The translations under genes and the position numbers were made by a program. The notes beneath the pieces are model-generated. The model worked only from the letters and a program-made list of their open reading frames with translations. It ran no database searches and was not told where the DNA came from. Shown piece after piece: positions 1 to 64,000 of a DNA stretch of 64,000 nucleotides (position 1 is the first letter of the stretch; every line of letters starts with the position of its first letter). This DNA comes from Gemmatimonadaceae bacterium (lineage in GTDB: Bacteria > Gemmatimonadota > Gemmatimonadetes > Gemmatimonadales > Gemmatimonadaceae): assembly GCA_035606695.1 (NCBI GenBank), contig DATNEW010000026.1, forward strand, positions 434,001 through 498,000, read 5' to 3'.

Positions 1-207
1 CAGCTCGCGTCGCCGTGGATGCGACATGGTGCGCTCAATCGATCGCGGTGGCGACGACCAGGACCAGCGAAACGATTCGCATACGGCTCACCACGGTGGT
101 TTGGGCACTCCAAGGTCTTCGTCGGTGTACGGATCGACAATGGGTCGTTTGCCCATTGCATCTGTGTCGTGCTCGGCGGAGCGACTCCGGGGATTCGCCG
201 TCGGGTC

Positions 208-235
208 TTGCAATTAGTAGAACGGTCTATATAAT
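208..235 (+). promoter_or_regulatory. sigma-70-type promoter with embedded TetR operator
   Basis: A -35-like TTGCAA (208-213), a 16-bp spacer and a perfect -10 TATAAT (230-235) lie just before the TetR gene. The spacer holds the dyad TAGA-ACGG-TCTA (218-229), which resembles the TAGACCNGTCTA-type boxes bound by LmrA/YxaF-like TetR repressors. A repressor bound here would block polymerase, so autorepression is inferred. The expected transcription start (about 242) coincides with the GTG at 243, suggesting a leaderless mRNA. Confidence 0.6.
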
Positions 236-242
236 CGAAGCT

Positions 243-881
243 GTGGCCAAACTCCCCCGACCCGACACGCACACCAGACTCATTCGCGCCACCGAAGACC
301 TCCTGCGCGAATCCGGCATGGCCGGCACCGGTATCAAGGACGCTGTCGCGCGCGCCGATGCGCCGATCGGCTCCTTGTATCATTTTTTCCCCGGTGGCAA
401 GGCGCAGCTGGTCGAAGCGGCGCTCGAGGCGCACGCCACGAGACTCCCGCCGCTCTTCGAGCGAATATTCGCTGACGGGCGCGATCCGGCGCAGGCCGTC
501 CGGGCGTTGTTCGACACGGCCGCCGCGGGATTCGACAATAGCGGCGCCGACAAGGGCTGCGCCGTGGGCGCCGTCGCACTGGATCTCAGGGCCGAGGACA
601 AGGCCATCCAGCGCGTGTGCGAACGCGTGTTTCAGGAATGGGCCGCATGCATCGCCGCGCGTCTGCCGTGGGAAGATCACGCGCGGCGGCAGTCGTTCGG
701 CGAAGCGGTCATCCTCGGGTTGGAAGGCGCCTTCGTCATCGCGCGTGCGTCGCGCAGCGGCGAGCCGTTTCGCGTCGCCGGAAAGTGGTTGTCCATCGCC
801 GCCGAGTCGGCGAACGCATCGTCGAGCAGCAAACGCTCTCGAGTAAGCTCTAAAGCGAACGCTCACCGGAGGAAACGATAA
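243..881 (+). CDS. TetR/AcrR family repressor (LmrA/YxaF-like)
   Basis: A 212-residue transcriptional repressor. The N-terminal helix-turn-helix (about residues 10-55) carries the typical Tet signature: TRLIRATEDLLRESG, then IKDAVARADAPIGSLYHFF. The C-terminal ligand-binding helices include GCAVGAVALDL, as in the LmrA/YxaF subgroup. The GTG at 243 is chosen because the Tet domain begins at once and an excellent promoter sits right upstream; longer starts would run through that promoter. The stop overlaps the next gene by one base (TAATG), so the MoaF-like gene is probably co-translated and under the same control. The ligand is unknown. Confidence 0.85.
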   Translation: MAKLPRPDTHTRLIRATEDLLRESGMAGTGIKDAVARADAPIGSLYHFFPGGKAQLVEAALEAHATRLPPLFERIFADGRDPAQAVRALFDTAAAGFDNSGADKGCAVGAVALDLRAEDKAIQRVCERVFQEWAACIAARLPWEDHARRQSFGEAVILGLEGAFVIARASRSGEPFRVAGKWLSIAAESANASSSSKRSRVSSKANAHRRKR

Positions 882-1204
882 TGCTGGATCTCGCGCCGGG
901 CAGAACCATCACATGGACGTTCGACGACGGCCCGATGGCCGGTGTTCCGATCGAGCACGACTTGAACGCGGACGGCAGCATCACCTGGCGGATCGTCGGC
1001 GGTCCGCACAACGGCGTGTCCGTCCGCGAGCAGCGGTACGGCGCGGAAAAGATCAACGACACCGTATGGGTGTTGTCCTACCGCGCAGCGTCGGGGCACA
1101 CGCTCACGGCGGTGCTCAACTTCGCCGATGGCCGGGTAATGGGGTACGGCTCGGATAGCGCATCGTGGGAGTCGAGTCACGGTTGGTTCTCGGTCGTTCG
1201 TTGA
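881..1204 (+). CDS. MoaF-like calycin-fold protein
   Basis: A 107-residue protein with alternating strands (ITWTFDDGPM, ITWRIVGGPH, VWVLSYRAASGHTLTAVLNF, SHGWFSVVR) resembling the MoaF N-terminal domain, a small lipocalin/calycin-like barrel. MoaF is named from molybdenum-cofactor and monoamine regulons, but its reaction is unknown and no moa genes are nearby. The start ATG overlaps the TetR stop (TAATG) and has a strong GGAGG about 9 bases upstream, so it is the second gene of the TetR operon and probably the repressor's target. A role in binding or modifying the repressor's small-molecule inducer is only inference. Confidence 0.65.
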   Translation: MLDLAPGRTITWTFDDGPMAGVPIEHDLNADGSITWRIVGGPHNGVSVREQRYGAEKINDTVWVLSYRAASGHTLTAVLNFADGRVMGYGSDSASWESSHGWFSVVR

Positions 1205-1218
1205 GCGCTCATTGTCGA

Positions 1219-2208
1219 ATGCCGCGGAAGATTCTCGTCACTGGAAGTGCAGGGCACCTGGGCGAGGCGCTGATGCGATCGTTTGCGCAACGCGATCAGC
1301 CGGCAGTGGGCATGGACATCGCGGCCTCGGCGTTTACCAACGTCGTCGGCTCGATCACCGACAGGGCCTGTCTTCGCGAGTGCCTGCGGGGCGTCGACGC
1401 CGTCATTCACACGGCGTCGCTCCACAAGCCGCATCTCGCTACCCACAGCGCGGACGATTTCGTGCAGACGAACGTGAGCGGCACGCTCGCCGTGCTCGAA
1501 GAAGCGGTCGCCGCCAACGTTCGAGTCGTCATCTTCACCAGCACGACGAGCGCGTTTGGAGCGGCGCTGGTGCCGCGGGCTGCTGACCCGGCCACCTGGA
1601 TCACCGAAAACACGGTACCGGTACCGAAGAACATGTATGGCGTCACGAAGATCGCGGCCGAGAACGTCTGTGAGCTCTTTCATCGACAGCGGGATCTTGC
1701 CGTCATCGTGCTACGAACGTCGCGTTTCTTTCCTGAACCGGATGATGATCCGGCCAAACGCGCCGCATTCAAACTGGGAAACGCCCAGGCGAACGAGCTC
1801 CTCCATCGTCGTGTCGATGTGCAGGACGTCGTCGACGCGCACATGCTCGCGATCGACAATGCCGCGAGACTTGGGCTTGGTCGCTTCATCATCTCGGCAA
1901 CCACACCGTTTCAGCGTGCAGACGCGCCAGCGTTGAGAACGGACGCGGCCGGCGTTGTCCGCCGGTTATTCCCGGACGCGGAGCGGCTGTATGCCAACGC
2001 TGGCTGGCGATTGCCGGAGTCCATCGATCGCGTGTATGACAACGCGCTCGCTCGGGGCGAGCTCGGCTGGGCTCCGCGGTATGACTTCGCGCACGCGCTG
2101 GATTGCCTGCGTCAGGGCCGCGATCATCGCAGCCCCTTGGCCGTCGCCATCGGTTCCAAGGGCTATCACGGAGATGCATACCAGGGCGGAGCCTATCCGG
2201 TCGCATAG
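1219..2208 (+). CDS. NAD-dependent epimerase/dehydratase family protein
   Basis: A 329-residue extended short-chain dehydrogenase/reductase. The N-terminal Rossmann motif is VTGSAGHLGEAL (GxxGxxG) and the catalytic pair is YxxxK in MYGVTKIAAE, with the upstream Ser in the TSTTSAFG stretch. Family members act on nucleotide sugars or related ketones and alcohols in the cytoplasm; the substrate cannot be read from sequence. The ATG at 1219 is chosen because the protein then opens directly with the Rossmann strand. It follows the MoaF-like gene by 14 bases and may be the third gene of that operon. Confidence 0.85.
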   Translation: MPRKILVTGSAGHLGEALMRSFAQRDQPAVGMDIAASAFTNVVGSITDRACLRECLRGVDAVIHTASLHKPHLATHSADDFVQTNVSGTLAVLEEAVAANVRVVIFTSTTSAFGAALVPRAADPATWITENTVPVPKNMYGVTKIAAENVCELFHRQRDLAVIVLRTSRFFPEPDDDPAKRAAFKLGNAQANELLHRRVDVQDVVDAHMLAIDNAARLGLGRFIISATTPFQRADAPALRTDAAGVVRRLFPDAERLYANAGWRLPESIDRVYDNALARGELGWAPRYDFAHALDCLRQGRDHRSPLAVAIGSKGYHGDAYQGGAYPVA

Positions 2209-2225
2209 CGTAGCTGCGTGGGCGA

Positions 2226-2723
2226 TCAGCCGCCCGCTCCCTGCGCTCGCCGCACGATGTCGTCGAACGACATACGATTCGCGTCACGCGTCGGCCCGGT
2301 GAAGTTCAAGCGGTAGCCGTCGAGATCGGCGATGGTGACGTCGCGTGCGTTCCACGGCCGAGTGTGCGGCCCCTCGAGAATCGTCGCGCCGGCGACCCGC
2401 GCACGCTCGGCCAATGCATCGACGTCGAGTGTCATGAAGTTGAGCGTAATGCCGACTCCGCGCGGTCCGTCGACCGAAGTGAGGGCCTGCGTGAGCAAAA
2501 CGTCGCCCCACCTACACCAGCGGAGATGCGCGAGCACCAGCGCGTCACCCGGTCCCTTCATCGTGAATACATCGGCGAAGCCGAGTGTGGACACATACCA
2601 CGCGCGCGACACGGCGAGATCGCTGGTCGCGATCATCGGGAACGCGGGCATGCCGTAGATCTCACGCTCCCAGTGTTCCATACGGTAGGGATGCGTGGTC
2701 GGAAGTTGATTGGGCGTGGTCAT
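2226..2723 (-). CDS. VOC (glyoxalase/bleomycin-resistance) family protein
   Basis: A 165-residue member of the vicinal-oxygen-chelate superfamily. MPAFPMIATSDLAVSRAWYVSTLGF is split here as the typical opening strand and helix of one beta-alpha-beta-beta-beta module; the second module includes GVGITLNFMTLDVDALAERA and ends DLDGYRLNF. Such proteins are dioxygenases, glyoxalases or drug-binding resistance proteins; which one is unclear. It is divergent from a MerR regulator and its promoter holds the MerR dyad between -35 and -10 at the 19-bp spacing MerR needs, so it is probably MerR's target. Its mRNA may be leaderless. Confidence 0.85.
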   Translation of the reverse strand: MTTPNQLPTTHPYRMEHWEREIYGMPAFPMIATSDLAVSRAWYVSTLGFADVFTMKGPGDALVLAHLRWCRWGDVLLTQALTSVDGPRGVGITLNFMTLDVDALAERARVAGATILEGPHTRPWNARDVTIADLDGYRLNFTGPTRDANRMSFDDIVRRAQGAGG

Positions 2724-2729
2724 GCAGCT

Positions 2730-2760
2730 AGTCTAAACTCTACAATCATTGTAGAGTCAA
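2730..2760 (-). promoter_or_regulatory. MerR-type promoter/operator between the VOC and MerR genes
   Basis: A perfect inverted repeat with 10-bp arms ACTCTACAAT and ATTGTAGAGT around one base occupies 2737-2757. Read on the minus strand it lies between TTGACT (-35, 2760-2755) and TAGACT (-10, 2735-2730), separated by exactly 19 bp. That is the overlong spacer typical of promoters activated by DNA distortion by MerR proteins. The predicted start falls at or next to the A of the VOC gene's ATG (2723). Confidence 0.8.
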
Positions 2761-2762
2761 GT

Positions 2763-3710
2763 ATGGGCCAGAACGTCGCGGACGTCACGGTCGGGGAGCT
2801 GGCGCGCGAAGCCGGAATCAGCCCGCAAATCCTTCGGCACTACGATCAACTCGGGCTGTTGCGGCCCAGTCGGCGGACCGCCGCTGGCTATCGGTTGTAC
2901 TCCCCAGCTGATCGTGCTCGCCTGGAGGCGATCAGGGCGCTGCGCGATCTCGACTTCGACCTCGAGACGATCGGTCGCGTGCTGCGCGGCGCGTCGGAGC
3001 TTCGCGCGGTGGCCGAGTTGCAGCTTCGGGCGCTCGAGCACCAGGCGCGAGTGATTCGACGGCGCATGGCGGTGATTCGCGTCTCGTTGAAGGGGAACGG
3101 CGCGCTCGACGTCGCACGCATTCATCGGCTCGAGCGCCTCGCCCGGCTCGAGCGTGCCGACAAGGCGAGGTTCGTGCGGGAGCATCTGGCGCGGCGAATG
3201 TCGGGACGCGCGACGCCGCAACTCGAGCGGACGATTCTCGGTCTCGCGTCGGTCGAGCTTCCCGACGACGCGACGCTCGAGCAGCTCGATGCGTGGCTCG
3301 AGCTCGCCGAGTTGGTCGCGGATGCAGAGTTTCTCGCGCACCACAAACGGCGGGCGACGACCGCACACACCGAGTCGGCCGCCGCGCGCCGAAATATGAA
3401 GCGGCTCAATCACGACGTCGTCGCGGCGATCCGTCGAGGAGTCCATCCCGAGCAGGCGGCCGGGCAGCGGTTCGTTCGTCGTTGGCTCCGTCACATGGCA
3501 CGCCAGCGCGGACGTCGCGACGTGCGCGCCGTCGCGCGCGATGTGCTGCGCGACGCGAAGCGTGGCCTGTACGCGAAGGAGGCGCGATTCTGGGCGTTGT
3601 TGGCGGTGCTCAAGCCGGAGCTCGCGAGTCATCCAAGCTATGCGATTGGGGCGTGGCTCATGCGCGGCGTCGAGAGCTATTCACAGGCAGCCGGACCGCA
3701 ATATGATTGA
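2763..3710 (+). CDS. MerR family transcriptional regulator
   Basis: A 315-residue regulator with an N-terminal MerR winged HTH: TVGELAREAGISPQILRHYDQ, shown here to 20 residues as VGELAREAGISPQILRHYDQ, then GYRLYSPADRARLEAIRALRDLDF. A long dimerisation helix follows (about 85-115) and then a roughly 200-residue, mostly helical, Arg- and Glu-rich C-terminal region I cannot assign. That region replaces the short metal-binding tail of classical MerR and suggests an organic ligand, as in TipA-type regulators. The ATG at 2763 is used because longer frames would cross the operator. It is divergent from the VOC gene. Confidence 0.85.
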   Translation: MGQNVADVTVGELAREAGISPQILRHYDQLGLLRPSRRTAAGYRLYSPADRARLEAIRALRDLDFDLETIGRVLRGASELRAVAELQLRALEHQARVIRRRMAVIRVSLKGNGALDVARIHRLERLARLERADKARFVREHLARRMSGRATPQLERTILGLASVELPDDATLEQLDAWLELAELVADAEFLAHHKRRATTAHTESAAARRNMKRLNHDVVAAIRRGVHPEQAAGQRFVRRWLRHMARQRGRRDVRAVARDVLRDAKRGLYAKEARFWALLAVLKPELASHPSYAIGAWLMRGVESYSQAAGPQYD

Positions 3711-3712
3711 GT

Positions 3713-4219
3713 ATGCCTCGTCCAGTTCCCACGCTCATCGCTGCGTGCTCGCTCGCCGCGTGCTCGCTCGCCGCGTGTGCGCTCGCCGCGTGTGCGCTCG
3801 CCGCGTGCGCGCACCATGTGTCCGTGCGCGCCGACGTCTCATCGGACGAAGCGGCCGTCCGTCAACTCGAGGAGCGCGTCGCCGCCGCGACGGGCGCCAA
3901 CGACCCCGACGCCCTCGAGCCGCTGCTCGCTGCCGATTTCACGTTCGTGAACCCTGTCGGCCTGCTCATTACGAAGCAGCAGTTTCTCGACAACTTCCGC
4001 ACTGGGCGATTACAAAACAGTAAATACGACGTGAGCGAGATGGCCGTGCGCATGTACGGCGACGCCGCGGTCGTCACCTATCGCTCCGACGTCGCGGGCC
4101 CCGCGGGATCGCAGCAGATCTCGAACAAGCGCCGGCGGACGACGATGCTCGTCAAGCGCGACGGGCGCTGGCTCATCGTGGCGCAGCAGTCGACGCCGAT
4201 TCTCGACATGCGGCGCTGA
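3713..4219 (+). CDS. NTF2-like (DUF4440/SnoaL) lipoprotein with repeated lipobox
   Basis: A 168-residue exported protein. After MPRPVPTL the signal region reads IAAC-S-LAAC-S-LAAC-A-LAAC-A-LAAC, giving five candidate lipobox cysteines, encoded by tandem 15-bp DNA repeats. The mature part (about residues 45-165) is an NTF2-like domain: DEAAVRQLEERVAAATGAND, ADFTFVNP, DGRWLIVAQQSTP. The family includes small-molecule isomerases and binding proteins of unknown substrate. It starts two bases after the MerR stop and may be translationally coupled; an in-frame TTG at 3707 is an alternative start. Confidence 0.75.
   Translation: MPRPVPTLIAACSLAACSLAACALAACALAACAHHVSVRADVSSDEAAVRQLEERVAAATGANDPDALEPLLAADFTFVNPVGLLITKQQFLDNFRTGRLQNSKYDVSEMAVRMYGDAAVVTYRSDVAGPAGSQQISNKRRRTTMLVKRDGRWLIVAQQSTPILDMRR
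3743..3815 (+). repeat. 15-bp tandem repeats encoding multiple lipoboxes
   Basis: Four 15-bp units form two identical pairs: GCGTGCTCGCTCGCC at 3743-3757 and 3758-3772, then GCGTGTGCGCTCGCC at 3773-3787 and 3788-3802. A partial fifth copy ends at 3815. The array is in frame, so gain or loss of a unit adds or removes five residues of signal peptide without frameshift. Confidence 0.9.
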
Positions 4220-4316
4220 CGCCGGTACCGCTGGTCTCAGTTCTTCCGAACGAGGCGATTCTTCGTCTCGCCTTGTCCGATGGTGAAGGCCCGATCGGGA
4301 AGTCACGAACTCGCGG

Positions 4317-4781
4317 TCAGAGCTCGTGCGAATACACGATGAAGCCGCGGTGGTCGGCGAGCGTGTCGTACAACCGCCGCGCCGTGGCATTCGATGCCTG
4401 CGTCTGCCAGTAGACGCGGCTGCATCCCTTGACGCGCGCAGCGTCGTACACGGCGAGAATCAATGCCCGCGCAATCCCGCGACCCCGGCAATCCTCGGCG
4501 ACGAAAAGATCCTGGAGATAGCACACGTCGTCGAGCCGGCTCGTGCTGCGGTGAAAGAGAAAGTGCACGATGCCAACGATGCGGCCGTTCGATTCCGCGA
4601 CGAGCGCGTGCACCGGTTCGTCGTCGGCGAAGAAGCGCTCCCAGGTCGCGGTCGTGATCTCCTCCGGCAACGCGGTTGGCCCGGCGCGTTCATAGAACGC
4701 GTTGTAGCCATCCCATAGCGGGCGCCAACCGGCGTAGTCCGAGCGCGCGATGGCGCGCACGACGATCGGAAAGGTTTCCAT
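4317..4781 (-). CDS. GNAT family N-acetyltransferase
   Basis: A 154-residue acetyl-CoA-dependent acetyltransferase. The acetyl-CoA pyrophosphate-binding motif A is visible as LQDLFVAEDCRGRGIARALI (R/QxxGxG/A), followed by motif B around SRVYWQTQASNATARRLYD. The N-terminal half has the usual substrate-side strands (VVRAIARSDYAGWRPLWDGY). The substrate (small amine, amino acid or protein) is not predictable. It is divergent from the LuxR-type gene across about 125 bp and stands as a single transcription unit. Confidence 0.9.
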   Translation of the reverse strand: METFPIVVRAIARSDYAGWRPLWDGYNAFYERAGPTALPEEITTATWERFFADDEPVHALVAESNGRIVGIVHFLFHRSTSRLDDVCYLQDLFVAEDCRGRGIARALILAVYDAARVKGCSRVYWQTQASNATARRLYDTLADHRGFIVYSHEL

Positions 4782-4908
4782 AATTGGAAATTAGGTGCCT
4801 ATGCCGCGATACATCTTTTTTTGTGGCCTCGCCGCGTTTGACGCCACGCGCGCCCAACCCTAAATCTCACATAGTTACAACATCTTGCCACACCCAGCCG
4901 AAGCCCCG

Positions 4909-5385
4909 ATGCTCAGATTCACCTGCCCGCCCTGTGGCGACGTCTTCACCGGCCCGGACGAACACGCCCTCATCGACATCGCGGCGGAGCACGCGCGCAA
5001 GCTCCACGACGTCGACCTCCTCGCGGAGTTCACGCCCGAGCAATTGCGCGGGCTCATCCAGCGCGAGAACGAGTCGTACTGGTCGCGGATCGGCGATCTC
5101 GTTCCGAACGGCGGGCTGAAAACGGTGTTCGAGGAACAGTTGTGCGACCGCGAGCGTGAGATCGTCACGTACGTCGTTCACGGTTTCAGCAACAAGGAAA
5201 TCGCCGGACGCCTGTGCATCAGCGGCCGAACGGTGTCCACGCATCTCGTCAACATTTACGAGAAGTTGAACGTGCATTCGCGTGCCGAGCTGACGGTGCT
5301 CGTACGTGCCGCCGACCGCGTCATCGAGGCGGGGCTGCGCGCCGGCACGCGCGAGTTCGGGCCGTTCAAGCACACGGCGCCCTAG
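4909..5385 (+). CDS. DUF1059-like domain fused to a LuxR-type HTH
   Basis: A 158-residue two-part protein. Residues about 1-42 (MLRFTCPPCGDVFTG, then EHALIDIAAEHARKLHDVDL) resemble the small DUF1059 domain, with a CxxC pair. Residues about 85-145 are a GerE/LuxR helix-turn-helix: LCDREREIVTYVVHGFSNKE, then GRTVSTHLVNIYEKLNVHSR. There is no receiver domain and no phospho-acceptor Asp, so it is not a classical response regulator; the DUF1059-like part presumably senses the signal. The ATG at 4909 starts exactly at the domain; an in-frame TTG at 4885 is possible. Confidence 0.75.
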   Translation: MLRFTCPPCGDVFTGPDEHALIDIAAEHARKLHDVDLLAEFTPEQLRGLIQRENESYWSRIGDLVPNGGLKTVFEEQLCDREREIVTYVVHGFSNKEIAGRLCISGRTVSTHLVNIYEKLNVHSRAELTVLVRAADRVIEAGLRAGTREFGPFKHTAP

Positions 5386-5400
5386 CGATTCACTGCGCCG

Positions 5401-5883
5401 TCAGTGCGCCATCGACTCGTGGACCTCCAGGTCGTATTTGTCGAACAGCCGCTGCAAGTCTTCCGGCTTGGGCGGTCCGGACGGAGCGCGGTCGAGCGGC
5501 GCGCCGCCGTCGAGAAAGAATGACTCGAACCCGGGCCGCGAGAAGAAGAGAAGGACTCGCGCCGCCTGATCGCCGGTGACGACGTACTTGTGCGCCACGC
5601 CGCGCGGCGTGTAGACGAAATCGCCCGCGCCTGCCGTCACGGTCTCGTCGCCGCACGTCAACTCGATCTTCCCCTCGAGGATGTAGAACGCTTCCGCTTC
5701 GCCGCGGTGCGTGTGCAGCGGCGCGAAGCTGCCCGCCGGCTCCTTGACCTCGACGATGCTGAAGCTGCCATCGGTCGAGTCGGCGCCGGCGACGACGCGC
5801 ACCACGCCCGCGGGCCCCCAACGCACTGCTTGTCCCTCGCCGGCGCGCACCACGACCGCACCGGCGGTTTTTGCTGCACTCAT
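5401..5883 (-). CDS. cupin domain protein
   Basis: A 160-residue single-domain cupin. Motif 1 is PLHTHRGEAEAFYILEG (HxH, then E) and motif 2 is PRGVAHKYVV, giving a likely 2-His/Glu/His metal site. The C-terminal extension contains PPKPEDLQRLFDKYDLEV. Cupins of this type are small oxygenases, isomerases or sensors; the substrate is unknown. It is convergent with the LuxR-type gene (15 bases apart) and lies 135 bases downstream of the HExxH gene on the same strand, so it may share its transcript. Confidence 0.85.
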   Translation of the reverse strand: MSAAKTAGAVVVRAGEGQAVRWGPAGVVRVVAGADSTDGSFSIVEVKEPAGSFAPLHTHRGEAEAFYILEGKIELTCGDETVTAGAGDFVYTPRGVAHKYVVTGDQAARVLLFFSRPGFESFFLDGGAPLDRAPSGPPKPEDLQRLFDKYDLEVHESMAH

Positions 5884-6018
5884 TCGACGTCCTCCTGACT
5901 GATGAAATTCGACTCGGCGGCTCGTCGAGCCGTCGTGCCAGGAGGATACGGCCGCGTACGGAGCGGCCCAATCGAGTGAATGACGTATTTTTTCGCTAGT
6001 CGGCGGCGGTCTCGAGCA

Positions 6019-6624
6019 TCAGACGTGGCCGTCCCGCGATCGCGCAGCCGCATCCACCGCATCCTGCCGGCGCTTCGCTTCCACCCAGTCCACCTCCGGC
6101 GCCACACCAGTGTCGTCCAGCTCGAGACTCCACTGCGCGCGCTCGACGACCGGCGCGCCAAGCGCCGGCGGCAACGCCATTCCAAACGCCAACTCGGCGC
6201 GGCGGCAGAGGCGCTCCTCGTGCGCTGTGTCGCGATCGATCGGACTCACGCCCATCGCGTGTACGCGCGCATGGACCCCCTCGTGCAAAATCGACGACGC
6301 CACGGGCGCCGCGGTGATGTCGGTGCGCGCGAGGAAAGTGAGCTCCGTCATCACGACGCGATGCTCGGGGAAATACGCGCCGCGACAGGGAAAGCGCGCG
6401 ACGAGAATGTGGCGAACGTCGCGCCGAAGATGCGCCAGCCGCCACGGCTGATACGTATCGATGAGCCCCAACGCCTCGTCGAGACGAAGCAGCACCGCGT
6501 GCGTCTCGATGTCCGGCCGCGTGTTCTGCACGAGCACCGAGAAGCCGCGCACCTGATGCCATTCGTCGCCGGGCGCACCAGATGCCTGTCTCAGCGCTTC
6601 GCGAACGCGAGAGAAAAAGCCCAT
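6019..6624 (-). CDS. small putative zinc metallopeptidase (HEGVH)
   Basis: A 201-residue cytoplasmic-looking protein with no signal peptide. Residues 109-123 read ASSILHEGVHARVHA; HEGVH (114-118) fits the HExxH zincin motif. About 20 residues later AHEERLCRRAELAFG offers a Glu as third ligand, a gluzincin-like layout. I do not recognise the family; the rest (FSRVREALRQASG at the start, WVEAKRRQDAVDAA near the end) is unremarkable. The ATG at 6624 is chosen because upstream codons lie in the divergent lipoprotein gene. It may equally be a non-catalytic relative, since only the motif supports peptidase activity. Confidence 0.6.
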   Translation of the reverse strand: MGFFSRVREALRQASGAPGDEWHQVRGFSVLVQNTRPDIETHAVLLRLDEALGLIDTYQPWRLAHLRRDVRHILVARFPCRGAYFPEHRVVMTELTFLARTDITAAPVASSILHEGVHARVHAMGVSPIDRDTAHEERLCRRAELAFGMALPPALGAPVVERAQWSLELDDTGVAPEVDWVEAKRRQDAVDAAARSRDGHV

Positions 6625-6685
6625 GCCGCAAGATACGTGGTGGAGCTGCGGCTCGCGTGGCATTCGAGTATTGTTAGGAGTGTTT

Positions 6686-7369
6686 ATGTCGTTGAACTCC
6701 GTGAAAACCGTTCTGAGCGTGGCTGGCGTGGCCCTGGTTTTCGCGTGCGCCCACCACGCCGCGCCGGCGGAGCCGGTTATCGATTCCGGGACCATCTGCG
6801 CCGTCCCCGGATTCGCGGGTGTCGAAGTCGACATTCGACGCCCCGATGGACGGCCGATCGCACCAGGAGCGAAGCTCGTCGTCACCGATGGCGCGTATCG
6901 CGACTCGGTCGTCGAAGTCACGAGTCCGCTTTCGATCGGTGCCGCGGAGAATCGTGCAGGCACATACACCGTCGAAGTCACCAAGCCGTTCTATCAGCCG
7001 GTGACGATCACGAACGTCAATGTGCCCGGTGGACCATGCGGCGCGTTCGCGACGGTGAAGGTGCCGATCACGCTGCAACCGGTCGCGGATGCGCCGGCGA
7101 TCCGCAGCGTGAGCGTCTCGGAACCAGGTGTTGGCCTCGGCATCGGCTACACGATGCAGTATGAGACATATGTCGACGCCGTACCCGGGACGGATACGTC
7201 GGTGACCTGGAGTGTGAGCGATCCTCGCGCTGCGTCGATCGATTCGACAGGATTCGTCAGGGCGCTGTGCGGCACGAAGGACGACATCCACGTCATTGCG
7301 ACGTCGCGGCGCGATCCGAGCAAGTTCGGAACAGGACGGCTCGGCGTGTTCGGGCCGCTGTGTCCGTGA
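6686..7369 (+). CDS. lipoprotein with carboxypeptidase-regulatory-like and Ig-like domains
   Basis: A 227-residue exported protein. The N-terminus VKTVLSVAGVALVFACAHH is a lipoprotein signal with the lipobox ending at VFAC (Cys 21 or so). Residues about 40-135 resemble a beta-sandwich of the carboxypeptidase-regulatory type (VEVDIRRPDGRPIAPGAKLV, GTYTVEVTKPFYQPVTITNV). Residues about 140-225 resemble a bacterial Ig-like (Big_2) domain (TSVTWSVSDPRAASIDSTGF, ending in VIATSRRDPSKFGTGRLGV). It probably sits on the outer membrane as an adhesive or structural protein. The start has TAGGAG 5 bases upstream. Confidence 0.7.
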   Translation: MSLNSVKTVLSVAGVALVFACAHHAAPAEPVIDSGTICAVPGFAGVEVDIRRPDGRPIAPGAKLVVTDGAYRDSVVEVTSPLSIGAAENRAGTYTVEVTKPFYQPVTITNVNVPGGPCGAFATVKVPITLQPVADAPAIRSVSVSEPGVGLGIGYTMQYETYVDAVPGTDTSVTWSVSDPRAASIDSTGFVRALCGTKDDIHVIATSRRDPSKFGTGRLGVFGPLCP

Positions 7370-7535
7370 GGAAGTTCGACTAGAGCTCGCTCGAAATTCT
7401 TTACGCGAGTTCGTGCCACACATCACACGCCCAGCAGCGAACATCACGACTGCTGGCTTGCCGGTTGCCCTTCACTCGCTGCGAGCATTACGCGGCGCCA
7501 CTCGCCGCGAACGAACTCATCGAGAGGGGGCAGTC

Positions 7536-7898
7536 GTGAGATTTCAGAATGTCATCGTACCACTCGCGTTTCTGATCGTGCCCGGCGTCATGCTGGCGCA
7601 GGATGGGCACGACAGGCGAGCCGATCACGACGCACGCGTCGCGGCCGCGGCCGCCGCGCAGCACGTCGTGGTCCAGCAGCCTCAACATGTGCGACGCGAC
7701 GGCGAACACGCGCGAACGGAGGCCGGCATCGTCGATCCGCGCTTCACGCGTCCGGAAGTTCTCCGCCGGGATCGTCCCTCGACGACGCTCTCGCACGGCG
7801 ACATGACGCGCTCGTTGCGCGCGGACGAACGTGCGAACGACGTGATTGCTCATGGCCACAAAGGCCGCAAGCATCACAAGCGGCATAAGAAGCATTAG
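7536..7898 (+). CDS. secreted His/Arg-rich small protein
   Basis: A 120-residue protein of no recognised family. The GTG start follows a purine-rich GAGAGGGGG ribosome site. An N-terminal signal peptide is clear (FQNVIVPLAFLIVPGVMLAQ, cleavage after LAQ). The mature part is low-complexity and very basic: DGHDRRADHDARVAAAAAAQ, then HVVVQQPQHVRR, ending HGHKGRKHHKRHKKH. Such a tail could bind metal, nucleic acid or polyanions, but that is speculation. The spacing and signal peptide make it more likely real than spurious. Confidence 0.55.
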   Translation: MRFQNVIVPLAFLIVPGVMLAQDGHDRRADHDARVAAAAAAQHVVVQQPQHVRRDGEHARTEAGIVDPRFTRPEVLRRDRPSTTLSHGDMTRSLRADERANDVIAHGHKGRKHHKRHKKH

Positions 7899-7922
7899 CT
7901 CCTTGCCACAATGATGAAGGAC

Positions 7923-7960
7923 AATGAACGGAATAGGCCACTTGGTTTATTCCGTTCATT
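7923..7960. repeat. perfect 13-bp inverted repeat, possible terminator
   Basis: AATGAACGGAATA (7923-7935) and TATTCCGTTCATT (7948-7960) form a perfect 13-bp stem with a 12-base loop, 24 bases after the stop of the His-rich gene. It is AT-rich against its surroundings and has no trailing T-run. It could be a transcript-stabilising hairpin, a terminator or a protein-binding dyad. Confidence 0.7.
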
Positions 7961-8036
7961 GCGTTCTACCGAATTGCGCTGAATAGGCTATGCCCGCATC
8001 ATTTGAATGACGCCACTGACGCCAGGAGATCGTACG

Positions 8037-8252
8037 ATGACGGACATGGGAACATTTCGCATCGATTTCGAGATCGAGAACCCCGCGCGGCCAAGCATCC
8101 GACGTACGGTGACTCAGGCGCTCGTTGATACAGGCGCCGAACTGTCATGGGTCCCTCGAGCGATGCTCGAGGGCCTCAATCTTCGCGTCGAACCCGCGAA
8201 CAAGCGACTCGTCGACGCGGGCCCGGCGCCCGCGGCGGCGTGTGCCGCCTAG
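8037..8252 (+). pseudogene. truncated retropepsin-like aspartyl protease
   Basis: A 71-residue reading frame with a good AGGAG site. It begins like the small bacterial retropepsin-like proteases (about 120-130 residues): TFRIDFEIENPARPSIRRTV, then the active-site strand ALVDTGAELSWVPRAML with catalytic Asp in DTGA. After about residue 55 it degenerates into AGPAPAAACAA and stops, lacking the rest of the barrel, and the M13 gene begins 22 bases later. I read it as a 3'-truncated relic; a short dimeric protein cannot be fully excluded. Confidence 0.6.
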
Positions 8253-8274
8253 CTCTACATCACGGAACTCTCAT

Positions 8275-10329
8275 ATGCCCCGTTTCGCTCTTCGCTCCCT
8301 GATCTCGGTGGCCATCACGATCGCGATTGCCTCGCCGCTCATCGCGCAGCGCGCCATCCCCGGTCTCGACGCCGCCGCGATGGACACCACGGTTCGCCCC
8401 GGCGACGACTTCTATAGATACGCCAACGGCTCCTGGGACCGCCGCACGAAGATCCCGCCCGAGCTGGGCGCATACGGTTCGTTCAACATCGCCGCCGACA
8501 AGGCCGATGCGAACGTGATGGAGATCGTGCATCGCGCGGCGGCGGCCAACGCCGCGGCCGGATCGGACCAGCGCAAGGTCGCCGACTTCTATCACGCGTT
8601 CTTCGACACTGCCGCGATCGCCGAACGCGGCGTCGCGCCGATCAAGCCGCTCCTCGACAGCATCGCCGCGATCGCCAACAAGACGGAGCTCGCCCGCTTT
8701 CTTGGCGCACACCTCCGCGCCGACGTCGATCCGATCAACAACGGCGTCCTGCACACGGACAATCTGTTCGGTCTATGGGTGGCGCAGGACTTCAATCATC
8801 CGGGACACAACGTCGCGTCGCTGCTGCAGGGCGGCCTCGAGATGCCCGACCGCAGCTACTATCTCGATTCGTCGTCGAGAATGGCGGCCGTTCGCGCGCA
8901 ATATCGAGCGCACGTCGCGCGCATGCTGACACTCGCCGGCGTTCCGGCGGCCGCGGCGAACGCGGATTTGATCGTGGGGCTCGAGACCCGCATCGCCGAG
9001 ACGCACTGGAAGGTCGAGGACAGCGAGGATCCGGCGAAAGGGAACAATCACTGGGCTCGCGCGGACTTCGCACGCAAAGCGCCGGGACTCAATTGGTCCG
9101 CGTTCTTTGCGTCATCACAGTTATCTCATGAGGATTCTATCGTTGCCTGGCAGCCGAGCGCGATCACCGGCCTCGCGGCGCTGGTAGCGAAGGGTTCCCT
9201 CGACGCATGGAAAGCCCTCGTCGCTTACCATGCGATCGAGGATCACGCGGCCGTGCTGCCGTCGTCATTCGACCGCGAATCGTTCGACTTCTTCGGAAAG
9301 ACCGTGGGCGGCGCCGAAGCGCAGGAGTCGCGCGACAAACGCGCGGTCGCCGCGACGAGCGAGGCGCTCGGATTCATCGTCGGCAAGGAATACGTCGAGC
9401 GCTACTTTCCGCCCGCCGCGAAAGCCAATGCGCAGAAGATGGTCGCCGGCCTCATCACCGCGTTCCAGCATCGCATCGACGCGCTGTCGTGGATGGCGCC
9501 GTCGACCAAGGCCGAGGCGAAGGCGAAGCTCTCGACGTTGCGCGTGAGCATTGGATATCCCGACAAGTGGCCGAGCTATGCGGCGCTCTCCGTCACACCG
9601 AGCGACGCGTACGGAAACGCCGACCGCGTCACGCGATTCAACTATGACAAGAGCATCGCCGATCTGCGCAAACCGGTCGATCACGACATGTGGGTCATGA
9701 CGCCGCAGACGGTGAACGCGGTGAACATGCCGGCGATGAACGCGCTCAACTTTCCCGCCGCCATTCTGCAGCCGCCGTTCTTCGACGCGAATCGATCCGA
9801 CGCGATGAACTACGGCGGCATCGGCGCGGTGATCGGCCACGAGATCAGCCACAGCTTCGATAACCTCGGCGCCGCGTTCGATTCGCGCGGGCTGATGCGC
9901 AACTGGTGGACGGCATCGGATTTCGCGCACTTCAAGGCGTCGACGCAAGCGCTCGCTCGGCAGTACGACTCGTATCATCCGCTGCCCGACGCGGCGATCA
10001 ACGGGCAACAGACGCTGAGCGAGAACATCGCCGATCTCGCGGGGCTCACCGCCGCATACGATGCGTTTCACGCGTCACTCGCCGGCAAGGCGGCGCCGGT
10101 CGTGGGCGGCCTCACCGGCGATCAACAACTCTTCACGAGCTGGGCGCAGATCTGGCGCACCAAGTTCCGCGAAGCGGCGCTCCGGAGACAGTTGCTCACG
10201 AACGGGCATTCGCCGGGACCATGGCGCGCGCTCACGGTGCGAAACCTCGACGCGTGGTACACGGCGTTCGGGGTCAAATCCGGCGAGAAGTTGTATCTCG
10301 CGCCCGAGGCACGCGTTCGCATCTGGTGA
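8275..10329 (+). CDS. pepO: M13 family metallopeptidase (neprilysin/PepO-like)
   Basis: A 684-residue exported zinc endopeptidase cutting short peptides. A signal peptide (FALRSLISVAITIAIASPLI, ending AQ) precedes the standard opening PGLDAAAMDTTVRPGDDFYR. The catalytic motif is GHEISHSFD with HEISH at residues 522-526. The third zinc ligand Glu is in SENIADLAG (about 583), and the substrate-binding NAVNMPAMNALNFPAAILQP precedes the active site as in the family. The length is normal and the C-terminal RVRIW tail is family-typical. It is likely periplasmic or outer-membrane associated, feeding amino acids to the cell. Confidence 0.95.
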   Translation: MPRFALRSLISVAITIAIASPLIAQRAIPGLDAAAMDTTVRPGDDFYRYANGSWDRRTKIPPELGAYGSFNIAADKADANVMEIVHRAAAANAAAGSDQRKVADFYHAFFDTAAIAERGVAPIKPLLDSIAAIANKTELARFLGAHLRADVDPINNGVLHTDNLFGLWVAQDFNHPGHNVASLLQGGLEMPDRSYYLDSSSRMAAVRAQYRAHVARMLTLAGVPAAAANADLIVGLETRIAETHWKVEDSEDPAKGNNHWARADFARKAPGLNWSAFFASSQLSHEDSIVAWQPSAITGLAALVAKGSLDAWKALVAYHAIEDHAAVLPSSFDRESFDFFGKTVGGAEAQESRDKRAVAATSEALGFIVGKEYVERYFPPAAKANAQKMVAGLITAFQHRIDALSWMAPSTKAEAKAKLSTLRVSIGYPDKWPSYAALSVTPSDAYGNADRVTRFNYDKSIADLRKPVDHDMWVMTPQTVNAVNMPAMNALNFPAAILQPPFFDANRSDAMNYGGIGAVIGHEISHSFDNLGAAFDSRGLMRNWWTASDFAHFKASTQALARQYDSYHPLPDAAINGQQTLSENIADLAGLTAAYDAFHASLAGKAAPVVGGLTGDQQLFTSWAQIWRTKFREAALRRQLLTNGHSPGPWRALTVRNLDAWYTAFGVKSGEKLYLAPEARVRIW

Positions 10330-10346
10330 GCGCGACGACGTCGAGC

Positions 10347-11378
10347 ATGATCAACGTCGCGCTCATCGGCTACAGCCTCGGCGGCCGCTACTTCCACGCG
10401 CCGTTCATCGCCACGACGCCGGGCATGAGACTCCGCGCGATCGTGACGAGCAACGCCGATCGCCAGCGCCAAGCCGCGGCCGAGTGTCCCGATGCGCGCA
10501 TCGTCGCGAATGCGGACGAGCTGTTCGCCGAACACGACGACATCGATCTCGTCGTGATCTCGACGCCGAACCGCACGCACGTTCCACTCGCGTTGCGGGC
10601 GGTCGAGGCGAAGCGCGCCGTCGTCGTCGACAAGCCCGTCGCGGTGAGCTCGGCCGATGCACGCCGTCTCGCCGATGCCGCGCGGCGCCACGGCGTCATG
10701 GCGTCGGTGTTTCAGAATCGGCGCTGGGACGGCGACTTCATGACGGTGCGTCGTCTGCTGGCCGAGAATGCGCTCGGCAAAGTTCATCGCTTCGAGTCGC
10801 GGTTCGAACGGTGGCGTCCGGCGTTGCGCGACAACTGGCGCGAGTCCAATGCGCCCGCGGAGGGAGGCGGACTCCTGCTCGATCTCGGCAGTCATCTCAT
10901 CGATCAGGCGCTGTGCCTGTTCGGGCCCGTCGCGGAGGCGGCGCGCACGTATTCGGAACTCGATTCACGCCGAGCCGGCTCGCAAGTGGACGACGACGTC
11001 TTCGTCGCGCTCACGCATGCGTCGGGTGTGCGATCGCATCTGTGGATGAGCTCCGTCGTGGCCCAGCCCGGCCCGCGCTTCCGCGTGCTCGGCGACCGCG
11101 CCGCGTACGTGAAGTTCGGGTTGGACCCGCAGGAAGATGCACTCCGTCGTGGTGAACGCCCCGGCGGCGAACGCTGGGGGCTCGACCTATTAGAGAACTA
11201 TGGAACGCTGGGCGTCGGTGAGGACGCGTCGCGCGTCCCGACCGAACGCGGGGACTATGGCGCGTTTTATCTGGGCGTCGCGCGCGCGATGCGAGAAGGG
11301 GCACCGCCGCCCGTGGCGTTGGACGACGCCATCGCGGCGCTCGAGGTCATCGAGCGAGTGCGGGGGCTGAGCGCATAG
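10347..11378 (+). CDS. Gfo/Idh/MocA family oxidoreductase
   Basis: A 343-residue NAD(P)-dependent dehydrogenase of sugars or cyclitols. It has an N-terminal Rossmann domain (MINVALIGYSLGGRYFHAPF, with the second half of the nucleotide site in DLVVISTPNRTHVP), the conserved Lys-Pro in VVVDKPVAV, and the C-terminal alpha/beta domain with GGGLLLDLGSHLIDQAL providing the catalytic His. It most resembles YdgJ/YvaA-type cytosolic enzymes. ATG 10347 is used; a GTG at 10326 overlapping the M13 stop (GTGA) would add seven residues and couple the genes. The 3' end overlaps the opposite-strand membrane-protein gene. Confidence 0.9.
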   Translation: MINVALIGYSLGGRYFHAPFIATTPGMRLRAIVTSNADRQRQAAAECPDARIVANADELFAEHDDIDLVVISTPNRTHVPLALRAVEAKRAVVVDKPVAVSSADARRLADAARRHGVMASVFQNRRWDGDFMTVRRLLAENALGKVHRFESRFERWRPALRDNWRESNAPAEGGGLLLDLGSHLIDQALCLFGPVAEAARTYSELDSRRAGSQVDDDVFVALTHASGVRSHLWMSSVVAQPGPRFRVLGDRAAYVKFGLDPQEDALRRGERPGGERWGLDLLENYGTLGVGEDASRVPTERGDYGAFYLGVARAMREGAPPPVALDDAIAALEVIERVRGLSA

Positions 11379-11686
11379 AGCGCGAGCCCGAACCCCGCGC
11401 CTTTCGCCATCGCCGCCGGCAATTCGTCGCGCTCGTCCGCGATCATCGCGAACGCTGCGCCCGCCGCGGCGCCGAACCCGAAGTGTGCCACGGCCGCCGC
11501 GGCCTTCGTCGCCGGAGTACTGGCCTGCTGATTCGCCGCGGCCAGCGCGCGCCGCGTGATCTTCTCGGGCGGGAGCTGGCCCATCGAGCCCGTGTGCTTG
11601 GCGGCGAGCATGACGGCCGTCATCGGAATGGTCGCGACCGCACCGGCGGCGGCGCCGCGAGCGGCGCGTTCGATCGTCTTCGGCAC
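11267..11686 (-). CDS. glycine-rich membrane protein, C-terminus probably truncated
   Basis: A 139-residue small membrane protein from a GTG start. GAAAGAVATIPMTAVMLAAK opens like a DUF1440/DUF6789-type family, followed by AVAHFGFGAAAGAAFAMIA and AAMAKGAGFGLALYALS, giving three weak membrane segments. The last 36 residues run into the antisense of the oxidoreductase gene and look like non-biological sequence (PRTRSMTSSAAMASSNATGG). The natural end was probably near 11388 and has been lost, leaving read-through. Function unknown. Confidence 0.45.
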   Translation of the reverse strand: MPKTIERAARGAAAGAVATIPMTAVMLAAKHTGSMGQLPPEKITRRALAAANQQASTPATKAAAAVAHFGFGAAAGAAFAMIADERDELPAAMAKGAGFGLALYALSPRTRSMTSSAAMASSNATGGGAPSRIARATPR

Positions 11687-11829
11687 GGCCGCCGTCAGTG
11701 CAGTACGCGTTCCTCGCGCCAGCGCACCGGCGGCCCGGGCAAGGCTGCCCGGGGCGCGGCGAGCGGAGCGCGCGCGGCCGGCGTGGTCCGCCGCGCGTCT
11801 CGCCGGGCCGGGGGCACGAACGGCGCGCG

Positions 11830-11921
11830 AAAAATTCTAGCATTCAGCCGACAAAAATTCTAGCATTTAGCCGACGTAAATTCTAGCATTCAGCCGACGA
11901 CAATTCTAGCGTTCAGCCGAC
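11830..11921 (+). repeat. four 23-bp direct repeats upstream of the DUF4143 ATPase
   Basis: Four adjacent 23-bp units lie at 11830-11852, 11853-11875, 11876-11898 and 11899-11921. Each carries AATTCTAGCRTTYAGCCGAC; the first three bases vary. AATTCTAGCATT is an imperfect dyad centred on CTAG. The AT-rich array sits in very GC-rich surroundings, 20 bases before the ATPase start, where an iteron-like operator or the promoter would be expected. Confidence 0.9.
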
Positions 11922-11941
11922 CGCGGCGGTAGGTTGGACGC

Positions 11942-13192
11942 ATGCCACGCCGCGCCAGCGCGTTCCAGCGCTTCCTCGCCCCTCGTCTCCGGGAGGCCCT
12001 TCGCGATACGCCCGCGGTGCTCATCCACGGCCCGCGGCAAAGCGGCAAATCCACCCTGGCGCGGACCGTCGGCGAGCCGCTCGGCTATCGCTATTTCACC
12101 TTCGACAACGACGATCTCACCGCCGCCGCGCGCGGCGATCCGGCCGGGTTCGTGGCCTCGCTGCCGCCGAAGACGATTCTCGACGAACTCCAGCGCGTGC
12201 CCGAGCTGTTCACCGCGCTCAAGGCGGCGATCGACGCTCGCCGTCGTCCCGGACGCTTCATCCTCACGGGATCGGCCAACGTCCTGCTCGTTCCGCATCT
12301 GTCCGATTCGCTCGCCGGCCGACTGGCGATTCTCCGTTTGCACCCACTCGCGCAGGGAGAGATCGAGAACGCGAGACCGCGCGTACTCGACGCGATCTTC
12401 GCCGGCAAAATCCCGACACGCATCGTGGAGCGGCTGGGGAATGATCTCGCCGTGCGCGTCGCGGCCGGGGGGTATCCCGCGGCGCTGGCGCGACGGACGC
12501 CGGCACGGCGAAGCGCGTGGTATCGAGACTATGTCGAAACGCAAATCCAGCGCGACGTGCGGGATCTCTCGCGCATTCATTCGTTCGACGCGCTGCCGCG
12601 CCTGCTCTCGGTCGTCGCCGCCAACACGGCCTCGCTGCTCAACATCGCCGAGCTCGCCGCCCCGTTCGAACTGACCCGCCAAACGATTCACGAATACGTC
12701 ACGCTCCTCGAGCGGGTCTTCCTGATCGATCGTTTGCCGCCGTGGCATTCCAACCGCACGAGCCGCGCGGTGAAGCGTCCGAAGCTTCACCTGGGCGACA
12801 CTGGCGTCGCATGCGCCCTGCTCGGCCTCGATGCGAAAACTCTAAACCTCGACCGGTCGAGCCTTGGTCCGCTGCTCGAGACGTTCGTTGTGCAGGAGCT
12901 TCGCCGACAAGCGAGCTGGCGGCCCGTGCCGATCGACTTCTCCCACTACAGGGACCGCGACGGCTATGAGGTGGATGTCGTGCTCGAGTCGGCTGCGGGG
13001 GTGGCGGGCGTAGAGGTGAAGGCCGCCGCCTCGGTCACGGAAAATGACCTGCGCGGTCTGAAGAAGCTGCGAGACGCCGCGGGCCGGCGCTTTCGCTGCG
13101 GCATCGTCTTGTATGATGGAACCGCGGTCATCCAACTCGATGAGCGATTGAGCGCGGTCCCGCTCCGCGTTGCGCTTGCGGCAACGACCTGA
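11942..13192 (+). CDS. AAA_14/DUF4143 ATP-binding protein
   Basis: A 416-residue cytosolic STAND-like/archaeal-type ATPase. Walker A is HGPRQSGKST (Lys36) and Walker B TILDELQR (Asp81-Glu82), with a sensor strand RFILTGSANVL. The C-terminal DUF4143 half contains a winged-helix part (LNIAELAAPFELTRQTIHEY) and a PD-(D/E)xK-like core: GYEVDVVLES followed by GVEVKAA. This architecture is widespread and poorly understood, often behaving like mobile or defence-linked genes. Its start is 20 bases beyond a four-fold 23-bp repeat, and it is flanked by unrelated genes. Confidence 0.9.
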   Translation: MPRRASAFQRFLAPRLREALRDTPAVLIHGPRQSGKSTLARTVGEPLGYRYFTFDNDDLTAAARGDPAGFVASLPPKTILDELQRVPELFTALKAAIDARRRPGRFILTGSANVLLVPHLSDSLAGRLAILRLHPLAQGEIENARPRVLDAIFAGKIPTRIVERLGNDLAVRVAAGGYPAALARRTPARRSAWYRDYVETQIQRDVRDLSRIHSFDALPRLLSVVAANTASLLNIAELAAPFELTRQTIHEYVTLLERVFLIDRLPPWHSNRTSRAVKRPKLHLGDTGVACALLGLDAKTLNLDRSSLGPLLETFVVQELRRQASWRPVPIDFSHYRDRDGYEVDVVLESAAGVAGVEVKAAASVTENDLRGLKKLRDAAGRRFRCGIVLYDGTAVIQLDERLSAVPLRVALAATT

Positions 13193-13220
13193 CTGTCGAT
13201 GCAATGAGGTGCTCGTGCGC

Positions 13221-13925
13221 TCAGCGCGACGGCGCGGTCAACACCATCTCGACGAACTCCTCCTTCCTCGGATAGTCCGATGCCATGACACGCCGCTTCG
13301 CTTCGCCGAGATCGTACGGTGTGCGCCGGAACTCGACGCCATCATCGAGCAGCAGCCACTCCGCCTCCTTGCCGCCAAACGGCATTCCCACGCTTCCCGC
13401 GTTCACGACACGCACGTCACCGATCATTCGATCGAACGGCCGGTGCGTGTGGCCGCAAATCACCACGCGCTCGCTGACGCCTTCGAATGCATCTCGGATC
13501 CGTTCAGCCGGTGTCGACACGGTGAACAATTCATTGTCGTCGCGCGGCGTCGCGTGACAGAACATCACCTCGCCGAACGCGCCGATCGGCAGCGTGAGCG
13601 TCAACGGCCACCGCGCGACGATCTCGAGGTCCGCGCGATCGAGCTGCGCGGCATGCCACTCGAACAGCGGCACGAACGCCGGCGGCAATCCGGCCGATTC
13701 GCGCCCCGCCGCCACGTCGCCGAGCGCGCGGTCGCCGTTGCCGCGAATGTAGTGAACTGGAATGCCAAGCGCCCGCACGTGATGCAGGACATCACGCGCC
13801 ATCGGTCCTGGAAAGATGTCGCCGCCCACGACGATGCAATCCACAGCGGCACGTCCCACGTCCGCCAGGACTGCCTCGAGGGCGGGAAGGTTTCCATGGA
13901 TGTCGTAGAGGGCCGCGACTCGCAT
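13221..13925 (-). CDS. calcineurin-like metallophosphoesterase (YfcE/MJ0936 type)
   Basis: A 234-residue dinuclear-metal phosphodiesterase. All five metallophosphoesterase motifs are present: DIHGN (8-12), GDIFPGP, GNGD (62-65), FCHATP and GHTHRPF. Members cleave model phosphodiesters, and some act on cAMP or nucleotides; the natural substrate is unknown. The start ATG at 13925 places the first motif at the correct distance. It is convergent with the DUF4143 ATPase (28 bases apart) and divergent from the second VOC gene. Confidence 0.92.
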   Translation of the reverse strand: MRVAALYDIHGNLPALEAVLADVGRAAVDCIVVGGDIFPGPMARDVLHHVRALGIPVHYIRGNGDRALGDVAAGRESAGLPPAFVPLFEWHAAQLDRADLEIVARWPLTLTLPIGAFGEVMFCHATPRDDNELFTVSTPAERIRDAFEGVSERVVICGHTHRPFDRMIGDVRVVNAGSVGMPFGGKEAEWLLLDDGVEFRRTPYDLGEAKRRVMASDYPRKEEFVEMVLTAPSR

Positions 13926-14083
13926 TCCGATATCTAGCCAGGCATCCTACGCTCGAGGCCGAGTACATGCAGATTTGCGGCTGCCGCCTGTGTCGATTTC
14001 GGCCTCGGTCGTTCGTCGCTCCGCTGGACGCGGATCGCTCGCGGGCCAATCTCACCCTTGAAGACCACCGGAGACAACGTCGC

Positions 14084-14494
14084 ATGCATCTCAACACGCA
14101 GCTCAATTTCGGCGGCAATTGCGAAGAGGCATTCCAGTTCTACGAGCGCCACCTGGGCGGCAAGATCACCGCGATGATCCGAAAGGATTCGATTCCTCCC
14201 GGCCATCCGCGGCCCCCTGGACCGGATAGTTTCGTCATCCACGCGCGCGTGACCATCGGCGGCGTCGATCTCATTGGCAACGACGTTCCGTCGGAGGTTT
14301 ACCAGCCCGTGCGCGGCGCGTATCTCTTTCTCGACGTCGACTCCAACGAAGAAGCCGACCGCGTCTTCGCACTGCTGGCGGAAGGAGGACAGGTCGGAAC
14401 GCCCATCGCCGAAGCGTTCTTCGCGACGCGGTTCGGGCAGGTGCGCGATCGCTTCGGCGTCTTGTGGTCGGTCATCGGCCCGCGCCGGGGGTGA
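14084..14494 (+). CDS. VOC family protein (PhnB-like)
   Basis: A 136-residue member of the PhnB/YjdN group. The standard opening is LNTQLNFGGNCEEAFQFYER followed by HLGGKI. GGVDLIGNDVPSEVYQP, GAYLFLDVDSNEEADRVFAL and a closing DRFGVLWSVIGPR follow in family order. PhnB itself has no proven enzymatic role. The ATG at 14084 is preferred over longer frames because the domain begins there, with GGAG about 10 bases upstream. Confidence 0.9.
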   Translation: MHLNTQLNFGGNCEEAFQFYERHLGGKITAMIRKDSIPPGHPRPPGPDSFVIHARVTIGGVDLIGNDVPSEVYQPVRGAYLFLDVDSNEEADRVFALLAEGGQVGTPIAEAFFATRFGQVRDRFGVLWSVIGPRRG

Positions 14495-14604
14495 GCCTCA
14501 GGCGAGCGATGCACGAGTTGGCCGATCAGGCCACCGGCGTAGACCTCACGGAGATCACGTTGGGGTTCAGAAACTTGCCATAGTGCTCCCGGCGGACGGT
14601 TGCG

Positions 14605-14621
14605 CGTCCAACGATTGGACG
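14605..14621. promoter_or_regulatory. 7-bp inverted repeat upstream of the M28 gene
   Basis: CGTCCAA (14605-14611), loop CGA, TTGGACG (14615-14621) form a perfect dyad between the VOC and M28 genes. A weak promoter TTGTTT / 18 bp / TATATT (14658-14687) lies downstream. The dyad could be an operator or a short hairpin; nothing proves either. The 240-bp gap holds nothing else I can support. Confidence 0.35.
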
Positions 14622-14734
14622 TGCGTTAGAGCTTACATACGCCGCGACAACATTTCTTTGTTTCGAATGTTGGTTCGATGGTATATTCTCGACCGTTCGG
14701 CACGTCGCGAAACTCCTCCACCCCAGGAGCTCTC

Positions 14735-16435
14735 ATGAGACCGGCCGTCGCGTTCGCGCTCGCTCTCACCGCGCTATCCGCCCGCGCCCAACAGCCGCCG
14801 CAGCCGCGCAAGCACGCGCCGGGGCCGACGTCGCCCGCGATCACACCCGCCGACGCGATGACGCGCCTCTACGTCATCGCCGACGACTCCATGCTGGGCC
14901 GCGACGCCGGCACGATCGGCAACTTCAAGGCGACGACGTACATCGCGAACGAAGTGAAGCGCCTCGGGCTCGAACCAGCCGGCGAAGGCGGGTCGTACTT
15001 CCAGACCGTCCCACTTCTCAACGTGCGGCTCGACCCCGGGTCACACGTCGTCGCCGATCGCACGCCGCTCGAATTTGTGCGAGACGTGACCGCACCCATC
15101 CCCGACCTGCGCTGGCGCGTTCGACCATTCGACAACGCCACCGCGATCTACGGCGGCAAGCTCGGCGACACGTCGAGCTACATCACGCCGGCGCTCGCCG
15201 CCGGCAAGGTCGTCGTGGTTAGGCTCGACACGAACGCGCGCGGGCAGGCCGTGACCCCGGCGCTGTACGCGTTACGCCGGCCCGGCGGCCGGTATTTCGA
15301 CGCGGCCGCCGTCGTCGGCGTCAGTCCCTTTCCGCAAGGCCTGCGCATGTTCACGGCGGCGTTCATGGACCGATGGGCGACGGCCTTTTATTCCGCCGAG
15401 CCGCCGGATACCGCGCATGTTGCGCCCGTGCTCGTCATGACGCGCGGCAGCGCGCAGCGTCTGTTCTCGTCGCCGCTCGAATCACTTCGTCCCGGAACGA
15501 CCGGAAATGCGCTGCACGGCAATCTCGCCTACAGCGTGCGCGATACGGCTCCCGCGCGCAACGTCATCGCGGTGCTGCGCGGCGGCGATCCGGCCCTGCG
15601 CGGCGAATACGTCGCCATCGGCGCGCACTCGGATCATGTCGGGACACGCAACGTGCTGCTGGATCACGATTCCGTGCGGGTCTTCAATCGCATGTTCCGC
15701 ACGCTGGGCGCGCGCGACGAGCCGCCGATGCTCGATGCGGGCCAGGCCGCGCGCCTCCGTGCCGCGCTCGACAGCGTTCGGCGGCTGCGGCCGGCGCGCC
15801 TCGATTCGATTTACAACGGCGCCGACGACGACGGATCCGGCACGGCGGCGCTATTAGAGATTGCTGAAGCGTTCGCGACGACACGCGTTCGCCCGCGCCG
15901 CTCCATTCTCTTCGTGTGGCACACCGCCGAAGAAGGGAACCTGAATGGATCGCGCTGGTTTACCAGCCATCCGACCGTGCCGATCGATTCCATCGTCGCA
16001 CAGCTTCAGATGGATCACGTGAGCCGGGGGCGCGCGGAAGACACGCCGGGCGGAGGGCCGCGATACGTCGCCATCGTCACTCCGCGCGACGGACGGCCGA
16101 CGTTTGCCGATGCCATCGACTCGGCGAACGCGGCGGCGACGTGGGGGTTCGACATCGATTGGTCGCGCGGGCGCGCCGATGCCGTCGGCGGCAGTGTCGC
16201 CTGCGGCAGCGACCACGCCGCATACGATCGCTTCGGCGTTCCGACCGCATTCTTCTTCACCGGGTTTCACGTCGACTATCACCAGGTGACGGACGAGCCG
16301 CAGTACTCCGACTACGACAAGCTCGCGCACGTGGCGCAGTTCGTTCACGACGTCGCGCTGCGCATCGCGAACGCGAACACGCCGCCGCCACGCGTGTCGC
16401 TCATTCCCGGAGGACGAACCGCCTGCGTGCCGTGA
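14735..16435 (+). CDS. M28 family zinc aminopeptidase
   Basis: A 566-residue secreted metallo-aminopeptidase. A short signal peptide (VAFALALTALSARAQQ) starts the protein; ATG 14735 has AGGAG 5 bases upstream. The co-catalytic metal ligands follow in order: His and Asp in AIGAHSDHVG, Asp in NGADDDGSGT, the catalytic Glu pair in HTAEEGN, Asp in LQMDHVSRG and His in DYHQVTDEP. The segment before the catalytic domain contains PA-like strands. An insertion between AHSDHV and GADDDG (about 50 residues) is typical of this subgroup. It likely works with the M13 enzyme in periplasmic peptide breakdown. Confidence 0.93.
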   Translation: MRPAVAFALALTALSARAQQPPQPRKHAPGPTSPAITPADAMTRLYVIADDSMLGRDAGTIGNFKATTYIANEVKRLGLEPAGEGGSYFQTVPLLNVRLDPGSHVVADRTPLEFVRDVTAPIPDLRWRVRPFDNATAIYGGKLGDTSSYITPALAAGKVVVVRLDTNARGQAVTPALYALRRPGGRYFDAAAVVGVSPFPQGLRMFTAAFMDRWATAFYSAEPPDTAHVAPVLVMTRGSAQRLFSSPLESLRPGTTGNALHGNLAYSVRDTAPARNVIAVLRGGDPALRGEYVAIGAHSDHVGTRNVLLDHDSVRVFNRMFRTLGARDEPPMLDAGQAARLRAALDSVRRLRPARLDSIYNGADDDGSGTAALLEIAEAFATTRVRPRRSILFVWHTAEEGNLNGSRWFTSHPTVPIDSIVAQLQMDHVSRGRAEDTPGGGPRYVAIVTPRDGRPTFADAIDSANAAATWGFDIDWSRGRADAVGGSVACGSDHAAYDRFGVPTAFFFTGFHVDYHQVTDEPQYSDYDKLAHVAQFVHDVALRIANANTPPPRVSLIPGGRTACVP

Positions 16436-16548
16436 CGCGGGGCAGCGGCAAGTGAGAACCCGGGCGCGCCGCGTGATGTCGATCATGGCACCCCCGCGCG
16501 CTGGACCGTAAGTTTACCGCACTTCCAACCGCGCGAGCCTCGCCGCCC

Positions 16549-19500
16549 GTGTCCGACTTTCAGGATCAAGTTCAGCACTCGCTGGGCGCGTCGTATACGA
16601 TAGAAAGAGAGTTGGGCGGCGGCGGAATGTCGCGGGTCTTCGTGGCTCGCGACGCGACGCTGCGGCGCGAGGTCGTCGTGAAGGTGCTGCCGCCGGACCT
16701 CGTCGCCGGCGTGAACGTCGAGCGGTTCCGTCGAGAGATTCTCGTCGCCGCGGGGCTGCAGCATCCGCACATCGTGCCCGTGCTTTCGTCGGGCGAGACG
16801 GACGGACTGCCGTGGTTCACGATGCCATTCGTGCAGGGCGAATCGCTGCGCGATCGCCTGGGCCTCGGCCCGCTGCCGATAGTTGACTCAGTCAACTATC
16901 TTCGCGAGGTCGCCAAGGCGCTCGCCTACGCGCACGAACGCGGCGTCGTGCATCGCGACATCAAGCCGGACAACGTCCTGATCACCGGCGGCACGGCGGT
17001 CGTCACCGACTTCGGCATCGCGAAGGCGCTGTCGGCGTCCCGCACCGATGAGCATCCCACCGCCACGCGCGGATCACTGACGCAGATCGGCATGTCGATC
17101 GGCACACCGGTCTACATGGCGCCCGAGCAAGCCGCCGCCGATCCGGACACCGACGCGCGCGCCGATCTGTATTCGTTTGGCTGCATGGCGTACGAGCTGC
17201 TCGCCGGCCGTCCGCCGTTCGCCGGTATGCCGCCGCAGAAGTTGCTCGCCGCGCACATGGGCGATCGGCCGCAGAGCATCGCGCAGCTGCGGCCCGATAC
17301 GCCGCCGCTGCTCGCCGATCTGGTGATGCAGTGCCTCGAGAAGGATCCCGCGAAGCGGCCGCAGAGCGCGGACGACGTCGTGCGCGTGCTCGAGCTCGCG
17401 ACGACGACCAGCGGCAGCGCCGCCGCGGCATCCGCGGTGCTCCTCGGTGGACGCGTGCGTTTGCGGGTCGCGCTTGCGTTGTGGGCCCTCGCATTTGGCG
17501 CGGCATGGCTGCTGGCGACGGCGGCGATCGTCGGCATTGGGTTGCCGAGTTGGGTCTTGCCGGGCGCGTTGATCGTGGCGGGGCTTGGGTTGCCGGCGAT
17601 CCTCGTGACCGCGTTCGTGCAGCGCACGGCGCATCGCGCGCTCACGAGCACGCCGACGCTCACACCGGGTGGCACGATGGCGCACGGCACGATGGCGACG
17701 ATCGCCATGCGCGCGAGTCCACACATGAGTTGGAAGCGCACGGTACGCGGCGGATTCATCGCGTTCGGAGCCTTCGTCGTGCTGGTGGCGGTCGTGATGG
17801 TGCTCCGCGCGTTCGGCATCGGGCCGGCGGCGTCGCTGCTCGCGTCGGGGCGCATCACGGCGCGCGAGCCGATCATCATGACCGACTTCCGCGTGCGCGG
17901 CGCCGACTCGTCGCTCGCTGGCATCGTTACCGAAGCGCTGCGCTCGAGTCTCGGGCAGACGAATACGATCACGCTTGTGCCTCCCGCGTCCGTTGCGGCC
18001 GCGCTCACCCGCATGCAGCGACCGACGACGTCGCGCGTCGATCTTCAGCTCGCGCGCGACATCGCGGCGCGCGAGGGGATCAAGGCGATCGTCGACGGCG
18101 AAGTCGCGCAACTCGGCAACGGCTTCGTCGTCTCGGTCCGGCTCGTGACCGCCGACTCGGCGCGGACGCTCGCGACCGTGCAGAAGGCGGTCGACGGGCC
18201 GAAGGAACTGATTGCCGCGGTGGACGTGATCGGGCGCGACCTGCGCGGTAAGCTCGGCGAAAATCTTCGCTCGGTGCAGAATGCGCCGCCGCTCGAGCGC
18301 GTCACCACGGCGTCGATCGATGCACTCCGTGCGTATTCCGACGGAGTTCGCGCGTACGACGTCGAAGCGGATTATCCGAAGGCGATTGCAAAGCTGTCGC
18401 AGGCGATCGCCGTCGACTCGGGATTCGCGATGGCGTGGCGCAAGCTCGGCGCGGTGTACAACGCGGCGAGTTACGGGCCGGCGGTCAGCGACTCGGTGCT
18501 CGCGAAGGCATTTCAGTTTCGTGATCGTCTGACACCGAAGGAGCGTGCATCGACCGAGGCGTCGTATTACTTCCTTGGCCCCGGGCGCGACCGGCAACGC
18601 GCGATCGCCGCCGAGCAGCAATTGCTCGCGCTCGGCGATTCCGTAACCTCCGGCGTCAATCTCGGGCTGATGTACGAATCGCGGCGTGAGTACGCCCGCG
18701 CCGATTCGTTCTTTGTCATGGCCGAGCGCAATCGTCCGTCGAGTCTGACGATGGCGACGGACCTTGCGGCCAATCTGGCGAATCTCGGCAAGTTCGCCGA
18801 GGCGCACGAGTACATCGACGCGTGGGCCAGGCGAAATCCATCGGCCGGCGCGCGAGGCGCCGCCATAGTCGTGCATGGCATTGTTTACGGCGCCTCGGGT
18901 GACTATGCGCACGAGGAGACGACGCTCGATTCGCTTGTCGGGGGGCAAACGGGCGCCATGACGACGACGGCGCTCCCGCTTCTCGCAGAGGCGGTCGGAG
19001 CGCAAGGCAAGTTGGAGCAAACGCGAGCCCGTCTCGCCGCCCTGACGGCCGCGATGCCGCTTGCGCTGCGGCGGCCGCCGATCGTCGATTCGATCAATTT
19101 GTCGTTGATCGACGTCACCGCGGCCGAGCAGCCGGACCGGGCGGTGAAACGGATCGACGCGGCGCTCTCCGCCATGCCGCTGCGCGCCGTGCCGCTTCCG
19201 GATCGCGATTACTTCGGCGTCGCCACGATCTTCGCGCGCGCGGGGCGGCCGGATCGCGCGAAAGGGGTGCTGGCCGAGCACGACGCGGAGGTGCGCGACA
19301 CCAATCGCCTGCGCGCCGAACTGCCGCTCGCGCACCGCGCGCTCGGCGAGATCGCGATGGCCGAGCATCGGCCGCAGGATGCGCTGCGAGAGTTCTGGAA
19401 AGGTGATTCCGTACCGGACGGCCCGTTCGACGAATGCGATGCGTGCACGTACATCAACATCGCCCGGGCCTACGACAAGTTGAACATACCGGACTCCGCG

Positions 19501-19743
19501 GCGGTGTATTTCGAGAAATTCTTCCGGTCGACGAACAGCTACCGTGCACTGGTCGATTTCACGGGCCGCGGCCCGGCGCTCCGCCGGCTTGGCGAGCTCT
19601 ATGAAGCGAAAGGCGATCGCGCCAAGGCCATGCACAACTATCAGGAGTTCGTGAATCTCTGGAAGAACGCCGATCCCGAGTTTCAGCCGCAGGTGTCGGA
19701 GATCAGGAAGCGGATGGCGAGGCTGGAGAAGAATTCGGGATGA
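16549..19743 (+). CDS. membrane-anchored Ser/Thr kinase with TPR sensor region
   Basis: A 1064-residue Hanks-type kinase from a GTG start. The kinase domain spans about 16-280: Gly-loop LGGGGMSRV, Lys45, HRDIKPDN (Asp137), DFG at 154-156 and GTPVYMAPEQ. Two membrane stretches follow: about 305-350 (ALALWALAFGAAWLLATAAI and a second hydrophobic run) and about 395-420 (GGFIAFGAFVVLVAVVMVLR). The outer part has a region starting MTDFRVRGADSSLAGIVTEA, then roughly 450 residues of TPR-like repeats. This kinase layout is common in Gemmatimonadota. The stop overlaps the start of the MBL hydrolase (ATGA), so both are made together. Confidence 0.93.
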   Translation: MSDFQDQVQHSLGASYTIERELGGGGMSRVFVARDATLRREVVVKVLPPDLVAGVNVERFRREILVAAGLQHPHIVPVLSSGETDGLPWFTMPFVQGESLRDRLGLGPLPIVDSVNYLREVAKALAYAHERGVVHRDIKPDNVLITGGTAVVTDFGIAKALSASRTDEHPTATRGSLTQIGMSIGTPVYMAPEQAAADPDTDARADLYSFGCMAYELLAGRPPFAGMPPQKLLAAHMGDRPQSIAQLRPDTPPLLADLVMQCLEKDPAKRPQSADDVVRVLELATTTSGSAAAASAVLLGGRVRLRVALALWALAFGAAWLLATAAIVGIGLPSWVLPGALIVAGLGLPAILVTAFVQRTAHRALTSTPTLTPGGTMAHGTMATIAMRASPHMSWKRTVRGGFIAFGAFVVLVAVVMVLRAFGIGPAASLLASGRITAREPIIMTDFRVRGADSSLAGIVTEALRSSLGQTNTITLVPPASVAAALTRMQRPTTSRVDLQLARDIAAREGIKAIVDGEVAQLGNGFVVSVRLVTADSARTLATVQKAVDGPKELIAAVDVIGRDLRGKLGENLRSVQNAPPLERVTTASIDALRAYSDGVRAYDVEADYPKAIAKLSQAIAVDSGFAMAWRKLGAVYNAASYGPAVSDSVLAKAFQFRDRLTPKERASTEASYYFLGPGRDRQRAIAAEQQLLALGDSVTSGVNLGLMYESRREYARADSFFVMAERNRPSSLTMATDLAANLANLGKFAEAHEYIDAWARRNPSAGARGAAIVVHGIVYGASGDYAHEETTLDSLVGGQTGAMTTTALPLLAEAVGAQGKLEQTRARLAALTAAMPLALRRPPIVDSINLSLIDVTAAEQPDRAVKRIDAALSAMPLRAVPLPDRDYFGVATIFARAGRPDRAKGVLAEHDAEVRDTNRLRAELPLAHRALGEIAMAEHRPQDALREFWKGDSVPDGPFDECDACTYINIARAYDKLNIPDSAAVYFEKFFRSTNSYRALVDFTGRGPALRRLGELYEAKGDRAKAMHNYQEFVNLWKNADPEFQPQVSEIRKRMARLEKNSG

Positions 19744-20666
19744 GCTCGCGCGCGGTGATCGGCCTCGTGCTGGTCGGGCTCAGCGGAGTCGTCGGGGTGA
19801 ATGCGCACGCGCAGACGCCGGCGGCAACGGCGCGCACCCACGTCGTCCTTCTTGGCACCGGGACGCCGAACGCCGATCCCGACCGCTCCGGCAATTCCGT
19901 CGCGGTCGTCGTCGACAGCACCGCGTACATCGTCGACGCGGGATCGGGTGTGGTGCGCCGCGCCGCCGCCGCGGTGCGCGATCGTGGTATTCGCGCGCTG
20001 CAAGCCGCGCGGCTCCGCACGGTGTTCATAACACATCTGCATTCCGATCACACCGTCGGCCTTGCCGATCTCATGTTCTCGCCGTGGGTCCTGGGCCGGA
20101 CGGTGCCGCTCGACGTCTACGGTCCCGCGGGAACGGCGGCGATGGTGCGGCATCTCAATGAAGCGTACGAGGCGGACGTTCAAATGCGCCTCTATGGCGG
20201 CGAGCCGTCGAACAAGACCGGCTATGGCGGCCGGGGATTCGACGTGTCCGCGGGAGAGGTGTATCGCGACTCGCTGGTTCGAGTCACGGCGTTCGAGGTG
20301 CTGCATGGCAGCTGGCCGCACGCGTTCGGCTATCGCTTCGACACGCCCGATCGCTCCATCGTGATTTCGGGCGACACGCGGCCGAGCGATGCGGTGGTGC
20401 GGGCGTGCAACGGCTGCGACGTCCTCGTGCACGAAGTCATCTCGTCACACGACATCGAGAACCGTACGCCGGATTGGAAGGCGTATCATCTCGCGTTTCA
20501 TACGCCGAGCATCGAGCTGGGCGACGTCGCGACGAAGGCACATCCCAAGCTGTTGGTGCTCTACCATCAGATTCCCGGCAACTGGCCCGACGAGAAGTTT
20601 GTCGCCGAGGTCAAGACGCGGTACAGCGGCCGCGTGGTGTCGGGGCGAGATCTCGACGTGTTCTGA
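19740..20666 (+). CDS. exported metallo-beta-lactamase-fold hydrolase
   Basis: A 308-residue protein with an N-terminal signal peptide (GLVLVGLSGVVGVNAHAQTP). It then has a tRNase Z/AtsA-like MBL fold: VVLLGTGTPNADPDRSGNSV, metal motif THLHSDHTVG, third His in VLHGSWPHAFGYRF, bridging Asp in SGDTRPSD and a final His in VLYHQIPG. RNase Z activity is unlikely outside the cytoplasm, so an arylsulfatase- or lactonase-type hydrolase is more plausible. It overlaps the kinase by four bases. A close paralogue lies at 33100. Confidence 0.85.
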   Translation: MSSRAVIGLVLVGLSGVVGVNAHAQTPAATARTHVVLLGTGTPNADPDRSGNSVAVVVDSTAYIVDAGSGVVRRAAAAVRDRGIRALQAARLRTVFITHLHSDHTVGLADLMFSPWVLGRTVPLDVYGPAGTAAMVRHLNEAYEADVQMRLYGGEPSNKTGYGGRGFDVSAGEVYRDSLVRVTAFEVLHGSWPHAFGYRFDTPDRSIVISGDTRPSDAVVRACNGCDVLVHEVISSHDIENRTPDWKAYHLAFHTPSIELGDVATKAHPKLLVLYHQIPGNWPDEKFVAEVKTRYSGRVVSGRDLDVF

Positions 20667-20685
20667 GCGTTGTTTTAGAGTTCTC

Positions 20686-23600
20686 TTATCGACGTGACGC
20701 GGCCTTCGCGAGCACCGTATCGAAGAACGTCACGGCTTCGCCGGCCCAGACGTGAGTTCCGTTCGGGCCGCCGAAACAATGTCCGGCGTCGCGCGCGCTC
20801 AGCGTGTCGGGCCAGACGATGCCGCGATACGCCTTGTGCAGCCGAGTGAACGCCGCCCCGAGGTCCTTGCTCGGCGCGAGGCTGGCGTCGCGCGGTGGTT
20901 GAATGAGCAGGACCGGGATGTTGATGCGGGCGACGCCGCTCAACAATCGAGCCTTGAGCGCGTCGTTGTGATCCCAGTTCTGCGCCGCGGGCGAGAGCGG
21001 TACCGCGGCCTTGAATCCATGGCTGCCTTCAGCCGCGAGCAAGGTTTGGATTCCGCCGAACGAGCAGCCTGCCACCACCATTCGCGTCGTATCCACGAAC
21101 GGCAGCGACTTCATATACGTCAATGCCGCGAGCTGGTCGCTGAGCTGCTCGGTCGTCAGCAGCCGTGTCACCAGGTCGTCGCCGGCCTTCTGTCCCTGTG
21201 TCGCGGCCACGCGTCCGCGCACGAGTGCGATGTGCTCGCCGTCGGACTCGTCATGGCCGCGGCGCGACGGCGCGAACACGACGTAGCCCCGCGGAACGAA
21301 CGCGCCGCCGATCGAATCGAATTGCGTCCCCGCGCCGGGCGTGTGCTCGCTCCCGTGATTCCACAGCACCGCCGGAAACGGCCCATTGCCGGTTGGCTTG
21401 AAGAGAAAGCCCTCGAGCATGAGCGAGCCGTTCTTGAACCACACGCGCTGCTTGGTGATCGCCGCGCGAGTCATCGCGACGCGCGTCTCTTTCGCCCGGT
21501 CCGCGCCGGCTCGTGCTTCGGCGAGCGCCGGAAGATCAGCGTCGGCGTGTTTCCAATTATCTAATAGCCGTCGATACGCCATCGCCGAGCCGATCGTGTC
21601 GCCGCTCGCGAGCTTGGCGCGAGCCAGCCCGAGGAGTGCCGCGGAGCGGTTCTGAGCGGTAATGAGAGAACGCTCATACTCAGCCACGGCCTCGGAGGGA
21701 TGGCCGGTCGCCATCAACAACGCGGCCAGATGATCGCGCGCGACGAGATAGCGCGGCGGCCCCGCGCCGTTCAACGTGTCGACGCGCGCGGCCTTACGCC
21801 ACCAGTCGAGCGCCGTATCGCGATCGCCCCGGCGCTCGGCGATCAGCGCTCGGATCTCCATGCCCTGCAACGTCGCATCCGAGATGTTCGATGCCGTTGC
21901 CATGCCACTCGTATCGCCGCGCATCAGCGCACCGATCGTCTTCTCCCAATTGGTCGCCCCCATTTGCCGGCGCTCACGCTGCAGCTCCATCGCGGGACCA
22001 AGTGGCGCGGTGGCGAGGGCGCCGCGTGGGCCGTCGGTCCATCGCCCGGTCTCGTTGGCGTAGCCGAATTCGAGAAACGTCGGCACGTAATGCGCATCGA
22101 CGGTGAACGTCGACCCGCTGTCGTACGGCGCGATCATCCTTCGCGCACTGTCGACTAATGCCCGCGCCGCATGCCAGCGTCCCTGCTGCAGGTACACGTA
22201 CTGCAACCACGTGAAGTTGTGATAGTCGAGGTCCGTCGCGGCCCGGTGCTCGCGTGCTCCCTCGGCGACCGACGCCTTCCACGCGCGCTCGTTCGCGGCG
22301 TTCGCATCGTCCCACAGGCCAAGCCGAAAGAACGTGTGCGCCGGCATGTGCTGCGCGTGTTCAGACGCCGGCGCGATGTACGCGTAATCGAATGCGGGCT
22401 GCAGCGCACGTGCCGTGTACGACGGATACGCGTCGGCCGCGTGAATGAGATAGTGCGCGCCGCCCGGATGACGCGGACTCGCGTGATATACCCGCTCGCC
22501 AAACGCGATCGCGCGCCGGCCCACGGCATCGCGCTCGGCCGGCGACATGGGATTCGTCGGCAGGTTGTACATCAACGTGGCCAGCGCTGCGAACGCCGAG
22601 GCCTCGAGATCCGACGTATCGCGTTGCGCGAGCGCCGACATGGAGTCCATGAATACGCGCGAACGCGCCGTGAGGCTCGAATCCTCGTAGAACGCTTCGA
22701 TCGCCGCGCCGAACGCACGTTCGCGCGATGTCTGTGCTTTCGCGAGCCGGGCCTCTGGCGTCGGTCCGAGCCGCGCGAGCACGGCGCGCGCGCCCGGCGC
22801 GTCGTCGATGCTCCAGAGAACGGGCGAATGCGACAGCGCCTCGAACCAGTAGGGGAGCGCGAAGGTCGGGTCGGCGCGCTCGGCATCGTGAAATGCACTC
22901 TGCGCCTCGCGGTACTCGAAGTTGTGCAGCTGTGCGATGGCGCGAAGGAACGGTGCCTGGGCGGCGGCCGATCCCGAGTTGGGAAACCGGATGACGCCGA
23001 CGTCGCTGCTCGCATGCTGCGCGGCGCCGGCGCGCGCGGCCGGACCACCGTGCCGAGCTTCGTCGAGTGCCGGCGTCGTCGCATCGGCGCGATGCCAATT
23101 GTTCGCCAAGCGCCGGTACGCGTCGCGCGGCGCGGCAGAGTCGCTCGCCACAAGATTCGAACGCGCCAGTCCGAGCAGCGCCAACGACCGCTCCGGCGTC
23201 CGCGCGAGCGCGCGTTGGAACTCGGTGCGCGCCTCGGCCGGTCGATGAAGTGCCAGCAGCAATTCGCCGAGCAATTCGCGAGTCGGTTTTTCGACTTCGG
23301 GCGGCCCGAACAGGAACGGCAGCGCCTCCTCGCGCTCGGCGGCGGCGCGGATGGTCGCGATGCCGCCATCGCGGTCGCCACTGTAGATCTGCACGATTCC
23401 GCGCATCTCGTCGATCGCGGCACCGGTGAATCCCAACACTTGCGCCGTGTTCGGGCGCGCCGGCGCGTTCTGAATCACCGTGCGCGCGGCCACCATGCGA
23501 TCGATGTACGAACGCGCCGCCGCCGTGTCGCGATGTTGCAGCGCATCGTACGCGTCGCCGTAGGCGAGCATGAATCGCGGGAATGGCGCCATCGCGAGAC

Positions 23601-24618
23601 TGTCGGGCAGTGTAGGCAGTTGCGCGGCGGCGGCAGCGCCGTCGATGATCTGCCGCAGCCGCATCTCGGCGAAGCCGCGTGCGATGGCCGGCGAATCGCC
23701 CGCGTGCTCGCGGCAATCGTTCATCATCCGCGCCGCGTCCGCCTGACGCCCCTGCTCGAGATACCCGTAATGCAACCACAACCCGCCGTGCCCGCACTCG
23801 GCCGCCAACGCCTCCGCCGGCGACGAATGCATGTGCACCGCGATCTCGTTCGCCTTCACGACGTCGTCCCACATCCCGAGCGCGATGAAAATGTGCGACA
23901 CCATGTGCTGTGCATGCGGCGCGTTCACGGCAACCTTCGAGTACGCGCGCGCGGCCTGGAGACCACGCGTGGCGTGCGCCGGATCGTCGTACGCATGAAT
24001 GACGTAGTGCAGCGCTCCCGGATGATCGGGATGCGCGCGCATGATGCGCTCGGCGATCTGTGCCGCGTGCATGTAGGTGGAATCCACGCGCGGAAGCGAG
24101 AGCAGCGAGAGCGCGTAAAAGAGTTGTGCGTCGTCGTCGCGCGGATAGCTCGCGGCAAGGCGCGCCGACGCCACCGCATACGCGGAATCGCGCGAGAACT
24201 TGGTACCGTCGGTGCCGTACAACACGTCGAGTGTGGCGAGATAGTCGCGCTCACGCTGGGTAGGCGCGGCGCTGAGTCGTGCCGATGCGTCCGGACCGAG
24301 CCTGGAGAGCACTCCGCGCCCCGAGACGGAGTCTTGCTCGTGCCAGACCCCGTGATTGTACGTCATCGCCTCGCCCCAGTACGCCATCGCGAACCGCGGA
24401 TCGATTCGCTCGGCTTCACGAAACGCGGCGGCCGCTTCCGGATACTGGAAGTTGTGCAGCAGCGCCATGCCGCGGAGGAAGGCGGGCTGCGCGGCCGGCG
24501 CGCCCGAGTTCTCGAACGACACGTGCCCGTACACCGGTGCGTCTGTCTGCGCGCCGGTAGCCGCATTCACCGCGGCGAGCAGAACGACGACGCGCGCGAC
24601 CAGGGAGCGTGACGACAT
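20686..24618 (-). CDS. double TPR protein fused to a dienelactone-type hydrolase
   Basis: A 1310-residue exported protein (signal LVARVVVLLAAVNAATGAQ). Residues about 30-540 and 545-1010 are two homologous TPR modules: the first holds ALLHNFQYPEAAAAFREAER, the second AQLHNFEYREAQSAFHDAER. The last 290 residues are an alpha/beta hydrolase: GNGPFPAVLWNHGSEHTPGA, nucleophile Ser in VAGCSFGGIQTLL, and a late GHCFGGPNG with the probable catalytic His. The family commonly exists as separate one-module proteins, so this looks like a duplication and fusion. The substrate is unknown. It is convergent with the MBL gene. Confidence 0.85.
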   Translation of the reverse strand: MSSRSLVARVVVLLAAVNAATGAQTDAPVYGHVSFENSGAPAAQPAFLRGMALLHNFQYPEAAAAFREAERIDPRFAMAYWGEAMTYNHGVWHEQDSVSGRGVLSRLGPDASARLSAAPTQRERDYLATLDVLYGTDGTKFSRDSAYAVASARLAASYPRDDDAQLFYALSLLSLPRVDSTYMHAAQIAERIMRAHPDHPGALHYVIHAYDDPAHATRGLQAARAYSKVAVNAPHAQHMVSHIFIALGMWDDVVKANEIAVHMHSSPAEALAAECGHGGLWLHYGYLEQGRQADAARMMNDCREHAGDSPAIARGFAEMRLRQIIDGAAAAAQLPTLPDSLAMAPFPRFMLAYGDAYDALQHRDTAAARSYIDRMVAARTVIQNAPARPNTAQVLGFTGAAIDEMRGIVQIYSGDRDGGIATIRAAAEREEALPFLFGPPEVEKPTRELLGELLLALHRPAEARTEFQRALARTPERSLALLGLARSNLVASDSAAPRDAYRRLANNWHRADATTPALDEARHGGPAARAGAAQHASSDVGVIRFPNSGSAAAQAPFLRAIAQLHNFEYREAQSAFHDAERADPTFALPYWFEALSHSPVLWSIDDAPGARAVLARLGPTPEARLAKAQTSRERAFGAAIEAFYEDSSLTARSRVFMDSMSALAQRDTSDLEASAFAALATLMYNLPTNPMSPAERDAVGRRAIAFGERVYHASPRHPGGAHYLIHAADAYPSYTARALQPAFDYAYIAPASEHAQHMPAHTFFRLGLWDDANAANERAWKASVAEGAREHRAATDLDYHNFTWLQYVYLQQGRWHAARALVDSARRMIAPYDSGSTFTVDAHYVPTFLEFGYANETGRWTDGPRGALATAPLGPAMELQRERRQMGATNWEKTIGALMRGDTSGMATASNISDATLQGMEIRALIAERRGDRDTALDWWRKAARVDTLNGAGPPRYLVARDHLAALLMATGHPSEAVAEYERSLITAQNRSAALLGLARAKLASGDTIGSAMAYRRLLDNWKHADADLPALAEARAGADRAKETRVAMTRAAITKQRVWFKNGSLMLEGFLFKPTGNGPFPAVLWNHGSEHTPGAGTQFDSIGGAFVPRGYVVFAPSRRGHDESDGEHIALVRGRVAATQGQKAGDDLVTRLLTTEQLSDQLAALTYMKSLPFVDTTRMVVAGCSFGGIQTLLAAEGSHGFKAAVPLSPAAQNWDHNDALKARLLSGVARINIPVLLIQPPRDASLAPSKDLGAAFTRLHKAYRGIVWPDTLSARDAGHCFGGPNGTHVWAGEAVTFFDTVLAKAASRR

Positions 24619-24708
24619 GGCCGACCTGTTCGGAGTGGGGAAGTCGAACGGGACGCCACCAGTATGGCGATTTCTTTCGAAACGCGGAAGAACGGCCGTC
24701 AGACTGCT

Positions 24709-25878
24709 CTAATCGGTCTCCGCCGTACGCTGTGTGAAGCGACGCAGCAAATCGCGCAGCCAGGACCGCTTCGGTTTCGTCGGATCCGGCCGGTCGTCGC
24801 CGCCGTCGAGCGAGCGAAACATCAGCTCGACCGCGCCGAGCTTGAGGCGCGAGCCGGAAGGAAGCGCGCGCTCGCCCGCGACGCGCGAGCCGTCGACAAA
24901 CGTGCCGTTCGCCGAGCGAAGATCGACGACGAACCAGCTCGAGCCTTTGCGCAGCAACGTCGCGTGATCGGAGGAGACGCTTTCATCGCGAATGCGTACG
25001 TCGCTCTGCGGACTGCGCCCGATCGCGCAGACCGGACGGTCGATCGAGAACGATGCGCCCGCATACCGTCCACGCACGATCTCGAGACTCGCGGTGCGCG
25101 GAGCGTGAGAGTGATCGCGCTTGCCGTCTGCCGCATACTCGCGTCTCAGGTACGAGAGATCGAGCAACGCCGTCGGTGCCGCGTCCGCGCCTGGTGTCGG
25201 GACCGCGGCGCCATCCAATTCGAAACGCAGATGTTCTTCGTCGAGATGCACCACGTCGCCGTGCCCGAGCAAGTATGTGCCGGCGACGCGTACGCCGTTG
25301 ACGATCGTTCCGTTCGCGCTCTCGTCGCGCAGCAGATATCCGTCTTGCACCGGTGAGACGGAGAAATGCCGGCGTGAGACGCGCATCCCCGGCACGACGA
25401 AATCACACGTCTCATCGCGACCCACGACGACGCGATGATGCTCGAGATCGATCGTGTCACCCGTGCGCGCGTTGACGATGCGGGCGCGCGTGGCCGGCTT
25501 CGCCGGTGCCGCCGCGGGAGCGGTGTATCGGCCGTGAAGCATCCACTCACCGGAGGTCGCGAGGTCAGATCCCGCCGTGATGGTCGCTTCGCCCGCGTTG
25601 GCGGTCTTGAACGTCAGGCAGCAGTCGCCGAATTCGATCTGCGCGCCGTCGTGCAGCTCCTTCGGAGCCACACCGAGTGGAACGCGATCGAGCCGAACCA
25701 CGACGGACGCGGTGAGGCGCTGAATCGTCGATTCGCCCGACGACGGCACGACGATCGTCGCCACGGCGGGACAGCATTCGAGGGCGGTGATAGGCAGCGC
25801 GTCGGGTCCATTTCCACCGACGACGTACGTGCCCGTTGGCATGGCGCAGCGTTCGGCGCCTGAATCGAGTAGCGGCAT
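24709..25878 (-). CDS. multi-FHA-domain protein
   Basis: A 389-residue phosphopeptide-binding protein with two clear forkhead-associated domains. The central one reads VVVGRDETCDFVVPGMRVSR, then ESANGTIVNGVRV; the C-terminal one CAIGRSPQSDVRIRDESVSS, then RSANGTFVDGSRV. Both keep the Arg, Ser and Asn used to grip phosphothreonine. A degenerate N-terminal module (ATIVVPSSGESTIQRL) looks like a third, eroded FHA. The protein ends in a basic tail (KPKRSWLRDLLRRFTQR). The longer in-frame start would run into the divergent promoter region, so 25878 is chosen. It could read out the nearby kinase, but that is inference. Confidence 0.85.
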   Translation of the reverse strand: MPLLDSGAERCAMPTGTYVVGGNGPDALPITALECCPAVATIVVPSSGESTIQRLTASVVVRLDRVPLGVAPKELHDGAQIEFGDCCLTFKTANAGEATITAGSDLATSGEWMLHGRYTAPAAAPAKPATRARIVNARTGDTIDLEHHRVVVGRDETCDFVVPGMRVSRRHFSVSPVQDGYLLRDESANGTIVNGVRVAGTYLLGHGDVVHLDEEHLRFELDGAAVPTPGADAAPTALLDLSYLRREYAADGKRDHSHAPRTASLEIVRGRYAGASFSIDRPVCAIGRSPQSDVRIRDESVSSDHATLLRKGSSWFVVDLRSANGTFVDGSRVAGERALPSGSRLKLGAVELMFRSLDGGDDRPDPTKPKRSWLRDLLRRFTQRTAETD

Positions 25879-26080
25879 GCAACACGATGCCGGTGGGGAA
25901 TTGGACGAGCGGTGACGTGGCTCACTGCGAGCGTCGCAAGCTGACACGCGTGCCGCGCGTACACGGGCCGCCGGCGCGGCGTGACCCTCACCATTCCTTA
26001 ACGCAACCATAACCGCCGATCGCGCATCGAACACGTAGTATCCGCAGTCGCTCCACCGAATCCCTACCTCTCGAGGCACC
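25879..26080. other. divergent intergenic region, FHA / TonB receptor
   Basis: About 200 bases between divergent starts must hold promoters for both genes. I see no convincing hexamer pair or dyad. It is less GC-rich near 25990-26040 (CCATTCCTTAACGCAACC). Confidence 0.3.
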
Positions 26081-29000
26081 ATGATCCCGCGCGCCGCCGT
26101 GTTCCGGATCGTCGTCGTCGCCCTGTGGTCGTTTGCTGCGCCACTCGTTCCTACCCGTTCGGCGCGCGCGCAAACTGCGCAGCCAGAGAGCGTCGTCGGT
26201 TCCGTCAAGAGCGACAGCGGTGTCGCGATTCCTGGTGCATCGATCACCGTGACGCCGGCCGGCGCGGGATTCAGCCTCGCCGTCACCGTGCGGTCGAACA
26301 CCGCCGGCCGCTGGATTGCGACGATCCCAAATCGCGCGGCCGAGTATTACGTGACCGTAAGCGCGATCGGGTGGATTCAGGCGCGAACGACAGTGAAGTC
26401 TGTTGGCGCCAATGCGTCGACGCCGACAACCGTCGACGTTGTGATGAAGCGAGCGCCCGTGCGACTCAACACGGTTCAGGTCAACGCCGTGCGGCGGCAA
26501 CCTCCGCAACGCGACGTCATCGGACCCGACGTCGCGCAAACGGAGAAGGGCATCATCGCCGCCTCCGAGGTGTTCGCCGTTGCGGACCAGGGTGACTTGA
26601 TGGGCATGATCGCGCAGGTGCCCGGAATCACGATCACGTCCGATCCCACGAACGGACTGCCGCAGTTCTCGGTGCTCGGGCTCTCCGGGTCGCAGAACAA
26701 CATCACGTTGAACGGCATGCAGACCGGCGCCACCGACGTTCCGCGCGACATCATCGGCGCGGTGCGCGTGAGCTCGTCGACGTACGACGTCTCGCGCGGC
26801 GGATTCAGCGGCGCGCAACTGTCGGTGACACAGGTGTCGGGCAGCAACTTCGTGAATCAGATCCTGCACGCCACACTCGATGCGCCGAGTCTTCAGGCGA
26901 CGGACCGGATCGGTCGCCAGCTTGGGCAGCGGTACGCGAACACGCAGTTGAGCGGCGGATTCGCGGGACCGATCGTGTTCGACCGCGTGTTCTACAACGT
27001 CTCGGTGCAGGGCGGGCGGCGTTTTAGTGATCTCTCATCGCTGCTCACCGGCGATCCCGCGACGCTCGCCGATCTCGGGATCTCGCGCGATTCGGTCACC
27101 GCGCTCACCGCCGCCGCGGCCTCACGCGGCATTCCGCTGGCCGCCGCCGGAATTCCGAACCGACGGCAGACCGACAACGGATCGCTGCTCGCGCGCTTCG
27201 ACTGGACGCCGACGCAGAAGGCGCAGGGCAACATCACCACGTCGCTGCGCCATTCGAAGTCCCTGGCGTCGTTCGTGTCGACGACCGCGCTGCCCGGACA
27301 CGGTGGCGATCTCTCGCGCAACGGCGGCGACGTCACCGGCGAGTTCTCGTTCTTTCCCGATTCGTTCTTCCTCAACGTCACGCGACTTGGCGCGCATACG
27401 GACATCAACGACGCGACACCGTACATGCGCATTCCCGATGCGCGCGTGCTCGTGACGTCGCAGCTCAACGATGGGTCGACGGGCCTGTCGTCGCTGATCT
27501 TCGGCGGCAACTCCGGGCTGCCGCGATATACGCGCACGTCGGGCGTCGAGCTCTACAATCAGACCTCGTGGAACTCGTCGACGAACGCGCATCACTGGCG
27601 CCTCACGGCTGACGCGCGCGACGATCAGCTTCGCCAGACGCAGGGCGCGAACGCGCTCGGCTCGTTCACGTACAATTCGATCGCGGACGTGCAGGCGAAC
27701 CGGCCGGCGTCGTTCTCGCGCTCGTTCGCGCACAACGACGTCCTCGCCGACATGCGCACCGGATCGCTCGCGCTCGGCGATCAGTGGCGCGCGACGCAAA
27801 CGTTGAACATTTCGTACGGTGTACGTGTCGACGGCAATTCCACGGGCAGCGCGCTCGAGTACAATCCGTCGGTCGACAGCATCTTCCATCTCCGCACCGA
27901 TCATGCGCCCCGTGAGTTGGTGGTGAGCCCGCGCGCGAGTTTCGGGTGGGGCTTCGGGCACAATGGCACGACCGGCATTCCGAATTTTGGCGCGCCGTGG
28001 GGATTCCTGAGCGGCGGCATTGGTGAGTTCCGCAACGATTTCCGGCCCGGTCTCGTCGCGCCGGCGATCACGAATACCGGATTGCCCGATGCGCTTGGCC
28101 AATTGGTCTGCGTTGGTTCGGCCGTGCCGGTGCCGGACTTCACGTCGTACATGACGAATGAAGGCGCAATCCCGACGACCTGCGCGGCTGGTGCGCCATC
28201 CGCGTTCGTGTCGAGCCGGCCAAACGTGTTCACGATCGATCCGAACTTCGAGTCGCAGCGCAGTTGGCGCGGCAATCTCGCCTTGCGCGGACCGTTCATC
28301 ACGAAGCTGTTCCGCTTCTCCGCCGACGCGACGTATTCCCTCAACCTGCATCAGCAGGCGCCCTTCGACGTGAACTTCAGCGGCACGCAGCGCGCGTCAC
28401 TGAGCGGCGAAGGCGGCCGCCCGATCTACGTGCAGCCAACGAGCATCGTACCCGCGACGGGCGCCGTGACGAACGTCGATTCGCGTGTGTCGACCCTCTA
28501 CGGAAGCGTGAACGACCTGCGCTCCGATCTTCAGTCGCGCGCGGCGCAGTACACGTTCACGCTCAATCCGGTGGGCTTGAGCAGCATCAACTGGCGGTGG
28601 ACGGTGAGCTACGTCTACTCGGACCTGCGCGAGCAGACGCGCGGCTTCGGCGCGACGACCGCGGGTGATCCTCGCTCGGTCGAATGGTCGCGCGGCTCAC
28701 TTGGCAGCACGCACGCGATCAACATCAACCTGTATACGCGCGTCGCCAACCTGTTCTCGGTTGCGATTACGGGCCGCGCGGCGTCGGGCTTTCCGTTCAC
28801 GCCGGTGGTGGCGGGTGACGTGAATGGAGACGGCTTGTCGAACGATCGCGCGTTCGTGTTCGCGCCGGGCACCGGAGACGCCGCGCTTTCGTCGGGCATG
28901 AGCCAGTTGCTCTCCGGCGCCTCGTCGCGCGTCAAGAGTTGTCTGACGAGACAATTCGGCGCCGTCGCCGCACGAAACTCGTGCGAGGGACCGTGGATGG

Positions 29001-29773
29001 CAACGGCAGCGGCATCGCTCACGATCAACCCGGAGAAGCTTGGCTGGGACAACCGCACGACGCTGTCGCTCGACGTGTCGAATCCGCTCGCGGGCGTCGA
29101 TGAGCTGTTGCACGGCTCGGCACACATGCAGGGTTGGGGACAGCCGGCCGCGCCCGATCCGACGCTCTTGCGCGTACGCGGCTACGATCCGGCGACGAAC
29201 GCGTTCAAGTACGACGTGAATCCGCGTTTCGGCGATACGCGCTTCGCGAGCTCGACGATTCGCCTGCCGTTCATCGTCAGCCTCGAGGCGCGCGTACGCC
29301 TGGGCGGCGACGTCGACCACCAGGGGCTGGCGAACATCATCGGCCCGGGACGCACGCGGCGCGGCGACAAGCGCACCACGCAGCAGATTCGCGCGCTCCT
29401 GCTGCAATCGATCTTCAGCCCCATTCAGAGCATTCTGCAGGTGAAGGATTCGATGAGCATTTTGAGCCAGGCGCAAATCGACCGGCTGACGCAGTTGCAG
29501 CGGCGACTGATCGCGAAGCAGGATTCGATCTGGGCGCCGACGGTCAAGTACATGGAGACGCTGCCGGCGAACTACGATCTCGACGAAGCGGTGGAGCTCG
29601 TGCGCCCCGCGCGCATGGCGGCGTACGATGCGATGGTCGACGCCATGATCGAAGCGTCGAAGATTTTGACGCCGGAGCAGATCGAGGATTTCCCGCCGGC
29701 GCTGAGGTCCTCGTTCGACATCGAGTCGCTCAAGACGCGGCGGCCGACGAAAGGGTTTTTCCCGGCGTATTGA
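26081..29773 (+). CDS. TonB-dependent receptor with helical C-terminal extension
   Basis: A 1230-residue outer-membrane receptor. It has a signal peptide (VVVALWSFAAPLVPTRSARA), a carboxypeptidase-regulatory-like domain (about 38-125: VVGSVKSDSGVAIPGASITV), a plug (about 165-275: VPGITITSDPTNGLPQFSVL, then NITLNGMQTGATDVP) and a long beta-barrel. The barrel seems to end near 1100 (LPFIVSLEARVRLGGDVDHQ). After it come about 120 helical residues with LTQLQRRLIAKQDSIWAP and LTPEQIEDFPPALRSSFDI, ending in FFPAY. Such receptors import large ligands with TonB energy; no partner genes or ligand clue lie nearby. It stands alone, divergent from the FHA gene. Confidence 0.92.
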   Translation: MIPRAAVFRIVVVALWSFAAPLVPTRSARAQTAQPESVVGSVKSDSGVAIPGASITVTPAGAGFSLAVTVRSNTAGRWIATIPNRAAEYYVTVSAIGWIQARTTVKSVGANASTPTTVDVVMKRAPVRLNTVQVNAVRRQPPQRDVIGPDVAQTEKGIIAASEVFAVADQGDLMGMIAQVPGITITSDPTNGLPQFSVLGLSGSQNNITLNGMQTGATDVPRDIIGAVRVSSSTYDVSRGGFSGAQLSVTQVSGSNFVNQILHATLDAPSLQATDRIGRQLGQRYANTQLSGGFAGPIVFDRVFYNVSVQGGRRFSDLSSLLTGDPATLADLGISRDSVTALTAAAASRGIPLAAAGIPNRRQTDNGSLLARFDWTPTQKAQGNITTSLRHSKSLASFVSTTALPGHGGDLSRNGGDVTGEFSFFPDSFFLNVTRLGAHTDINDATPYMRIPDARVLVTSQLNDGSTGLSSLIFGGNSGLPRYTRTSGVELYNQTSWNSSTNAHHWRLTADARDDQLRQTQGANALGSFTYNSIADVQANRPASFSRSFAHNDVLADMRTGSLALGDQWRATQTLNISYGVRVDGNSTGSALEYNPSVDSIFHLRTDHAPRELVVSPRASFGWGFGHNGTTGIPNFGAPWGFLSGGIGEFRNDFRPGLVAPAITNTGLPDALGQLVCVGSAVPVPDFTSYMTNEGAIPTTCAAGAPSAFVSSRPNVFTIDPNFESQRSWRGNLALRGPFITKLFRFSADATYSLNLHQQAPFDVNFSGTQRASLSGEGGRPIYVQPTSIVPATGAVTNVDSRVSTLYGSVNDLRSDLQSRAAQYTFTLNPVGLSSINWRWTVSYVYSDLREQTRGFGATTAGDPRSVEWSRGSLGSTHAININLYTRVANLFSVAITGRAASGFPFTPVVAGDVNGDGLSNDRAFVFAPGTGDAALSSGMSQLLSGASSRVKSCLTRQFGAVAARNSCEGPWMATAAASLTINPEKLGWDNRTTLSLDVSNPLAGVDELLHGSAHMQGWGQPAAPDPTLLRVRGYDPATNAFKYDVNPRFGDTRFASSTIRLPFIVSLEARVRLGGDVDHQGLANIIGPGRTRRGDKRTTQQIRALLLQSIFSPIQSILQVKDSMSILSQAQIDRLTQLQRRLIAKQDSIWAPTVKYMETLPANYDLDEAVELVRPARMAAYDAMVDAMIEASKILTPEQIEDFPPALRSSFDIESLKTRRPTKGFFPAY

Positions 29774-29808
29774 CCTGGATCCGGCCCATCCATATTAGCA
29801 ATCATGGC

Positions 29809-29844
29809 TCATCTCGAGGACCCGGCGTCGCTCGCTCGAGATGA
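29809..29844. terminator. hairpin between convergent genes
   Basis: TCATCTCGAG (29809-29818) and CTCGAGATGA (29835-29844) make a perfect 10-bp stem with a 16-base loop, between the stops of the TonB receptor and the permease. It could serve both as terminator. The arms resemble the ends of the dispersed GTCATCCYGAG repeat found further right, so it may be a degraded member. Confidence 0.6.
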
Positions 29845-29855
29845 CACAGTTTCGA

Positions 29856-32564
29856 CTAATTCCGTAACGCCACCGCCGGATCCGCCTTTGTCGCCCGGCG
29901 CGCGGGAACGAGCGAGGCCGCAATCGCGACGAGTCCGAGCACGATCGCCACGCCCAGGAACGTCACCGGATCGCGCGCCGAGACCCCGTACAACAGCGAT
30001 GAGATCAGCCGCGTGACGACGAACGCGATCGCGGCACCGAGCACCGTGCCGGCCACCGCCATCTGAATGCCGGGCCGCACGGCGAGCACCAGGATATCGC
30101 GGCCGGTGGCGCCGAGCGCCTGGCGAACGCCGAATTCCTGTTCGCGCTGGCTCACGACGAACGCCATCACGCCATAGATGCCGAGCGCCGCCATGAGCAC
30201 GGCAACGACCGCAAATGCGGCGATGAGCGCGAGCGAGAACCGCCGCCGTTCCATCGACGACGACATCACGTCGTTCATCGTTCGTACACCGAACACCGGC
30301 AAATCGGTATCGACGTCATGCACCGTCTTCGTGATCGCGCGCTCGATCGACGGCAAGTCGCCGCGCGATCGCACGAACACCGACAGCGCCACCGTCGGCC
30401 GCTGCGTCAGCGACAAGTAGATGCGCGGCGTCGGCTCGGCATCGAGGCCGTCGGCACGCACGTCGGCCACGACTCCAATGATCGTGAAGTCGGTGTTGCG
30501 GCCGGCGCGCAGGCGCTGGCCGACGAGGTTGCGCTGCGGAGAGAATCGCCGCGCGAAGGCTTCGTTGACGACCACCACGTTCGGCGCGTTCAAGTCGTCG
30601 TGCGACGTGAACACGCGCCCGCTGCGCGTCGCGATTCGCAGCGCGGCGAAATAGTCGGCACTCACCTGTCCGTACCGCGCCGCGTGATCGTTCTCCTTCG
30701 TTGCCGGCTCGTCGGGCAGTTGGAACGGTCGCGGACTATTCTGCGAGCCCAGGAACGGCACGTCGCCCGGGGTGGCGAGCGCCGCGACTTCGACGCCCGG
30801 AATCTGTCGCAGGCCGCCAAGGAGTCGTTCCGCCAACGCCGCCTGCTCCGGCGGCTTGAGATACTTGTTCGCGGCCGGATTATTCGGAACCGGCACCCAT
30901 ACCTCGCCGGTGACGACGTTCGTTGGATCGATCCCTGGCTCGACGTGCAGCACGGCGGAAAAGCTTCGCACCAGCAGACCCGCGCCGATCAACAGCACCA
31001 CCGACAACGCGATCTCGGCGACGACGAGCGCGGTTCGCGCGCGATTGCGGCGGACGGTCGAGCCGCTGCCGCTGCGGCCACCTTCGTTCAATGCGCGATT
31101 CGCGTCCGCGCCAGTCGCTTGAACGGCGGGCGCGAGGCCGATCAACAACGCCGCGCCGAGCGACAAGACGATTGCCGCGACGACCACGCGCCAATCGGCG
31201 TGAATCTCGTTGAGCCGCGGGAGATTCGGCGGAAGCACCGCCGTCAACGCGCCGAGTGAAAGGTGAAGCACGAGCATCGCGGCGATGCCGCCGGCGAGCG
31301 CGAGTGTGAGACTCTCGAGCATCATCTGCCGCGCGATGCGCGCGCGTGACGCGCCGAGCGCCTGACGCAGCGCGAACTCGCGCATGCGCGACGACGAACG
31401 TGCGAGCATGAGGCTCGCGACGTTCACGCACACGATCAATAAGAGAAAACTCACAGCGCCGAGCAGCACGGCCAGCGTCGTGCGCACGTTGCCGGTGAGC
31501 GTCGACTGCACCGACTCGAGTCGGATGCTCCAGCGAAAATTCTCGCGGTAGTCGGCAGGGTATTCGTGCCCGAGCTGCGTCACGAATTGATCGAGCCGAG
31601 CCTGCGCCTGCTCGATCGTCACGCCGGGTTTGAGCCGCGCGATCGCTCCGGGCACGAGCCGCGAGGCACGCGGCGGCGGCGAGGGGAATGGATCGGCACT
31701 GAAGCCGGCGCCCGCCCACGCGTCCACGTCGCCGGCGAGCGTGTTGCCCGGATGCCGAAACTCCGGCGGCATGACGCCGATGATGGTGTACGGATCTTCG
31801 TCGAGGCGAATCGTCTTGCCGATGATCGCGCGATCCGCGCCGAACTGGCGGCGCCACAGCGCGTCGCTGATCACCACCGTGCCCAGGAAACCGGGTTGCC
31901 ATTCGGCTTGCCCATACACGCGCCCGAGCGCCGCCTTCGCCTGCAGCAGCTCGAAGTAATTCGCACTCGTGCCCAGCAACTCGATGCGCTCGACGTGTTC
32001 GCCGCCGGCGAGTGCCGCGCTCGCCGGATAGATGCCGCTGACCGCGTCGAAGATGCCGGCGCGCGAGCTCAGGTCCTGAAGCTCGGGTACCGACACGCCG
32101 ACGTCCGTCGCGCCGGCGCCCGGCAAATCATCGTACAAGCGAACGAGTCGGTCGGGGTCGTGCAGGGGCAGCGGTCGAAGCAGCACGCTATCGACCACCG
32201 TGAAGATGGCGAGGTTCGCGCCGATGCCCAACGCGAGCGTGATGATGATCGCGGCAGCGAAACCGCGTCGAGCGCGGAGCGTGCGCAGCGTGTAGCGAAT
32301 GTCCTGCGCGATGCCGTCGAACGTCTCGGCGCGCTGCCGCCGGACTTCGCGATTGACGGCGAGATGCTCCACCTCGGAGCGCACGCCGTTCACGTCACCG
32401 AACCGTTCGCGCGCGGCGCGCTCGGCTTCTTCGCGACTCATGCCCATTCGCTGGAACTCGGTCACGCGCATGTTGACGTGGAAGTCCAGCTCCTCGTGTA
32501 CATCGCGCGCCGGATCGGCGCGCCAGAAGCGGAGATAGCGGCGGAACAATTGTTCGCGCTTCAT
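29856..32564 (-). CDS. MacB/FtsX-type ABC permease (ADOP family)
   Basis: A 902-residue orphan permease. The N-terminal prefix (about 1-70: RDVHEELDFHVNMRVTEFQR) is typical of PadR-linked members. Then come a MacB-like periplasmic domain and two FtsX-type transmembrane modules. The first starts at LRARRGFAAAIIITLALGIG (about 98), with later helices LAVLLGAVSFLLLIVCVNVA and AALLIGLAPAVQATG; the last set is near the C-terminus (ALIAAFAVVAVLMAALGIYG, VTFLGVAIVLGLVAIAASLV). There is no ATPase gene beside it. It lies 45 bases after its PadR gene. Substrate unknown; peptide or lipid export is usually supposed. Confidence 0.9.
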   Translation of the reverse strand: MKREQLFRRYLRFWRADPARDVHEELDFHVNMRVTEFQRMGMSREEAERAARERFGDVNGVRSEVEHLAVNREVRRQRAETFDGIAQDIRYTLRTLRARRGFAAAIIITLALGIGANLAIFTVVDSVLLRPLPLHDPDRLVRLYDDLPGAGATDVGVSVPELQDLSSRAGIFDAVSGIYPASAALAGGEHVERIELLGTSANYFELLQAKAALGRVYGQAEWQPGFLGTVVISDALWRRQFGADRAIIGKTIRLDEDPYTIIGVMPPEFRHPGNTLAGDVDAWAGAGFSADPFPSPPPRASRLVPGAIARLKPGVTIEQAQARLDQFVTQLGHEYPADYRENFRWSIRLESVQSTLTGNVRTTLAVLLGAVSFLLLIVCVNVASLMLARSSSRMREFALRQALGASRARIARQMMLESLTLALAGGIAAMLVLHLSLGALTAVLPPNLPRLNEIHADWRVVVAAIVLSLGAALLIGLAPAVQATGADANRALNEGGRSGSGSTVRRNRARTALVVAEIALSVVLLIGAGLLVRSFSAVLHVEPGIDPTNVVTGEVWVPVPNNPAANKYLKPPEQAALAERLLGGLRQIPGVEVAALATPGDVPFLGSQNSPRPFQLPDEPATKENDHAARYGQVSADYFAALRIATRSGRVFTSHDDLNAPNVVVVNEAFARRFSPQRNLVGQRLRAGRNTDFTIIGVVADVRADGLDAEPTPRIYLSLTQRPTVALSVFVRSRGDLPSIERAITKTVHDVDTDLPVFGVRTMNDVMSSSMERRRFSLALIAAFAVVAVLMAALGIYGVMAFVVSQREQEFGVRQALGATGRDILVLAVRPGIQMAVAGTVLGAAIAFVVTRLISSLLYGVSARDPVTFLGVAIVLGLVAIAASLVPARRATKADPAVALRN

Positions 32565-32573
32565 CGAAATTTC

Positions 32574-32603
32574 CTCGGGTCAGCTCGGGTCAGCTCGGGT
32601 CAG
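32574..32603. repeat. three 10-bp tandem repeats between PadR and permease
   Basis: CTCGGGTCAG repeats exactly three times (32574-32583, 32584-32593, 32594-32603) and fills most of the 45-bp gap between the PadR stop and the permease start. The minus-strand ribosome site GAGGAAATTTCG abuts it. Confidence 0.85.
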
Positions 32604-32609
32604 ATCGGC

Positions 32610-32960
32610 TCACATGCCGGGTCGTGGGGCGACGATGACTTTCGCGATCGCCGCCGAAAAGAGCGTCCAGCTCTCTACTTCGACGCGCAGCGCTTTGCGG
32701 CCATGCGCGGTGATGGAGTAGTACTTCGCGCGGCGGTTGGATTCGGAGAGTCCCCACTCGGGTTCCACGAGTCCCTTGTCCTCGAGACGATGCAGGGCGG
32801 GGTAGAGCGAGCCTTCCTCGACGCGCAGCGCGTCGTCGGTGGTCTGCTGAATCCATTTCGCGATGCCGTAGCCGTGCATCGGCCCCCACGACACCGCCTT
32901 GAGGACGAGCAGCTCGATGGCCCCGCGCTTGAATTCGAGATCGACGGTGATCGCCGGCAC
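32610..32960 (-). CDS. PadR family repressor
   Basis: A 116-residue winged-helix repressor from a GTG start with GGGAG about 8 bases upstream. It has the standard PadR pattern: DLEFKRGAIELLVLKAVSWG, then PMHGYGIAKWI, VEEGSLYPALHRLEDKGLVE, and AKYYSITAHGRKAL. The C-terminal dimer helix is short (PadR-s1 type). The gene immediately precedes the permease and should regulate it; an effector is unknown. No clear dyad is seen upstream, unlike the second PadR at 57010. Confidence 0.92.
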   Translation of the reverse strand: MPAITVDLEFKRGAIELLVLKAVSWGPMHGYGIAKWIQQTTDDALRVEEGSLYPALHRLEDKGLVEPEWGLSESNRRAKYYSITAHGRKALRVEVESWTLFSAAIAKVIVAPRPGM

Positions 32961-33099
32961 GCCACTCCCTGTTCAGATCTAGGGATAGCATGCTCTTCTT
33001 TCCCTTGATTTGCAAGGGGTCGGGGGCGGGTGGGACTGCGTCGAGGACGCATCGATCGTCGGCATGGCGCCGACGCCCAAGCCGAGTTACAACTAGGGA

Positions 33100-34029
33100 A
33101 TGCTCATGCGCACTTTCCTTACATTCGCCGTGTGCAGCACGCTCGCGGCTTCGAGCCCCGCCGACGTGCACTCGGCCCGGACAATCTCACAAGCCGCGGA
33201 CAGCACGACCATCGTGTTTCTCGGAACCGGCACGCCACGCCCGGATCCAACGGCGATGGGCCCCGCGACCGCGGTCGTCGTCGGCCGGCGCACCTTTCTC
33301 TTCGATGCCGGCGTCGGCGTGACACGACAGTTCACCGCCGCGAAGTTGCCGCCGGCGAGCATCGCTGCCGTGTTCTTCACGCACCTGCACAGCGATCACA
33401 CGCTGGGCTATCCGGATCTCATCTTCACGACGTGGACGTTTGGACGTCGTACGCCGCTGCAGGTGTACGGGCCGCACGGGCTGTCGGCGATGACCAACGC
33501 GATCTACGAGGCGTGGAAGGCCGACATCGAAGTGCGCACCACGGGTTTAGAACATGCTTATCCGAACGGGTATCGCGTGAACGTGCACGAGATTCAACCG
33601 GGTGTCGTCTACGACAGCGGCGGCGTGCGAATCACGGCCATTCCGGTGCTGCATGGATCGTGGAACGAGGCATTCGGCTATCGCATCGACACGCCGGACC
33701 GCTCGATCGTGATCTCGGGCGATACGCGCCCGGCACAAAGCATCGAGACGGCGGCGCGCGGCGCCGACGTGCTCATTCACGAGGTGCATCCCGAGTCGGC
33801 GGGCAGTACGCCGCCGCCCGCGAACAATCCGGACTGGGCGAAATACTTGCGCGAGTTTCACACGAGCGACGTGGAGCTGGGCAAGCTCGCCGCCGCGGCG
33901 CAGCCGAAGACGCTCATCCTCTACCACTTCGGCGCGCACGGCGTCGCCGATTTCGCGGTCACCGCAACGATTCGCGCGCAGGGGTATCGCGGGCGAGTGA
34001 TCGTCGCGAAGGATCTCGATCGCTGGTAG
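33100..34029 (+). CDS. exported metallo-beta-lactamase-fold hydrolase (paralogue)
   Basis: A 309-residue exported hydrolase (signal MRTFLTFAVCSTLAASSPAD) with the same layout as the protein at 19740: VFLGTGTPRPDPTAMGPATA, metal motif THLHSDHTLGYPD, VLHGSWNEAFGYRIDTPDRS, SGDTRP and LYHFGAHG. The two share long identical stretches such as DTPDRSIVISGDTRP and are clearly paralogues. Unlike its sibling it is not coupled to a kinase. ATG 33100 is used; ATG 33106 is equally possible. Confidence 0.87.
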   Translation: MLMRTFLTFAVCSTLAASSPADVHSARTISQAADSTTIVFLGTGTPRPDPTAMGPATAVVVGRRTFLFDAGVGVTRQFTAAKLPPASIAAVFFTHLHSDHTLGYPDLIFTTWTFGRRTPLQVYGPHGLSAMTNAIYEAWKADIEVRTTGLEHAYPNGYRVNVHEIQPGVVYDSGGVRITAIPVLHGSWNEAFGYRIDTPDRSIVISGDTRPAQSIETAARGADVLIHEVHPESAGSTPPPANNPDWAKYLREFHTSDVELGKLAAAAQPKTLILYHFGAHGVADFAVTATIRAQGYRGRVIVAKDLDRW

Positions 34030-34069
34030 GCGATCGAGATCCTTCGCTCCGAAATTCCGCCGAAGCAGG

Positions 34070-34492
34070 CTACGGCTGTTGTCGCCGCAACGGTTGTGGG
34101 TCCGCGTCCGTGTCGGACAACTCCGGCAGAGGAATGTCCAGCCAGCGCGCCGCCGCATCGACGCTCGTGAACAACTGCACCGGCCGCCCCATGAGCTGCG
34201 CGTAGGTCGCGAAGAGGCGCGCCATCCCGGACGGCTGACCTCTTTTCGGCAGGATCGCGATCTTCGCTTTCCGCGCCACGATCGGACGCTCCGTCAATTC
34301 ACGAACGAACTTCGGGCTGCGCTCGAACTCGGTGACGTCGCGAAAATCGACCACGGTCGAATACGCGCGATGAAACCTGGGGTCCGCCACGCCGCGCGTG
34401 CGGGCCTCGCGCACTTCGGCGTGGGTCAACCGGCCGAAGGCGCGAAGGATCATCAGCCGGCGGCGGGGATCGATGACGTACGAGTAAGGCAA
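34070..34492 (-). CDS. small SpoIIAA/STAS-like protein, family not assigned
   Basis: A 140-residue cytosolic protein that starts best at a TTG (34492), since LPYSYVIDPRRRLMILRAFG forms a natural first strand pair; TTG 34519 and ATG 34453 are alternatives. The body, THAEVREARTRGVADPRFHR then YSTVVDFRDVTEFE, looks like an alternating alpha/beta STAS or SpoIIAA-like fold. I do not recognise an exact family. It follows the COG4705-like membrane protein on the same strand and may be in its transcript. Confidence 0.5.
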   Translation of the reverse strand: MPYSYVIDPRRRLMILRAFGRLTHAEVREARTRGVADPRFHRAYSTVVDFRDVTEFERSPKFVRELTERPIVARKAKIAILPKRGQPSGMARLFATYAQLMGRPVQLFTSVDAAARWLDIPLPELSDTDADPQPLRRQQP

Positions 34493-34560
34493 GAATGTCT
34501 CGGGGCGGGCAGGTCTCAATTCTAACGACGGCCGTGCCCGGTTCGTAACGCGGAGCCGCG

Positions 34561-35412
34561 CTACGACGACGCGCGCGCCATCGGCGGGTCCGCCCACTCC
34601 TGCTCGTCGGTGAGACTGGGCACATCGCGCTTGGTGACCGCGAGATACGCGACGACGAGCAGGATCGCGACGAGCAGCACGAGACCTACCGTCCCGTCGC
34701 CGTATCCGAGCCCGCTGCGATCGCGGGACTTGCCCATCCAATCCGCGAACGAGGCGCCGAGCGGCCGCGTGAGAATGTAGGCGAACCAGAAGCTGAAGAC
34801 GGCGAGCGTCGAGCGATGCCGATGACTCGCGGGCAGCGCATTCCGCGCGACGTAGTAGATCGCGCCGATGGCGAGAATCGCGATGCCGAACACGATCCCC
34901 GAATCGAGGTAGCCCCAATCGAATGTCGTCGCGGTCATGTCGCCGACCGCGGTGCCCAGCGCGAAGGTGGCGATCACGGTGGACCAGTAAAACCATTCGC
35001 GGCGGCGCGTCTTGATGCTGTGAATCGACAACGTCTGCTCGCTGCGATACCACCAGGCAAAAATGACGGCGAGCGCGATCGCGAAGCCGATGCTCGACTC
35101 GAGATAACCGACGTGCAAGCCATCGTGCACGATGTCGGCGGCCATGGTGCCGAAGATCGCCACCATCAACACCGCGAACCAGTACGTCCACGCGACGTAC
35201 CGCTTCATGCGAAACTGCAGCGTGATCGCGATGAGGAAGCCGATCCCGCCAACCGCGCCGGCGAGCGCCGGGCTCACGTGACCGAGGAAATCCGAGATGC
35301 TCTCGCCGGCGCCGGTCGTGAGGATCTTGACCAGCCAGAAGTAGAAGGTGATCTCGGGAACGCGAATCGGTTCGTCGGAGATCGTGGTGGAGATGGTGGT
35401 CGCGGTCGTCAT
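34561..35412 (-). CDS. COG4705-like multi-pass membrane protein
   Basis: A 283-residue integral membrane protein of about eight helices (e.g. VGGIGFLIAITLQF, YWFAVLMVAIFGTMAADIV, VIATFALGTAVGDMTATTF, GTVGLVLLVAILLVVAYLAV). The opening VPEITFYFWLVKILTTGAGE and GDMTATTFDWGYLDSGIVFG mark the uncharacterised COG4705 family, with paired acidic residues inside helices. A transport role is plausible but unproven. ATG 35412 is preferred; ATG 35451 would add 13 residues of unlikely sequence. Confidence 0.75.
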   Translation of the reverse strand: MTTATTISTTISDEPIRVPEITFYFWLVKILTTGAGESISDFLGHVSPALAGAVGGIGFLIAITLQFRMKRYVAWTYWFAVLMVAIFGTMAADIVHDGLHVGYLESSIGFAIALAVIFAWWYRSEQTLSIHSIKTRRREWFYWSTVIATFALGTAVGDMTATTFDWGYLDSGIVFGIAILAIGAIYYVARNALPASHRHRSTLAVFSFWFAYILTRPLGASFADWMGKSRDRSGLGYGDGTVGLVLLVAILLVVAYLAVTKRDVPSLTDEQEWADPPMARASS

Positions 35413-35495
35413 TGCTGCGCGGGTGTGCACCGTCCATGCCGCGCTCTGCATAAAGATTTACTAGCGCGCTCGACCGTAGGCGCTATCGTCCAATC

Positions 35496-36347
35496 ATGAC
35501 CCCAGCCATGCCACGAACATCGCTATCGATGCTCCTCGTCGTCGCGCTCGCCGCGACTCGGTTGCCGGCGCAAACGCACAGCCTCGTATCGGTCGGCGAC
35601 CATCGGCTCGACTTCGTTCGAGAAGGCGCCGGCGTGCCCGCGCTCGTCTTCGAGGTCGGACTGTCCGACTCGCTCGATACCTGGCTGCCGCTCGCGCACG
35701 CAATGGCACAGTACACGACGACCATCGCCTACTCGCGCGCCGGGTTCGGCCGGTCAGAGTCGGGCTCGAGCGACCACTCGGTACCGCAATCCGCGCGCGA
35801 CCTGCACGAGCTGTTGCACCGCGGCGGCGTCGCGCTGCCGGTCGTGCTCGTGGCGCGATCGTACGGCAGTTTGATCGCGCGTCTCTACACGTCACTGTAT
35901 CCCGAGGATGTCGCGGGTATCGTGCTGGTCGACGGCACGCACGAGCAGCAAGTTCGCCGGTTTGGGACGCTCGACAGTACGTATCCGGAAAAGTTCCGGC
36001 AGTATTACGATTCTCTAATCCCTACCATACGGTCGGTCCCGGCCGCGGCCGAGACGCGTGAAACGGTGAAGATTCAGGCCGACGGCGCGGTGCCGGGGCT
36101 GACGCCGCTGCCCGACATCCCGATCGCCGTGCTCACCAGCATGAAATCCGACGAGTCGGCGCCGTACGTGAACGGAACGGCGCGCGGACATGTCGTGTGG
36201 CGCGCGCTGCACGACGAATGGTTTCAGCGCTCGCGCAACGGGATGCATCTCGAGACGACGCACAGCGGACACGGAATTCAGGACGACGAACCCGAGCTGG
36301 TGGCGATGGCGATTCGCTTCGTGCTCGACCGCGTGCGAGCGAAATGA
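35496..36347 (+). CDS. secreted alpha/beta hydrolase
   Basis: A 283-residue hydrolase with a signal peptide (MPRTSLSMLLVVALAATRLP, then AQ). Elements of the fold: FEVGLSDSLDTWLPLAHAMA at the oxyanion turn, TIAYSRAGFGRSE, nucleophile elbow VARSYGSLIA (Ser in RSYG; the first Gly of GxSxG is Ala), GIVLVDGTHE, and THSGHGIQ with the catalytic His. The substrate is unknown. It is divergent from the membrane protein and appears monocistronic. Confidence 0.87.
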   Translation: MTPAMPRTSLSMLLVVALAATRLPAQTHSLVSVGDHRLDFVREGAGVPALVFEVGLSDSLDTWLPLAHAMAQYTTTIAYSRAGFGRSESGSSDHSVPQSARDLHELLHRGGVALPVVLVARSYGSLIARLYTSLYPEDVAGIVLVDGTHEQQVRRFGTLDSTYPEKFRQYYDSLIPTIRSVPAAAETRETVKIQADGAVPGLTPLPDIPIAVLTSMKSDESAPYVNGTARGHVVWRALHDEWFQRSRNGMHLETTHSGHGIQDDEPELVAMAIRFVLDRVRAK

Positions 36348-36470
36348 CGTGACCTGGGTCACCGCGCTCACCCGGCTCCTCGAGCTCACGGAGTAATCGG
36401 CTTCAGCGGCCCATGCCTTGCCTTTCCGACACGTGACGATGACGTCGTATGACGGAGAGGGAAACAGGAC

Positions 36471-36851
36471 ATGCACAAGAAGCTCATCATTGCCGCGCTC
36501 GCCGCGGTTGTCGCGGGATGCAGCTCGACCGATTCGGTGTCGCCGACGGTCTCGCTCACCGGTAGCTACTCGCTGCGATCGATCAACGGGCAGAACCTGC
36601 CGGTGCAGGTCTCGGACGGCCGTGTGCTGACCAGCGACGTGCTGTCGCTCAATGACGACGGCACGTTCAGCGACGATGCGCAGTTCAGCGACGGGACCGT
36701 ATCGATCGAGCAGGGATTTTTCAGCGCGTCCAACGGGGCCATTCAATTCCAGGATGCGCAGACGGGCCAGACGTTCTCGGGATCACTGAGCGGATCGGTG
36801 CTCACGGAGTTCTTCCCGAACGGGCCGACGGAAGTGTATCAGAAGATGTAA
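36471..36851 (+). CDS. small lipoprotein, lipocalin/META-like
   Basis: A 126-residue lipoprotein: KKLIIAALAAVVAGCSSTD gives an ideal lipobox ending VAGC (Cys17). The mature part, LTGSYSLRSINGQNLPVQVS then FFSASNGAIQFQDAQTGQTF, is a small beta-rich domain of the kind seen in META- or lipocalin-like proteins of this phylum. A strong GGAGAGGG lies upstream. Function unknown; probably outer-membrane associated. Confidence 0.7.
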   Translation: MHKKLIIAALAAVVAGCSSTDSVSPTVSLTGSYSLRSINGQNLPVQVSDGRVLTSDVLSLNDDGTFSDDAQFSDGTVSIEQGFFSASNGAIQFQDAQTGQTFSGSLSGSVLTEFFPNGPTEVYQKM

Positions 36852-36862
36852 TACCTTCGTTC

Positions 36863-36954
36863 GTCATCCCGAGCGGAGGCGCGAAGCGCCGAAGTCGAGG
36901 GACCCCCGTCTCAGCGGAGCGCTGCATATCGCTCCTCCGCCGGGACGGGTCCCG
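36863..36954. repeat. dispersed GTCATCCCGAG repeat, copy 1 (right end missing)
   Basis: It begins GTCATCCCGAGCGGAGGCGC, continues AAGTCGAGGGACCCCCGTCT, and reaches the inverted half CGGGACGGGTCCC. The outer right arm (CTCGGGATGAC in other copies) is missing. It lies 11 bases past the stop of the lipoprotein. Confidence 0.85.
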
Positions 36955-37005
36955 CATGCGCCCAGAGCGCACCCGGCTGCGTTGCGCGCGACGAAAGCTC
37001 TTATC

Positions 37006-37317
37006 TCACCGCGCCCCGTGCCCCAGCTCTGAATCCAGCTCCCGCAACGCCGCGTCGTAGTACGGATCGCGCGGCGCGAGCTCACGCGGCAACGGCGGCG
37101 GCGCTTTCCTGCGCGACGACCCCGAGAAGAAAACCCCACGCGCGACGCGAAACACCACGTACGCCGCCACGCCGACACACGCGAGCTTGAGCGCCATGAC
37201 GGCGAGACCGATCAGCGCGCCGACGAGACCCAACGTCGTCGCCAAAACAATGATCCCAAGCGGGATCGCGATGGCGAGCCCGACCACGACCTTGACCAGT
37301 GTCCACAGAATACGCAT
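37006..37317 (-). CDS. small two-helix membrane protein, unknown
   Basis: A 103-residue protein with two hydrophobic helices: MRILWTLVKVVVGLAIAIPL running into IIVLATTLGLVGALIGLAVM, and LACVGVAAYVVFRVARGVFF. A basic, proline-rich cytosolic tail follows (SSRRKAPPPLPRELAPRD) that ends with acidic YYDAALRELDSELG. No family is recognised. It stands alone between a repeat and the DUF5916 gene, both genes pointing left. Confidence 0.65.
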   Translation of the reverse strand: MRILWTLVKVVVGLAIAIPLGIIVLATTLGLVGALIGLAVMALKLACVGVAAYVVFRVARGVFFSGSSRRKAPPPLPRELAPRDPYYDAALRELDSELGHGAR

Positions 37318-37390
37318 CGATCCTCCCCGTCCCTCGCGGTCCTGATGCTCGTGCTGCCCAGAGTCCGTACGAGCCGGCCCGCCGGCGGTT

Positions 37391-39928
37391 TCAGCGGTTC
37401 AGCCAGTACGACATCTTCACCAGGAAGGTGTTCGCGGGATGCAGCGCAAACAGACTGCGCACGTCGCCCCGGAAGTCATCGCGGGTCGCCACATCGCCCG
37501 TCCCCTGGCGGCCCTCGTTCCAGACGACGAACAACGTCGAGCCCGGCCGATACTCCCAGCGCAGCACGAGATTCGACTGCAGCTCCTTGAAGTCGAAGCC
37601 GCCGGGATTGCTCGTGACCGCCGCGTCGTTGAACGCCGCGTACCGCGCGTCGTACGCATCGGCGCGCGGCGTCGCCGAAAGCTGTCGAACGTTCGAGTAG
37701 GTGCCCTTCGACACGAACGGCTGGAGATACGCCTGCAATGACAACGTCGGCGTGAAGGTGTAGTTGAGACGCATCGTCAACGACGTGGTCGTCTGATCGA
37801 GATGCGCGAACGTGTAGTGCGAGCCGACCGTGTCGGTGAACAGCCCGTACCACTGGTTGTCGGTCACGTTGTGCGTGTAGTTCAGCGAGAGCGCCGAGCT
37901 GAAACGGCCGAGCATTTTGTAGTCGAGCTCGGGGCTCACGTTATTCGACCAGTTTCGACCGTTCGCGCCGCGGAACCAATTGAAGCTGAGAAATGGCACC
38001 AGCGACCGTCGATCGTTGCCGTTGATCGACAACCACGGCGCGAGATACGTGTCCTGCCGCACCGCGGGACCGCCGCGCGCGGCACGATCGTCGAACGTGG
38101 TACCGAGCTGCCCGAGAGTCCCGCCGGTATGCACGCCCCAGTTGTTCTTGAGCGTGATGTGCGTGTTCGTGTTGTACGCGGCTTCCTGCGCCAGGCCGTT
38201 CGCCGACCAGTACTGCCACCAGTTGTTGTTCCACTGAAAGCGCTGATAGAAGAGATGCTCGCGGCGGTCGAAATAGCCGACCCAGGTGTTCCACGATTGC
38301 TGGTCGGCGCGGCGAAGAAACCCGAGGTCGTTGATCTCGAATCCCGGCGAGCGGCGCTGATACGCGCTCTCGAACAGGAAATGCTGCCCGCCGACCTTGT
38401 CGAACTTGAGCTCCTCGGCATCGCCGCCCAGCGCCGTGCGAGTGGAATCGTACGGCAGCCCGGCGTCGGGGCGCTGGTAGTCGTGGACGGAATTGGTCTG
38501 TAACCGATTGATCGCCGCGCTCGAGCCCTGGACGCGGCTCTCGTCGAGCGACCCTGAAAATTCATATGTATTCTTGAAGAATCGATGTCTAAAGTCCACC
38601 GCCGCCGCATACGCCGAGGACGGCAGGAACGGCGACGACCACGTATCCATCTGGCGGTTGACGGCCGTGACGATGCCGCCGAACGTGGTGAGGCCGCCGC
38701 GAAGATCCTGCGTGGCGCGCACCACCGAGAAGTTCGTCCGCGGCTCGTACGTCGTGTCGCCGGGGCCGGTCGCCTCCTGCGTCACCGCGTCCAACGCGCC
38801 GAGCGTGAAGCCATTCGCCGAACGGCCGGTGAGCTTGGCCGCGCCAAGAATCGTTGTCGGCGTGAGCGGCACGGTGTCGCCGTAGAATCCCGCGAGCTCC
38901 GGCGTGCGCCCGATGCGCCGGCTGTAATACAGTCCCTCGCTCGAGCAATTCACCTGGCTGCAATTGACGTCGAACCGAAACAGACCGCGTCCGGCGACGA
39001 AGAACGGCCGCCGCTCGTCGAAGAAGGATTCGTAGGCCGATAGGTTGAGCACCGCGGGGTCGGACTCGACCTGGCCGAAATCGGGATTCACCGTCGCGTC
39101 GAGCGTGAGATTCGACGCTACCCGATAGCGAAGATCGCCGCCGACCGAGACGTTCGACTGGTTGGTGAACCGGTTGTTCGTGATCGCCGCCGCGCGCTTC
39201 GTCACGGCGTAGGGCAGGGCCTCGAGCCGTCGCGGCGCCTCGAGATCGTTCAACCCATCGAGGTCGCCGAGCTGCGAGATGAGATCCGGCTTCGCCTGGC
39301 TGAAGCTCGGCCAGCTCACGCGTTCGTTGTATCGATAGATGTCGCGATCGATGGTGAAGCCAAACGTGTGCGTGCGATCGCTGCTGTATCGCATCTGCGA
39401 TAGCGGAATGCGAAACTCGGCCGTCCAGCCGAGCGAATCGATCGTCGTCGCGACGTCCCAGACGGCGTCCCAGGCGCCGTCTTCGTTGCCGCCGTTGTAC
39501 ACCGCCTGGTCAATCTTGACGCCCGCCGCGTTCACGCCGAACTCGTAGCCCGTGCGCCGGTCGTGATACGAGTCCACGAAGAGCCAGATCATGTCTGACG
39601 GCGTGAACGTATCGCGCCGCTCGAGCAGGCGAATGATGCTGTCGGGATGCGCGTCGAACGCCCGCACGAACACGTAGAGATTCGCCGCGTCGTAGGCGAC
39701 CTTCGCTTCGGTGCGGAAGCGCGGCGCTTTGCCTTCGGTCGGCTGCCACTGCGTGAACTGATCGATCGTCGGCGCCTTGCGCCAGATCGCGTCGTCGTCC
39801 TTGCCGTCGATGACCGGCGGCACCGCGGCGCGAATGGCGGTCGTGCCGCGCGAAACCTCGACGACGTGCGTCGTATCGCGGAGCTGAGGACCGAGCCCAA
39901 GAGTAGCGACGAACAGCAATGCGAACAT
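37391..39928 (-). CDS. DUF5916 outer-membrane protein with CBM9-like domain
   Basis: An 845-residue exported protein. A signal peptide (MFALLFVATLGLGPQLRDTT) leads to a CBM9-like domain (about 30-215: VPPVIDGKDDDAIWRKAPTI, then FVDSYHDRRTGYEFGVNAAG). The DUF5916 beta-barrel follows, with the hallmark NPDFGQVESDPAVLNLSAYE and FFDERRPFFVAG. A CSQVNCSSEG stretch offers two cysteines. The family is widespread in environmental bacteria and presumed to bind carbohydrate-like ligands at the surface. ATG 39928 is preferred to 39973 because it opens the signal peptide. Confidence 0.9.
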   Translation of the reverse strand: MFALLFVATLGLGPQLRDTTHVVEVSRGTTAIRAAVPPVIDGKDDDAIWRKAPTIDQFTQWQPTEGKAPRFRTEAKVAYDAANLYVFVRAFDAHPDSIIRLLERRDTFTPSDMIWLFVDSYHDRRTGYEFGVNAAGVKIDQAVYNGGNEDGAWDAVWDVATTIDSLGWTAEFRIPLSQMRYSSDRTHTFGFTIDRDIYRYNERVSWPSFSQAKPDLISQLGDLDGLNDLEAPRRLEALPYAVTKRAAAITNNRFTNQSNVSVGGDLRYRVASNLTLDATVNPDFGQVESDPAVLNLSAYESFFDERRPFFVAGRGLFRFDVNCSQVNCSSEGLYYSRRIGRTPELAGFYGDTVPLTPTTILGAAKLTGRSANGFTLGALDAVTQEATGPGDTTYEPRTNFSVVRATQDLRGGLTTFGGIVTAVNRQMDTWSSPFLPSSAYAAAVDFRHRFFKNTYEFSGSLDESRVQGSSAAINRLQTNSVHDYQRPDAGLPYDSTRTALGGDAEELKFDKVGGQHFLFESAYQRRSPGFEINDLGFLRRADQQSWNTWVGYFDRREHLFYQRFQWNNNWWQYWSANGLAQEAAYNTNTHITLKNNWGVHTGGTLGQLGTTFDDRAARGGPAVRQDTYLAPWLSINGNDRRSLVPFLSFNWFRGANGRNWSNNVSPELDYKMLGRFSSALSLNYTHNVTDNQWYGLFTDTVGSHYTFAHLDQTTTSLTMRLNYTFTPTLSLQAYLQPFVSKGTYSNVRQLSATPRADAYDARYAAFNDAAVTSNPGGFDFKELQSNLVLRWEYRPGSTLFVVWNEGRQGTGDVATRDDFRGDVRSLFALHPANTFLVKMSYWLNR

Positions 39929-40169
39929 GGACGTCTCGCGAGCGAATGAGTGCAGGTGGAGCGAACGGCGCACATTCGACAGCGCCGAGCCGCGGTTCGT
40001 TGGGGAGGGAATCCGCCAACGAGATGAGACACCACGACGGGCGGAAAGGTTGAAATTTCAGCATACGAGCTCGAAAAGGCCCTCAACGCGTCCTCAAGGG
40101 GCCGAAACTCGCCGTCAACCGGTCCGTACGTTGTCCGAACGAACTTTCCTACCTGACAACGAGGGCCCA
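39929..40169. other. divergent intergenic region, DUF5916 / ABC exporter
   Basis: About 240 bases between divergent starts, less GC-rich than the genes (AGGTTGAAATTTCAGCATAC around 40050). I see no convincing promoter pair or dyad. The TTG-started ABC gene has a weak GAGGG just before it. Confidence 0.3.
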
Positions 40170-41060
40170 TTGCTCGCAGTCGAGCTTGCCGGCGTCACCA
40201 AGCGCTTCGGCGCCGTGACCGCCGTCGACGACGTCTCCCTCCAAATCGAATCCGGCGAGATCGTCGCCTTTCTCGGCCCCAACGGTGCGGGAAAGACGAC
40301 GACGATCGACATGCTCCTGGGGCTCGCGCGGCCCGATGCGGGCCGCGTCAGCGTCTACGGCGATACACCGGCTGCCGCGATCGAGCGTGGGCACGTCGCC
40401 GCCGTGATGCAGAACAGCGGATTGCTCAAGGACTACACCGTGCGCGAAACGGTGACGTACATGTCGTCGCTGTTCGCCAAGTCGCAACCCGTTGGCGAGG
40501 TGCTCGACCGCGCCGGGATTTCAGAGATTGGTGATCGCGCCGTCGGAAAGTGCTCGGGTGGCGAGCAACAGCGCCTTCGCTTCGCGCTCGCGCTGTTGTC
40601 CGATCCGCGTCTGCTCATTCTCGACGAGCCGACGACCGGCATGGACGTCGAATCGCGCCGCGGGTTCTGGTCGACCATCCGCGACGACGCGGCGCGCGGG
40701 CGTACCGTGATGTTCGCCACACATTATCTCGACGAAGCGGACGCGTACGCCGACCGCATCGTGCTCATTCGCCGCGGACGCATCGTCGCCGACGGCACCA
40801 CGGCGGAGATCAAGAATCTCGCATCGGGGCGCACCGTGCGCGCGACGCTGCCGAACGCGGACGTCGCTGGCCTTCGCACGATGTCCGGCGTGATGAACGT
40901 CGAGACGCGCGGCGACACCCTGCTCGTGCAGTGCGCCGACTCCGACGCCGTCGCGCGGCATCTGTTGACCACCACGCCGGCGCGGGACCTCGAGATCTCA
41001 TCGAGCAATCTCGAGGAGGCCTTTCTCACGCTCACCGCCACCGCCGACCCGGCGACTTGA
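40170..41060 (+). CDS. ABC transporter ATP-binding protein (ABC-2/DrrA type)
   Basis: A 296-residue ATPase from a TTG start (GAGGG upstream). Walker A is GPNGAGKTTT, the Q-loop VMQNSG, the signature CSGGEQQR, Walker B LLILDEPTTG and the switch His in ATHYLDE, all intact. The order and the accessory C-terminal region (about 215-296) match DrrA/CcmA-type exporters. It is followed by its ABC-2 permease five bases later. Substrate unknown; drug or lipid export is usual. Confidence 0.95.
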   Translation: MLAVELAGVTKRFGAVTAVDDVSLQIESGEIVAFLGPNGAGKTTTIDMLLGLARPDAGRVSVYGDTPAAAIERGHVAAVMQNSGLLKDYTVRETVTYMSSLFAKSQPVGEVLDRAGISEIGDRAVGKCSGGEQQRLRFALALLSDPRLLILDEPTTGMDVESRRGFWSTIRDDAARGRTVMFATHYLDEADAYADRIVLIRRGRIVADGTTAEIKNLASGRTVRATLPNADVAGLRTMSGVMNVETRGDTLLVQCADSDAVARHLLTTTPARDLEISSSNLEEAFLTLTATADPAT

Positions 41061-41065
41061 ATCCC

Positions 41066-41860
41066 ATGACTGCTGACATCGCACTGCCGGCCGCGTACGA
41101 CGATACGGCGCATCGCGCGCCCGCGCTGGGCGGTTTCAATCTGACCGCGCTCCGGCTGGAGGTGCGGCGGGTGCTGCGCAATCGCCGGACGTTGATGTTC
41201 GTGCTCGTGTTCCCGAGCATGTTCTTCTTCATGTTCCGCGGCTCGGTGTCGCGGAGCGCCGCCGGCAGCGACGTCGCGCTTGCGTATTTGCTCATTAGCA
41301 TGTCGGTATACGGCGCGATGGTGGGTACAACGGCCGGCGGCGCGGCGGTCGCAGTCGAGCGCAGCGTCGGCTGGAGCCGCCAGTTGCGCCTGACGCCGCT
41401 CTCGCCGACGGCCTACATCGCGATGAAAGTCCTCACCGCGATGGTGCTCGGCCTCGTGGCCGTGGTCGCGGCGTACACCATCGGCGCGATTTCCGGCGTG
41501 CACATGAGCCCTCGCGTGTGGCTCCTGTCGGGATTGGGCGCGTGGGCCTCGTCGCTGGTGTTCGCGGCGTTCGGCTTGTTCATGGGCTTTCTCCTGCCGT
41601 CCGAGAACGTGATGCAGTTCGTCGGTCCGCTGCTCGCCGTGCTCGCGATGTTCGGCGGCTTGTTCATCCCGCTGCAACTCATGCCGCCGCTCGTTCAAAC
41701 GATGGCGAAGTTCAGCCCGGTGTATGGCGTCGGTCAGCTCGCGCGTGCGCCGCTGATCGGCGGACTGACGGCCACGGGGATCGCCGGCATTGTCGCGTGG
41801 ACGGTCGTCTTCGCGCTCGGCGCGGCGGCGTTGTTCCGGCGCGACACGGCGCGGGTGTGA
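41066..41860 (+). CDS. ABC-2 type transporter permease
   Basis: A 264-residue membrane protein with six helices, e.g. FVLVFPSMFFFMFRGS, VLTAMVLGLVAVVAAYTIGA, SGLGAWASSLVFAAFGLFMG, FVGPLLAVLAMFGGLFIPLQ and IAGIVAWTVVFALGAAALFR. The GGLFIPLQLMP motif before the last helix is classical for ABC-2. It forms one exporter with the ATPase five bases upstream. No two-component pair, which often accompanies this type, is present. Confidence 0.93.
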   Translation: MTADIALPAAYDDTAHRAPALGGFNLTALRLEVRRVLRNRRTLMFVLVFPSMFFFMFRGSVSRSAAGSDVALAYLLISMSVYGAMVGTTAGGAAVAVERSVGWSRQLRLTPLSPTAYIAMKVLTAMVLGLVAVVAAYTIGAISGVHMSPRVWLLSGLGAWASSLVFAAFGLFMGFLLPSENVMQFVGPLLAVLAMFGGLFIPLQLMPPLVQTMAKFSPVYGVGQLARAPLIGGLTATGIAGIVAWTVVFALGAAALFRRDTARV

Positions 41861-41862
41861 GC

Positions 41863-42042
41863 GCGCGCAGCGCTCCGCCGCTTGTCATTGTCATCCCGAG
41901 CGAAGGCGCACAGCGCTCCGCCTCTTGTCATTGTCATCCCGAGCGAAGGCGCGTAGCGCTCCGCCTCTTGTCATCCCGAGCGAAGGCGCGTAGCGCCGAA
42001 GTCGAGGGACCCCCGTCCCGACGGAGGAGCTGTCCTCCGCAG
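41863..42042. repeat. dispersed repeat, copy 2, tandemly expanded
   Basis: Two 43-bp units (41863-41905, 41906-41948) and one 37-bp unit (41949-41985) repeat GCGCRYAGCGCTCCGCCKC followed by TTGTCATTGTCATCCCGAGC; the third lacks one TTGTCA. The last passes into AAGTCGAGGGACCCCCGTCC and GACGGAGGAGC. The block starts two bases after the permease stop. The 313-bp gap contains this block and little else. Confidence 0.9.
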
Positions 42043-42173
42043 AACGCATTTCACTGTACCCCTCGGCGGACAACGCCGCGCCGCGCCCTCGACTCGTGAT
42101 TCGATAACTCGCTGCACCGCATGCTGTTGCCAGCGTGCTCCTGCGCGGCGCCAAATCTGCCTTGCTCGCCGGC

Positions 42174-42785
42174 ATGACCACGCGCACTCTCCCCCGAGTC
42201 GTCGCGGTCGCCGTAGTACTCACCTCGTTGGTCACCGGCTGTGCGTCGTCGGGGACACTCGGCGTACCGCCCGGAACCATCCTCGCGACTGTGATCGCGA
42301 ATCTGCCGCGGAGCAGTAGTTCGAACGGCTCTTCCAGCGGCTCTTCGAACGGCGGCTCCGCTCCCGCACGTTCGCGAATTCCCGCATCGCCCGCCGCGTC
42401 GGCGCGCGTGGCGAATCTGCTTCACTTCGCCGATTCGTTCGTCGGCGTGAAGTACACGTGGGGCGGCAACTCGCCGCGCGAAGGATTCGACTGCTCGGGA
42501 TTCACCAAGTATGTCTTCGCGAAGCAAGGCATCACGCTGCCGCGCACGTCGCGCGAGCAGGTGCGCGCGGGCTCGCCGGTCGCTGCTGATTTCCGCGCGT
42601 TGCGTCCCGGCGACTTGATGTTGTTCGCCGAGCCGGGGCAGGCGATCTCGCACGTGGCGATCTATGCGGGCGATGGACGAATCATCCATTCATCGACCGC
42701 GACAGGCGGCGTGGGCTACACGGATTTGAACACCGGCGGCGAGTGGTTCGTGCAGTACTTCGTGGCGGCGCGGCGCGTGGAGTAA
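42174..42785 (+). CDS. NlpC/P60 (C40) cell-wall peptidase lipoprotein
   Basis: A 203-residue lipoprotein peptidase cutting peptidoglycan stem peptides. The lipobox is in VVLTSLVTGCASS. A Ser/Asn/Gly linker (SSSSNGSSSGSSNGGS) precedes the domain: FVGVKYTWGGNSPREGFDCS with catalytic Cys in DCSGF, His in SHVAIYAG, and a third polar residue in RIIHSST. The layout matches Spr/NlpC proteins. ATG 42174 gives a proper signal; GTG at 42135 would be too long. A dispersed repeat follows its stop. Confidence 0.93.
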   Translation: MTTRTLPRVVAVAVVLTSLVTGCASSGTLGVPPGTILATVIANLPRSSSSNGSSSGSSNGGSAPARSRIPASPAASARVANLLHFADSFVGVKYTWGGNSPREGFDCSGFTKYVFAKQGITLPRTSREQVRAGSPVAADFRALRPGDLMLFAEPGQAISHVAIYAGDGRIIHSSTATGGVGYTDLNTGGEWFVQYFVAARRVE

Positions 42786-42787
42786 TT

Positions 42788-42978
42788 GTCATCCTGAGCG
42801 GAGCGAAGGACCCCTCAGCCGCCGAGGAGAGCTCCGCCGTCGGGACGGGGGTCCTTCGACTCGCTGACGCTCGCTCAGGATGACACGGGATGCTGACGCT
42901 CGCTCAGGATGACACGGGATCCTGACGCTCGCTCAGGATGACAGGGGACGCTGACGCTCGCTCAGGATGACCTGGCGA
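42788..42978. repeat. dispersed repeat, copy 3, with 29-bp tandem expansion
   Basis: A complete inverted element opens with GTCATCCTGAGCGGAGCGAA and closes with GGGGGTCCTTCGACTCGCTG and GCTCAGGATGAC. Its right end is then repeated as 29-bp units at 42863-42891, 42892-42920, 42921-42949 and 42950-42978 (core CTGACGCTCGCTCAGGATGA). The 323-bp gap downstream of the NlpC gene is mostly this element; the remaining 130 bp show nothing clear. Confidence 0.9.
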
Positions 42979-43108
42979 CCCCAACTGGTCCGACGGCCCG
43001 GGGTATGCGTTTACCTCAACCGTACGAGGCGAACGACAAGGCGCGCGTGTCCGACATCACACGTCGGGCGAGGCCGCGCATTCCATCGACTCCGTAGACG
43101 CAGACGCC

Positions 43109-44362
43109 GTGAACCAATACTCCGACATCGTTGCGGGCGCCAAGGGTGTGCTCGAGTCCAACTGGCGTGAAGGTCGTAACGACTGTGGAGTCGAGTTCGG
43201 TTATACCTGCCCCGACTCCGCCAAATATCCCGACCAATTCTTCTGGGACTCGTGCTTTCACGCGCTGGCGTGGAGTCGCATCGATCCCGCGCGCGCGATG
43301 CGCGAGCTGCGCACGTTGGCCGCATCGCAGCAGTCATCTGGACTGATCGGTCATACGACGTTCTGGCTTGGACCCTGCCGGCCGGCGCGCGCGTTCACGT
43401 ACAACATGATCGAGCGCACCGCGTTTCAAACCGCGACGATTCAACCGCCGCTCCTCGCCTACGTGTGGGCCGAGGTGGCGGAACGTGCGGGCGATGCGGC
43501 GTTCGCCGAGGAAGGCCGCGCAACGCTGTCGCGATTCCACGAGTATCTCGATCGCGAGCGCGCCGACGCCGACGGCCTGCTCGGCATATTGCAGCCGGAC
43601 GAAACCGGCCTCGACGCATCGCCGACGTACGACATTCCGCTTGGCTGGCGCAGCCATCCGAAGGTTGGCTTTCTCGCGCTGCAGCACTTCAACCGCCGTC
43701 GCGGATACAACTATCGTCGCGTCGTTGCCGACGGTGGATTCCACGCCACGGACGTTCTCGTGAACACGGCCTGGATTCTCGCGTGGGAAGGGCTGGCGAG
43801 ACTTGGACTAGCATCGGCGTCGCGCCGCGCCGAGCAGTTGACCCAGGCACTGGTGAAGCGGCTGTACAATCCGAAGAAGGGATTCTTCTTCGCCGAAGGA
43901 CCCGACGGCAAGCAGATCGACGTGAGCACGTGGGCCGGCCTCGCGCCGCTGGCGCTCGCGAATCTGCCGATGGAAGTCTCGCAGCGCCTCGTTCATGAGC
44001 ATTTGCTAAATCCCGAGCGCTTCTGGCTGCGATATCCAATCCCCAGCACCGCGGCCTCGGAGCCGAGCTTCGTGCCCGGCGACTCGCGCTATCTGTGGAT
44101 CGAACGCTATTGGCGCGGTCCGACCTGGATGTTCACGACGTGGTTCATCGTGAACGGGCTCGTTCGTCTCGGTTGCGATGCGGAGGCCGCGGATCTCGTC
44201 GATCGCACGACCGATCTCGTCGCACGCTCCGGCTTCCGCGAGTATTTCAATCCGCTCACCGGCGAGGGGATGGGCGCCAAGCGCTTTGGCGTCACGACCA
44301 TCGTTGCCGAGTGCGCGGCGCTCGCGCGTGAGACGCTGGGAGAGCGGCGCGCGATTGCGTGA
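43109..44362 (+). CDS. GH63-like (alpha/alpha)6 glycoside hydrolase
   Basis: A 417-residue cytosolic protein from a GTG start. YPDQFFWDSCFHALAWSRID is the signature opening of GH63/mannosylglycerate-hydrolase-like (alpha/alpha)6 barrels. LLGILQPDETGLDASPTYDI and YLWIERYWRGPTWMFTTWFI supply probable acidic catalytic residues. NPLTGEGMGAKRFGVTTIVA is typical of the C-terminal end. The closest known activities are alpha-glucosidase or (gluco/manno)sylglycerate hydrolase; which applies is open. It is monocistronic, with repeats on both sides. Confidence 0.85.
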   Translation: MNQYSDIVAGAKGVLESNWREGRNDCGVEFGYTCPDSAKYPDQFFWDSCFHALAWSRIDPARAMRELRTLAASQQSSGLIGHTTFWLGPCRPARAFTYNMIERTAFQTATIQPPLLAYVWAEVAERAGDAAFAEEGRATLSRFHEYLDRERADADGLLGILQPDETGLDASPTYDIPLGWRSHPKVGFLALQHFNRRRGYNYRRVVADGGFHATDVLVNTAWILAWEGLARLGLASASRRAEQLTQALVKRLYNPKKGFFFAEGPDGKQIDVSTWAGLAPLALANLPMEVSQRLVHEHLLNPERFWLRYPIPSTAASEPSFVPGDSRYLWIERYWRGPTWMFTTWFIVNGLVRLGCDAEAADLVDRTTDLVARSGFREYFNPLTGEGMGAKRFGVTTIVAECAALARETLGERRAIA

Positions 44363-44382
44363 GTTGCGCACGCGGCGCCGTT

Positions 44383-44503
44383 GTCATCCCGAGCGAGCGA
44401 AGCGAGTCGAGGGACCCCCTTCTCAGCGGAGCACTGCACACAACTCCTCCTCCGGGACGGGGGTCCCTCGACTTCGGCGCTGCGCGCCTCCGCTCGGGAT
44501 GAC
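44383..44503. repeat. dispersed repeat, copy 4 (complete)
   Basis: A complete inverted element from GTCATCCCGAGCGAGCGAAG to CCTCCGCTCGGGATGAC. The inner arms GAGGGACCCCC and GGGGGTCCCTC pair around a short, variable centre. It sits between the stops of two convergent genes (44362 and 44538). Confidence 0.9.
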
Positions 44504-44537
44504 CATACCGCGCTGCGCGTTTCCGCGATAGCGTGCG

Positions 44538-45752
44538 CTAGTTCTTCTTCGCCCCGCTGAACTTGTACACCACGCCACCCCGCATCACGAACACGACGCG
44601 ACGAACCGCGGCGATGTCCGCGACGGGATCTCCATCCACCGCGATAATATCGGCATCGTAGCCTTCGCGAAGACTGCCCAGGCGATCGCCCATGCCGATT
44701 GCATCCGCGGCGAGGGAGTTCGCCGAGACGAGCGCCGCCATGGGCTGCTGGCCGCAATGCTCTACGCGCCCGATGAATTCTTCCGCGTTGCGGCCGTGCG
44801 CGCCCGCGGTGGCGTCGGTCGAGAACACCACCTTCGCGCCTGATTTGACGGCCGTCGAGCAGATCGCGAAATCGAGTGGGAGATCGCGCTGCATGATGTC
44901 CAAACCCTCCTGCGTCATACCGCTCGCCCGATAACGCGGCGCATTCGCCAGGTAATTCTGCACGACGAGTCCAACCTGCGGCCCCATGAACGCGCCGGCG
45001 TGCACGATCGCGTCGATGTCCGCCTGCGTGCCGTACGTCACGTGCTCGATCTGCCGGCAGCCCGCGCGCGCCGCCGCGCCCGCCTGCGAGCGATACGCAT
45101 GCACCATCGTGCGCAGCCCGAGGGACGCCGCTTCGCTGCATAAGACACGCAGTTGTTCTTCGGTGAACGTCGGCCCCGCGCCGACGCGCTGGCTCTTCGA
45201 GGCGAAGATCTTGATGAGATCCGCGCCTTGTTCCGTTCGCCGGCGCACGAGCGCTCGCAGTGAGTCGGCGGAAAGCGATGAATCACCCTGAATGGGCGCG
45301 AGCGACGTGAGCACGCGCGGGCCGGGGAAGCCGCGATCGCGAATCATGTCGCGAATCGGCCCCTCGGAAAACGCGCCGACGGATTGCACGGTGGTGAACC
45401 CAGCCATGAGCGACATCCACGCGTTGTTGGCGATGCCCAGTGCCGCCTCGGCGGGCGACTCGCCGCGTCCCGCGACATTGCCGTTGCGATCGAAGTGCGA
45501 GTCGAGATGGACGTGCGTGTCGATCCAGCCGGGGAGCACGGTGTAGCCGCGCAAGTCGATGATGGTTGCGCCGCGCGCGGGCGCGGCGGTCGTCGACGTG
45601 ATCTTGCCTCGATCGACCGTGATGGTTGCGTTGCGAACAACGCCGCCGCGGCCGTCGAGCGCATGGTCGGTGAGGATGACAGTCTGCGCGCCGAGCGACG
45701 CGGCGGCGAGCGAGAGAGGGAGAGCGAGAGCGAGAGCAAGGACGAGGCGCAT
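44538..45752 (-). CDS. exported amidohydrolase
   Basis: A 404-residue metal-dependent hydrolase of the imidazolonepropionase-like group. The signal region (RLVLALALALPLSLAAASLG) is encoded by GAGAGC-like repeats. Metal motifs: DTHVHLDSHF (HxH), Lys in LIKIFASKSQ, His in MVHAYRSQAG, His in IEHVTYG and Asp in FSTDATAG. It likely hydrolyses amide or imide compounds, or acts as a dipeptidase-type prolidase, outside the cytoplasm. It is convergent with the GH63-like gene and divergent from DUF4337. Confidence 0.9.
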   Translation of the reverse strand: MRLVLALALALPLSLAAASLGAQTVILTDHALDGRGGVVRNATITVDRGKITSTTAAPARGATIIDLRGYTVLPGWIDTHVHLDSHFDRNGNVAGRGESPAEAALGIANNAWMSLMAGFTTVQSVGAFSEGPIRDMIRDRGFPGPRVLTSLAPIQGDSSLSADSLRALVRRRTEQGADLIKIFASKSQRVGAGPTFTEEQLRVLCSEAASLGLRTMVHAYRSQAGAAARAGCRQIEHVTYGTQADIDAIVHAGAFMGPQVGLVVQNYLANAPRYRASGMTQEGLDIMQRDLPLDFAICSTAVKSGAKVVFSTDATAGAHGRNAEEFIGRVEHCGQQPMAALVSANSLAADAIGMGDRLGSLREGYDADIIAVDGDPVADIAAVRRVVFVMRGGVVYKFSGAKKN

Positions 45753-45870
45753 CGTGGGATGTACAAATCGATGGGCCGCCGCGCAATCCCGCTGTGTCGC
45801 CCCTCGAAAGATTCCTTAACTATTATGACGCGCGGAGACCCGCCATCGTCTGTGCGGAAGCCTCCACGTC

Positions 45871-45898
45871 CATCGCCCATCGCCCATCGCCCATCGCC
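45871..45898. repeat. four 7-bp tandem repeats before the DUF4337 start
   Basis: CATCGCC is repeated four times exactly (45871-45898) and ends two bases before the ATG at 45900. A heptamer slip shifts the frame, so if translation begins at the upstream in-frame ATG (45825) a change in copy number would turn the product on or off. Confidence 0.9.
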
Positions 45899-45899
45899 C

Positions 45900-46493
45900 A
45901 TGCCCGAAGAAATCGAGCTCGACACCGACAAGCTGCGCGAAACCATCGACGACGAAATTGAGAAAGTTGAAAAGGCCGGCGCCGCGATGCTGCGCTGGGT
46001 CGCGCTCTACACCGCGGTGCTCGCCGCCGTCACCGCCGTCGTGTCGCTGCACGCGGGATCGACCATCAACGAGGCCCTCGTACTCAAGAGCGAGGCGACG
46101 TCGTTTCAGGCGCAGGCGTCCGATCAATGGGCCTTCTATCAGGCCAAGGGCATCAAGGGCGCGATCGCCTTAAGCGCCGCGCAGAGCTATGCCGCGGCGG
46201 GTCGTGCAGCACCCGACTCGCTTGCCGCGCAGGCCGCCCGATATACGAAAGAGCAGGGCGAAATTCAAACCGAGGCGCGCAAGCTCGAGGCCGAGCGGGA
46301 TGCGCGTTCGCACGAAGCCGACTCGCTCTTGGAGCACCATCACCATTACGCATTCGCCGTCGCGCTCCTGCAGGTCTCCATCGCACTCGGCGCCGTCGCC
46401 GCGCTTACCCGGCAGAAAGCCGCATTCGGCATCTCGATCGTTGCCGGCGTCGCCGGTGCGGGACTGGCGCTATTCACCGCGCTGAGCGCATAG
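45900..46493 (+). CDS. DUF4337 membrane protein
   Basis: A 197-residue protein with three transmembrane segments: near 32-52 (VALYTAVLAAVTAVVSLHAG), about 150-168 (YAFAVALLQVSIALGAVAAL) and the C-terminus (FGISIVAGVAGAGLALFTAL). A soluble coiled-coil middle contains SSxQAxDQWAFYQAKGIK-like SEATSFQAQASDQWAFYQAK, the DUF4337 hallmark. Function unknown. It starts after a 7-bp repeat array; the in-frame ATG at 45825 would give an extra Pro-rich N-terminus (RKPPRPSPIAHRPSP). Confidence 0.85.
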   Translation: MPEEIELDTDKLRETIDDEIEKVEKAGAAMLRWVALYTAVLAAVTAVVSLHAGSTINEALVLKSEATSFQAQASDQWAFYQAKGIKGAIALSAAQSYAAAGRAAPDSLAAQAARYTKEQGEIQTEARKLEAERDARSHEADSLLEHHHHYAFAVALLQVSIALGAVAALTRQKAAFGISIVAGVAGAGLALFTALSA

Positions 46494-46506
46494 GCCGAAA
46501 CGTCAA

Positions 46507-46546
46507 CCGGCGCCACCCGGCGCCACCCGGCGCTAGCCGGCGCTCA
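46507..46546. repeat. four 10-bp repeats at the lysozyme 3' end
   Basis: CCGGCGCCAC (46507-46516, 46517-46526), CCGGCGCTAG (46527-46536) and CCGGCGCTCA (46537-46546) run in tandem. The lysozyme stop codon (46535-46533) lies inside the third unit. Confidence 0.85.
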
Positions 46547-47378
46547 GCACTTTCCCACTGCTCCACCCAACGACGCCCTCGCCGTCGTCGACTTTCCACC
46601 ACTCGCGATCCTTCGCGAGCTCGGGCCCGTCGACCACCACTACGCCAGTTCCGCGCGGCAGCGTTCCGACCACCCGCGCGGCAAGGCTCGCTGCGGCGCG
46701 TACGTTGCCGTCCTGGGTGAACACGGCCATTTCTCCGACGGCGAGCGCACGCGTGCGCAAGCTCTCGAGCGCGGCAAGGTCGCCGGCCGTGCGATCGCGA
46801 TCGACGATCGTCGAAATGCCGTTCACAGTTCCTTTATCTGTATACTGCCATAAGGCCTGTTGGTGCCAGCCGCCCGGAATCGTCGGCGCGTCCGCGTAGC
46901 TGGCGATCCACAGCGGGCACTTCGACGCGAACGCGTCCGCGTTGCCGGTAATCTCCTTCCACGCCGAGGGATAGGTGTAGATCATCGGCGCGACGCTCAG
47001 CGCGGCTTCGACGGCATCCACGAACTCGCCGATGCGTCGCACGACGTTCGCCGTCGAATACGTGATCGGTCCGGCGCCGTCGCCGGGTGCTTCGACGTCG
47101 AGGGCCGGGAGCAGGTCGCCCGGCTGCGGATGTCCCGTCGCTTTGAGGAACGACGTCGCCTGCAGTGCCGGATCGGCGTCGTGCCGATAAAAGTGATAGA
47201 CGCCGACCACGATTCCGGCGTCGCGCGCGCCGCTCACGTTGATCGTGAATGTGGGATCGATCCAATCCGTGCCCTCGGTCGCCTTCACCATCGCGAACGA
47301 GATGCCCGCGCGCTTCACCTTCGTCCAATCGATCGTGAGGTTGCGGTGCGAAACGTCGACGCCTTCGAGCTCGGCCAC
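46533..47378 (-). CDS. GH25 lysozyme with C-terminal SH3-like domain
   Basis: A 281-residue muramidase. The GH25 domain (about 1-195) opens with the active-site pair VDVSHRNLTIDWTKVKRAGI and includes LPALDVEAPG (catalytic Asp and Glu), YHFYRHDADP, MIYTYPSAW and GWHQQALWQYTDKG. A bacterial SH3-like domain (about 220-281: ARVVGTLPRGTGVVVV) ends in DDGEGVVGWSSGKVL. No signal peptide is present, as in phage endolysins, so export must be non-canonical or the gene is phage-derived. No other phage gene is adjacent. Confidence 0.9.
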   Translation of the reverse strand: MAELEGVDVSHRNLTIDWTKVKRAGISFAMVKATEGTDWIDPTFTINVSGARDAGIVVGVYHFYRHDADPALQATSFLKATGHPQPGDLLPALDVEAPGDGAGPITYSTANVVRRIGEFVDAVEAALSVAPMIYTYPSAWKEITGNADAFASKCPLWIASYADAPTIPGGWHQQALWQYTDKGTVNGISTIVDRDRTAGDLAALESLRTRALAVGEMAVFTQDGNVRAAASLAARVVGTLPRGTGVVVVDGPELAKDREWWKVDDGEGVVGWSSGKVLSAG

Positions 47379-47406
47379 GGCAGACTCCCATGATTGCCGG
47401 CCCTAA

Positions 47407-48327
47407 CTAGAGCATCGCGCGTACCGCGCTCGGCGTCCATCCAGCGTACCGGCGCATCGCCCGCACGAAGTGCGAGTGGCTCGAGAATCCGAGCTCGTGC
47501 GCAACGGCCGACAAGTTCGCGCGCGTGGCGTTGTTCTCGAGATGCTCCATCGCCGTCCGCACCCTGAGCTCATTGCGATACTCGTGCATCGTTCGCCCGG
47601 TGCACGCCCGGAACACGCGGCATAGATGGTATGCCGAGGTTCCCAGCGCGGATGCAATCTCACTCACCGAACGAGTCTCGCGCACGCTCCGTATGAGCTC
47701 GACACGCGCGGCATCGGCGAGATCGCCGTGGCGTACCGCCGACGAGCGGCGGCGCGCGCGCGACCGCGGCGCATCGGCGTACGCGCGGCCGATCGCCGAC
47801 TCGACAATCCCGATCACCGCCTCTTCACCTTCCAACGCGTCGAGCTCTCCGCGCAGCGCGCGGCGGAGCAACGCACGCTGCCGCATGTACAGCGTGGTCG
47901 AGCTGGGCGCCCGTTGGAACGTGAATGGTCGATTGGAGTCCGCGGCCTCGGGGTCGAGCCCGCGCACGATCTCGCGCGCCACATCCGCCGACACACCAAA
48001 CCAGTCGCAACGGTCGCCGTCCGGCGATTCCGCGAAGCGCTCGTATTCCTGAGAGGCATTGTAGATCGTGACGACCGACGGATCCGCGAGAAAGGCGCGC
48101 GATCCCGCGTGACGAATCCACACGCCGGTGCGCGGAAACACGACGATGCTTCGCTCGATCGGGCCCGTGTCGCGAAACGACGGATACGTCGCCGGACATC
48201 GAAACACGCCGATCGCCGCGCGCGATGTGTCGAACACCGTCGTGTCGACAAAGTCCTTACGAGCGCCAATCGAGCAACGACGTGCAAGCGCATCTCGCGT
48301 GCTCGATGCGAGATTCGTCATGACCAT
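47407..48327 (-). CDS. AraC family transcriptional regulator
   Basis: A 306-residue regulator. The N-terminal part (about 1-200) is a cupin-like effector domain (GVFRCPATYPSFRDTGPIER). The C-terminal 100 residues carry two HTH motifs: RSVSEIASALGTSAYHLCRV, and NLSAVAHELGFSSHSHFVRA, closing RRYAGWTPSAVR. The gene starts only 18 bases from the divergent TPR gene, so its promoter must overlap that gene's. An alternative ATG is at 48321. Confidence 0.92.
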   Translation of the reverse strand: MVMTNLASSTRDALARRCSIGARKDFVDTTVFDTSRAAIGVFRCPATYPSFRDTGPIERSIVVFPRTGVWIRHAGSRAFLADPSVVTIYNASQEYERFAESPDGDRCDWFGVSADVAREIVRGLDPEAADSNRPFTFQRAPSSTTLYMRQRALLRRALRGELDALEGEEAVIGIVESAIGRAYADAPRSRARRRSSAVRHGDLADAARVELIRSVRETRSVSEIASALGTSAYHLCRVFRACTGRTMHEYRNELRVRTAMEHLENNATRANLSAVAHELGFSSHSHFVRAMRRYAGWTPSAVRAML

Positions 48328-48345
48328 AACCCGCAGCCATTCCCC

Positions 48346-49296
48346 ATGCGCAGAATCACCGTCGCTCGCGCCATCGTGTTCGTCGTCGCTCCCGCGCTGT
48401 TGCACGCGCAATCCTCGACGCCAGCCGCGCCGGCCGCGGCACCTCCAGCCGCCGACCTCCAACGAGCCGCCCAGGCCTTCAATGCCTCGGACTGGAGCAC
48501 GGTCCGCTCCGCATACGAGGCCCTGGCCGCGGCATATCCACAACACGCCCTGTCGCGCTTTCGCGTCGGCGTCGCCCAGCTCCAGCTCGGCGACCTGAAA
48601 AACGCGGAGATCAATTTGCGCCGCGGCGAATCGCTCGGCATCCCCGCCGCGCAGGCCGCATACCGCCTGGGGCAATTGTTCGCCGATCGCGGCCAACCGG
48701 ACTCCGCGATTGCCGAGCTGCATCGTTCGGCAGATAACGGCATGTTCGTTCCGGTTCCAGCACTTAAGAGCGACGCGCATCTCGCATCGCTCCTCGCCGA
48801 TCCGCGCTGGCCCGCCGTGCTCGATGCGTTCGACGCCGTCGTCCAACCATGCAAGCACGATCCACGATTTCGCGAATTCGACTTCTGGGTCGGCGATTGG
48901 GACGTGCGCCCGACCGGCCAGCCCGCGAATGGTCCGGCGGCCCGCAACACCGTCACGCTCGACGACGGTGATTGCGTCGTCACCGAACACTGGAGTGCGC
49001 CGAGTGGATCGACGGGGCGCAGCTTCAACATCTACGATCGCTCATATGGGGAATGGCGGCAGACGTGGGTCGACAACCTCGGTGGCCAGCACGACTATCG
49101 CGGTCGTCTCGTGAATGGAAACATGGTTTTCACCGGCACGACGCCGCTTCCGGGCGGAAAGCTCGGCCGCGTGCCGACGCGGCTCACCTTCTTCAACCTC
49201 GGCCGCGACTCCGTGCGCCAGTTCTCCGAGACGTCGCCCGATAGCGGCCGTACGTGGCAGACAGCGTACGATCTCATGTACGTTCGCCGAAAGTAA
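48346..49296 (+). CDS. exported TPR protein with DUF1579-like domain
   Basis: A 316-residue exported protein (signal AIVFVVAPALLHAQ). Residues about 30-150 are a few TPR-like repeats (DLQRAAQAFNASDWSTVRSA, LRRGESLGIPAAQAAYRLGQ). Residues about 180-316 resemble a DUF1579/lipocalin-like barrel (FREFDFWVGDWDVRPTGQPA, then WRQTWVDNLGGQHDYRG). Function unknown. It is divergent from the AraC gene with an 18-bp gap; AraC control is likely. Confidence 0.8.
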   Translation: MRRITVARAIVFVVAPALLHAQSSTPAAPAAAPPAADLQRAAQAFNASDWSTVRSAYEALAAAYPQHALSRFRVGVAQLQLGDLKNAEINLRRGESLGIPAAQAAYRLGQLFADRGQPDSAIAELHRSADNGMFVPVPALKSDAHLASLLADPRWPAVLDAFDAVVQPCKHDPRFREFDFWVGDWDVRPTGQPANGPAARNTVTLDDGDCVVTEHWSAPSGSTGRSFNIYDRSYGEWRQTWVDNLGGQHDYRGRLVNGNMVFTGTTPLPGGKLGRVPTRLTFFNLGRDSVRQFSETSPDSGRTWQTAYDLMYVRRK

Positions 49297-49297
49297 G

Positions 49298-49362
49298 CTG
49301 TCAGGCTGTTCGAGATCGGTTATAATGAGAGCGCGGCACGTTTGGGTTTTGTAGCCGCGCTC
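49298..49362 (+). promoter_or_regulatory. promoter and 5'-UTR hairpin of the DHFR-like gene
   Basis: CTGTCA (49298-49303), 17 bp, and a perfect TATAAT (49321-49326). Just after, GAGCGCGGC (49329-49337) and GCCGCGCTC (49354-49362) form a perfect 9-bp stem with a 16-base loop in the predicted leader, 20 bases before the TTG start at 49383. Confidence 0.6.
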
Positions 49363-49382
49363 CTCTCTCGCCCAACAATCTC

Positions 49383-50030
49383 TTGTCCAAACTTCGCGTA
49401 CTTTGCTACGGCGTCTCACTCGACGGGTTCGCCGCTGGTCCCGCTCAGGACCTCGAGCATCCACTCGGCGTCAACGGCTTCGACGTCATGCAGTGGTTCA
49501 CCCACACGGACGTGTGGCGCCGGATGCAAAACCTCGGAGAGGGAGAGACAGGCGTCGACAATCGCATGGCGCGCGACGCGTTCGAAAATCTTGGCGCGTG
49601 GATCATGGGCCGAAACATGTTCGGGCCGGTGCGCGGGCCGTGGCCGGACGAAAGCTGGCGCGGATGGTGGGGCGACGAGCCGCCGTACCACGTTCCGGTG
49701 TTCGTGCTCACGCACCACGCGCGGCCGCCACTCGAGATGCAGGGCGGCACCGTCTTTCACTTCGTGACTGACGGAATCGAGTCCGCGCTGAAACAGGCGA
49801 AGGCGGCGGCGGGCGATCGCGACGTACGCATCGGCGGCGGAGCCTCGACCGTTCGCCAGTATTTGCGCGCGGGTCAGATCGACGATCTGCATCTCGTGGT
49901 GAGCCCCACGCTGCTCGGCTCCGGCGAAGAGCTGTTTCACGGGATCGACCTCCGCGCACTCGGCTACCAGGTCGAGCGACACGTCGCGGGCGAGCGGGCG
50001 ACGCATGTGTTCATCCGGCGCCACGACTAA
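49383..50030 (+). CDS. DHFR/RibD-C family reductase
   Basis: A 215-residue NADPH-dependent reductase of the RibD C-terminal family, from a TTG start. SKLRVLCYGVSLDGFAAGPA opens the fold; AWIMGRNMFGPVRGPWPDES and VPVFVLTHHARPPLEMQGGT are the strands around the NADPH site; VRIGGGASTVRQYLRAGQID is the classical Gly-rich motif; HLVVSPTLLGSGEELFHGID closes the domain. Homologues include dihydrofolate reductase-like proteins of unknown substrate. The first codon could be further downstream only if the RVLCYG strand is lost, so TTG is preferred. Confidence 0.9.
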   Translation: MSKLRVLCYGVSLDGFAAGPAQDLEHPLGVNGFDVMQWFTHTDVWRRMQNLGEGETGVDNRMARDAFENLGAWIMGRNMFGPVRGPWPDESWRGWWGDEPPYHVPVFVLTHHARPPLEMQGGTVFHFVTDGIESALKQAKAAAGDRDVRIGGGASTVRQYLRAGQIDDLHLVVSPTLLGSGEELFHGIDLRALGYQVERHVAGERATHVFIRRHD

Positions 50031-50038
50031 ACGTTTCT

Positions 50039-50132
50039 GTCATTCCGAGCCGGAGGCGAGGAATCCTGCCTTTTGGTAGAGCGGCCGAGCCCTCTACCAG
50101 GATGCTAGATCCCTCGCGTCGCTCGGGATGAC
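50039..50132. repeat. dispersed repeat, copy 5 (variant centre)
   Basis: GTCATTCCGAGCCGGAGGCG at the left and CGCGTCGCTCGGGATGAC at the right, with a different centre (GGTAGAGC, then GCCCTCTACC). It lies between the convergent DHFR-like and Ig-like genes. Confidence 0.85.
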
Positions 50133-50135
50133 GAA

Positions 50136-50786
50136 TTATCGTACCACGACCTGAAAGATCACGCTCGCCCGCTCGGGCAAATTCGCGGTGACGAGATACG
50201 TTCCCGCCTGCGACGCGCGGAACGTCGTGCGCGCGATGCCGGTCGCATCGCTCGTTGTCGTCAAACCGGAGAGCGTGCCGCCGGTCGTCGACCAATTCAC
50301 CGCCGAGTTCGGGACGGGATTTCCCGGACGGTCGATGACGCGCACCTGAAGCGACAGTGAGTCGCCGACGGCAATCGAGCTCGATTCCGGGCTCACGATC
50401 ACGATCGACGACGGGACGCCGATGGTCCCGACGAGCCGCAGCGTATCGACGGCGTCGCCCGACGTGATCACGAGCGAGTTGACGCCCGCGGCGTCGCCCA
50501 ACGTCCAGAGGACCGACGCCACTCCGGTCGAATCGGTGTTCGTCATCGTCGCGGAGAGGCCGCCGTGCCCCGTACCCACCGCCCACGTGACGGGAACACT
50601 GTCCAGTCCCAGGCCGGATGACGTCACATGCGCGCGAACGAGAACGGCGCTGCCGGCGGGAAAGGTCGTCGAGTCGCGAAGCTCGGTCGTCACCGTCGCG
50701 AACCGCAGAATTGGGGCAACGCCGCTGGCGTCGGACGAGCCGCACGCCGCGGCGAACACGAGTACGCCCAAAAGAATCGGCTTCAT
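50136..50786 (-). CDS. Ig-like-domain lipoprotein
   Basis: A 216-residue lipoprotein (lipobox VLVFAAACGSSD) with two bacterial Ig-like (Big_1) domains. The first (about 30-115) contains SVPVTWAVGTGHGGLSATMT, the second (about 120-216) NPVPNSAVNWSTTGGTLSGL, then AGTYLVTANLPERASVIFQV. Typical of surface adhesins and of Gemmatimonadota lipoproteins; the ligand is unknown. ATG 50786 opens the lipoprotein signal. Confidence 0.82.
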   Translation of the reverse strand: MKPILLGVLVFAAACGSSDASGVAPILRFATVTTELRDSTTFPAGSAVLVRAHVTSSGLGLDSVPVTWAVGTGHGGLSATMTNTDSTGVASVLWTLGDAAGVNSLVITSGDAVDTLRLVGTIGVPSSIVIVSPESSSIAVGDSLSLQVRVIDRPGNPVPNSAVNWSTTGGTLSGLTTTSDATGIARTTFRASQAGTYLVTANLPERASVIFQVVVR

Positions 50787-50868
50787 GCGGCACCGACACG
50801 CAATCGTCCGACCGCCCCCACGTTCCACAACATGAAGATTTCTGAATGTCGTGAGGCTGACGCGGGCC

Positions 50869-51354
50869 TCAGCCCTTCACGAGCTGACCACACTTGGTGC
50901 ACATGTACAGCTTGTTCCACTGTGCTTTCTGATCGTAATAGTCATCGCTCTGCTTGCGCACCGTCGTGAGAAAGACCATGAGCGTGATGACGATCGCGGC
51001 GACGACGGCGAACTGCCCGGCGGTGGGATTCACGCGCGCGTAGACGAAATAGGCGGCGCCCGCGAGCGGAATGGCGACGAGGATCGTGCGCAGTCGCGCC
51101 GAGCGACGGCGCGGCGGCGCGAACCTGGCGATGATCTGTTGCTCGCTCAGTCCGCCGATCCCCGGCTCCGACGACGCAGCGCCCGCGTTCTCGGCATGCC
51201 GCACCGCCTCGTAGAACAGATCATCGACTTTGACGAAATCGGCCGCGTTGCACTTGGGACAACGCGCGTCGCCCAGCCCCTCGGGCTTTTCTCCCCCGAG
51301 GTTCGCGAACGCGCCCATCAGTGCCTCGAACCCTTCCAGTCCGTCGCCCGGCAT
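50869..51354 (-). CDS. zinc-ribbon / two-helix membrane protein
   Basis: A 161-residue protein with CPKC (in GDARCPKCNAADFVKV) near residue 32 and CTKC (in YMCTKCGQLVKG) at the very end. The two cysteine pairs lie on either side of two membrane helices (LRTILVAIPLAGAAYFVYAR and FAVVAAIVITLMVFLTTVRK). The four cysteines could form one zinc site if both ends face the cytosol. No family is assigned. It lies just downstream of the SET gene on the same strand (23 bases), perhaps in the same transcript. Confidence 0.65.
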   Translation of the reverse strand: MPGDGLEGFEALMGAFANLGGEKPEGLGDARCPKCNAADFVKVDDLFYEAVRHAENAGAASSEPGIGGLSEQQIIARFAPPRRRSARLRTILVAIPLAGAAYFVYARVNPTAGQFAVVAAIVITLMVFLTTVRKQSDDYYDQKAQWNKLYMCTKCGQLVKG

Positions 51355-51377
51355 GTCAGCCTCGCATGTCTCTCAAA

Positions 51378-51875
51378 TTATACGAAGACGCGGAGGATGA
51401 ACCCAGGGACCATGCCGCGATTCACGTATTTTTTGCGCAGGCCCTGAGGGAGAGAGCCGAAGTTCCGGATGATGCGCCGGCACTGTGGCGAGCCACAGCG
51501 GCAGCGCATGGTCCAGATGTCGTCGTCGGCGATGGTCGTCGAGTAGTCGAAGGTGATCTCGCGGCCGGCGGAAATCGCCGCGACCGCGACGAGATACAGG
51601 CGATTTCGCGCCTTGTGCACCGCGGCATTGGGCACGCACGAGTGATTGACGTATCGCGCGGGGCGATCGCCGGGGTCGAGATACGTCTCGGGCCCAAAGC
51701 GGTAGCAGTTGTCCATGAAGCTGCCGCGCCGCTTCAGGAGCTCGCGCCAATTCACGAGGCGGCCATCGATCCGCAGAATCGTGTCGCCGGCGACGAAGCG
51801 CTCCGTGGCGAAGAGGCCCAGCCCAATCCGGCTCGGCCGCACCTCGACGCCGCCGGTCGAGGTGCTCACGGCCAT
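51378..51875 (-). CDS. SET-domain protein (methyltransferase-like)
   Basis: A 165-residue minimal SET domain: IGLGLFATERFVAGDTILRI opens it, YVNHSCVPNAAV is the NHSCxPN AdoMet/lysine site, REITFDYST the ExxFDY-like motif, and CRCGSPQCRRII a post-SET-type zinc knuckle (CxCxxxxC). Bacterial SET proteins are sparse; some methylate histone-like proteins or ribosomal proteins. The ATG overlaps the preceding TGase-like gene by ten bases. Confidence 0.85.
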   Translation of the reverse strand: MAVSTSTGGVEVRPSRIGLGLFATERFVAGDTILRIDGRLVNWRELLKRRGSFMDNCYRFGPETYLDPGDRPARYVNHSCVPNAAVHKARNRLYLVAVAAISAGREITFDYSTTIADDDIWTMRCRCGSPQCRRIIRNFGSLPQGLRKKYVNRGMVPGFILRVFV

Positions 51876-52504
51876 TCGACCAGCTTGCCGGCGCGGATCT
51901 CGATGTCGTCGGCTCGGCGCAAACCGGCGATCTGCGCGCGCCCGAGCAGCTTCACGTGCCGCGAGCGGTCGAGCGCGTCCTGAATGTCCCAAAGCTCGTC
52001 CTCGCGGGTGATCCACTCCGTCCCGTGGCGGCGGAGGTCGTACGGCTCGGAATACCAGCGCAGCGTCTTGCGGCCGTCGTTCAGAAAATACTCATGAAAG
52101 AATGATACTGCCAATTCTCTAATGTCGCGATAGATCGGCTCGCGATACCGCAACACCGCGTGATTCGTCTTCGTGACGCCGCCCCAGAACCGCCCGCGGC
52201 GAAACAGCGCCACCACGTGATCGACGTCGTGGCGGTTGGTCTTGAGATCCATCACGAGCGGCGGCTGGCCGTGGAGCCAGAAGGCCAGCGCCGCCACGAG
52301 CGCGCCTTCCATGCAATGCGCCGACTTGCGGCGCAGCGTCGTCAGCGCCGACGAACAGGTCTCGCGCCCGCGCTCGTGGTTGATCGGAATCGTATCGAGA
52401 TAATCCTGGACCCGCCTCGGGCTCGAGAGCGCCCTGAGCGGCCGCAGCTCGGGCAGCGCGGCGATGCCCGCCGGAGGACGGCGACGATGCCGTACGCGCG
52501 TCAC
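51866..52504 (-). CDS. transglutaminase-like cysteine-protease-fold protein
   Basis: A 212-residue cytosolic protein from a GTG that overlaps the beta-lactamase stop (GTGA). The middle holds RRKSAHCMEGALVAALAFWL, with a Cys at the start of a helix, and about 35 residues later NRHDVDHVVALFRRGRFWGG with a His. This spacing matches the Cys/His layout of bacterial transglutaminase-like folds. The remainder (IYRDIRELAVSFFHEYF) is helical. I do not recognise a characterised family. It overlaps genes on both sides, so all three are translated together. Confidence 0.6.
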   Translation of the reverse strand: MTRVRHRRRPPAGIAALPELRPLRALSSPRRVQDYLDTIPINHERGRETCSSALTTLRRKSAHCMEGALVAALAFWLHGQPPLVMDLKTNRHDVDHVVALFRRGRFWGGVTKTNHAVLRYREPIYRDIRELAVSFFHEYFLNDGRKTLRWYSEPYDLRRHGTEWITREDELWDIQDALDRSRHVKLLGRAQIAGLRRADDIEIRAGKLVEWP

Positions 52505-53913
52505 TCCGGCGTCACGATGTACTGCTCGATCTTGCCGTCCGGCATCACGAACGTCGACACGCCGTAGTTCTTCGCGCCGCATTGCACCCGGTATCCGCGA
52601 TACGTCATTCCACCGCGCAGCGAGTACGACGTCTGCTGCACGCCCTTGATCGCACCGCACGACGCCAGGCTCGACGCAAAGTCCTTGATCGCGACGTCGC
52701 TGAAGTACGCATTGGCATTCGAGGTGAAAAGCGAACGATCGACCTGGCCGTGCATCAGTCCCGCGAAGACCGACTTCGTTTGTGCGATCGCCTTCTCGGT
52801 GGCCGGATCGGTCGTCGAGAAGAGCACATCCTCGATGCGCGACGCGATCACCGACTGCACGTCCGTCGCGAACAGATTCGCGAACACCACCACCGCCATG
52901 CGATCGTCGGGAAAGATCGCGTTCTGCGTCGAGAAGCCGGACACCTCGCCGCCATGCGAGATCATGCGGTGCCCGTTGAACGATCCAGTGTAGACCCCGA
53001 GCCCGTAACCGGTCGCGCGGCCGTCGGTGAGGATCATGCTGGTCTGCTGTGCGCGATACGACGCGGGCTTGAGAATCGACTGCTTGATCACCGAGATGTC
53101 CCAGCGCGCCAGATCGCTCGAGCTCATCGCCAGCTCGCCGGCGGCGAACATCCAGCCTCGGCCTTCCTTCGGCGCGACGCGCGGCGGACCGAGACCAAAA
53201 CGCTCGTAGCGCTCCGGATCGCCGGGGCCGAGGGCGCCTTCGTCGGTGATCATGACAGAACTCATATGCAGCGGCGTGAAGACGTGCTGGCGCAGGAAGT
53301 CGACGAGCGGCATCCCGGTCACCTTCTCGACGATGACACCCGCGATCACGTAATTCGTATTGCTGTACTGCCACTTGCTGCCGGGGTCGAAGTCGAGCGG
53401 CTTCTTCGCCCACTCGTCGAGAATCGCCTGCGCCGTCACGGGCTTGAGCATCGGCGGCATGACGTAGTCCTGCGGCCAGTAGTCCTGATAGCCCGACGTC
53501 ATCGACAGGATCTGGCGAATCGAGACTTCGTTCGCGCGCGTCAAATTCGGCAGAAACTTCGCCACCTTGTCGTCGAGCGACAGCTTTCCCTGTTCGGCAA
53601 GCAGCAGGACCGCCGTCGCCGTGATCTGCTTGCTCACCGACCCGATGCTGTAGCGCATGGAGGGCGTCGCGGGCAGCGGCGGTGAGAGCCGCGCCATCCC
53701 GTACGCGTTCGTGTACGCAATCTCCCCATCCTTCACGACGGCGATCGACACACTCGGCGCACCGCGCGCGGTCATCTCCTGCTTGACGATGCTGTCGATG
53801 CGGGCGCGCATGGCGGCGGGCAGCGTGGCCGTTGCCTGCGCGTGGACGACCCATGCCGGGCCGGCGATCAGCGCGGCCGCGAGGAGGACACCGCGGCGAA
53901 TCGAATCGGACAT
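52501..53913 (-). CDS. class C beta-lactamase-related serine hydrolase
   Basis: A 470-residue exported serine hydrolase. Signal peptide: SIRRGVLLAAALIAGPAWVV. The catalytic SxxK is SVSK in YSIGSVSKQITATAVLLLAE, the Tyr motif is YSN in WQYSNTNYVI, and the third motif HGG in HGGEVSG. A C-terminal beta-rich extension (about 370-470) follows. The family covers esterases, D-aminopeptidases and beta-lactamases, and resistance is not implied. ATG 53913 has GGGAG 5 bases upstream. It is the first gene of an overlapping three-gene set. Confidence 0.92.
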   Translation of the reverse strand: MSDSIRRGVLLAAALIAGPAWVVHAQATATLPAAMRARIDSIVKQEMTARGAPSVSIAVVKDGEIAYTNAYGMARLSPPLPATPSMRYSIGSVSKQITATAVLLLAEQGKLSLDDKVAKFLPNLTRANEVSIRQILSMTSGYQDYWPQDYVMPPMLKPVTAQAILDEWAKKPLDFDPGSKWQYSNTNYVIAGVIVEKVTGMPLVDFLRQHVFTPLHMSSVMITDEGALGPGDPERYERFGLGPPRVAPKEGRGWMFAAGELAMSSSDLARWDISVIKQSILKPASYRAQQTSMILTDGRATGYGLGVYTGSFNGHRMISHGGEVSGFSTQNAIFPDDRMAVVVFANLFATDVQSVIASRIEDVLFSTTDPATEKAIAQTKSVFAGLMHGQVDRSLFTSNANAYFSDVAIKDFASSLASCGAIKGVQQTSYSLRGGMTYRGYRVQCGAKNYGVSTFVMPDGKIEQYIVTPE

Positions 53914-53989
53914 TGAAACTCCCATGGCGGATTGCGGGCGAACAGCGACCGCCATGGAAGATATCGAATGTCCGCCACCGACACGACCG

Positions 53990-56647
53990 CTATTCGGCTC
54001 GCAGCGCTCCCGCGGGATCGACGCGCGCCGCGCGCAATCCGGGCACGAGCGACGCGATGATCGCGAGCGCGATGAGCAGCACGGTCGCGCCGATCATCAC
54101 GCTTGGATCGCGCGGCGTGACGCCGAACAGGAACGCGCCGACCAGCTTGCCGCCGATCAACGCCGCCGCGACTCCGATCGCCGCGCCGATCCCGACCGTG
54201 CGCGCGCCGTCCGCGAGCACGAGATCGAGAATGTCCCTGGTCCTGGCGCCGAGCGCGATGCGAATGCCCATCTCGTTCGTGCGCTGGCTCGCGCCGTATG
54301 CCACGACGCTGTAGATGCCGAATCCCGCGACGATGAGTGAGAGAATTCCGAACGCCGTGAACAGCGACGCACCCAGGCGCCACGGCCTCAGCTCGCGCGC
54401 CATGAGGTCGCTGAGCGCGCGAACCTCGACGCCGTCCGACGCCGGCATCAGCTCGCGGATGAGACGCTCCGCCGCGGCCCGTACTTCGCCGGCACTGTTC
54501 CCGCTCACGCGCACCTCGAGCGTCATCGGCGCGCTCTTCTGCTGCTGCAGCGGGCGATAATACATCATCGATCGTGCTTCGATGATGCGTCTCGCGTGCG
54601 CGTCGCGCGCCACGCCGACGACCGTCACGCACGGGCCGTCGCGCTTGCCGAACATCAGGCATTTGCCCAGCGGCGACTCCGCGGGCCACACCGCGTGCGC
54701 CATCGTCTCGTTGATGACCACCACCAGCGGTGCTCCCTCGCGATCGCCAGCGCCGATGCCGCGCCCCGCGACGAGCGACATTCCAGTCGCCGCGAAGAAT
54801 GATGGACCGATGGAATTCCCAGCCGGCGTGCCGAACGGCCCAATGCGCGGCAGCGAATCGCGGCCGGGCACGAAGACCTCCTGAAAGGTGATGCCCTCCA
54901 TCGGCGCGTTCGAGGAGAGCGACACGTTCGTCACGCCACGGACGCGACGTAACTGATCGACGAGCGCCGGCATGGCACGCCTCAGATCCTCGCCGTGTGC
55001 GAACGCGCCGTCCGGAAAGGACGGTTGGAGAAACAACAGTCCATTACCGTCGTAGCCCAGTGGAATCGTTTCGACGTTGTTCAAGCTGCGGAGGAACAAA
55101 CCGGCACCGACGAGCAGCACGATGCAGAGCGCCGTCTGTACGACGAGCGAGAAGCCCCGCAGCCGCGACGCGTGATACGCCGCATCACGATTGCCCGCGC
55201 GCAGCGCGTCGATCACGTTGGTGCGCAACCCATTCAGCGCGGGAAAGACGCCCACCGCCAATCCAACCACGATGCTCGTGGCGAGAATGAACATCGCGGT
55301 GCGCCATTCCACGACAGGCGTGGACCAGTGAATGCCGGGCAACATCAGGCGGCGCAGCGCGGTGCCGGCGACTTGCGCGACGACCGTCGCGACCGCGCCG
55401 CCGACGAGTGCGAGCGTCACGCTCTCCGTCGTCATTTGCATCAACAATCGTCCGTGCGAGACGCCGAGCGCGCGGCGGACGGCAAGCTCGCGGCGCCGGC
55501 GCGATGCGCGGAGCAGCAAGAGATTCACGACGTTCGCGCAGGCGATGACGAGCACGATGAGCGCAATCCACGACACCCGCTTCGCTACGATCACCTCGGC
55601 GGCAGGCTTCGCCGGTCCGAGCGCGCTCACGATCGAACCGTCAAGCACTTCGGCTCGCGGGTCGTCGGCCATGTATTGCAGGTGGACGCCGCGATAGGCG
55701 TTCGTCGCGCGACCCAGGAATGCACGCTCGTCGACGCGGGGGCTCAATCGCGCGACGACGGTCACCATGGAGCTCATGTTGGTGTACCATGGGCCGCTCG
55801 CGCCCATGAACTGTCCGATGTGCGTGTTGAGCGGAACCCAGACGTCCCCTGCATCCAGATCGAGGCCGCGGAAATGGCGCGGCGTGACGCCGACGATCGT
55901 GAACGCGCGCTGGCCGATCTTGATCTTGCGGCCCAACACGCCAACATCGCCGTTGAAGCGCGAATGCCACAACGCGTCGCTGATGACCGCGACGAACGTG
56001 GGCGTTTCGATCGCGGTCTCGTCGCCCGCAAAGAAGCGGCCGATTTGCGCGCGCATCGAGAGGACGTCGAAGTAGTTGCCCGACACTTCGGTCACACCGG
56101 CATGCATCCGTGCGCCGTCGATCTCCATCGTGGCGGAGTCCGGACCGCTCGCCGCGGCGAGTGGAACGCCCGGATTCGCGGCCGCGATGGCGCGATAGGC
56201 CGGATAGGTCACCGTGGGCCATGCCCGCGGCGCTTCACGAGGATCGCTGGAATGCGCAAGGTGATACAGCCGCCGCAGCGCGCGCGGCGCGGGGACGCCG
56301 GCGGGCGTGCGCAGGAACATCGCGTCGAAGATCGAGAACATCGCCGCGTTGACGCCCACGCCCAGCGCGAGCGTGATGACCACCGCCAGCGTGAACGCGG
56401 GCGTGCGGCGCAGCGCACGAACCGTGTACGTCAGATCCTGCCGCAGGCGATCGAGCCACCGCAGCGCCGACGTTTCTCGCGTCGCCTCGCGGTAGTAGCT
56501 CGCGTTGCCGAATTGCCGGGGCGAGGCATGACCAGCCTGCGCCTGCAGCTCGCGATGGAACTCCATCTCGCGCTGCACGTCGGATGCGTACGCTTCGCCG
56601 CGCCACAGGACGCGCAGCCGATGAATGGTGCCGTGGATGAACGACAT
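53990..56647 (-). CDS. MacB/FtsX-type ABC permease (ADOP family)
   Basis: An 885-residue orphan permease of the same kind as at 29856. The N-terminal prefix (YASDVQREMEFHRELQAQAG) is followed by FTLAVVITLALGVGVNAAMF, the large periplasmic region, a second membrane module (LIVLVIACANVVNLLLLRAS, VVGLAVGVFPALNGLR) and a last set (ASLFTAFGILSLIVAGFGIY, VMIGATVLLIALAIIASLVP). It lies 15 bases after its PadR gene and 76 bases upstream of the beta-lactamase gene on the same strand, so a PadR-permease-lactamase transcript is possible. Confidence 0.9.
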   Translation of the reverse strand: MSFIHGTIHRLRVLWRGEAYASDVQREMEFHRELQAQAGHASPRQFGNASYYREATRETSALRWLDRLRQDLTYTVRALRRTPAFTLAVVITLALGVGVNAAMFSIFDAMFLRTPAGVPAPRALRRLYHLAHSSDPREAPRAWPTVTYPAYRAIAAANPGVPLAAASGPDSATMEIDGARMHAGVTEVSGNYFDVLSMRAQIGRFFAGDETAIETPTFVAVISDALWHSRFNGDVGVLGRKIKIGQRAFTIVGVTPRHFRGLDLDAGDVWVPLNTHIGQFMGASGPWYTNMSSMVTVVARLSPRVDERAFLGRATNAYRGVHLQYMADDPRAEVLDGSIVSALGPAKPAAEVIVAKRVSWIALIVLVIACANVVNLLLLRASRRRRELAVRRALGVSHGRLLMQMTTESVTLALVGGAVATVVAQVAGTALRRLMLPGIHWSTPVVEWRTAMFILATSIVVGLAVGVFPALNGLRTNVIDALRAGNRDAAYHASRLRGFSLVVQTALCIVLLVGAGLFLRSLNNVETIPLGYDGNGLLFLQPSFPDGAFAHGEDLRRAMPALVDQLRRVRGVTNVSLSSNAPMEGITFQEVFVPGRDSLPRIGPFGTPAGNSIGPSFFAATGMSLVAGRGIGAGDREGAPLVVVINETMAHAVWPAESPLGKCLMFGKRDGPCVTVVGVARDAHARRIIEARSMMYYRPLQQQKSAPMTLEVRVSGNSAGEVRAAAERLIRELMPASDGVEVRALSDLMARELRPWRLGASLFTAFGILSLIVAGFGIYSVVAYGASQRTNEMGIRIALGARTRDILDLVLADGARTVGIGAAIGVAAALIGGKLVGAFLFGVTPRDPSVMIGATVLLIALAIIASLVPGLRAARVDPAGALRAE

Positions 56648-56662
56648 CGATGTCTCCCGGAC

Positions 56663-57010
56663 TCAGACGTGGCGCAGAATGCGAGCGATAGCTGCCGAGA
56701 CGCGATCGTATTCCTCGACGCGATCGTGGAGCTGCTTGTGGCCCGCGCGCGTGATGGTGTAGTAGCGCGCCTGGCGCTTGGTCGGCGATTCCGCCCACTT
56801 GGCGGTGACCCATCCCTGGTTGAGCAGGCGCTCGAGGGCAGGGTAGAGGGAGCCTTGCTCCACGCTCAACACGCCGTCCGAGATTTGCGCGATGTGCTGC
56901 GCGATCGCGTAGCCGTGCAGCGGGCCGAGCGTCAGCGTCCGCAGAATGAGCATGTCGAGCGTACCGACGGGCAGTGACGCGTCGGCCCTGTCCGAGCTGC
57001 GAGGGGACAT
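56663..57010 (-). CDS. PadR family repressor
   Basis: A 115-residue repressor: LPVGTLDMLILRTLTLGPLH, YAIAQHIAQI, VEQGSLYPALERLLNQGWVT and ARYYTITRAGHKQL form the standard PadR winged helix. The start ATG at 57010 follows a large dyad that spans its own promoter, so autoregulation is expected. The permease begins 15 bases after its stop. Confidence 0.92.
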   Translation of the reverse strand: MSPRSSDRADASLPVGTLDMLILRTLTLGPLHGYAIAQHIAQISDGVLSVEQGSLYPALERLLNQGWVTAKWAESPTKRQARYYTITRAGHKQLHDRVEEYDRVSAAIARILRHV

Positions 57011-57019
57011 GAATCCACT

Positions 57020-57062
57020 GGTATAGGTAGAAATCCGACATATGTCGGACTCCTACCTATAC
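57020..57062 (-). promoter_or_regulatory. 42-bp dyad operator over the PadR promoter
   Basis: GTATAGGTAG (57021-57030) and CTACCTATAC (57053-57062) form outer arms around an exact inner palindrome TCCGACATATGTCGGA (57034-57049). Both share the same centre (57041.5). On the minus strand a -35-like CCGACA (57048-57043), 17 bp and -10 TATACC (57025-57020) fall within it, about 10 bases before the PadR ATG. Two PadR dimers could bind side by side. Confidence 0.8.
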
Positions 57063-57115
57063 GACATTGCCCGCGCGCCGTCAAGATCGGGCCGGGGCGC
57101 CTCTGGCCGGGGCGC

Positions 57116-58219
57116 CTACTGATACTGGATGTACAACGGCCGCGGTCTGAGCCGCAGCAGCTCCAGCGGCGAGAGCAGCGCGTTGTTCTTCTTCGTATCG
57201 TTGTGGAAGAACAGCTTGAACCCCGTGAACTCCACCGGCTCGAGATCGATGTAGTCGCGATACGACTCGAACTTCATCCACGGCGGGCCCCACCCGTCCA
57301 TGTCCATCACGATCTGCACGCGCGGATCGATCGCGATCTGCGGCGCGTGCGAGATCATCGCCTTCGTCCACCGGTGCACCACGAGCACCTTGGGCGGCAG
57401 CTTTTTCTCCGTCACCAGCTGCTGCAACTGCTCGGCGGTCCAGTTGATGTCCTTCGCGTCGAACTGGCCGATGCGTTTCCCGGGCAGCGAACCCTCCGCG
57501 CCGTAATGCATCGAAAACTCGGCGTCCATCGCCAGGTGCACGTCGGGCCGAGACAAAAAGGGAAGGAGCCGCGGCAGCTCGCGCTGCATGGTGCTCTTGC
57601 CGACCTGAATGTCGAGGAACAGCAGCGCGTGCCGCTGCTGCGCCCACGCGTACACTTTCTCGATGAGCGCCGTGTCCATGCGCGCGCGATACATGCCGTC
57701 CTTGCCGGCACTCCCCTGCGCGACGACGGCGATGAGCTGCAACGCGGGCTGCACGGGCGTCGATGGATCGGCCGCTTGCCACGCGCGAGACGCCGTGTCG
57801 AGCTTGGCGAGCATTTCATCGACCGGATATTCGCCGAGCACGCCCATGTGCTTCGAGAGCGGATTGCCGTAGAACGCGACGATGCGATGGCTCGGCAGGA
57901 TCGATCCGGGCAGTGGTGTCGGAGGCGCAGGCCACTTCGCCATCATGCGCCGCCCGAAGGCGACGGTCGAGGCGTACGCGATGGAATCATGCTTCGATCG
58001 CCCCGCGCTCAAATGCGGAGCTGACGTGTCCGCTGCTTCGCTCGGCGCTGGCCGTGCCGTATCGCCGCGCGATGGCGCGGACGTCGCCGTGGGCACCCGG
58101 CCTCCCGCGCTGTCGACGGGAACCGTGCCCTCGGACCCGGCGCCGCGAACGGCGTCGCGTGGGGTACAGGCGCTCGAAATCACGAGGCCGAGCGCGAGCG
58201 TTGAAAGTCTCGATGGCAT
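57116..58219 (-). CDS. lipoprotein of an uncharacterised family
   Basis: A 367-residue lipoprotein: STLALGLVISSACTPRD gives a lipobox ending at SAC. A Ser/Thr/Pro-rich linker (to about 85) precedes a single domain with HRIVAFYGNPLSKHMGVLGE, LIAVVAQGSAGKD, LLFLDIQVGKSTMQRELPRL, FLSRPDVHLAMDAEFSMHYG and IVMDMDGWGPPWMKFE. The alternating strands with acidic ends look TIM-barrel-like, but no catalytic pair is certain. Unknown function; it resembles hypothetical proteins seen in other soil phyla. Confidence 0.65.
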   Translation of the reverse strand: MPSRLSTLALGLVISSACTPRDAVRGAGSEGTVPVDSAGGRVPTATSAPSRGDTARPAPSEAADTSAPHLSAGRSKHDSIAYASTVAFGRRMMAKWPAPPTPLPGSILPSHRIVAFYGNPLSKHMGVLGEYPVDEMLAKLDTASRAWQAADPSTPVQPALQLIAVVAQGSAGKDGMYRARMDTALIEKVYAWAQQRHALLFLDIQVGKSTMQRELPRLLPFLSRPDVHLAMDAEFSMHYGAEGSLPGKRIGQFDAKDINWTAEQLQQLVTEKKLPPKVLVVHRWTKAMISHAPQIAIDPRVQIVMDMDGWGPPWMKFESYRDYIDLEPVEFTGFKLFFHNDTKKNNALLSPLELLRLRPRPLYIQYQ

Positions 58220-58357
58220 GTTTGGAGTTTACACCTGTGCACCGCATGAGGGACCAGCCGAGCCATATTCTCGTTGCGGCTTCGGGCCGAGGTGATAAAC
58301 TTGTTTCTCGAGCCATTTTTGGCCGCCTGCACGGTACCCCTCCTCTCGAGATCGTTT

Positions 58358-59473
58358 ATGTCCGGAGTCCGAGTCCTCGTCGGCACGCGCAAGGGCGCGT
58401 TCATTCTCACCTCCGACGCCGCGCGCAAGAAGTGGGATATCGCCGGCCCGCACTTCGCGGGTTGGGAGATGTACCACTTGAAGGGGTCGCCGGTGAATCC
58501 GGATCGCATCTACGCATCGCAGAGCAACGCGTGGTTCGGCCAGCAGGTGCAGCGCTCGGACGATGGCGGCAAGACGTGGACGCCGGTCAACAACAAGTTC
58601 GGCTACGACGGCGTTCCCGGCACGCATCAATGGTACGACGGCACGCCGCATCCCTGGGAATTCAAGCGCGTGTGGCACTTCGAGCCGTCGCTCAGCGATG
58701 CCGACACGGTGTACGCCGGCGTCGAGGACGCCGCGCTGTTTCGTTCGAAGGATGGCGGACAGAACTGGGAGGAGCTCTCCGGTCTGCGCAAGCACACGAC
58801 GGGCTCGAAGTGGCAGCCCGGCGCGGGCGGCCTGTGTCTTCACACAATTCTCATCGATCCGACCAATCACGATCGCATGTACATCGCGATCTCCGCGGCG
58901 GGCGCGTTCCGGACCGACGACGGCGGCGTGACGTGGAAGCCGATCAATCAGGGCCTTCGCTCGCAGTACATTCCTGACCCGACGGCGGAGATCGGCCACT
59001 GCGTGCACCGGCTGGCGCAACACAAGTCGACGCCCGGCACGCTGTACATGCAAAAGCACTGGGACGTGATGCGCACCGACGATGCGGGCGAAAAGTGGCG
59101 CGAGGTGAGCGGCAATCTGCCCACCGATTTCGGCTTCGTCATCGACGTGCACGCGCATGAGCCCGAGACGATCTACGTCGTCCCCATCAAGAGCGACTCC
59201 GAGCACTACGTGCACGAGGGCAAGCTGCGCGTATATCGCAGCAAGACGGGCGGCGAAGAATGGGAGGCGCTCGACAAGGGACTGCCGCAGGAGAATTGCT
59301 ACGTGAACGTCCTGCGCGATGCGATGGCGACCGATTCGCTCGATGAATGCGGCGTTTACTTCGGCACCACGGGCGGACAGGTCTACGTCTCACCCGACAG
59401 CGGCGACAACTGGCAGGCCATCGTCCACGATTTGCCGGCGGTCTTGTCGGTCGAGGTGCAGACGCTGGCATGA
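58358..59473 (+). CDS. BNR/sialidase-like beta-propeller protein
   Basis: A 371-residue cytosolic protein. Repeated Asp-box-type motifs ([66 protein letters not shown]) mark about six blades of a sialidase/VPS10-like propeller. The opening [20 protein letters not shown] is typical. The catalytic residues of true sialidases (Arg triad, Tyr/Glu) are not recognisable, so it is more likely a binding or scaffold protein. There is no signal peptide. The stop overlaps the MoaD-like start (ATGA). Confidence 0.87.
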
Positions 59474-59787
59474 CCGCGCACGTTCGCGTTGTGATTCCGG
59501 CGCCGCTTCGGCAGCTCGCGCGCGTCACGGGCGAGCTGCAGATCGAAGCGGCGCCTGGAAGCGATGGACGCGTCACGCAGCGCACGCTGCTCGACGCCGT
59601 CGAGGCGCGCTATCCCATGTTGCGCGGCACCATGCGCGATCACGATACCAAGAAGCGGCGTGCCTACGTCCGCTTCTATGCGTGTGAGGAAGATCTCTCG
59701 CTCGAAACGCCGGACGCGCCGCTGCCCGACGCGGTCGCCGACGGTCGTGAACCATTTCTCGTCGTCGGAGCGCTCGCCGGCGGCTGA
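59470..59787 (+). CDS. MoaD/ThiS-like ubiquitin-fold protein ending in Gly-Gly
   Basis: A 105-residue beta-grasp protein: [60 protein letters not shown], and the C-terminus VGALAGG. The Gly-Gly tail is the site adenylated and loaded with sulfur in MoaD, ThiS and related carriers. It overlaps the propeller gene by four bases. No moeB/thiF-type E1, moaE or thiG is nearby, so its partner is either encoded elsewhere or is the propeller itself. Confidence 0.8.
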
Positions 59788-59863
59788 GTCACGACCGGAA
59801 TCCCGACAACTCGTCAACCGCGAGCAGACAGCAGCGCAACGGGAATCATGATACACTCCGAGT

Positions 59864-62377
59864 ATGCGCGACAACGGTAGGAGCTCCAGCCGCCTCGGCC
59901 TTCTGGACGTGCGCGCCATTCTGAGATCGCTCCGTCGCGCCCCACTCTTCACGACGACCGTCGTTTGCACGCTAGCGCTGGGCATCGGCGCCACGTCGGC
60001 GATCTTCACCGTCGTCGACGCCGTACTGCTGCGGCCGCTGCCGTATCGCGATTCGGGCCGGCTCGTCGCGCTGCGACATACGCTGCTCGGCATCGGCATT
60101 CCGACGGCGGGGCAATCGCTCGGAACGTATTTCCACTATCGGCGATCGAGCCACACGCTGTCCGCGGTTGCGGCTTATCAACGGCCGTCCGTCAATCTGT
60201 CCGACGCCTCGGGCACGACTGAGCCCGAGCGTGTTTCGGGCGCGAGGGTCACGGCGAATCTCCTGCCGATGCTCGGCATCAAGCCCGCGCTCGGGCGCTC
60301 GTTTACGGAAGAGGAAGACCGGCCGAACGGCGGTAACGTCGCGCTGATCGGCGATGCGCTGTGGCGCCGCCGATACGGCGCAGATCCGCACATCGTGGGT
60401 CGCACCATTCGCGTGGACGCCGCGGCGTTCACGATCATTGGCGTCATGCCGGCCGGCTTCACCTTTCCGGGAGTGAACACCGATCTCTGGCTACCCCTGC
60501 AACTCGACCCCGCGACGACGAACGCGGGCGGATTCAACGTGGCTGCGCTTGGGAGGTTGGCTCCGAACGCCACGGTCGACGGCGCGCAGCGTGAGCTGAA
60601 CGATCTCCTCGTGCGCTTGCCCGAGGCGTATCCGAATGTCTACCCCGGACTGCCGACGGCGGGCCTGCTCAAACAATCACGCGCTCGCGCCGTGGTGCTC
60701 ACGATGAAGGACGAAGCGATCGGCGGCTTCGCGCGCATATTGTGGATCGTCCTCGCGACCGTCGGACTCGTGCTGGTGGTCACGTGCGCCAACGTCTCGA
60801 ACTTGATGCTCGTGCGCGCGCAGGGCCGCGGCCGCGAGATCGCGGTTCGTTCCGCGCTCGGCGCCAGCCGTGGAAATATCCTGGCCGGCTTTCTCACCGA
60901 AGGCTTGATCCTCGCGATCCTGGGCGCGATTGGCGGGCTCGCGCTCGCGTTCATTGCCGTGCATTTGCTTGTCAACGCCGGTGCACAGAATCTCCCGCGT
61001 CTGAACGAAGTGCGGATGGGCGGCGTGACGTTCGCGTTCACCGCGCTGCTCGCCGTCGTCGTGGCGCTCGTTTGCAGCGTGCTGCCCGCGCTGCGGCTGC
61101 GCGGCGCCAACGTGTCGGCGATGTTGCGCGAGGGCGGCCGCACGGGAACGGCCGGTCGCGGACAACATCGGGCGCAACACACGCTCGTCGTGGTGCAGAT
61201 GGCGCTTGCCGTGCTGCTCGTGGCCGGCTCGGGCCTATTGATGCGCACCGTCGCGCACCTTCGCTCGGTGCGCCCGGGGTTCGATCCGGCGAACACGCTC
61301 GCCTTTACGATCTCGCTGCCGGTGGGCGACATGCCTCACGCGCGCGACGCGGCGCTCTATTATGAATCTTTAATAGATCGCCTTGGCGCGCTGCCGGGCG
61401 TGCGGAGCGTTGGCCTCACGACCAAGCTCCCGCTCATCGGCGGCGAAAGTCTGACGCCGGTCTACATCGAGTCGCAGCCGATGCAGGGCACCACGCTGCC
61501 GCCGGTGTTTCCGTTTCCGGAGGCCACGCCGGGGTACTTCCAGGCCATGCGCATCGCGCTCGTTGCGGGGCGGTTGTTCGGCCCGCCGACCGATCCGAAC
61601 GCGGAGAAGGACGTCGTCGTCAGCCGCGCCTTCGCCGAGCGCTTCTGGCACGATCCGACGGGGGCGAGGGCGCTCGGCCAGCACGTGCGTGCGACCGTAG
61701 AGCAGCCATGGTTCACGATCGTCGGCGTCGTCGAGAGCGTACGCGATTCGTCGCTCACCGCCGACGGGGTCGGCGAGGTCTACACGCCGCTCGTCATTCC
61801 ATCGCCTGAGACGCCGGACAGCACGCGCAACATGCCGCGGTTCGTGTCGATCGTCATGCGCACCGCGGGCGATCCCACGGCGCTCGTGCCGTCGGTGCGC
61901 CGCACCATCTCCGAGCTGCGCGCGAGCATACCGGTGTATGATCTTCAGTCGATGAGCGACGTCCTCGCCCGGACGATGGCGCAAACGACGTTCGTCCTCG
62001 CCATCCTTGGCGCGGCCGCCGCCATCACGCTCATACTCGGTGCTGTCGGTCTGTACGGCGTGATCGCGTACTCGGTCAGCCTGCGTACGCGCGAGCTCGG
62101 CGTACGGATGGCGTTGGGCGCCGCGCCCGGCGCCATTCGCGCCATGATCCTGCACGAGGGCTCCGTGCTCGCGCTGATCGGCATCGGCGCGGGCCTTGCC
62201 GCATTCCTCGGCCTCGGCCGCCTCCTGCGGCGATTGCTCTTCGAGGTCGGCGCGGCGGATCCGGTCACGCTCGCCGTGACGGCGTTCCTGCTCCTGGCCA
62301 TCGGTCTCGTCGCGAGCTGGTTGCCCGCACGCCGCGCGGCGCGCGCCGATCCTCTGGACGCACTCCGCGCGGAATAG
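59864..62377 (+). CDS. MacB/FtsX-type ABC permease (ADOP family, no prefix)
   Basis: An 837-residue orphan permease lacking the N-terminal prefix domain; it begins at once with the first module (RAPLFTTTVVCTLALGIGAT). The periplasmic domain includes FPGVNTDLWLPLQLDP. A second module (ILWIVLATVGLVLVVTCANV, then VSNLMLVRAQGRGREIAVRS) and a last set (ITLILGAVGLYGVIAYSV, VTLAVTAFLLLAIGLVASWL) follow. No PadR gene is adjacent. It converges on the next permease with only eight bases between their stops. Confidence 0.9.
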   Translation: MRDNGRSSSRLGLLDVRAILRSLRRAPLFTTTVVCTLALGIGATSAIFTVVDAVLLRPLPYRDSGRLVALRHTLLGIGIPTAGQSLGTYFHYRRSSHTLSAVAAYQRPSVNLSDASGTTEPERVSGARVTANLLPMLGIKPALGRSFTEEEDRPNGGNVALIGDALWRRRYGADPHIVGRTIRVDAAAFTIIGVMPAGFTFPGVNTDLWLPLQLDPATTNAGGFNVAALGRLAPNATVDGAQRELNDLLVRLPEAYPNVYPGLPTAGLLKQSRARAVVLTMKDEAIGGFARILWIVLATVGLVLVVTCANVSNLMLVRAQGRGREIAVRSALGASRGNILAGFLTEGLILAILGAIGGLALAFIAVHLLVNAGAQNLPRLNEVRMGGVTFAFTALLAVVVALVCSVLPALRLRGANVSAMLREGGRTGTAGRGQHRAQHTLVVVQMALAVLLVAGSGLLMRTVAHLRSVRPGFDPANTLAFTISLPVGDMPHARDAALYYESLIDRLGALPGVRSVGLTTKLPLIGGESLTPVYIESQPMQGTTLPPVFPFPEATPGYFQAMRIALVAGRLFGPPTDPNAEKDVVVSRAFAERFWHDPTGARALGQHVRATVEQPWFTIVGVVESVRDSSLTADGVGEVYTPLVIPSPETPDSTRNMPRFVSIVMRTAGDPTALVPSVRRTISELRASIPVYDLQSMSDVLARTMAQTTFVLAILGAAAAITLILGAVGLYGVIAYSVSLRTRELGVRMALGAAPGAIRAMILHEGSVLALIGIGAGLAAFLGLGRLLRRLLFEVGAADPVTLAVTAFLLLAIGLVASWLPARRAARADPLDALRAE

Positions 62378-62385
62378 CGGGCCCG

Positions 62386-64000
62386 CTATCTCAGAACTGT
62401 AATAGGATCGACGCGGCTCGCCCGGCGCACCGGCAGCAGCAGCGCGATGGTCGCGCAAAGCGCCAACGTCAACACCGCGAGGCCGATCGCGACGGGATCG
62501 AACTGTCCGACGCCGAACAGTTGCGCGCGCAGCATTCGCGCCGCGGTGACGACTCCGATCGTGCCGATCGCCAGCCCCGCGGCCATCCAGACGCCCCCTT
62601 GGCGCAGCACCAGCCGCACGATCGCGCCGCGCGATGCGCCGAGCGCGACGCGAACGCCAAACTCTCGTTCGCGGGCGGCGGCCATGTTGGCGAACATCGC
62701 GTAGACGCCGACTGACGCCAGCAGCAACGCGAGACCGCCGAACGACGCCATCAGTATCACGGGTAAGCGGTGGATTCTAAACGTATCGCCGAGCACCTCG
62801 TCCATCGCCTGTACTTTGTAGATCGGAATCATCGGATCGACCGATCCGATCGCCTTGCGTACGCTGGCGGTGAGCGCCGTCGGATCACCCGACGTGCGGA
62901 TCACGAAGACGTTGCCGTACGACGACTGGCGGAACGGAAGGTAGAGCATTGGTTCGGGAGAGAGATGCGTCGGATCGTTTCGCACGCTGCCGACGACGCC
63001 GACGATGGTAATCCACGGCGCGGTTGGATTCGGCGGGCCGATGTGAACGTGCGCGCCGACGGCGCCGCCCTTCGGCCAGTACCGCCTCGCCATCGCTTCG
63101 TTGATGATCATGACCGGTGGCATGCTGTCGCGATCGATCGACGCGTCGAACAGCCGTCCTTCCTTCAACGGAATGTCCATCGTGCGGAAGTAGCTCTCCG
63201 ACGCGCCGACCGTGAGCATGAACGGAACGGGCTCGTTCGGCGCCCACGGCGAATTCTGAATGAACAATCCGTTGCTGTTGTGAACCATCGTCGGTAGCGC
63301 GGACACGACTGCGACGCCTTTCACGCCCGGCAGAGCGCTCACCTTTTGTTGCAATGCATCGAAAAGCTGGTTGCGCGCGGCGAGCGTGGAGTATTTCGCG
63401 TTCGGAGGCTGCACCGTCAGTGTCAGGAGATTCTCCGGTTTGAATCCGATGGGCGCCGTTGTCATTGCGACCAGGCTTCGTACGAGGAGTCCCGCCGCGG
63501 CGAGCAAACTCACACAGAGCGCGATCTGTCCGGCGACGAGCACGCCGCGCAAGCGCCGCGAACGAACGCTTTCACTGGCGCCGCGTGTTTCGTCGCGAAG
63601 CGTCCGCTGTGGATCGGCGCGCCCCACCGACAGCGCGGGGCCGACGCCAAAGGCGAGTCCCGTCAGCAGCGCGAGTGCGAAGGTGACGAGAATCGCACCC
63701 GTGTCGAGTGACAGCGTCGCGTATGACGGAATGACGTTCAGCGCGAGACCGCGCAGGAGACTGAGGCCCGCCATCGCCAGCGCCAGGCCCGCGACGCCGC
63801 CGGCGACGGCCAGCAGCACGCTCTCGGTGAGCAATTGCCGAACGAGCCGTCCGCGGCCGGCGCCGAGCGCGACGCGCACCGCGAATTCCTTGCGGCGCGA
63901 GATAGTGCGTGACAAAAGCGCTCCGGCGAGATTCGCGCACGTGATGAGCAGCACGAGCCCTGCGCTCGCGAGCAGCACGAGGAGCGGTCCCCGTGTGTCG
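62386..64000 (-). CDS. MacB/FtsX-type ABC permease (partial, 5' end outside window)
   Basis: The C-terminal 530 or so residues of another orphan permease. The frame remains open to the right edge and continues upstream with RGPLLVLLASAGLVLLITCA, typical of the middle membrane module, so the true start lies beyond 64000. Later parts include TISRRKEFAVRVALGAGRGR, the second periplasmic domain, and the final helices (GLALLLASVGVYAMFANMAA, AIGLAVLTLALCATIALLLP). It is convergent with the permease at 59864. Confidence 0.9.
   Translation of the reverse strand, partial: DTRGPLLVLLASAGLVLLITCANLAGALLSRTISRRKEFAVRVALGAGRGRLVRQLLTESVLLAVAGGVAGLALAMAGLSLLRGLALNVIPSYATLSLDTGAILVTFALALLTGLAFGVGPALSVGRADPQRTLRDETRGASESVRSRRLRGVLVAGQIALCVSLLAAAGLLVRSLVAMTTAPIGFKPENLLTLTVQPPNAKYSTLAARNQLFDALQQKVSALPGVKGVAVVSALPTMVHNSNGLFIQNSPWAPNEPVPFMLTVGASESYFRTMDIPLKEGRLFDASIDRDSMPPVMIINEAMARRYWPKGGAVGAHVHIGPPNPTAPWITIVGVVGSVRNDPTHLSPEPMLYLPFRQSSYGNVFVIRTSGDPTALTASVRKAIGSVDPMIPIYKVQAMDEVLGDTFRIHRLPVILMASFGGLALLLASVGVYAMFANMAAAREREFGVRVALGASRGAIVRLVLRQGGVWMAAGLAIGTIGVVTAARMLRAQLFGVGQFDPVAIGLAVLTLALCATIALLLPVRRASRVDPITVLR

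Follow-up and report, generated by a model that had tools for sequence, protein, structure and literature searches.

The window analysed here, the whole 64,000-nucleotide stretch of DNA from a Gemmatimonadaceae bacterium, carries three overlapping genes on its minus strand, as the earlier note had described. The first (52501..53913; ATG at 53913, TGA at 52501) encodes a predicted exported serine hydrolase of the beta-lactamase fold (PF00144, E 1.5e-68). The middle gene (51866..52504; GTG at 52504, TGA at 51866) encodes a predicted CPR-C4/vasohibin-like cysteine peptidase, assigned by phmmer, fold and active site, and the third (51378..51875; ATG at 51875) a SET-domain methyltransferase with a post-SET CxCx4C motif and a short C-terminal extension, assigned by PF00856, motifs and fold. 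Upstream on the same strand lie a PadR regulator (56663..56953; PF03551, E 1.3e-22) and an ADOP-family permease (53990..56647; TIGR03434, 657.7 bits, over the cut-off), the latter 76 nt from the hydrolase gene, and a small zinc-ribbon-like protein (50869..51354) is encoded 23 nt behind the SET gene. The minus-strand order thus reads PadR, ADOP permease, hydrolase, peptidase, SET, zinc-ribbon-like protein.

The hydrolase/peptidase junction reads GAGTGACG, with the peptidase GTG overlapping the hydrolase stop by 4 nt as GTGA (52504-52501), just as first noticed; from the hydrolase stop to the conserved region of the peptidase there is no other ATG, GTG or TTG. The end of the peptidase gene and the start of the SET gene share 10 nt (51866..51875, minus strand, GAATGGCCGTGA), and were the SET gene to begin instead at the possible start GTG 51869, its overlap with the peptidase gene would shrink to a 4-nt GTGA. 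Such overlaps do not imply the strict stoichiometry that had been proposed for the three products. We take the peptidase and SET frames not to be chance frames because both have distant homologues and their overlap recurs in a congener. On reading the sequences, a signal-like N-terminus is evident in the hydrolase (MSDSIRRGVLLAAALIAGPAWVVHAQA) and missing from the peptidase and SET protein, which fits the earlier description of one exported and two cytosolic enzymes. One weak promoter-like match (9/12) lies inside the peptidase gene, near chance with 0.4 expected in 50800-54100, and an RNA element was discarded as a candidate since Rfam gave no match within the window. Elsewhere in the window, positions 46533-47378 encode a GH25 lysozyme-like protein whose C-terminus carries an SH3 domain (PF01183, PF08239).

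The middle protein gave no match over the curated Pfam or NCBIfam models, including the transglutaminase core PF01841. Comparison with solved structures by phmmer matched its residues 18-212 to CPR-C4 (PDB 7ob6) with an E value of 4.7e-55, and its AlphaFold model (pLDDT 85) superposes on CPR-C4 with a Z score of 25.4 (rmsd 2.3, 195 aligned). The vasohibins follow at Z 11-13, and the next folds, LapG (Z 9) and the transglutaminases (Z around 8), are clearly behind both. The unusual catalytic set of CPR-C4 consists of C61, H93 and the backbone carbonyl of L115 (PMC9108980), which align with C64, H96 and L118 of the window protein, and T113 occupies the vasohibin Ser/Thr position (PMC4866520). 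Among 78 homologues, C64 and H96, the Cys and His whose conservation the earlier note had wished to see checked, are invariant (78/78); 77 of them have Thr or Ser at position 113, and at position 118 there is Leu in 67, with Ile or Val in the others. Sequence and model place the middle protein among the cysteine peptidases of the CPR-C4 family, as a remote relative of the vasohibins, its activity being predicted. The original label "transglutaminase-like" therefore holds at the superfamily level and fails for the specific family: a true transglutaminase or cross-linker is superseded by the CPR-C4 match in sequence and fold, and cross-linking is disfavoured by the protease activity measured for the family (PMC9108980).

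The likeness to CPR-C4 (7ob6, 7ob7, 7pjo; PMC9108980) extends over the whole length, with 45% identity in the structural alignment, and two of the three Asp positions of the zinc site are kept (D86, D95). Whereas CPR-C4 is a cysteine protease of Candidate Phyla Radiation bacteria, whose published gene neighbourhoods give no functional hint (PMC9108980), the window protein comes from a large-genome bacterium outside the Patescibacteria and its gene overlaps a SET gene. With VASH1, VASH2 and the vasohibin-like family (PF14822; PMC4866520) it shares the fold, the Leu position and the Cys-His-Ser/Thr spacing, including the 17 residues from His to Ser/Thr, but it has no SVBP partner. A profile built from 15 relatives and including a clade with an SRD motif reaches human VASH1 (E 1.1e-6), while the window protein itself gives no match to PF14822 at the curated cut-off and the best of the relatives scanned singly scores 19.9 of the 24 bits. 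Human vasohibins trim tubulin, and we know of no alpha-tubulin substrate of the vasohibin kind in bacteria. The tie of this superfamily to the vasohibins had been published before: in 2022 from structure and, where the vasohibin-like family is concerned, in 2016 from sequence. The SRD motif, which follows the catalytic His, distinguishes a further CPR-C4-related clade within the window's phylum (L043, L048, L056-L069 and similar loci); several of its members give sub-threshold matches to PF14822, the clade resembles the vasohibin-like family, and at the level of sequence it bridges CPR-C4 and the vasohibins.

The SET protein matches PF00856 with 53.4 bits against a cut-off of 22.4 (E 3.7e-14). 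Like the SET lysine methyltransferases KMT2 and ASH1L and their bacterial counterparts (PMC3980110), it keeps the GxG (G18/G20), FDY (D110-Y111) and post-SET CxCx4C (C125/C127/C132) motifs, together with an intact NHSCxPN (N77-N83), the motif singled out for checking at the outset. It differs from them in being a stand-alone protein of 165 residues in a genus-restricted subfamily. The host genome encodes two ordinary SET proteins besides; the window protein is neither of these and represents a distinct subfamily, with close members (around 60% identity) in the same two congeners as the peptidase and weaker ones in G241 and G370.

Among 395 genomes sampled from the phylum, the same three hold both the CPR-C4-type peptidase and this SET subfamily (E below 1e-55). 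Because the three belong to one genus, the fair comparison is among its six species: the peptidase gene is present in three of them, and the three presences and three absences coincide for both genes, a pattern expected by chance once in 20. The congener G001 has PadR, ADOP, peptidase and SET in that order, and the last two genes again overlap (L017: 3475-4110 and 4098-4637), by 13 nt or, from a second ATG, by 4 nt. Peptidase and SET protein are each 59% identical to those of the window. The G001 permease, by comparison, is a paralogue with 29% identity to the permease at 53990-56647 versus 31-32% to another permease of the window; the overlapping pair has therefore been kept while its setting changed. 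In the second congener, G005, the peptidase and SET genes lie on different contigs. A homologue of the zinc-ribbon-like protein is encoded there (L052:12035-12529, E 1.9e-48) 2.7 kb from the SET gene, with the peptidase gene elsewhere; the older association may be the one between SET and the zinc-ribbon-like protein.

A tree of 78 rows groups the window peptidase with those of the two congeners (support 100/96) and sets this group among Patescibacterial CPR-C4 sequences, with no firm order to the deep forks; the remaining relatives from the window's phylum fall into clades of their own. From these sequences, the genus may plausibly have acquired the peptidase gene by transfer.

Both enzymes thus belong to recognised families with intact active sites, and their genes overlap here and in a congener. 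We propose that the functional unit is the peptidase-SET pair (51378-52504), not the trio, and that the two cytosolic, translationally coupled enzymes act in one process, a reading to which we give an even chance. A serious competitor, which we hold to be possible though somewhat short of even, is chance packing: unrelated enzymes would share one crowded transcript behind the PadR-ADOP pair, and the peptidase and SET genes would have in common only a genus-restricted gain. The separation of the two genes in G005 speaks for this, as does the majority of peptidase homologues that have no SET neighbour; among the other relatives in the phylum sample, none has a SET gene within 1.5 kb. Against it stand the identical presence pattern of the two genes and their overlap in G001, which persists at 59% identity although the setting differs.

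Linkage in a second phylum also bears on this choice. Of 21 peptidase-bearing genomes in one Patescibacterial group, 10 carry a SET gene no more than 2 kb from the peptidase gene, nine of the ten downstream on the same strand; random placement would give about 0.2 genomes with such a neighbour. This linkage and a divergent peptidase-SET pair in G740 argue against chance packing, but most of the linked cases represent one inherited block, shared as a 3D-like protein, the peptidase, an F420-ligase-like gene on the other strand, SET, a cold-shock protein and PAP2. Relatives without the peptidase still carry SET beside the same block neighbours, which weakens the linkages as independent events and favours synteny; since most cases share the block, independent support amounts to the block, counted once, and perhaps G740. 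Co-occurrence of peptidase and SET genes within the group is weak (Fisher p 0.055), and the Patescibacterial genome G434 encodes a peptidase with 49% identity and has no SET gene at all. Moreover, the Patescibacterial SET proteins are of a different subfamily and are placed apart from the window's in the SET tree, so that inheritance of the pair as a unit between phyla was rejected, even though the window peptidase sits among Patescibacterial CPR-C4 sequences. The linkage suggests, short of proving, a functional tie between peptidase and SET protein. The gene lying on the opposite strand between or near the two in several Patescibacteria is F420-0:gamma-glutamyl-ligase-like (PF01996, E 8.4e-10; L144:6471-7205).

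In the proposed pair, Cys64 of the peptidase would attack a peptide bond after activation by His96, which the main-chain carbonyl of Leu118 orients; Thr113 occupies the position of the vasohibin Ser. By analogy with the vasohibins, the peptidase may trim the end of a protein. Translation of the SET gene would be coupled to that of the peptidase through the overlap, the SET product most likely methylates lysines of some protein, and the two enzymes probably serve one process, perhaps on the same target. A bolder version, in which a vasohibin-type end-trimming peptidase and a SET lysine methyltransferase modify the same protein as a two-enzyme module assembled independently in two phyla from different SET subfamilies, we consider unlikely.

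Less probable still is a small-molecule substrate for the SET protein, on the model of BurB, a SET-type S-methyltransferase that methylates methionine (PMC12542666), with the peptidase acting in the same metabolite or peptide pathway. BurB is likewise a bacterial stand-alone SET protein of similar length; its match to the window protein (PDB 9l4t/9l4v) extends into the C-terminal extension and its fold matches with Z 12.1, but the similarity is weak (E 5.8e-8), histone methyltransferases match at least equally well (KMT2B, E 8.1e-12; ASH1L, Z 13.7), and no DMSP genes were seen near the window SET gene. Because histone methyltransferases and BurB score in a similar range, similarity does not fix the class of substrate.

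The hydrolase is probably a chance neighbour and not part of the unit. It has the domain and the SxxK/YxN/HxG-type motifs (SVSK, YSN and HGG by reading) of the class C beta-lactamase-fold hydrolases (PF00144), but lies far under every curated class C cut-off (73.2 bits against 415 for the equivalog NF033085), and nothing indicates a role in resistance. When L016, L017 and L052, loci of the two peptidase- or SET-bearing congeners, were searched by tblastn, no homologue of the hydrolase appeared; the three-gene order that the earlier note had proposed looking for in other genomes is thus absent from both, and a three-gene unit was rejected. The PadR-permease pair does lie upstream on the same strand, as stated there, but the shared pathway drawn from it is not supported, the G001 permease being a paralogue; along with the hydrolase, the pair is an upstream neighbour by position only. 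The earlier suggestion of a single pathway, read as three steps with hydrolase, peptidase and SET protein all placed under the PadR-permease pair, is very improbable: contiguity, the 4-nt overlap, the lack of a terminator-like site in 50800-54100 and the PadR-ADOP pair likewise preceding the G001 genes are outweighed by the missing congeneric hydrolase, the paralogous permease and the mixing of exported with cytosolic enzymes. The window encodes a second ADOP-type permease (59864-62377), whose likeness to the G001 permease equals that of the permease beside the hydrolase.

Two further contexts were set aside. No match was found to phages, plasmids or viral contigs, nor any PHROG for the peptidase or SET protein, so that mobile or phage cargo was rejected, and a known defence system was rejected in view of no PADLOC match.

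Each of the two enzyme families was known before; the novelty lies in identifying the middle protein and in its recurrent pairing with a SET neighbour. Few bacterial SET proteins, and no CPR-C4 peptidase, have a known physiological substrate. The recurrent overlapping pair gives each of these orphan enzymes a candidate partner, and this pairing makes the question of their substrates testable.
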